DNA from: a virus
IMG/VR virus record: IMGVR_UViG_3300020477_000168
Location: 1 to 20,677 of that record
Length of the DNA: 20,677 nt
Strand: one strand, 5' to 3'
This document shows, piece by piece, positions 1 to 20,677 of this stretch; within the stretch, counting starts at the first letter, position 1, and every line of letters starts with the position of its first letter. The notes under the pieces are model-generated. The model worked only from the letters and a program-made list of their open reading frames with translations. It was not told the DNA's origin and did not search any database. A program made the translations under genes and the position numbers.

Positions 1-2
1 CA

Positions 3-338
3 GAGAGAGGGCTTATTTATCTAAACAATTATTCAACCTTTAATATGGTAAATAGTAGTCCAGCAGGAATTGACGGATATGTTAGCTATAAGTATGCAAC
101 AGCTTCCACTCCAGCCGATATTAAATTGGCAACAATTTATCTTACATCTGCAATGATAGCAATGAATGATGATTTGAATTTGATGCAAGAAGGCGATGAT
201 TCGATGGACAACGCTTCAAGATCCCAAAAGTTTGAAGATATGGCAATGAAAGTTTTAAAAGATAATAAAAGAATTGGTAGAAAAGTAGCAATGGCCACAG
301 GAATAGGTGGCTTTGGAACAGGGATGGTAGCTCCATAA
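3..338 (+). CDS. Head-tail connector-like protein (5' partial)
   Basis: The reading frame is open to the left edge of the window, so the gene very likely starts upstream; the first ATG inside the window is at 45, but in-frame residues ERGLIYLNNYSTFN precede it. The visible part is 111 residues, mainly helical (for example TPADIKLATIYLTSAMIAM), with a glycine-rich end (GIGGFGTGMVAP). Helices that begin with P-x-x-[IL] followed by an A-x-x-[LY] pattern are common in gp6/YqbG-like head-tail adaptors. The gene overlaps the next one at TAATGG and heads the tail operon, which is where a connector is expected. This is an inference from position and shape; there is no diagnostic motif. The ATG at 45 could still be the true start. 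Confidence 0.55.
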   Translation, partial: ERGLIYLNNYSTFNMVNSSPAGIDGYVSYKYATASTPADIKLATIYLTSAMIAMNDDLNLMQEGDDSMDNASRSQKFEDMAMKVLKDNKRIGRKVAMATGIGGFGTGMVAP

Positions 339-799
339 TGGCAGTTACCTATGCAACTTTAAACGATCCCGTTAGTACGGTAGTTTCTGTATTATCTGAT
401 AACTGGGCGCAAGTAGCATCAAGTGTTGATTCAACAACACCAACAATAGATGAGTCCTGGGACATGGGTAAAAAGAATTTGAAGAATGGAGATTTAATAC
501 GCTGTTATGAAGTAGCAGCGAATCACGACTTTTTAGGTATAGGAGATGGAGTAGACAAAGGAACTGCAAGAGTTTCTATTGATATATCCACAGCGGTAAG
601 TAGGTCAAGACTTAGAAAACTATACTCAGGAGTTGTAAGCATTATTAGAGGCGCAAGGGCAGGGAACTCATCTACAGCTCTTCACGCCAATTACGCAGAT
701 GTAAAACTGCTTTCAAGGGTAGACCAGTCTGATAAAAACAGACGATGGTACCGTTACGTTCTCGATTGTGAAATAACAAGTTACGAGGCGGTGGTATAA
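338..799 (+). CDS. Putative tail completion / neck protein
   Basis: A 153-residue protein encoded between the connector and the tail tube gene, in the slot normally held by the tail-completion or tail-terminator protein that joins the neck to the tail. It starts at an ATG overlapping the preceding stop and ends in a TAATGG overlap with the next gene, so translation is probably coupled. The second half alternates polar and hydrophobic residues (ARVSIDISTAVSRSRLRKLY, then a closing strand RYVLDCEITSYEAVV), which fits an alpha/beta fold like other tail terminators, but no motif is decisive. The function is assigned from gene order and size only. Confidence 0.5.
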   Translation: MAVTYATLNDPVSTVVSVLSDNWAQVASSVDSTTPTIDESWDMGKKNLKNGDLIRCYEVAANHDFLGIGDGVDKGTARVSIDISTAVSRSRLRKLYSGVVSIIRGARAGNSSTALHANYADVKLLSRVDQSDKNRRWYRYVLDCEITSYEAVV

Positions 800-2154
800 T
801 GGTACGACTAACACAAAATATAGAGGCAGCTTTTCAACCAGAAGTTACGGCAGCGTCTGGAGGCAGTAATGCTTACGGAAATCCAGACCCCGATTCTGCA
901 TTGAAACACTTAGGTCTACTGGACACATTCGACCCAAGGTCGGTAGAAATGAACGTGACTCCTGTTGCATCAATTGGACAATCCACAGAAGGATTCCATG
1001 CAAAGGGGCCAATAGCAGTTAATGTTCCAATTAAAGTAGCAGTTCAAGGCACTGGTACGGGATGGCAGGAATTAATTGGCAGAGCTATTGGAGGAACATC
1101 AATTAACAGTGTTTTAGTTCCGCACAATTTAACCAATGTTGCAGATAGTTTGTCTGTTTTGGTTAGAGATAATGGAACCAACGAATACACTTTGGCAACT
1201 GGAGTTGTTCCTAATGAAGTTACATTAGAAGCCGATTACACGTCAGGAGGATATATGACGGTAGATGCCACATGCACGGCCCTTGTGACTCAGGATTCCA
1301 CAGGAACCAATGCAAATTTTGCAGACGATAGTTTATTTTTAAATGATAACTTTTCATCATCTACATTCCCATCAGCCCCAACCGCAGACCCATTGTTGCC
1401 AACTGATTTATCAATAACAGTGGGATTAGCAGCAGCGTCAAATTATATTCAAGTTGATGGCCCTGCTGGAAGCTGGATGGATGTGGGTGAAAAATATATG
1501 AGATTTTATACAGACGATACTACACTCGCTGCAAGTGTTCCAAATGGCGATGATGCTTCTATTGTAGCTGATGGGATTATTGATTTAACTCACGGTAACG
1601 CTGACGACACACAAAACGTAGATGACTTGGCAGATTCAGGATGGTCTGGTTGGACTGTTACAAAAGGTGGCAGCACAGTCAGTTCTCTTGATTTATTAAA
1701 AGGCAAATATAATACAGAGTCAGCAGTAAATGTGTATGCAACAGATAATATGACAACCACATTTTCAAATCTTAAGACTGTTAAACTTAAGATAGCAAAT
1801 AACAACGTTCCTGTTGCAGGTAAGACAACTCGCAACTCTGTAACAAAATGGTTAGCCCATAATGCAATTAGCAGAGGATTGGCAGATGTAACATTGGAGC
1901 TAACAATGACAGCTGAAGATGAAACATGGTATGACAAATATGTAGCACAAACTACCATTCCTTTAATAAGGATGGACTTTGGTGCATCTTATGGTTCAAT
2001 CGCTTTAACTAACGGAACAATAACAGCTTTTTCCAGACCTATGTCTGGGGCAGGTGAGATAGTAGATACAATGACTATCAAGTTTCGTGGGGCAGGTGAT
2101 TACAAAAACTTTAGTTCACACGCAATATCCGCAGATTGGTCGCTGAGCACTTAG
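799..2154 (+). CDS. Putative major tail tube protein
   Basis: A 451-residue protein following the tail-completion gene. It begins MVRLTQNIEAAFQPEV and ends with a segment typical in style of tail tube subunits (residues about 390-451: SYGSIALTNGTITAFSRPMS, then DTMTIKFRGAGDYK), rich in short beta strands, Gly, Ser and Thr. The middle (residues about 150-330) is long and Asp/Asn/Thr-rich and may be an inserted surface domain, since tube proteins are often 150-300 residues. No signal peptide or membrane segment is visible. It is the first large tail structural gene and precedes the assembly and tape measure genes, as in siphovirus tail operons. A different tail structural role remains possible. 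Confidence 0.6.
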   Translation: MVRLTQNIEAAFQPEVTAASGGSNAYGNPDPDSALKHLGLLDTFDPRSVEMNVTPVASIGQSTEGFHAKGPIAVNVPIKVAVQGTGTGWQELIGRAIGGTSINSVLVPHNLTNVADSLSVLVRDNGTNEYTLATGVVPNEVTLEADYTSGGYMTVDATCTALVTQDSTGTNANFADDSLFLNDNFSSSTFPSAPTADPLLPTDLSITVGLAAASNYIQVDGPAGSWMDVGEKYMRFYTDDTTLAASVPNGDDASIVADGIIDLTHGNADDTQNVDDLADSGWSGWTVTKGGSTVSSLDLLKGKYNTESAVNVYATDNMTTTFSNLKTVKLKIANNNVPVAGKTTRNSVTKWLAHNAISRGLADVTLELTMTAEDETWYDKYVAQTTIPLIRMDFGASYGSIALTNGTITAFSRPMSGAGEIVDTMTIKFRGAGDYKNFSSHAISADWSLST

Positions 2155-2166
2155 GTAGGTAACTCA

Positions 2167-2733
2167 ATGGTAAGAGTCAAAGGTCAGATAGACGCCCCAC
2201 TCGTAGACATAGCAAATGTCAGGCAAGAGTATTGGCAACGTAAAGAAGTTCGGTTGCCTTCTATTGCTAAGTTTATGCCTAAGAAGAAAGTGTGGTTTGG
2301 TTTAAGAGAAGTTGAGCAGGAACCTAAAATCATAATTCGTAGATTAAGTGAAGAAGAGTGGAGATCAATAAATGAGAGATTTTGGCAAGTTAGAGAAAAC
2401 TTGGCTAAGAAGTTGCCTACGTTAAGAAAACTATACGAGAAAGCATCAAAGGGTTTAACTCTAAAAAAGGCTGAGCAAAAAGTTCTTAATAATTCACAAA
2501 CAGAATCAATGCCAATTTACATCGCAATGTTAGAGTTAATGATAGAAGAACCAAATCTAAGTTATGATGATGTGAGAGTATTAATTGATTCATTGGATGA
2601 TTATGACAGAGAAACATTGTTATCTTACGTTAATTCATTAACTTCTGAGAAAGCGATTGTAGCTCATAGAGTTAATCAAGAGAGAATGGAAGAGTTAAAT
2701 AAGATGGAAAGACAGGTGGCAGCAGGACTATAA
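2167..2733 (+). CDS. Putative tail assembly chaperone-like protein
   Basis: A 188-residue, strongly charged and largely helical protein placed between tail tube and tape measure, the position of tail assembly chaperones (lambda gpG/T-like). It starts 12 bases after the tail tube stop, with GGTAGGTAAC upstream as a possible ribosome site. Residues 30-60 hold short strands (PKKKVWFGLREVE, PKIIIRRLSEEEW) and the rest is helix with Lys/Glu/Arg. The stop overlaps the next ATG (TAATGG). Classical chaperone pairs use a -1 frameshift to make a longer form; I see no obvious slippery heptamer near the end and no second overlapping frame, so one product is assumed. Confidence 0.45.
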   Translation: MVRVKGQIDAPLVDIANVRQEYWQRKEVRLPSIAKFMPKKKVWFGLREVEQEPKIIIRRLSEEEWRSINERFWQVRENLAKKLPTLRKLYEKASKGLTLKKAEQKVLNNSQTESMPIYIAMLELMIEEPNLSYDDVRVLIDSLDDYDRETLLSYVNSLTSEKAIVAHRVNQERMEELNKMERQVAAGL

Positions 2734-3407
2734 TGGTAACAGTAGACGAGTTAATGGTTGTATTGGACGCAGATCCGACTGGTTTGGAACAAGGTTTGTC
2801 AGATGCGACATCTGCTACAGAGGATTTTACGCAGGAGCAACAGGCAAATAGTTTAGCTGCAATGGAAAACTTAGCTCGTCAAGAAGCAATGGTAGGAAGT
2901 TTAAACCAAATAACTGGTGGATATGGTAAAGCAATAGGAGCTTCTCAAAAGTTAGGTCTTGTTAATGAAGAACAGTTTAAAGCTTTAGAGAAATCCAGGG
3001 CTGCAATGGAATTAATTGCAGGGCCAATGGAAATGTTTATTGCAATGAAGAAATTAATGACGGCTGTCGAGACTGCTGAAACAGGAGCTAAAACAGCCAA
3101 TACAGGAGCAACAAGTGCAGCTACTGCATCCACTTGGGGATTCAATACTGCATTATTGGCAAATCCTGTGGTGTGGATTGTTGTAGCCATAATTGCCTTA
3201 GTTGTAGCTTTAGTACAATTAGAACGCAAATTTGGTATGGTGTCAATGGCGGTTGATGGATTAACTGGTTACTTTAAAATGTGGTTAGATATGTTAGATA
3301 AAATAATGGGTTCAATGAAAGGCTTAACCAGTTCGGCAGCAGAGCTGGGCGATGCTTTAACCTTCGGCCCAATTAGCGGAGTAATGAATTTGCTGGGAGG
3401 TAGATAA
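2733..3407 (+). CDS. Putative short tail tape measure protein
   Basis: A 224-residue protein with tape measure hallmarks: an N-terminal segment VDELMVVLDADPTGLEQGLS followed by Ala/Gln/Glu-rich helix, an Ala/Thr-rich linker (about 110-130), a hydrophobic stretch NPVVWIVVAIIALVVALVQL (about 144-163), and a helical glycine-rich tail. Tape measure proteins set tail length and are normally among the largest genes, often 600-1500 residues, so this is unusually short. It follows the chaperone-like gene and precedes the distal-tail gene, as expected. It ends in a TAATG overlap with the next gene. The membrane-like segment may insert during genome entry, as proposed for other tape measures. Confidence 0.6.
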   Translation: MVTVDELMVVLDADPTGLEQGLSDATSATEDFTQEQQANSLAAMENLARQEAMVGSLNQITGGYGKAIGASQKLGLVNEEQFKALEKSRAAMELIAGPMEMFIAMKKLMTAVETAETGAKTANTGATSAATASTWGFNTALLANPVVWIVVAIIALVVALVQLERKFGMVSMAVDGLTGYFKMWLDMLDKIMGSMKGLTSSAAELGDALTFGPISGVMNLLGGR

Positions 3408-6400
3408 TGACTGAAACTCATCTTTTTTCAGGAGACCAATTCTATGCTACTACAGATACTTGTTATTTAGATAGTGGCAATCCAAATAATAATTATCAAG
3501 GGTATGATTGGGACTTGATAAGTGATGGTAGTACTACTACCAGAATGGGAATTATGATGTTTAAAATTCCAGACAGAAGTAGTGCTATAGTGCAACCAAT
3601 TAGTGATAAGGCATACATTAGTCAAATTGATTTAAAGTTAGACATATCGAATGCAGGGGCATCTCTATATTTTTGGCCATTAAGTTCATCACATACAAGT
3701 GCGATAGACTTTGCATTGGCTACATACAGTCGTCCTGGAATACTTGGCGATTCGAGTAATATAAAATGGAATCCTGCAAGTTGGTCGCATATTGATCCTT
3801 CACATACGACAACGGTTCTTATTGGTGGCAATATGCTTGGCCAGTTAGTTGTCAGTTCTACTGGAGTAAAAACATTTAGTATAACTCCTGAGATGTTAAA
3901 AATCTTAGGTGCAGATTTTGGTTCGACTGTTTATCTTGCAGTTTACGCATCAAGTAATAATAACGTAATAGTAGACTGGAGTGATTCATCGATAGAAATG
4001 AAAACAAAAGAAACCCCTCCTGATATTGCTACCTTAACATCAGCAGTATCTTCTGATGGCCTTTCGGCCAATTTAAGTGTAAAGGTACCCAATGATAATT
4101 CTATAACTGAGTTTTATTTAGAAGCAGCTTCTTCAGCAGGAATTAGTGCAACGGCAAGTGGCGACTATATTCAGGGTCAACCTAAAATTAACGAAACCGA
4201 AGTTGTGCCAATGGCTTCCGTGGCTACGCTTACGCAAGGGGCAAACAAATACGTTAGAGTGTTTACAGAAAATGACGAACACGCTAATGCTTCTGCACAG
4301 GGAGGAAATGAAATTGTATTATTTCGCCCCCAAATAAACGCAGCCGTAATCTATACTGATTCTGCATTATCTTCCGCAATAGCAAATAGTAAAGAAAATG
4401 TTACACTCGGTCAGAAGGTTTATCTTAAAGTTACCAATTCGGCAGTAGGTACTGCATCAACAGGAAACAAATACACAAAGCTTAGAGTTAATTGGGATTC
4501 AGGATCAAGCGACACGGATGAAGATTATAGCACGTATGATATGGTAGATTTAACGCCTGTATTACATAACGGTTCTAACACCGTAGTAAGTCATCGTTAT
4601 CATTCTGCTGGAGCCAAAGTAGTTAAGGTGCAAGTAGAAGATGAAAATGGATTCAGGTCTGACAAGACTTCACTTACAGGATATGCAGTAGATGTCAAAA
4701 CAGGGCTTCCTACAGCAGTTGTGTCGCCATCAAGAACTAAAGTAACAACTGCAAAATATGGGGATCGAACAACCGCAGTTACATTATCTGGTCAACAGTC
4801 CAGGACAAGTGGTTCTAATATTTCGATTGAACATTATGGTTGGGGCTATACCGCAGGAGCTGCACAAACAATAGTAACTGCAAATGCCTTAGAAAACGAT
4901 AATAGTATATTTGATGATAACTCTAAACGTGTTAAAATAGCATCATTAGCAAATGTGGATGTTGATGATACGGTTTTCAAAATATTTGGTTTGGCATCAT
5001 TTACAAGTGCAGGGGTTGGCGTTAAAGATACAGACACAACTAACTTTGATCATTATGCATACACTTCGGCAACGGCATCTCCATTAACATTTGATGAGGA
5101 TGCACGACCTAATATTGGAAGTGAAGCTGTAGATTCGGCAGGTAATCATGTTTATTTTAAAGAAATAGAATGTGTTGTTTGTACTACTAAAGCAGGAAAC
5201 GAGAACAGTGCAATATACGATAGTCAACGATATGTATTGCTAACAAGTGCAAGTGATGAAGATAGTAGTGCAAGTCAAGTAATAAATTCTGATTTAAGAT
5301 ATGACAGTAACGTAGCTGCTTCTTTAATAGATTCTACTGACAATGTAGGAGAAACCTATACTGCAACAGATGAAATATTAACACGTTCAGGTGCTACTGT
5401 AACCGACCATCCTGAAGTAATTAGAATTAACAATGAGGATTTGTTTATTCACCATGAATCAAGTAATGATGTTCTTGTAATTAGAGGATATAATGGAACT
5501 ACTGCAACAGCCCATGACAGTGGAGATGCAATTAATGTTTATCGTTTGCCTTCTCGATATAGGTGGGGAGGATATGCAATGATTCAAGGAACTAATATAG
5601 ATTTTGCATCAGCAGGAACGATTGACATTGGTGACGGACTTTTTGATGAAAATTGTTCAGCAGGTAACGAAAAAGATTGGTTTGCACAGGGATTCTACAT
5701 TGGCGATATAATTAAAGTAGGAAATACAGCAGGTAGCAATGGAACTTACGATAGTCCTAAGTATTATAAAATTAAAACAATTACAGCAAGTGGTGCAAGT
5801 TCGGGCAACGATTACGATATAGTTACTATTGAAACTGATTCAGCAAATTTAACTGAAGAGGAACAAACCTATGTAAGCACTTCACTAACAACGGATGCAA
5901 ATGAACTTCCAGTAATAGTTCGTGATGATTCTGCCAAAAAGCCAAGCATTACGGCAGCGATATACAATACTGCAAACAATGATGATACAGTTACATTTTA
6001 TATGGGAATATTTGATTCAACGCAATCAAGGTTTTCAGCTCAGGATAAGAGTAGCACAACCACTAATCATAATTTTAGTTACCATTGGTCAGAAGATACA
6101 GTAGATGTAAGGGCAGTAACTCCAACTACTTTGGATCTTGATACTTTGGCCGATGCAAGTAATATAGCAATCGAAAAAGTAAACATTACACGTAGTGGAG
6201 GTATTAGTTCACAAATGCCTTTAGGAATAAGACGTTATCCTGTTGGTGTAACCAGGACTAAATTAGGAATACCAAAAGTATCAATTCAAGCCAAAGCATT
6301 AGACCAAACAGGTTATCGGGCATTATTTAGTTTAGTTGAAGGAAATAGATATGATTACGTTTTCTTAGATAGTAAAAAGTTAGACTCGCCAACTGTATCT

Positions 6401-6514
6401 TATCGGACTTTGCGAATGCGTTTAGAATCAGGTAATATCACAAAAGATACTTCCGACCCTAACGTATATGTAGCAAATCTAAATTTTGTAATACTTGGCG
6501 AGGATGTAAGTTAA
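3407..6514 (+). CDS. Large tail fibre / distal tail protein with carbohydrate-binding-like domains
   Basis: A 1035-residue structural protein, the largest in the window. Residues about 9-200 resemble a DNRLRE-type beta domain (DQFYATTDTCYLDSGNPNNN, then RMGIMMFKIPD and YISQIDLKL). Residues about 205-300 look FnIII-like. Residues about 335-430 resemble a PKD domain (KVYLKV ... SHRYHSAGAKVVKVQVED). Around residue 670-710 is the phrase VLVIRGYNGTTATAH, a form common in phage fibre and tail repeats. The C-terminus (about 930-1035, RYPVGVTRTKLGIPKVSIQ to LNFVILGEDVS) looks like a distal-tail (Dit) type domain. Together this suggests adhesion domains joined to a baseplate-attached domain that recognise the host surface. 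Domain calls are by eye. It overlaps the hub gene at TAATG. Confidence 0.6.
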   Translation: MTETHLFSGDQFYATTDTCYLDSGNPNNNYQGYDWDLISDGSTTTRMGIMMFKIPDRSSAIVQPISDKAYISQIDLKLDISNAGASLYFWPLSSSHTSAIDFALATYSRPGILGDSSNIKWNPASWSHIDPSHTTTVLIGGNMLGQLVVSSTGVKTFSITPEMLKILGADFGSTVYLAVYASSNNNVIVDWSDSSIEMKTKETPPDIATLTSAVSSDGLSANLSVKVPNDNSITEFYLEAASSAGISATASGDYIQGQPKINETEVVPMASVATLTQGANKYVRVFTENDEHANASAQGGNEIVLFRPQINAAVIYTDSALSSAIANSKENVTLGQKVYLKVTNSAVGTASTGNKYTKLRVNWDSGSSDTDEDYSTYDMVDLTPVLHNGSNTVVSHRYHSAGAKVVKVQVEDENGFRSDKTSLTGYAVDVKTGLPTAVVSPSRTKVTTAKYGDRTTAVTLSGQQSRTSGSNISIEHYGWGYTAGAAQTIVTANALENDNSIFDDNSKRVKIASLANVDVDDTVFKIFGLASFTSAGVGVKDTDTTNFDHYAYTSATASPLTFDEDARPNIGSEAVDSAGNHVYFKEIECVVCTTKAGNENSAIYDSQRYVLLTSASDEDSSASQVINSDLRYDSNVAASLIDSTDNVGETYTATDEILTRSGATVTDHPEVIRINNEDLFIHHESSNDVLVIRGYNGTTATAHDSGDAINVYRLPSRYRWGGYAMIQGTNIDFASAGTIDIGDGLFDENCSAGNEKDWFAQGFYIGDIIKVGNTAGSNGTYDSPKYYKIKTITASGASSGNDYDIVTIETDSANLTEEEQTYVSTSLTTDANELPVIVRDDSAKKPSITAAIYNTANNDDTVTFYMGIFDSTQSRFSAQDKSSTTTNHNFSYHWSEDTVDVRAVTPTTLDLDTLADASNIAIEKVNITRSGGISSQMPLGIRRYPVGVTRTKLGIPKVSIQAKALDQTGYRALFSLVEGNRYDYVFLDSKKLDSPTVSYRTLRMRLESGNITKDTSDPNVYVANLNFVILGEDVS

Positions 6515-7596
6515 TGCCTTTAGTAGAATCAGACTTTTTAGCAGACCAGGTAGATATTGAAGCTACTGTTGATAATAACCAGTTTTTAACTATTAGTAAA
6601 ATATTATACAAAGCAGCCGTAAATGAACCACGATCTGTAACTCTACAAATATCAGATAGAGAATCATTACAAAAGGCACGTTTGGGAGGTAAATTAATAA
6701 TGACTGTGGGCAGAGGTGATGCCATTCGCAATTTGGCGTTTGAAGGAATTATTAAGATTATTAAACCAGGAAACCAAATACATTCTATTACTGCTGTAGA
6801 TAGGATTACATCTTTAGCAACATCAGAGTATGTTAATTATAAACCTGAAGATATAGAAGGGCAGGATCTTTATTTTTTAATTAGAGATGCAGCCGATTAC
6901 CAGGATATTGATGTATCTGATGCGTTGGGTGGTTCAGGCATAATAGCTAATTCGGAAATGAATTTAACGGGTTTACATAGACGGAAAGACTTTATTGATA
7001 AATGTATGGAATACATGATCAAAACTTATGATGATGACTTCCATGAAAAGACTGATTTTTTAAGGTATAATTATGCTATACGTTCTGGTAATAAGTTTGA
7101 TATATTTTTACCAGATTATAAAAACAAATCAGCAAAAGGCGTTCTAAAAATATCTGAAGATGATGCAAATATAACTGGCGAAGGTATTGTTGCTCAGATT
7201 GATACTACCAGGTTATACAATTCTGTAACTGCAATTAGTAAGAGTGATTCTTCTATATTTAAAACAGTAAACAATGACAGTAGTATTAATCAATACGGAC
7301 CTAATTCAACGACAATTACATTAGATACTGAAAACAAATCATTGCTTGAAGACGCAGCGTATGAGATTATACAGACTTATTCAACGCCAACATTTAGTTA
7401 TACTATTGCAATGCACAATGCAGATTGGCTTGGGTTAGGCGATTTAGTACAGTTAGATGTCCCTATGTTAGAGAAAGATATAATCCTGCCTGTGGTAGCC
7501 TATGAGACTGAGATAGGCGACAGTATGTTTACTAAGCTAACGGTGGGAGAGCCTACGCTAACATTGAAAGACTTTGTAAGACAACTACAACTTTAG
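6514..7596 (+). CDS. Putative baseplate hub / tail-associated protein
   Basis: A 360-residue protein directly after the fibre/distal-tail gene, in the position of the gp27/Tal-like hub that closes the tail tip. The sequence shows alternating strands and helices, with phrases expected of hub proteins: a strand pair around FEGIIKIIKPGNQIHSITAV, a central helical domain, and a C-terminal strand region (WLGLGDLVQLDVPMLEKDI) that resembles the second tube-like domain. No peptidase or lysozyme motif is seen, so the tip seems to lack a recognisable cell wall enzyme. The stop codon overlaps the stop codon of the convergent methylase gene by three bases. The call rests on order and general fold. Confidence 0.6.
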   Translation: MPLVESDFLADQVDIEATVDNNQFLTISKILYKAAVNEPRSVTLQISDRESLQKARLGGKLIMTVGRGDAIRNLAFEGIIKIIKPGNQIHSITAVDRITSLATSEYVNYKPEDIEGQDLYFLIRDAADYQDIDVSDALGGSGIIANSEMNLTGLHRRKDFIDKCMEYMIKTYDDDFHEKTDFLRYNYAIRSGNKFDIFLPDYKNKSAKGVLKISEDDANITGEGIVAQIDTTRLYNSVTAISKSDSSIFKTVNNDSSINQYGPNSTTITLDTENKSLLEDAAYEIIQTYSTPTFSYTIAMHNADWLGLGDLVQLDVPMLEKDIILPVVAYETEIGDSMFTKLTVGEPTLTLKDFVRQLQL

Positions 7597-8345
7597 AATA
7601 GTTTTGTTTGTTGCTTATCAGATTCTTCCCACGGATTTAACTTAAGCTCTTCAATCTTATAGTACACTCTTGCTATGTTTCTCCATTCTCTTACAAACAC
7701 AGGTCTCAATGTTTTTTTGTTCTGAGCTGCAATTATATCAACTTGTTTCATTAGATTTCTAAGATTAAATTCATCTAAACTATTAATATTATAAAATCTT
7801 TTTACATAATCTAATCGTTTCCATCGTTTGTGTCCCAATTCTCCATAAGTAATAATTAATCCTTTCTTAGCAAGTTTCAATGATAAATCGAAACATTCGT
7901 ATGCGGATCCGAAGGGGTCTAAGTCAATCAGGTCAAACTTCTTTCCATCATAATACATTTTGCATAATAGTTTTAAAGCAGGTAGATTAAAATCACAATT
8001 AGTAAACTCTTTGTTTTTATCATTAGTAGTTAAAATTATATCTTGTAGCAATCGTTCTTTGTAATTTTTGTAAAACGATTCTTCTCCAGCATATAAATCT
8101 AAAACGTTTGTAGGTTGAATATTAAGTAAATACTTTGTGTTAGTTTTGTATTTGTCTTTACGATGTTTATCATTATATGTAGTGTTACTTTTGTTTAATC
8201 TCTTAAGTTTTATTTGGATAGACACTTCAGTTCTGTCAAGTTCTTTGGCTATATCTTTGTTAGATAATCCTTTAGCTTTTAATTCTTTAAGAGATTTAAT
8301 ATCTTCTTCTTCCCATTTGCGTGGTTTACTTTTTGTAACGTGCAT
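7593..8345 (-). CDS. Trm1-like SAM methyltransferase with N-terminal helix-turn-helix
   Basis: A 250-residue protein. I chose the ATG at 8345 (MHVTKSKPRKWEEED) because it overlaps the stop of the upstream mini-gene as TAATG; a start 8 codons earlier (8369, GTG-type) is possible. Residues about 9-50 form a helix-turn-helix of SANT/GcrA style (KWEEEDIKSLKELKAKGLSN, DIAKELDRTEVSIQIKLKRL). Residues about 79-250 are a Rossmann methylase: motif I VLDLYAGEESF and motif IV DLIDLDPFGSA (143-146 DPFG). DPFG is the signature of Trm1, which dimethylates N2 of guanine 26 in tRNA. Trm1 is usually near 380 residues and lacks an N-terminal HTH, so DNA may be the substrate here. It is last in the minus-strand operon with a DNA methylase. 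The substrate is inferred, not shown. Confidence 0.7.
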   Translation of the reverse strand: MHVTKSKPRKWEEEDIKSLKELKAKGLSNKDIAKELDRTEVSIQIKLKRLNKSNTTYNDKHRKDKYKTNTKYLLNIQPTNVLDLYAGEESFYKNYKERLLQDIILTTNDKNKEFTNCDFNLPALKLLCKMYYDGKKFDLIDLDPFGSAYECFDLSLKLAKKGLIITYGELGHKRWKRLDYVKRFYNINSLDEFNLRNLMKQVDIIAAQNKKTLRPVFVREWRNIARVYYKIEELKLNPWEESDKQQTKLF

Positions 8346-8440
8346 TAATTCACCTTGTCCCACCAACAATCAAAACATAAACCAAATTGTTTTTTTAATG
8401 CAGATTCTTTAACATAAAAATTACATTTTTTACAATGCAT
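8345..8440 (-). CDS. 31-residue zinc-ribbon mini-protein
   Basis: A very small gene between the two methylases, coupled on both sides by TAATG overlaps: its ATG overlaps the stop of the DNA methylase and its stop overlaps the start of the Trm1-like gene. It encodes 31 residues, MHCKKCNFYVKES and then GLCFDCWWDKVN, with Cys3-x2-Cys6 and Cys22-x2-Cys25, enough to hold one zinc ion. The tight double overlap and intact cysteine pairs make it a real gene despite its size. It may be an accessory or DNA/RNA-contacting partner of the methylases; the role is unknown. Confidence 0.75.
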   Translation of the reverse strand: MHCKKCNFYVKESALKKQFGLCFDCWWDKVN

Positions 8441-9168
8441 TACATCAACCTCGTTTGTGCTAATATGTCATCCCATATTGGTTTTAGGTTTTCATTGATG
8501 TCGCATCCCCAGGCTTCACGTTCCAAATTATTTGCTGCAATTAATGTACTGCCTGAGCCACACATAGGATCTACTACTAAATCTCCATTATCAGTAGTTG
8601 TTAATATTAATCTACTAAGTAATTCAAACGGTATCTGATTTACATAGTTTAGCTTTTCTTTAGCGTTAAACTTACAGATGTTAATATCCCACCAATTATA
8701 GAGATTGCATCCACGTTTGCCTTTAGCTAATTGCTTTTGTATTCTTTTATCATTAAGATTCTTATATGGTTGAACTACGGCATCTATCTTTATCTTTGGT
8801 TCTTCTTTGACTAACCAAAGCACAGCCCTACTTGCTTTAGTAAATCGTTTACTTGAAAATCCAAAGTTACTATTGTAGACCCAAGTTATCCATTGATGTG
8901 TATTCCATTTAGTATCTTTAATTGTAGAATAGAGTTCAGCAGTTACTTCAGGATAATTTATCATAAAGAAAGATGCCGAATCCTTAGATACGTCGTATGC
9001 AATATCTAATACTTCTTTTATTGTTTGTTTGTACTCTTCGGGGTCTAAATTGTCCTTGTATTTAGATTGGTAATCAAATTTAATGTTATATGGGGGATCC
9101 ATAATAAACGTCTGAACATTTTTAACTTTAGGCAATGCCTTTCTAAAATCGTTTAGTTCAAAGTCCAT
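8440..9168 (-). CDS. Beta-class DNA methyltransferase (N6-adenine or N4-cytosine)
   Basis: A 242-residue amino-methyltransferase. Motif IV DPPYN (24-27 DPPY) comes before motif I VVDPMCGSGST (about 198-208), the order that defines the beta class; motif II-like GCDIN follows at 221-225 and the NQIPFELLSRLI helix precedes motif I. DPPY is more often found in N6-adenine enzymes, but N4-cytosine is not excluded. The recognition region lies between about 30 and 180 (for example HQWITWVYNSNFGF). No restriction nuclease is nearby, so it is an orphan methylase, probably protecting viral DNA from host restriction or marking it. Its ATG overlaps the end of the upstream mini-gene by 11 bases. Confidence 0.9.
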   Translation of the reverse strand: MDFELNDFRKALPKVKNVQTFIMDPPYNIKFDYQSKYKDNLDPEEYKQTIKEVLDIAYDVSKDSASFFMINYPEVTAELYSTIKDTKWNTHQWITWVYNSNFGFSSKRFTKASRAVLWLVKEEPKIKIDAVVQPYKNLNDKRIQKQLAKGKRGCNLYNWWDINICKFNAKEKLNYVNQIPFELLSRLILTTTDNGDLVVDPMCGSGSTLIAANNLEREAWGCDINENLKPIWDDILAQTRLM

Positions 9169-9277
9169 GATAGCCTTGTATGTGACAATCTATACATTCT
9201 TTACATCCATGCTCATCTTTAACAAACTCTTCAAGTTCGTCTTTGTTATATTCTTGTTTACAGTAAAAGCAGTTCAT
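9158..9277 (-). CDS. 39-residue CxxC zinc-binding mini-protein
   Basis: Encodes MNCFYCKQEYNKDELEEF, an acidic middle, and HGCKECIDCHIQGYHGL at the end. Cysteines at 3, 6, 25, 28 and 31 plus His32 form two knuckles suited to zinc. The sequence GGAGGAGTAGTGAG on the minus strand precedes the start as a plausible ribosome site. It lies one base after the stop of the basic mini-protein gene and overlaps the methylase start by 11 bases, so all three are almost certainly co-transcribed. Function unknown. Confidence 0.75.
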   Translation of the reverse strand: MNCFYCKQEYNKDELEEFVKDEHGCKECIDCHIQGYHGL

Positions 9278-9278
9278 T

Positions 9279-9473
9279 TTACTCACTACTCCTCCAATCA
9301 TCTATGCCCAGTTCATCTTTAACCATCTTATCAAAAACTTCAATAGGTAACCTTTTACCATTTCTTCGGGCAATTCTCCTTGCCATTTTAAAACGGTTCC
9401 AGACCTTTTCTAATTTCTTCTTTTCTTTTAAACGTTTAGTCGCTTTCTTAAGTGCTTTTTTCGTTACTACCAT
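9279..9473 (-). CDS. Basic 64-residue protein, first gene of the minus-strand operon
   Basis: A very lysine/arginine-rich, probably helical protein (MVVTKKALKKATKRLKEKKK, then RFKMARRIARRNGKRL), ending in an acidic tail (KDELGIDDWRSSE). The charge suggests nucleic acid binding. I chose the ATG at 9473 because it sits directly after AAAGGAAACAAAC, matching the leader in front of two plus-strand genes (at 9620 and 16816); an in-frame GTG at 9491 lies inside the predicted leader hairpin and is less likely. It is the promoter-proximal gene of the methylase operon. No family is recognised. Confidence 0.7.
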   Translation of the reverse strand: MVVTKKALKKATKRLKEKKKLEKVWNRFKMARRIARRNGKRLPIEVFDKMVKDELGIDDWRSSE

Positions 9474-9505
9474 GTTTGTTTCCTTTGCCACATTTTTTGT
9501 GTGGT
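9474..9505 (-). promoter_or_regulatory. 5'-terminal hairpin leader of the minus-strand operon
   Basis: The predicted mRNA begins A-CCACA-CAAAAAA-TGTGG: a 5-bp stem (9504-9500 with 9492-9488) and an A-rich 7-base loop, followed by CAAAGGAAACAAAC and the ATG. The same design with a different stem sequence stands before the genes at 9620 and 16816. Confidence 0.7.
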
Positions 9506-9539
9506 AATTCTAAGATAGGGTAGAGATATATAAGCTTTA
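9505..9539 (-). promoter_or_regulatory. Archaeal-type promoter of the minus-strand operon
   Basis: Read on the minus strand, positions 9539 to 9526 give TAAAGCTTATATAT, 13 bases of which are identical to the promoter boxes at 15316 and 16757. Using the spacing seen at those sites, 34 bases from the first T, transcription would start at A9505, the first base of a hairpin. This is a TATA-box (with upstream BRE-like purines) arrangement, in divergent orientation to the promoter at 9560. The start site is predicted, not measured. Confidence 0.75.
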
Positions 9540-9559
9540 TGCTATTTGGGTTAGAGGGG

Positions 9560-9594
9560 TAAAGTATATATAACCCCTTGTTATCTTAAGTTTA
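9560..9594 (+). promoter_or_regulatory. Archaeal-type promoter of the small-gene operon
   Basis: TAAAGTATATATAACC at 9560-9575 differs from the box at 16757 only in two central bases. Thirty-four bases after its first T is A9594, the first base of the leader hairpin, so the predicted start is there. The TATA core is bracketed by an inverted repeat GGGGT (9556-9560) and ACCCC (9573-9577), which could be an operator. It is back to back with the minus-strand promoter, with only about 20 bp between the two boxes. Confidence 0.75.
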
Positions 9595-9619
9595 CCCAAA
9601 AAGGGTAGGAAACAAAAAA
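9594..9619 (+). promoter_or_regulatory. 5'-terminal hairpin leader, ACCC/GGGT type
   Basis: ACCC (9594-9597), loop AAAAA, GGGT (9603-9606), then AGGAAACAAAAAA and ATG at 9620. The stem-loop is predicted to occupy the first bases of the mRNA. The element is nearly identical to the leader at 16791. AGGA may serve as a weak ribosome site. Confidence 0.7.
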
Positions 9620-9826
9620 ATGAAAACAAAAACCGAAACCTTTGAATCTTTTGTAGAATCAAAGTTAGTCAAAAACCACAGAGATACTATGATCGTAAGA
9701 GCTTATGGGCATGAAGCCTTAGTTCAAGACATAGAACAATGGCCTCACTTACACAAAGATGTATGTGTTTATGAATTAACCAAAGCAAGATTGTTAGGGC
9801 CATATTCATCATTAGGAAGTGCATAA
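9620..9826 (+). CDS. Hypothetical 68-residue protein, first gene of the plus-strand small-gene operon
   Basis: Encodes MKTKTETFESFVESKLVKNH, then a mixed region (DTMIVRAYGHEALVQDIEQW) and a short C-terminus. It has no cysteine pairs, membrane segment or known motif; predicted mostly helical with one strand. It is the promoter-proximal gene of the train that runs to 11561 and is translated from the conserved hairpin leader, so it is probably expressed early and strongly. The first codons (ATGAAAACAAAAACC) are A-rich like those of the gene at 16816, as if the leader element extends into the coding region. Function unknown. Confidence 0.7.
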   Translation: MKTKTETFESFVESKLVKNHRDTMIVRAYGHEALVQDIEQWPHLHKDVCVYELTKARLLGPYSSLGSA

Positions 9827-9827
9827 A

Positions 9828-10013
9828 ATGAACAACAAAAAAGAACAGTTCCCAAATATGGATACTTCCGTATTTGAAGAACAGATGATAGAGATTGGCG
9901 TATTTACGCCTGTAACTGAAGAGCCATGTGTGAACACTGGGCCTTTTGGTAGCAAATCCAAACCCTGTGGATGCACTATCTGTAAGGCAATACCAAGAAG
10001 GGAGGTGGACTAA
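9828..10013 (+). CDS. Hypothetical 61-residue protein with a C-terminal Cys cluster
   Basis: I chose the ATG at 9828, one base after the previous stop and preceded by GGAAGTG; an in-frame GTG at 9819 is also possible. The N-terminal half is acidic (TSVFEEQMIEIGVFT), and the C-terminal half holds Cys34, Cys47, Cys49 and Cys52 (KPCGCTICKAIPRREVD), which could bind one metal ion. The gene is followed by GGGAGGTGGAC, a strong ribosome site for the next gene. No family is recognised. Confidence 0.65.
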   Translation: MNNKKEQFPNMDTSVFEEQMIEIGVFTPVTEEPCVNTGPFGSKSKPCGCTICKAIPRREVD

Positions 10014-10142
10014 ATGATTTGTAACTGCGAAGTTATTAAAGCAAGGATGCCTCGATGGAAAGCAACAAATCGTTGGAATAAAGATAAGGTAGGAACACCT
10101 ATAGAATACATAATTTGTAACTGTCCAGAGGTAGATAGATGA
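10014..10142 (+). CDS. 42-residue CxC mini-protein
   Basis: Starts with ATG immediately after the preceding stop, with GGGAGGTGG 4-12 bases upstream as a strong ribosome site. It encodes MICNCEVIKARMPRWKATNR, then a loop and IICNCPEVDR. Two matching ICNC units at residues 2-5 and 34-37 frame a basic, Trp-containing middle, so the pair probably folds around one zinc ion. Its stop overlaps the next ATG (ATGA). The role is unknown, but it belongs to a series of cysteine mini-proteins. Confidence 0.7.
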   Translation: MICNCEVIKARMPRWKATNRWNKDKVGTPIEYIICNCPEVDR

Positions 10143-10288
10143 AATGTATTAAATGTTCAGGAGAAATTACTGCAGAAACAATAGATGCAGGATCCTATGA
10201 TTGTTGTATTTTAAGTTGTTCAGCCTGTGGAACTATTGTAGATAAGACTTGGAATAAAAAAACTAAGGAGGAAAGAGATGGAAACTGA
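10139..10288 (+). CDS. 49-residue zinc-ribbon mini-protein
   Basis: Encodes MKCIKCSGEITAETIDAGSY, then DCCILSCSACGTIVDK. Cys3/Cys6 and Cys27/Cys30 form two CxxC knuckles, with an extra Cys22-Cys23; the spacing and the CxxCG end resemble a zinc ribbon such as those in transcription factors. It overlaps the preceding gene at ATGA and the next gene by 11 bases, where the AAGGAGGAAAGAG ribosome site of the next gene lies inside this one. Function unknown. Confidence 0.7.
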   Translation: MKCIKCSGEITAETIDAGSYDCCILSCSACGTIVDKTWNKKTKEERDGN

Positions 10289-10511
10289 AAGTTATACTTT
10301 GAAGATGGGGATTACTGTATCAGGTACTAAGCAATACGAATCCATTAGAATTGATGTTAGCGAAACAGTAACTCTTGATTCTAAAGAACAAGCAGATGAC
10401 CAAATTAAACAATACAGCTTTAGACAATTAAGGAAAGGTCTAAAACTTAAGATCTTAGAATCGGTGGCAGATGCTAAAGAAGTTGTAGCATTATCAAGAG
10501 GTAAAGCATGA
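10278..10511 (+). CDS. Hypothetical 77-residue beta-strand-rich protein
   Basis: Encodes METESYTLKMGITVSGTKQY, then ESIRIDVSETVTLDSKEQAD, a helix (QIKQYSFRQLRKGLKLKILE) and a short end. The alternating pattern suggests two or three strands followed by helices, a small alpha/beta domain. The ATG has a strong ribosome site (AAGGAGGAAAGAG). It overlaps the next gene at ATGA. There are no cysteines. Not recognised; location in the operon suggests an accessory host-takeover role. Confidence 0.65.
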   Translation: METESYTLKMGITVSGTKQYESIRIDVSETVTLDSKEQADDQIKQYSFRQLRKGLKLKILESVADAKEVVALSRGKA

Positions 10512-10693
10512 GTGATTGTCCAGAATGTATCTGGAACCCAGAGTCAAAGTATTATTCTTTGGGAGTCCATAAGATGATTATCAAGAAGGAGAAACAGGAA
10601 AAGGCACAGGAATTGCGTGAAGTGCGTAAGGAAAAGGCACGAATGAGACGTAAAGGGCTAAGTATTATTGAAAGGATTTTAAGAGGTAAATAA
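10508..10693 (+). CDS. Hypothetical 61-residue basic protein with one CxxC
   Basis: Begins MSDCPECIWNPESKYYS with a single Cys4-x2-Cys7 pair, then becomes a long charged helix (KMIIKKEKQEKAQELREVRK, then KARMRRKGLSIIERILRGK). The Lys/Arg/Glu-rich helix could be a coiled coil or contact nucleic acid. With only one pair, zinc binding would need a dimer. Joined to neighbours by ATGA at the start and TAATG at the end. Function unknown. Confidence 0.65.
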   Translation: MSDCPECIWNPESKYYSLGVHKMIIKKEKQEKAQELREVRKEKARMRRKGLSIIERILRGK

Positions 10694-10875
10694 TGGCAGA
10701 TGCAAAGCACGTTTGGATTGTTGTGTTAGATGAAGTAGTTAAACACGTTAAACAGTTTGTAGCCAATAATCCTATGAAATATGAAGGCAAAGAGCTTGAA
10801 GCATATACTGTTGGTTTAGGAATGGTTGGCGTTCTTTGTAAAAAGATGATCGAAGATATAAAGGAGAACAAATGA
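10693..10875 (+). CDS. Hypothetical 60-residue helical protein
   Basis: Encodes MADAKHVWIVVLDEVVKHVK, then QFVANNPMKYEGKELEAYTV and a Gly/Val-rich amphipathic end (GLGMVGVLCKKMIEDIKENK). It has no CxxC and no clear membrane segment. It overlaps the previous gene at TAATG and the next at ATGA, so it is part of the coupled train. Not recognised. Confidence 0.65.
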   Translation: MADAKHVWIVVLDEVVKHVKQFVANNPMKYEGKELEAYTVGLGMVGVLCKKMIEDIKENK

Positions 10876-10967
10876 GCTATTGGCGTTGTAAAAGCTGTGG
10901 CTTTGTAATGGGAACTGTGGAGTATGAATCTACCAATGGTTTTTGCAAGGAGTGTCGGTATGAGTAA
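10872..10967 (+). CDS. 31-residue zinc-ribbon mini-protein
   Basis: Encodes MSYWRCKSCGFVMGTVEYES and TNGFCKECRYE. Cys6/Cys9 and Cys25/Cys28 make a minimal zinc ribbon (CxxCG ... CxxC). It begins at an ATGA overlap with the previous gene and overlaps the next gene by 8 bases. The gene is short, but both cysteine pairs and both overlaps support it. Confidence 0.7.
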   Translation: MSYWRCKSCGFVMGTVEYESTNGFCKECRYE

Positions 10968-11148
10968 TCATAAGACGTGTCCTAATTGCAAGAAGGTTTA
11001 CATTCCCGATTTTACTTATGAGGATGCTAAACCAGGAACTATTTACAAAGAACAGCACATTACAGGCATTTGTTCAGATCAATGCTGGGACGAGTTCTTA
11101 GGAATAAAACATAAGGATACTTGTATGTGTGTGGAGTGTTTAGGATGA
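10960..11148 (+). CDS. 62-residue cysteine-rich zinc-binding protein
   Basis: I chose the ATG at 10960 (MSNHKTCPNCKKVYIP), because the longer in-frame start at 10924 would lie deep in the preceding gene. Cys7 and Cys10 form the first knuckle, Cys38 and Cys42 a second (GICSDQCWDEF), and Cys55, Cys57 and Cys60 a third (DTCMCVECLG). With seven cysteines it could hold two zinc ions. It resembles treble-clef or ribbon proteins in general but no family is recognised. It ends in an ATGA overlap with the membrane mini-protein. Confidence 0.7.
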   Translation: MSNHKTCPNCKKVYIPDFTYEDAKPGTIYKEQHITGICSDQCWDEFLGIKHKDTCMCVECLG

Positions 11149-11252
11149 TTCCCTATGTATTGATGGGAATTGTGTTTGGTTGGTTTTTCGGCTTCTGGGC
11201 TGGTGTTGGTTGGGAACAGGATCGAAACAAAAGGAGAAGAAGGCATGAGTGA
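11145..11252 (+). CDS. 35-residue membrane mini-protein with a glycine zipper
   Basis: Encodes MIPYVLMGIVFGWFFGFWAG followed by VGWEQDRNKRRRRHE. Residues 2-22 are one hydrophobic transmembrane helix with glycines at 8, 12, 16 and 20, an exact GxxxGxxxGxxxG zipper, and a strongly basic tail that should stay in the cytoplasm. Such helices pack tightly and can oligomerise in membranes. The gene overlaps its neighbours at ATGA and by 8 bases, so it is not a chance frame. A holin-like or membrane-disturbing role is possible, but no lysis partner is seen. It is the only clear membrane protein in the small-gene train. Confidence 0.7.
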   Translation: MIPYVLMGIVFGWFFGFWAGVGWEQDRNKRRRRHE

Positions 11253-11418
11253 CCCAATTCCTTACAAATGTAATATGTGTGATAACATAGGCTTTAGACA
11301 AAACTGCAAAGAACATAAAACAGTTCATGGACATGGCCTGGTTCATTTGGATAAAATATACAAGGAAGATAGTAAGGCATGGTGGTTGTGTAATGCTTGC
11401 TCAGAGAGGGAACAATGA
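11245..11418 (+). CDS. 57-residue zinc-binding mini-protein with Cys and His
   Basis: Encodes MSDPIPYKCNMCDNIGFRQN, then CKEHKTVHGHGLVHLDKIYK and WWLCNACSEREQ. Cys9/Cys12 and Cys49/Cys52 form two CxxC knuckles, with Cys21, His24, His28 and His30 between them, so one or two zinc ions could be bound. The middle is His-rich and basic. The start is the ATG at 11245 (an upstream in-frame start exists at 11170 but lies inside the membrane gene). Ends at ATGA with the next gene. Confidence 0.7.
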   Translation: MSDPIPYKCNMCDNIGFRQNCKEHKTVHGHGLVHLDKIYKEDSKAWWLCNACSEREQ

Positions 11419-11561
11419 TTAGTAATGTTACGTGCCACTACTGTGGAGCCGAAAGACATCCCTCTTATGGATATTGGCAAGTTATCTATACTAAAAGCAA
11501 TCCAAACACAATTCTGTGTCCAAGATGCCAAAAAAGAAGGAGGGAAGGTAATATACAATAA
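11415..11561 (+). CDS. 48-residue zinc-ribbon mini-protein, last of the train
   Basis: Encodes MISNVTCHYCGAERHPSYGY, then WQVIYTKSNPNTILCPRCQK and RRREGNIQ. Cys7/Cys10 and Cys35/Cys38 make a zinc ribbon, and the basic end (KRRREG) suggests nucleic acid contact. It is the last gene before the AT-rich control region at 11561. The shape resembles small ribbon proteins of archaeal viruses in general. Confidence 0.7.
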   Translation: MISNVTCHYCGAERHPSYGYWQVIYTKSNPNTILCPRCQKRRREGNIQ

Positions 11562-11601
11562 TCATATTTATTATACATATTATCATATTTATTATATGTA
11601 T
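11561..11601 (+). repeat. Tandem 15-bp AT-rich repeat with an inverted repeat (putative operator)
   Basis: ATCATATTTATTATA occurs exactly at 11561-11575 and again at 11582-11596, a 21-bp period, about two helical turns. An overlapping inverted repeat ATACATA (11573-11579) / TATGTAT (11595-11601) is also present. It lies just upstream of the promoter of the RHH regulator gene. The arrangement suits cooperative binding of a small dimeric regulator. Confidence 0.55.
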
Positions 11602-11608
11602 GATTTAT

Positions 11609-11643
11609 TAAAACTTAAATAGGTTAATCTTATACCATGAAAT
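11609..11643 (+). promoter_or_regulatory. Promoter of the RHH regulator gene, probably near-leaderless
   Basis: TAAAACTTAAATA at 11609-11621 matches the shared box TAAAGCTTATATA at 11 of 13 positions. The 34-base spacing seen elsewhere puts the predicted start at about 11643, only 4 bases before the ATG at 11647. The mRNA would be almost leaderless and lacks the hairpin leader, unlike the other units. Confidence 0.55.
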
Positions 11644-11646
11644 CCT

Positions 11647-12222
11647 ATGACCCGAAGAAGAATTAATAGTAATGAAGTGCGCATTCCAAGAACTATAACT
11701 GTATCTCCCAGCTTTTGGGAGAGATTCAAAGTATGGTGTAGAGGAAGGTCAATGTCTGAGATGATAGAAATGGCTGCTATTAGAATGATGGATGAAAAGA
11801 ATGACGTATTATCCTTGTCTCAACAAATTGAAGAAATTAATCAAACAATATCTGAAAAGAAGTACGATTACAAAAAGCTGCAGGTTGACATTGAAAATGA
11901 TGAACTTAATCGATCCTTACTACAAGAAAGAATGGCTGAAATGAAATCATCTGAAAAAGCATTAGAACTACAAGCTAAAGAAGACAATGAGTTTATGCAA
12001 ATGGTAGTTAGTGACAAGTTAGGAATGATACGCAGAAGCTTTCCTTCCTGGATGCACGAAGAAGAAGAAAGAGCAGCCTATATGCCCTCTATAGATACTG
12101 TAAAAGAAAGATCCACCGTTCTTGATAAATACAATACAGTTAAAACAAAGATGGCTTGGATAGCTCTTAAGTTTCCTGAAAAAGACTGGGAAATGTGGTT
12201 AAAACGGGAGACAATTATATAA
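11647..12222 (+). CDS. Ribbon-helix-helix protein with a long coiled coil
   Basis: A 191-residue protein. Residues about 10-50 fit a ribbon-helix-helix domain: a strand (VRIPRTITVSP), helix A (FWERFKVWCRGR) and helix B after a Ser-Met turn (MSEMIEMAAIRMM). Residues about 55-115 are a charged coiled coil (QQIEEINQTISEKKYDYKKL and onward), then a helical C-terminal part with a Trp-rich end (KTKMAWIALKFPEKDWEMWL). RHH proteins bind DNA as dimers and often repress their own promoters; the coiled coil could raise oligomer state. It sits directly downstream of the AT-rich repeats, so these may be its operators. The RHH call is from pattern. Confidence 0.65.
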   Translation: MTRRRINSNEVRIPRTITVSPSFWERFKVWCRGRSMSEMIEMAAIRMMDEKNDVLSLSQQIEEINQTISEKKYDYKKLQVDIENDELNRSLLQERMAEMKSSEKALELQAKEDNEFMQMVVSDKLGMIRRSFPSWMHEEEERAAYMPSIDTVKERSTVLDKYNTVKTKMAWIALKFPEKDWEMWLKRETII

Positions 12223-12244
12223 CCCTGAATCGGATAGTATAAAC

Positions 12245-12409
12245 ATGGCATACAAGAATAGACCGTATCAATATTTGCTTACGTTCCCAAAAGGAACGAA
12301 GAACAGTTGGGATGAATTTGTTAAGATCTCAAAAGAGCAAGGTAGACCTGTATCTGAGTTAGCTAGACAAGTTATCAAAGCGTACGTCAAAGAAAACAAG
12401 TCTAAATAA
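12245..12409 (+). CDS. Small ribbon-helix-helix-like protein
   Basis: A 54-residue protein encoding MAYKNRPYQYLLTFPKGTKN and SWDEFVKISKEQGRPVSELA followed by RQVIKAYVKENKSK. A strand (YQYLLTFP), a helix (WDEFVKISKEQG), a turn with R-P-V-S, and a second helix (SELARQVIKAYVKEN) match the minimal RHH fold. It starts 22 bases after the preceding gene and ends at a TAATG overlap with the next, so it is in the terminase operon. Likely a DNA-binding regulator; target unknown. Confidence 0.7.
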   Translation: MAYKNRPYQYLLTFPKGTKNSWDEFVKISKEQGRPVSELARQVIKAYVKENKSK

Positions 12410-12540
12410 TGGCCGTTAAACCAATAGATTTATTTGAAGTTAAAAAACTGATTGAAAAAGCTTGGGAGCAAGTTTATCAAAGAATTGATGAAATTAGAGA
12501 CCTTGAAAAAAATCTCGCTAAATTAATTAAAGAGGATTAA
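12409..12540 (+). CDS. Hypothetical 43-residue helical protein
   Basis: Encodes MAVKPIDLFEVKKLIEKAWE and QVYQRIDEIRDLEKNLAKLI ending KED. The sequence is one long amphipathic helix or short coiled coil, with no cysteines. It is coupled at TAATG on both sides between the RHH gene and the terminase small subunit. It might be a small partner of the packaging complex, but there is no direct evidence. Confidence 0.6.
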   Translation: MAVKPIDLFEVKKLIEKAWEQVYQRIDEIRDLEKNLAKLIKED

Positions 12541-13025
12541 TGCCACGTTATGATGATGTTATTAAAGAAGAAGCAAGAGCATTGTATCTACAAGGTATGG
12601 GATACAAAACCATTGCAACTAAATTAAGGGAACAACATAAAAACAAACTATCATTTACTACAATTAAAAGATGGGCTGATAAAGAAAGCTGGAAAGATAT
12701 TTTAGAAAAACAAAGGAAGGCCATACGTTCCGAAACGAATCGAAATGCAACCCGTTCTAATATAAAGAATATTAAAACACTACAAGCAATACGTTCTAAA
12801 TTTATATCACAATTAGAAACCAGTTCATCTGAGATACGACCTTATGAGATAGTTGGTGTGATTAAAGAGCTACAAAGACTTGAAGGTGCATTAGACATAC
12901 AGAATGTACTTATAGAAGAAATAGCAGAACTGTTACCAGAAGCAATGAAAAAAGCTAAGATCCCACAAAAGAAGATTAATCTTACAATTAGATATTGGGT
13001 AGAGATGGTCCAGGAGATGGAATGA
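12540..13025 (+). CDS. terS: Putative terminase small subunit
   Basis: A 161-residue protein two genes before the large subunit. The N-terminus has a helix-turn-helix (DDVIKEEARALYLQGMGYKT, then IATKLREQ) followed by TTIKRWADKESWKDI, a phrase of the HTH-plus-tryptophan type frequent in small terminases (W-A-x-K-E-x-W). A helical region follows (residues about 75-135, including RSKFISQLETSSSEIRPYEI) that would form the oligomer, and a short end. Small subunits recognise viral DNA at the packaging start and activate the large subunit. Size (typical 130-200) and order support the call. It overlaps the C5 methylase at ATGA. Confidence 0.75.
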   Translation: MPRYDDVIKEEARALYLQGMGYKTIATKLREQHKNKLSFTTIKRWADKESWKDILEKQRKAIRSETNRNATRSNIKNIKTLQAIRSKFISQLETSSSEIRPYEIVGVIKELQRLEGALDIQNVLIEEIAELLPEAMKKAKIPQKKINLTIRYWVEMVQEME

Positions 13026-13642
13026 AGATACTGAATCTTTATGCAGGCATTGGTGGCAATCGGAAACTATGGGGTGACGAACACGATATAACTGCCGTAG
13101 AATACGATCCCGAAACTGCTGAAGTTTACAAACAACACTTTCCTAATGATAATGTAATTGTTACAGACGCACATCAGTATCTATTAGACAATCACCAGGA
13201 CTTTGATTTTATTTGGAGTAGTCCACCTTGCCCAACTCATAGCGATATAAGACGATGTGGAGTCCAGGCTGGACAATATGAAGCAATATATCCAGACATG
13301 GAATTATACCAGGAAATTATATTATTACAAAACTTTGCGGATCAAAAAACCAAGTGGGTTATTGAAAATGTTATTCCATATTATGAACCGTTGATAGCTC
13401 CTTCTAAAGTATTACACCGTCACAATTACTGGGCTAATTTTATAATAATTAATTATAATGTAAATGATAATAGAATACATAATGAAATATCTGGTGGCAA
13501 TGAACTGTATGGTTTTAATTTAAAAGATACTGACATTAAAGATAAAAGAAAAGCATTAAGGAATATGGTTAATCCTGATTTGGGATTACATATATTCAAG
13601 TGCGCCCAGGACAAGATAGTAACATTGGAGGCATTTGTCTAA
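13022..13642 (+). CDS. C5-cytosine DNA methyltransferase
   Basis: A 206-residue methylase. Residues 3-12 are motif I (ILNLYAGIGG), residues 26-32 carry motif II (VEYDPET), residues 64-74 contain motif IV (IWSSPPCPTHS) with catalytic Cys70, and residues 115-117 (ENV) are motif VI. A terminal RNMVNPDLG is a motif X-like end and LHRHNYWANF resembles the RHR region of phage C5 enzymes. It is shorter than typical 300-400 residue enzymes, as in many phages, and the recognition domain is small. I chose the ATG at 13022 (MKILNLY), which overlaps the terminase small subunit stop; a longer in-frame start is at 12995. It lies between the two terminase genes. Confidence 0.9.
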   Translation: MKILNLYAGIGGNRKLWGDEHDITAVEYDPETAEVYKQHFPNDNVIVTDAHQYLLDNHQDFDFIWSSPPCPTHSDIRRCGVQAGQYEAIYPDMELYQEIILLQNFADQKTKWVIENVIPYYEPLIAPSKVLHRHNYWANFIIINYNVNDNRIHNEISGGNELYGFNLKDTDIKDKRKALRNMVNPDLGLHIFKCAQDKIVTLEAFV

Positions 13643-13797
13643 TGTTTAGAATTTGTGATAGCGAAACAGGAGAAGTCCTATTTGAAACTACAGATATACA
13701 GAAACTATCGGAATATCTTTACGATAAACAAATGAAATACATTACAGTATCAAGAAATCAGGAGTATATTGACAAATGTCTGATATCGAAGGATTAG
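13642..13797 (+). CDS. Hypothetical 51-residue protein
   Basis: Encodes MFRICDSETGEVLFETTDIQ and KLSEYLYDKQMKYITVSRNQ followed by EYIDKCLISKD. It starts at ATG 13642, overlapping the methylase stop as TAATG. It seems to be a small beta-alpha-beta fold. It overlaps the start of the large terminase gene by 22 bases, which supports coupled translation. No function is assigned. Confidence 0.65.
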   Translation: MFRICDSETGEVLFETTDIQKLSEYLYDKQMKYITVSRNQEYIDKCLISKD

Positions 13798-15245
13798 ATA
13801 AATTTACGCAACATCTTCTTGCTAAAGGTTTGTTAGAGCAGGATCTTGAATTTATTGATTTTGCTGATGATGTATTAGGCGACTTTATGAGGCAAGAGCC
13901 AAGCGATTTTGTTCCATTAGCAGATATGCATACTAAATGGTTAGATACAATTAATTCAGATAAACATTACGTAGGAATAATGTGTGCAAGAGGACATTTG
14001 AAAACTACGTTTACTTTAACTTACTGTGCATATATGATGCACAAATATCCTAACTACCGAGCTTTGTATGTATCTGCAACATTAGACCAGGCAATAGATA
14101 AGATGGAGCAGTTTGAAGAATTGTGTAAAAGGTCTTGGAGATTAAATGGTTACATTAAAGGTAAAGAAGATGGAGGGTCTTGGCGTAAAGGAGCTAAGTA
14201 TTTTAGCAATGGCAGTAGGGTTAGGGCTGCATCTATTGGTAAAGCTCTCGAAGGGCCACACGTTCATCTAATTATTATGGATGATATTTTAGAAGAATTT
14301 GCACGAATGCCTGATGATAAGGTTATACATTATATTAAAAGAGTTGTTATGCCTATGCGATTACCTTCAGGTAAAATACTATTGATTGGAACACAGAAGA
14401 GAATAGGAGATGCAACGGATTGGATTAGGCAAAGTTCTGACTGGGCGCACGTTTGGCATCCTGCTTTAAACAAAGAAGGAAAACCAAGATGGCCTGAGTA
14501 TTGGACTATGGATCGATTAGAAGCCGAAAGACATTCGATGGGAACCAGAGCTTTTGAGTCTGAGTATTTGTTGAATCCACTCGATCCCGAAACTGCTGTA
14601 ATTCCTTGGGGAGTAATCGAACCTTGCCTGGACAAAGAGATGGGATTTGGAGAACCTTTGGAAGATAGTGATATTGTTATTGGAGTAGATTTGGCAGTAG
14701 GATTAGATACTGCAAACGATGAAACTGCTTATTGTGTATTGTCTTATGACAGATCGACAAAAATGCGTCATGTGATTTATCAGTGGTGTGGTAAAGTAAA
14801 AGCAGAAGGAGCAGGATGGTTAACAGCTCAGGTAAACAATCTGGTATCATTGGCAGAGAAATACAAACCATCTATGATTATGGTAGAAACAAATGGTTTT
14901 CAAAGATTAGTAGCTCACGCAGCAAAAGACCTGGCATCTTTACCAGTTAAAGGCCATAGGACAGGTTCTGAAAAGCATCACGCACAGATAGGCATACCAA
15001 GGATTGCTTTGGCCTTAGAACAGGGTCGTTACATAATCCCTTGGAATAAGGCAGTAAACAAATCGGGACCGCTTGGTTCACGCAAATTAGTAGAAGGTCT
15101 TTCCAGGTTAATGTGGGGTAAGAATGGTAAGCTTGATGGACACACTTCTGATGCCGTAATCTCTTTATGGATGTGTGAACTTGCGATTCAGGAAATAGAT
15201 AAGCGAGGTCTCAAGATTACCTCTTGGGATAGTAGCGTTATATAA
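13776..15245 (+). CDS. terL: Terminase large subunit
   Basis: A 489-residue packaging motor. The ATPase has a Walker A of the RGHxKT type (CARGHLKTT, 70-78), a Walker B (LIIMDD, 165-170) followed by Glu residues, and a motif C LIGTQKR at 203-209. The nuclease domain starts with GVDLAVG (Asp305), continues with MIMVETNGFQ (Glu371), and ends with LDGHTSDAV, the RNase H-like acidic triad. It cuts concatemeric DNA and pumps it into the head. Length is typical. It overlaps the 51-residue gene upstream and is the last gene of its transcription unit; a hairpin with a T-run follows. Confidence 0.95.
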   Translation: MSDIEGLDKFTQHLLAKGLLEQDLEFIDFADDVLGDFMRQEPSDFVPLADMHTKWLDTINSDKHYVGIMCARGHLKTTFTLTYCAYMMHKYPNYRALYVSATLDQAIDKMEQFEELCKRSWRLNGYIKGKEDGGSWRKGAKYFSNGSRVRAASIGKALEGPHVHLIIMDDILEEFARMPDDKVIHYIKRVVMPMRLPSGKILLIGTQKRIGDATDWIRQSSDWAHVWHPALNKEGKPRWPEYWTMDRLEAERHSMGTRAFESEYLLNPLDPETAVIPWGVIEPCLDKEMGFGEPLEDSDIVIGVDLAVGLDTANDETAYCVLSYDRSTKMRHVIYQWCGKVKAEGAGWLTAQVNNLVSLAEKYKPSMIMVETNGFQRLVAHAAKDLASLPVKGHRTGSEKHHAQIGIPRIALALEQGRYIIPWNKAVNKSGPLGSRKLVEGLSRLMWGKNGKLDGHTSDAVISLWMCELAIQEIDKRGLKITSWDSSVI

Positions 15246-15260
15246 TCCTTTAGCGGAAGC

Positions 15261-15289
15261 TCTACATACTGTAGAAATTGCACATTTTT
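15261..15289 (+). terminator. Hairpin plus T-run after the terminase gene
   Basis: TCTACA (15261-15266) and TGTAGA (15270-15275) form a perfect 6-bp stem with a TAC loop, followed 9 bases later by TTTTTC at about 15285-15290 and CTTTCCC. Archaeal termination mainly needs the T-run. It ends the terminase operon and separates it from the RNA promoter at 15316. Confidence 0.5.
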
Positions 15290-15315
15290 CCTTTCCCAAG
15301 CACAAATCTTCAGGC

Positions 15316-15350
15316 TAAAGCTTATATATGCCTACCAAACTGTAGTATTG
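15316..15350 (+). promoter_or_regulatory. Archaeal-type promoter of the structured RNA
   Basis: TAAAGCTTATATATGCCTACC at 15316-15336 is almost identical to the other two strong boxes (minus strand 9539 and 16757). The 34-base spacing puts the predicted start at G15350, exactly the first base of the hairpin GTTGC-TTAG-GCAAC. This argues that a dedicated RNA starts here. Confidence 0.8.
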
Positions 15351-15951
15351 TTGCTTAGGCAACTTGGTTGGAAACAACCTGCAAACAGGTGGCGACACTT
15401 ATGACTGCAGGCTTCTTACCAATGAGAGTCAAACGCACAAACCGTCAAGCTGTTTTTAGCGAGAGGTCAAGCTCTAACGCTGCCAACAGTTGCAGGGGTG
15501 AAATCCCATGCACTAACTTGTCATGTTGAACGGCCTCTTGTGTAGACTTACGCCTTTGGAGAACTTCTTTCAGCTCACAAGGTTGAAAGAAGGGTCAAGG
15601 GCAAGTATTGTCTACGAGAGGAGCTACCAGAGTAGGTTTGTGCCTGACACGTTGCAATAGCAGGGTAGCAGAAGTCTACAAACTTACTGTTGGACTATGG
15701 AAGCTTCAAAAATTAGTAACTTTTGAAAACAACATAGATTAGAAAACAGTGACTTCGTAAAGCGGCTCGTGACATTGAGAGGGCATAGTTTGATGCTGCA
15801 TCTCAGGCACCCCGTAGTGGCGACCAATAAGTCCACGCTGCTCTGCTTAGCATTACAGTAACAACGGGTTTTCTTTCCCGTTGCAAACCTTCTCTTGCGA
15901 GGTGTTACAAATGGCAAGAAGGGTTTGGCCTTACCTTTCCCCAAAAGGCCA
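15350..15951 (+). ncRNA. Large, highly structured noncoding RNA of about 600 nt
   Basis: No coding frame fits this 700-base gap on the plus strand. Two of its 60-base stretches counted by hand (15481-15540 and 15781-15840) have 30 and 34 G+C, against an AT-rich genome. Helices seen: GTTGC/GCAAC at the 5' end; GGTTG-GAAA-CAACC (15366-15379); TGACT/AGTCA (15402/15427); a 9-bp long-range GCACAAACC (15435) with GGTTTGTGC (15635); AGCTGTT/AACAGTT (15448/15485) enclosing AGCGAGAG/CTCT-AA-CGCT; TGCA-GGGG hairpin (15491-15512); CCTCT-GTAGAC (15534-15547) with GTCTAC-AGAGG (15610-15621); inside it GCCTTTGG (15552) with TCAAGGGC (15595) and an 11-bp hairpin (15564-15574/15582-15592); TTCAAAA/TTTTGAA (15705/15721); TGAGA-GCAT/ATGC-TCTCA (15776-15805); CAACGGG/CCCGTTG (15862/15877); CTTGC/GCAAG with CAAACC/GGTTTG (15884-15927); TGGCCTT/AAGGCCA (15926/15945). 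Not RNase P, SRP or tRNA by motif; family unknown. The 3' end is uncertain: it could run into the next gene. Confidence 0.85.
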
Positions 15952-15972
15952 CAATAAAAAAAGGTGATAAAA

Positions 15973-16233
15973 TTGCCCCGAAGTAAAAACTACGACAACA
16001 AAGGAAAATCGCATCTACTTCATGTAGGTGTAAATAAAGAGAAAGAATACATCCTTAATTGGTTTAGGAATGAATATGAAAATACCAATGAAGGAATATG
16101 GATTGCATTGGCAAATCATATAGAAGAGATAGACAAGTACCGATCCGAAGTTGGTTATGTTCCCTCCTGGAAAAAGAGAGAGAAGATGACTGCTCAGGAT
16201 AAGTTTTTTGCACTTGTAGAGAAGTGGGGGTGA
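15973..16233 (+). CDS. Hypothetical 86-residue RHH-like protein with TTG start
   Basis: I chose a TTG start at 15973 because AAAGGTGAT (15960-15968), complementary to the 16S rRNA end, sits 4 bases upstream; the frame is also open from a GTG at 15964, which lies inside that site. The protein begins MPRSKNYDNKGKSHLLHVGV, then KEKEYILNWFRNEYENTNEG and IWIALANHIEEIDKYR. A strand plus two helices suggests an RHH-type fold, then a charged C-terminus (SWKKREKMTAQDKFFALVEK). It is the first gene after the structured RNA, which could act as its very long leader or be cleaved from it. It ends just before the next gene. Confidence 0.6.
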   Translation: MPRSKNYDNKGKSHLLHVGVNKEKEYILNWFRNEYENTNEGIWIALANHIEEIDKYRSEVGYVPSWKKREKMTAQDKFFALVEKWG

Positions 16234-16238
16234 GGAAT

Positions 16239-16427
16239 ATGAATAAAGGACACATTTCAGTAACTAAAGAAGAGTGGAAAGCTTGTGCCGAATGCAACGA
16301 CCCGTTGGGCAAATGGGATAACGTAGCAAAAGATAGAATACATTGTAAACATTGTTATACTAAACTAAAACATGGTGTATCTGACATCAACAACTGCTTT
16401 AAGGGGTCAGTCATTACAATAGATTAA
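16239..16427 (+). CDS. 62-residue zinc-ribbon protein
   Basis: Starts at ATG 16239 after GGGGGTGAGG, five bases past the previous stop. It encodes MNKGHISVTKEEWKACAECN, then DPLGKWDNVAKDRIHCKHCY and a tail. Cys16/Cys19 and Cys36/Cys39 form a zinc ribbon. It overlaps the next gene at TAATG. A GTG start at 16224 is possible but would lie within the upstream gene. Function unknown. Confidence 0.75.
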   Translation: MNKGHISVTKEEWKACAECNDPLGKWDNVAKDRIHCKHCYTKLKHGVSDINNCFKGSVITID

Positions 16428-16564
16428 TGAAGCGTAAACACTATGCATCAAAAGAACCAAACATGACATTGTGCGGATACTCTTGCACAGATTCAGAGTA
16501 TCGAGTAATGTCCAGGAAGAACACGGCATTTGTAAATTGTAAGAAGTGCCTGGAGAGATTATGA
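16427..16564 (+). CDS. 45-residue cysteine mini-protein
   Basis: Encodes MKRKHYASKEPNMTLCGYSC, then TDSEYRVMSRKNTAFVNCKK and CLERL. Cysteines at 16, 20, 38 and 41 can bind one zinc ion. Basic at the N-terminus. It is coupled upstream by TAATG and downstream by an ATGA overlap, both signs of a real gene. Function unknown. Confidence 0.7.
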   Translation: MKRKHYASKEPNMTLCGYSCTDSEYRVMSRKNTAFVNCKKCLERL

Positions 16565-16746
16565 GGTGGAGGTTTTGTTGTTTTGTTTGCGGAGAACGGT
16601 GGGAAGAAGAACACAGATTACTTGATCCCGACCATTTTATTTTTAGTGAGAAGAAAGAAGGCAGGCCAATGGTAGATTGTTATAAGTGTAAGATGGACAT
16701 GATATATACGCCTTTAATGGGGGAGATGGTAGGGAATCGTGCTTAA
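16561..16746 (+). CDS. 61-residue zinc-binding mini-protein
   Basis: I chose ATG 16561 (MRWRFCCFVCGERWEEEHRL) because it overlaps the preceding stop at ATGA; an in-frame GTG at 16546 is less likely. Cys7/Cys10 and Cys40/Cys43 (DCYKCK) form a ribbon, with an extra Cys6. The phrase CFVCGERWEEEHRL resembles rubredoxin-like or zinc-ribbon knuckles. The last gene before the promoter at 16757. Confidence 0.7.
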   Translation: MRWRFCCFVCGERWEEEHRLLDPDHFIFSEKKEGRPMVDCYKCKMDMIYTPLMGEMVGNRA

Positions 16747-16756
16747 TGTCGCATAG

Positions 16757-16791
16757 TAAAGCTTATATAACCCTACTGAATGTCTACAATA
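16757..16791 (+). promoter_or_regulatory. Archaeal-type promoter, TAAAGCTTATATAACC
   Basis: Box at 16757-16772, 13 bases identical to the promoters at 15316 and at 9539 (minus). The 34-base spacing puts the predicted start at A16791, first base of the ACCC hairpin. It drives the genes at 16816 to 17787. Confidence 0.75.
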
Positions 16792-16815
16792 CCCACAAAG
16801 GGTAGGAAACAAAAA
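16791..16815 (+). promoter_or_regulatory. 5'-terminal hairpin leader, second copy
   Basis: ACCC (16791-16794), loop ACAAA, GGGT (16800-16803), then AGGAAACAAAAA and ATG at 16816. Identical to the leader at 9594 except in the loop and one A. Confidence 0.75.
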
Positions 16816-17076
16816 ATGGAAAACAAAAACACACTCTGGTCTAAGCTTAGCGCACCTCAATTGAGGGAAGCAATTGAAATGTTCCGTTCAGAACAAGATT
16901 CTGATAATGAACATTTATCATTTGATGAATATCAATCTGTTGTTAATGTAGTTGCATTAGCAGATTGGATCGAATGGGAATACTCTGAAATCTTAATGCT
17001 AAGGCAACAATGGGAAAATACCATGAGAGCTGAAGCAGAATATGATGCAAAATTAGAAGAAGAGGGGCTTCTTTAA
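16816..17076 (+). CDS. Hypothetical 86-residue protein behind the conserved leader
   Basis: The frame is open from an ATG at 16780, but that lies upstream of the predicted transcript start (16791), so ATG 16816 is used (MENKNTLWSKLSAPQLREAI). The protein is acidic and helical (LSFDEYQSVVNVVALADWIE, then YSEILMLRQQWENTMRAEAE) with no cysteine pairs. As the first gene after a strong promoter and conserved leader it is likely abundant. It is immediately followed by ATG of the next gene. Function unknown. Confidence 0.7.
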   Translation: MENKNTLWSKLSAPQLREAIEMFRSEQDSDNEHLSFDEYQSVVNVVALADWIEWEYSEILMLRQQWENTMRAEAEYDAKLEEEGLL

Positions 17077-17313
17077 ATGGCATCAACCATAGCTAAGTTA
17101 TCTCAAGAAATGGAGATAATGAAAGAAGAACATAAAGAAGAGAAAGAATGGTTAAGGCAAAGAATCCATCTTCTAAGATCCGACTTTTCAAGATTATCTG
17201 ATTTATATTATGATAGAGTAAAGAAGATTGAAGAAGAAGTATCTATAATGAGAGAATATTTAACAACCAAAAGAGATTTTAAGAGTTGGGCATTAAGGGA
17301 GTTGTTCGACTAA
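17077..17313 (+). CDS. Hypothetical 78-residue coiled-coil protein
   Basis: Starts at the ATG that directly follows the previous stop. Residues about 5-65 are a charged coiled coil (AKLSQEMEIMKEEHKEEKEW, then LRQRIHLLRSDFSRLSDLYY and KKIEEEVSIMREYL). No motif for an enzyme is visible. It may act as an oligomeric scaffold or regulator. Not recognised. Confidence 0.7.
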   Translation: MASTIAKLSQEMEIMKEEHKEEKEWLRQRIHLLRSDFSRLSDLYYDRVKKIEEEVSIMREYLTTKRDFKSWALRELFD

Positions 17314-17341
17314 AATCGATCATAAAAACGGAGTAATAAAT

Positions 17342-17476
17342 ATGCGAAAATTAAAACCAATAACAACTGAACTGTTAGAGATTGACCATCAAGAAAATAT
17401 TGTGACATCAACAAAGACATGGGTTAAAGAAATAAAGGAGGATATAAAATGGTCTATGACGCATTCAAAAATTTAG
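17342..17476 (+). CDS. Hypothetical 44-residue protein
   Basis: Starts at ATG 17342 after ACGGAGTAATAA, a plausible ribosome site. Encodes MRKLKPITTELLEIDHQENI, then VTSTKTWVKEIKEDIKWSMT and HSKI. It overlaps the next gene by 28 bases, and that gene's own ribosome site (AAAGGAGG) lies inside it. The size and overlap make it a moderate call; it may be only a leader-type frame. Confidence 0.5.
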   Translation: MRKLKPITTELLEIDHQENIVTSTKTWVKEIKEDIKWSMTHSKI

Positions 17477-17787
17477 ATAAGACTGAAGATGTAGTTCGCA
17501 AACATCTCAAAGACAACATTGTTTGTAGAGATAGTACTACATACCTGGAATATCTTGTTCTAAGAGAATATTATTTAGCAACAAGCAACAGTGGGAAGCA
17601 ATGTGAGAATGAAAAGTTCTTATCTGATTTATATGATTTATTACATTACGCACCTAATACTGAAACAATACAAAGGGCGAGAAGAAAGGTTCAAAATAAG
17701 TACAAAGAATATAGACCTTCAAAGAAAATACGGGATCAACGAGAAAGGCTACAGGATGATTATAGCGATTACGGTTTAGCTGATTAA
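17449..17787 (+). CDS. Hypothetical 112-residue phage protein with RARRK motif
   Basis: Preceded by AAAGGAGGATATAAA, the best ribosome site in this unit. Residues 1-60 are helical (TTYLEYLVLREYYLATSNSG), followed by TETIQRARRKVQNKYKEYRP and a charged C-terminus (SKKIRDQRERLQDDYSDYGL). A helix with T-I-x-R-A-R-R-K-x-Q, then a short basic tail, recurs in small uncharacterised proteins of tailed phages, which I treat as family resemblance only. It is the last gene before the portal-operon promoter. Function unknown. Confidence 0.65.
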   Translation: MVYDAFKNLDKTEDVVRKHLKDNIVCRDSTTYLEYLVLREYYLATSNSGKQCENEKFLSDLYDLLHYAPNTETIQRARRKVQNKYKEYRPSKKIRDQRERLQDDYSDYGLAD

Positions 17788-17790
17788 ACA

Positions 17791-17821
17791 AAATATATAA
17801 AGGGGACTGGGCATTGGCAAT
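17791..17821 (+). promoter_or_regulatory. Promoter of the head (portal) operon
   Basis: AAATATATAAAGGGG at 17791-17805 contains a TATA box. The spacing used by the other promoters places the start near 17821-17822, at ACCGATGACAGACC, a few bases before the leader stem. Confidence 0.55.
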
Positions 17822-17905
17822 ACCGATGACAGACCTTTACACCAATTTTCACTCTTTTGGCCAAGCTCATGTTCCAAAACAAGTCATAAGGGGTCTGTCG
17901 TCTTA
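17822..17905 (+). promoter_or_regulatory. Structured 5' leader of the head operon
   Basis: GACAGACC (17828-17835) pairs perfectly with GGTCTGTC (17892-17899), an 8-bp stem closing a 56-base loop that contains TTTTGG (17855-17860) / CCAAAA (17874-17879). The stem ends 6 bases before the ATG at 17906 and there is no obvious ribosome site. It could control translation of the RHH gene or bind its product. Confidence 0.6.
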
Positions 17906-18085
17906 ATGGCTCGACTCGAATTGAAAGGCATTGACAACAGAGTTCGAGAAGATGTTAAAGTATTAGCTAAAACGCACGGAGTCACTGTCGCTAAATTCTT
18001 AGAGCCTGCGATTAAAAACTACATATATCAAGCCGATAATAGAGAAAGGCTTATTAGAGCAAAGAGGTCTGACCCAGACTGGTAG
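17906..18085 (+). CDS. Small ribbon-helix-helix protein at the head of the portal operon
   Basis: A 59-residue protein: MARLELKGIDNRVREDVKVL, then AKTHGVTVAKFLEPAIKNYI and a basic tail (NRERLIRAKRSDPDW). A strand (RLELKGI), helix A (NRVREDVKVLAKTHG), the V-T-V turn and helix B (AKFLEPAIKNYI) match the RHH fold. It ends one base before the portal ATG and is translated first in the unit. Likely binds the inverted repeats around it and controls head gene expression; inference. Confidence 0.75.
   Translation: MARLELKGIDNRVREDVKVLAKTHGVTVAKFLEPAIKNYIYQADNRERLIRAKRSDPDW
18066..18080 (+). repeat. Small inverted repeat GGTCTG-ACC-CAGACT before the portal start
   Basis: GGTCTG (18066-18071), ACC, CAGACT (18075-18080), with one G-T closing pair. 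It repeats the half-site GGTCTG/CAGACC of the leader stem at 17828-17899 and lies 6 bases before the portal ATG, inside the RHH gene. Confidence 0.45.
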
Positions 18086-18086
18086 T

Positions 18087-19487
18087 ATGGGATTCTTTGA
18101 CAGATTTAGGAGCAAGCCAAAGCAAAAGGGTTCGATGGCTGAATTATTAAATGGTAATTTAGAAAAAGAAGCGAGAACTCCAGTTTATGATATGGCTCCT
18201 GCAATGGGAAGCACTGGGCCAATGCGTATTGATCCACCTTACAATCTGTTTCATTTGGAAGACCTTGCAACTAATTATTCTCATCTTCAAACAGTAATAA
18301 CCAGGATTGCATCTCAAACAGTTGCCAAAGGTTATAGGTTAGAACAAACAGTAGATACTCCAAGCGAAGACCAAAAAAGAGTTCTTGAAAGATTGCTAAT
18401 AGACCCGACAAATGGAGAGAGTGATTTAACAGGCGAAGAATTTTGTAAAGCAATTATCAGACAATTAGAAGTGTTTGATGATGCCTGGGTTTCCATAGTT
18501 TATGATTATGTAAAAGACGAAGGCGGTCAAATCTTAGGTAAGCAGGTTTCTCAACTTTGGGTTGAAGATTCTAAACACATGAGATTTAACACAGATCGAT
18601 ACGGCAAGTTTCAAACTGAAGATAGGTTTTGTCCTACTTGTAGAAGTTCTGCTAATGGAACTGCCTGCGCTGAATGTGGAACTAAATTAGAATTAATAGC
18701 TTATACATTTGAAGATGCTGAAGGAGATATTCCTTTTGCAAGGGATGAGATTATACATTTTAACAAATACAGTTCTACAGCTCGTCTTTATGGTGAATCA
18801 CCAATTATAGGATTAAGTAAAAAGATAGAAACTGCATTAGCAATAGAAGCATACCAAAACAAATTGTTTAGACTGGAAAGACCACCTAAAGGCTTTCTGG
18901 ATATACCTAACCTGGATGAATCAGCTCTTAATAGATTAGGAGAATACATAGCAGAAGAAACCAGGAGAAATCCTAACTTTGTTCCAATTATATCATCAGG
19001 TGAAGGACAATCGGGGGCTAAGTTTGTTACGATAATGCCAAATCAAGCTGAAACTGCAATGATCCCGTATATGGATAAAATAAACCAGGATATTAACGCT
19101 TCTTATGGAATAATGCCATTGGCAGTTGGCGATGTATCTGGTGTTGGCGGGTTAAATGCAGAAGGAGAACAGTTGTCAATGATGGATCGAACAATCGCAG
19201 AAACCCAGCAGATTTTGGTAGAAGGGCTGTTTAGACCTTTGATAGATATTTTAAAAATTACAGATTGGGAAGTTGCGTTTAATGATATTGATGAACGCAA
19301 TGAGCAACAACATCTTGTTAATTTACAAACTAAAGCCAATGTTATTGCTTCATTCCAGGCCGTAGGAATTACTGTTGATTTGGATGAGGAAGGAGAATTA
19401 GTATTACCAGAAACAAACTTCGCAAGTTTGCCAACGTCTCAGGTGGAAGAGGAGCCAAGCGAACAAGCGGACTTGTATCAGCCTTAG
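18087..19487 (+). CDS. Portal protein with an inserted zinc-ribbon
   Basis: A 466-residue HK97-type portal: N-terminal helices (residues about 50-80, NLFHLEDLATNYSHLQTVIT), the central DEIIHFNKYSS ... YGESPI region (about 220-240) followed by the stem helix KIETALAIEAYQNKLF, then ERPPKGFLDIPN and a helical crown with an acidic tail (QVEEEPSEQADLYQP). It makes the dodecameric ring for DNA entry. Cys182/Cys185 and Cys194/Cys197 (FCPTCRSS ... ACAECGTKL) form a zinc knuckle in the middle, unusual in this family. The stop is at 19485. The start follows the RHH stop by one base. Confidence 0.9.
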   Translation: MGFFDRFRSKPKQKGSMAELLNGNLEKEARTPVYDMAPAMGSTGPMRIDPPYNLFHLEDLATNYSHLQTVITRIASQTVAKGYRLEQTVDTPSEDQKRVLERLLIDPTNGESDLTGEEFCKAIIRQLEVFDDAWVSIVYDYVKDEGGQILGKQVSQLWVEDSKHMRFNTDRYGKFQTEDRFCPTCRSSANGTACAECGTKLELIAYTFEDAEGDIPFARDEIIHFNKYSSTARLYGESPIIGLSKKIETALAIEAYQNKLFRLERPPKGFLDIPNLDESALNRLGEYIAEETRRNPNFVPIISSGEGQSGAKFVTIMPNQAETAMIPYMDKINQDINASYGIMPLAVGDVSGVGGLNAEGEQLSMMDRTIAETQQILVEGLFRPLIDILKITDWEVAFNDIDERNEQQHLVNLQTKANVIASFQAVGITVDLDEEGELVLPETNFASLPTSQVEEEPSEQADLYQP

Positions 19488-19532
19488 ATAGCAACCTTGC
19501 TATTACAATAAAAAGAGAAGTCAATAGACTTC
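19488..19532 (+). other. Two adjacent hairpins between portal and MuF gene
   Basis: ATAGCAA (19488-19494), CC, TTGCTAT (19497-19503) gives a 7-bp inverted repeat directly after the portal stop. GAAGTC (19517-19522), AATA, GACTTC (19527-19532) gives a 6-bp stem. The DNA between them and up to 19564 stays open in the MuF frame. They may affect translation of the next gene, or act as a weak attenuator. Confidence 0.5.
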
Positions 19533-19564
19533 GTTCTGCCCAGTCATTTTCAGAACTGAGTGAA

Positions 19565-20254
19565 ATGTTACCAATGCTAATGATTACTTTGGGTAAAGAC
19601 CTTAAGCAGTTGGTAGACCAAGAAATGAGAGATGCTTTTGTTCATGGTTTTAAATCTGCAGCTGCAGAAGATAATGTAAAAGTGATTGAAAAGTCGGGGA
19701 GTAATGGCTCTAAAAACAAGTTAAGTGATACTTTAGTATATAAAGGAGAAAGTTTAGACATAGATTTTGACCAAGCCGATGAGGATGCAATTCGGGCGTT
19801 ACAAGCAGGTAAAGTGCAGACAAATGCGTACAATGAATTGTCTGTAGTTCTTAGTGCAAAATTAAATACAGAGATCAATAATGCAATAGTAGAAGGCCGC
19901 AGTATTCCTAATACAGTTGCAGAAATGCAGAAGGTAATAAACACAGAAACTTACAAATTAACCAGGATTGCAAGGACTGAAATTATCAATGTAACGAATG
20001 AAGGCAGGTTAGCATCTTATCAGAAGCAGGAGAAGAAAAGGAAGAAGCCGTTTAAGTACACTTTAGTTGTTGCGTCTGGAGCAAGAACTTGTGATGCACA
20101 TAAAGAACTTAATCGTAGAATACCTGCAGAAGGTTTGTTAATGAATGAGCTGATAGAGTTGCAACAGCAAGTTGGAGCAAGTTATAAGATGACTTTAAGT
20201 GGTAATTCATTATTGCATCCAAATCAAAGAACGGTTTTAATGAGGGTTCCATGA
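19565..20254 (+). CDS. MuF-like minor head protein
   Basis: A 229-residue protein from ATG 19565. Residues about 130-152 (YKLTRIARTEIINVTNEGRL) match the typical MuF helix with the phrase R-I-A-R-T-E, and the C-terminus ends in ARTCDAHKEL and LLHPNQRTVLM, the same place where MuF proteins carry C-x-x-C/H and HPN-C-R. The lost cysteine in HPNQR is noted. Such proteins sit in the capsid near the portal and help assembly or genome delivery. The reading frame stays open upstream to 19388 with protein-like sequence (TIKREVNRLRSAQSFSELSE just before the ATG), yet has no ATG, GTG or TTG, so the true start may be unusual. Confidence 0.75.
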   Translation: MLPMLMITLGKDLKQLVDQEMRDAFVHGFKSAAAEDNVKVIEKSGSNGSKNKLSDTLVYKGESLDIDFDQADEDAIRALQAGKVQTNAYNELSVVLSAKLNTEINNAIVEGRSIPNTVAEMQKVINTETYKLTRIARTEIINVTNEGRLASYQKQEKKRKKPFKYTLVVASGARTCDAHKELNRRIPAEGLLMNELIELQQQVGASYKMTLSGNSLLHPNQRTVLMRVP

Positions 20255-20328
20255 AGGAAGATAAAGAATTTTGGGATTGGTGGAATAGTTTATCAGACCA
20301 GGAGAAAGAGCAGGAAATAGGAAAATGA
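20251..20328 (+). CDS. Tiny 25-residue protein
   Basis: ATG 20251 overlaps the MuF stop as ATGA. Encodes MKEDKEFWDWWNSLSDQEKE and QEIGK, acidic and tryptophan-rich. It overlaps the next gene at ATGA (20325). The coupling suggests it is translated, but it could be a bridging frame only. Confidence 0.5.
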   Translation: MKEDKEFWDWWNSLSDQEKEQEIGK

Positions 20329-20480
20329 AAAATTACACGATCCACATTAGTAATGCTAAATATGGCCATCACGGTAATGGTAAAGAAGAAGAGGAAGAAT
20401 GTGCGCCCTGCTATTGCGGATGGACTGGCATAGATAATGATGGTTGCACTTGTTTACCAAAAGAGGAAGAAGATGAGTAA
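20325..20480 (+). CDS. 51-residue acidic cysteine-rich mini-protein
   Basis: Encodes MKNYTIHISNAKYGHHGNGK, then an acidic run, ECAPCYCGWTGIDNDGCTCL and an acidic end. Cysteines 26, 29, 31, 41 and 43 form a compact metal site, with possible His contribution (His15, His16). Coupled upstream by ATGA and overlapping the next gene by 8 bases. Confidence 0.65.
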   Translation: MKNYTIHISNAKYGHHGNGKEEEEECAPCYCGWTGIDNDGCTCLPKEEEDE

Positions 20481-20677
20481 TTGTAAGAAATGTTTAGCAA
20501 GCGGAATGAGAGTTCACATACTAAGTAGTGGATTTTGTCAAGAGTGTCAATCTGAATTAGATTGGAAGAATGGACCGAGAGAGGCTCGTAAGCAAGCTAA
20601 CAAAGCAAGGCGTATTGCAATGTATGAGCAAGGCAAAAAGGTAATAGATAAAAAGTGGAAAGATAAGTATGGCGATG
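20473..20677 (+). CDS. Zinc-ribbon protein, 3' partial
   Basis: ATG 20473 lies inside the end of the preceding gene (8-base overlap). The visible 68 residues begin MSNCKKCLASGMRVHILSSG, then FCQECQSELDWKNGPREARK and a basic helix (QANKARRIAMYEQGKKVIDK). Cys4/Cys7 and Cys22/Cys25 form a ribbon followed by a Lys/Arg-rich tail that may bind nucleic acid. It runs off the window end. Confidence 0.7.
   Translation, partial: MSNCKKCLASGMRVHILSSGFCQECQSELDWKNGPREARKQANKARRIAMYEQGKKVIDKKWKDKYGD

What the first reader, a model, noticed from the sequence alone, without database searches (positions are those of the whole stretch)
15316..15960. A large structured RNA of about 600 nt encoded by an archaeal-type virus
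The gap after the terminase gene has no plausible coding frame, is clearly richer in G+C than the genes around it in the stretches I counted, and is packed with long perfect helices, including an 11-bp hairpin, an 11-bp two-part helix, a 9-bp long-range helix and a series of 6-7 bp hairpins to the end. It starts exactly where the promoter predicts. Large ornate RNAs (GOLLD, ROOL) are known from bacterial phages and related elements and assemble into multimers. I do not recognise this one as any of them, nor as RNase P, SRP, tRNA, tmRNA or a self-splicing intron core. A comparable RNA in an archaeal tailed virus would be new.
Basis: partly seen in the sequence, partly recalled or inferred. Interest (0 to 1): 0.92.

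Follow-up and report, generated by a model that had tools for sequence, protein, structure and literature searches.

The report
Shuffled structured-RNA cassettes, archaeal-type virus
The gap after a viral packaging gene encodes not one big RNA but a string of separate folded RNA modules that related archaeal-type viruses swap, gain and lose like cassettes; I found no described system like it, and what the modules do is not yet shown.

Summary
Window 15346-15952 is non-coding, folds far better than shuffled sequence on the + strand (z -5.8; - strand -1.9) and matches no Rfam family. The reading as one large ornate RNA is only partly right. In about 20 related virus records the same site holds a mosaic of about 20 interchangeable structured modules. 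Module A comes first wherever the 5' end is visible (a variant, A', in three records), module F (an apparent double pseudoknot) comes last when present, and cargo varies between. The window is A-C-G-F; others are A-B-C-D-E-F-F-F, A-H-D, A-N-J-S-K. Compensatory changes support A (8 of 24 pairs), H, F and, more weakly, C. Cargo modules are up to 97-99% identical between viruses whose terminase or portal DNA is 73-80% identical, so they move. One record has the array at a second site. Close relatives have 39-44 nt there, or a small gene, so the RNA is dispensable. Five otherwise unrelated modules share a basal stem; some carry tRNA-like arms, one in YrlA's permuted order, but Y-RNA membership is not met. 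Best guess: accessory effector or decoy RNAs on a common stem. Anatomy is strong; transcription and function are inferred.

The parts
15320..15329 (+). archaeal TATA-like box GCTTATATAT, about 26 nt before the first base of module A
   Evidence: sequence; same box at the same spacing in relatives
15348..15422 (+). module A, the 5' module (GTTGC-TTAG-GCAAC hairpin, then a bulged stem capped by AGGTG-GCGA-CACTT)
   Evidence: 8 distinct homologues, 99.5% of cells paired, 8 pairs and 16 cells changed on both sides, 0/500 shuffles reach the cell count or covariation score
15428..15650 (+). cargo module C: basal stem GUCA/UGAC + GCACAAACC/GGUUUGUGC closing a multibranched fold
   Evidence: homologues L061:316-554 and L128:2212-2453; 10 of 73 consensus pairs with two-sided change, but many pairs of the swapped subdomain in L128 break; z -4.9
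15660..15846 (+). cargo module G, closed by (A)GCAG../..CTGCT in the window and GGTAGGG/CCCTACC in relatives
   Evidence: homologues L066 and L072; the closing helix differs between window and relatives; only 1 clear two-sided change inside
15852..15859 (+). linker word ATTACAGT that recurs between modules
15856..15952 (+). module F, the 3' module: apparent double H-type pseudoknot (P4 TCTTGC/GCAAGA; P5 crossing P6 GGCCTT/AAGGCC)
   Evidence: 17 copies in relatives; 270 of 272 cells canonical over P4-P6; P4 fully rewritten in L004 (CTCAAG/CTTGAG) (segments set by hand)
15964..16233 (+). 89-aa ORF of unknown family directly downstream; F lies 11 nt upstream of its start

Best explanation
The region is a cassette array of structured non-coding RNAs at a variable accessory site of an archaeal-type tailed virus. 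Shown by sequence comparison: a fixed 5' module A directly behind an archaeal TATA box, interchangeable cargo modules (here C and G), and a 3' double-pseudoknot module F; cargo modules are exchanged between viruses and the whole locus comes and goes. Inferred: it is transcribed from its own promoter into one RNA; A and F stabilise or define the ends (F would block 3'-to-5' decay); cargo modules act separately. Five otherwise unrelated cargo modules (C, D, K, L, O) share the basal stem GUCA-[WAC]-GC.../...GC-[Y, 1-4 nt]-UGRC, read as a common docking stem for one RNA-binding protein, while the variable interior, which in J, L and (weakly) O carries tRNA-like T arms and in L and one J a D arm, is the effector part. 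The most likely role is interference with a host RNA-handling or defence factor, by decoy or by redirecting it, under an arms race that drives module turnover.
For: No Rfam family. + strand fold excess (against 8). Covariation in A, H (15 of 51 pairs), F, C. One-sided variants give G-U rather than A-C on the + strand (138 to 2 cells, partly circular because the structure was predicted on that strand). Module order A first, F last. Module catalogue found nowhere else in 0.8 Mb of held loci. Modules 97-99% identical where terminase or portal DNA is 73-80% identical (H L007-L128, B L022-L061). Presence/absence changes at least 5 times on a terminase tree; L018 (nothing) and L019 (ORF plus F) have nearly identical terminases. 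Gap of 39-44 nt in many relatives, a small ORF in L012/L019. Array at a second site in L128. T-arm hairpins of at least 5 bp: 6 in 11 kb of arrays against 2 in 387 kb of other viral sequence (four of the six are homologous copies in J).
Against: No expression, protein partner or host is known. The virus records are fragments and carry no TROVE/Ro60 gene. Several modules (E, M, N, P, Q, S, T, R) are known from one virus only, with no covariation test, and several have unremarkable fold z-scores on their own (for example J -0.8, L -0.8, B -0.8, Q 0.1). Nothing directly links the array to defence.
Confidence: 0.4

Rival explanations
1. A polycistronic precursor cut into separate small RNAs at the ATTACAGT linkers, each acting in trans as an independent regulatory sRNA with its own target (an sRNA operon rather than a docking-stem platform).
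For: Each module closes on itself with its own terminal helix, and a similar linker word recurs between modules.
Against: The linker word is partly the outer edge of modules (CAGTAAC of F, GTCA of C, D, K), and some junctions lack it. No processing site is known.
Confidence: 0.22
2. A modular 5' leader of the downstream gene: F, and perhaps the rest, is a cis-regulatory element of the 89-aa ORF.
For: F lies 11 nt before the ORF in the window, and F precedes the same ORF in many relatives even where the cargo is gone (L023, L053, L012, L019).
Against: In L061, L072 and L032 F copies are followed by a T run and a new promoter, not by this ORF; L007 has the ORF without F. It would not explain cargo shuffling.
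Confidence: 0.13
3. A packaging or virion RNA (pRNA-like) that works with the adjacent terminase.
For: Adjacent to terminase.
Against: Terminases about 85-90% identical in protein function in relatives with no RNA there; the array sits elsewhere in L128; cargo is not conserved.
Confidence: 0.03
4. True Y RNAs (YrlA-like) that bind a Ro60/Rsr protein of the host.
For: Module L matches YrlA's permuted T-arm/D-arm part (24.7 bits, below the cut-off of 69). YrlA is described as a basal stem plus a tRNA-like domain (PMC8394870). The basal stem here has a 3-nt bulge opposite a short pyrimidine bulge; the vertebrate Ro site has a bulged C and a 3-nt bulge on opposite strands (PMC4726728).
Against: The same YrlA search rings in 13 of 14 control genomes, so it mainly scores tRNA-like arms; no TROVE gene in 18 virus records; only module L matches.
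Confidence: 0.12
5. Not RNA: DNA-level recombination hot spot whose inverted repeats only look like RNA folds.
For: Very high recombination; modules with shared ends.
Against: Strong + strand bias of folding, G-U tolerated but A-C not, archaeal promoter at fixed distance, interior helices covary.
Confidence: 0.05

Closest known systems
GOLLD and ROOL RNAs (Rfam; PMC12286853)
   Same: Large structured RNAs of phages and prophages, dispensable (ROOL), of unknown function; GOLLD has a conserved 3' and a less conserved 5' part and can carry tRNAs in its linker.
   Different: No Rfam match; here many unrelated modules are recombined between fixed end modules; archaeal-type virus; cage formation not tested.
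YrlA bacterial Y RNAs (RF02553; PMC8394870)
   Same: Modular RNA with a closing basal stem and a tRNA-like domain; module L has the permuted T-arm then D-arm order.
   Different: Below the family cut-off, longer modules, tandem mixed array, no TROVE gene found.
Viral tRNA arrays (for example HGTV-1 with 36 tRNA genes, PMC8651126)
   Same: Several small structured RNAs in one stretch of a virus genome; T and D arms present in some modules.
   Different: No tRNA found by ARAGORN or Rfam in window or relatives; modules are 75-500 nt.
Accessory or anti-defence gene hot spots of phages
   Same: Same genomic site, exchangeable cargo, absent in close relatives.
   Different: The cargo is structured RNA rather than proteins; no anti-defence activity shown.

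Membership tests
GOLLD / ROOL / any Rfam family | score above the family's covariance-model cut-off | tested here: not met
   0 matches at gathering score in window and 11 relatives; no relevant match at permissive E-values
YrlA / Y RNA | score above the YrlA cut-off (69 bits) | tested here: not met
   24.7 bits for L072:22-71, only the T/D-arm part; none in the window
YrlA / Y RNA | permuted tRNA-like T arm followed by D arm | tested here: met
   module L only, not the window's own modules
YrlA / Y RNA | Ro60/Rsr (TROVE) binding to the basal stem | tested here: inconclusive
   no TROVE gene in 18 partial virus records; host unknown, binding not testable; shape likeness of the bulges only
tRNA / tmRNA genes | complete tRNA or tmRNA fold | tested here: not met
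   isolated T arms match tmRNA and tRNA models weakly, no full gene
phage packaging RNA (pRNA) | needed with the terminase, hence conserved beside it | tested here: not met
   absent beside closely related terminases, different site in L128
GOLLD/ROOL-like RNA cages | homo-oligomeric assembly | not testable with these tools
   needs cryo-EM or native gels

The most novel reading that the evidence does not exclude
A combinatorial RNA effector locus: an archaeal virus group carries, exchanges and reassembles a pool of about 20 or more structured RNA cassettes between a fixed 5' module and a fixed 3' module, several built on one docking stem and some mimicking tRNA, as RNA weapons or shields in virus-host conflict.
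Probability: 0.35. Interest if true: 0.92.

Novelty: categorically new. Interest (0 to 1): 0.82.

Why it matters
Accessory, rapidly exchanged viral cargo is known almost entirely as proteins. A locus where the exchanged cargo is a large set of unrelated structured RNAs, assembled in a fixed grammar, would be an RNA counterpart of cassette arrays, would add about 20 RNA families without a described relative, and would make it possible to ask directly what large structured phage RNAs are for. The shared basal stem and tRNA-like arms give a concrete handle: find the protein that binds them.

Tried and rejected
Coding: no + strand ORF; antisense 86-aa ORF rejected. Bacterial promoter and terminator scan gave nothing beyond chance. 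Relatives by DNA in named phages: none beyond a chance 28-nt match. Boundary-word pattern ATTACAGTCAWACGCA and module start CATACGCAAAC..: new hits outside this group (L077-L081, L083-L100) are chance matches inside genes. Module A pattern in GTDB genomes: none; terminase profile in GTDB genomes: none, so the host stays unknown. Module G pattern found no new virus. TROVE gene in the virus records: none. MFE helix CTGTAGTA/ATTACAG rejected as not conserved.

Full report
What was checked. The window is a 20.7-kb virus record (IMG/VR). Terminase (13776-15245), portal, minor head protein and others are recognisable. Among named phages the portal matches only archaeal viruses (Haloarcula tailed viruses and a Methanofastidiosa virus) and the best terminase matches that cover most of the protein are haloarchaeal phiH/PhiCh1 at about 24%. 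TATA boxes are archaeal in type. An archaeal host is therefore likely but not proven; no relative was found in GTDB genomes.

The observation. 15246-15963 has no credible + strand ORF and folds much better than shuffles on the + strand only. No Rfam family fits. The expected RNA start is about 15346, not 15316.

What relatives show. 59 terminase relatives were fetched. The gap between terminase and the next shared gene ranges from 39 to 1502 nt. In many viruses only a 39-44 nt promoter-bearing spacer is present. In L012 and L019 a small ORF plus module F sits there. In the rest the gap holds RNA modules. Pattern and profile searches added L061, L066, L072 and L128. Cutting these arrays at shared blocks gives about 20 modules: A, A', B, C, D, E, F, G, H, I, J, K, L, M, N, O, P, Q, R, S, T; about half are seen in two or more viruses. 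Compositions: window A-C-G-F; L061 A-B-C-D-E-F-F-F; L011 A-B-T-H-F; L022 A-B-K-F; L007 A-H-D; L008 A-N-J-S-K; L060 A-B-J-D; L066 A-H-G-F-F; L032 A-I-I-O-F-F'; L017 A-B-Q-F; L013 A-B-P; L003 A-R-I-J; L072 (5' end cut) L-G-M-D-F; L009 A'-K; L015 A'-F; L025 A'-A-B (cut); L128 A-C-J-H. Module boundaries for E, M, N, P, Q, R, S, T rest on one virus each and are provisional.

Grammar. A (or A') is first in every array with a visible 5' end and F is last whenever present. The word ATTACAGT or a variant recurs at junctions. In L128 the array lies between the 112-aa ORF and the portal gene, a second site about 2.5 kb away in window terms. The other relatives checked there have instead a short conserved hairpin.

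RNA structure evidence. A: 8 distinct sequences, 99.5% of cells paired, 8 pairs with two-sided change, 16 such cells, 0/500 shuffles reach the cells and score, sliding the partner destroys it. H: 15 of 51 pairs with two-sided change. F: with segments set by hand, 270 of 272 cells in P4, P5 and P6 are canonical and P4 is rewritten at every position in L004; P5 and P6 cross, as do P4 and the flanking helices, so F looks like two H-type pseudoknots. The evidence for P4 rests mainly on one divergent copy. C: 10 of 73 pairs with two-sided change on only three sequences, and one subdomain is swapped in L128 so that many pairs there break; the basal stem and outer hairpins are kept. G has little variation and is not tested well. 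G-U against A-C counts agree with transcription of the + strand, with the caveat that structures were predicted on that strand.

Movement. Modules H (L007-L128) and B (L022-L061) are 97% and 99% identical while the same viruses differ by 20-27% in terminase or portal DNA. On a terminase tree, presence or absence of RNA needs at least 5 changes, and sister sequences L018 and L019, or L005 and L009, differ in what the site holds. So modules are exchanged and the locus is dispensable.

Shared features of cargo. C, D, K, L and O have unrelated interiors but the same ends: GUCA, a 3-nt bulge (UAC or AAC), GC..., and on the other side GC, one to four mostly pyrimidine nucleotides, UGAC or UGGC. One copy of D (L061/L072) departs from this at the outer pairs. 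T-arm hairpins with stems of 5 bp occur in J (four viruses) and twice in L: 6 in 11 kb of arrays against 2 in 387 kb of other sequence from the group. L and the J copy of L128 also have tRNA D-arm words. Rfam's YrlA model picks up L's T-arm/D-arm order at 24.7 bits (cut-off 69), but that search also rings in 13 of 14 control genomes, so it says tRNA-like, not Y RNA. The window's own modules C and G have no canonical T arm.

Interpretation. Shown: a structured, modular, exchangeable, dispensable non-coding locus. Inferred: one transcript; end protection by A and F; docking of a common protein to the basal stem; effector or decoy function of interiors against a host RNA or defence system. The turnover pattern is that of accessory conflict genes, which is the main reason for the last step. 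Confidence: anatomy about 0.9, full mechanism 0.4.

Comparison. GOLLD and ROOL share size, phage setting and unknown function (PMC12286853) but not sequence, and are single families. YrlA shares the stem-plus-tRNA-mimic plan (PMC8394870), but membership is not met. I found no paper on such arrays in eight searches of an open-access library, which is not proof that none exists.

Noticed in passing
window 17822-17907: Conserved imperfect hairpin (CGATGACAGACC../..GGTCTGTCGTC; GATGACAAG../..CTTGTCATC in relatives) before the small gene upstream of the portal, kept in about 25 relatives and replaced by the RNA array in L128.
   Followed up: partly
window 7593-8369 (-): Protein with an N-terminal HTH and a TRM domain (PF02005, 31.5 bits, above the Pfam cut-off), a tRNA G26 methyltransferase-like protein in a virus.
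   Followed up: no
L007, gap between 112-aa ORF and portal: About five tandem A-rich repeats of roughly 50 nt with GATCTACTGTAAAAAAA.
   Followed up: no
L012:7783, L032:1836 and 3122, L009:7049, L015:4063, L017:4333: The array promoter block recurs before small, apparently leaderless genes with a shared start (MSKNNSTTK..), as if promoter plus start were a reusable cassette for variable small ORFs.
   Followed up: partly
L012/L019, site of the array: A small ORF of the MSKNNSTTK.. type replaces the RNA cargo but keeps module F behind it.
   Followed up: no
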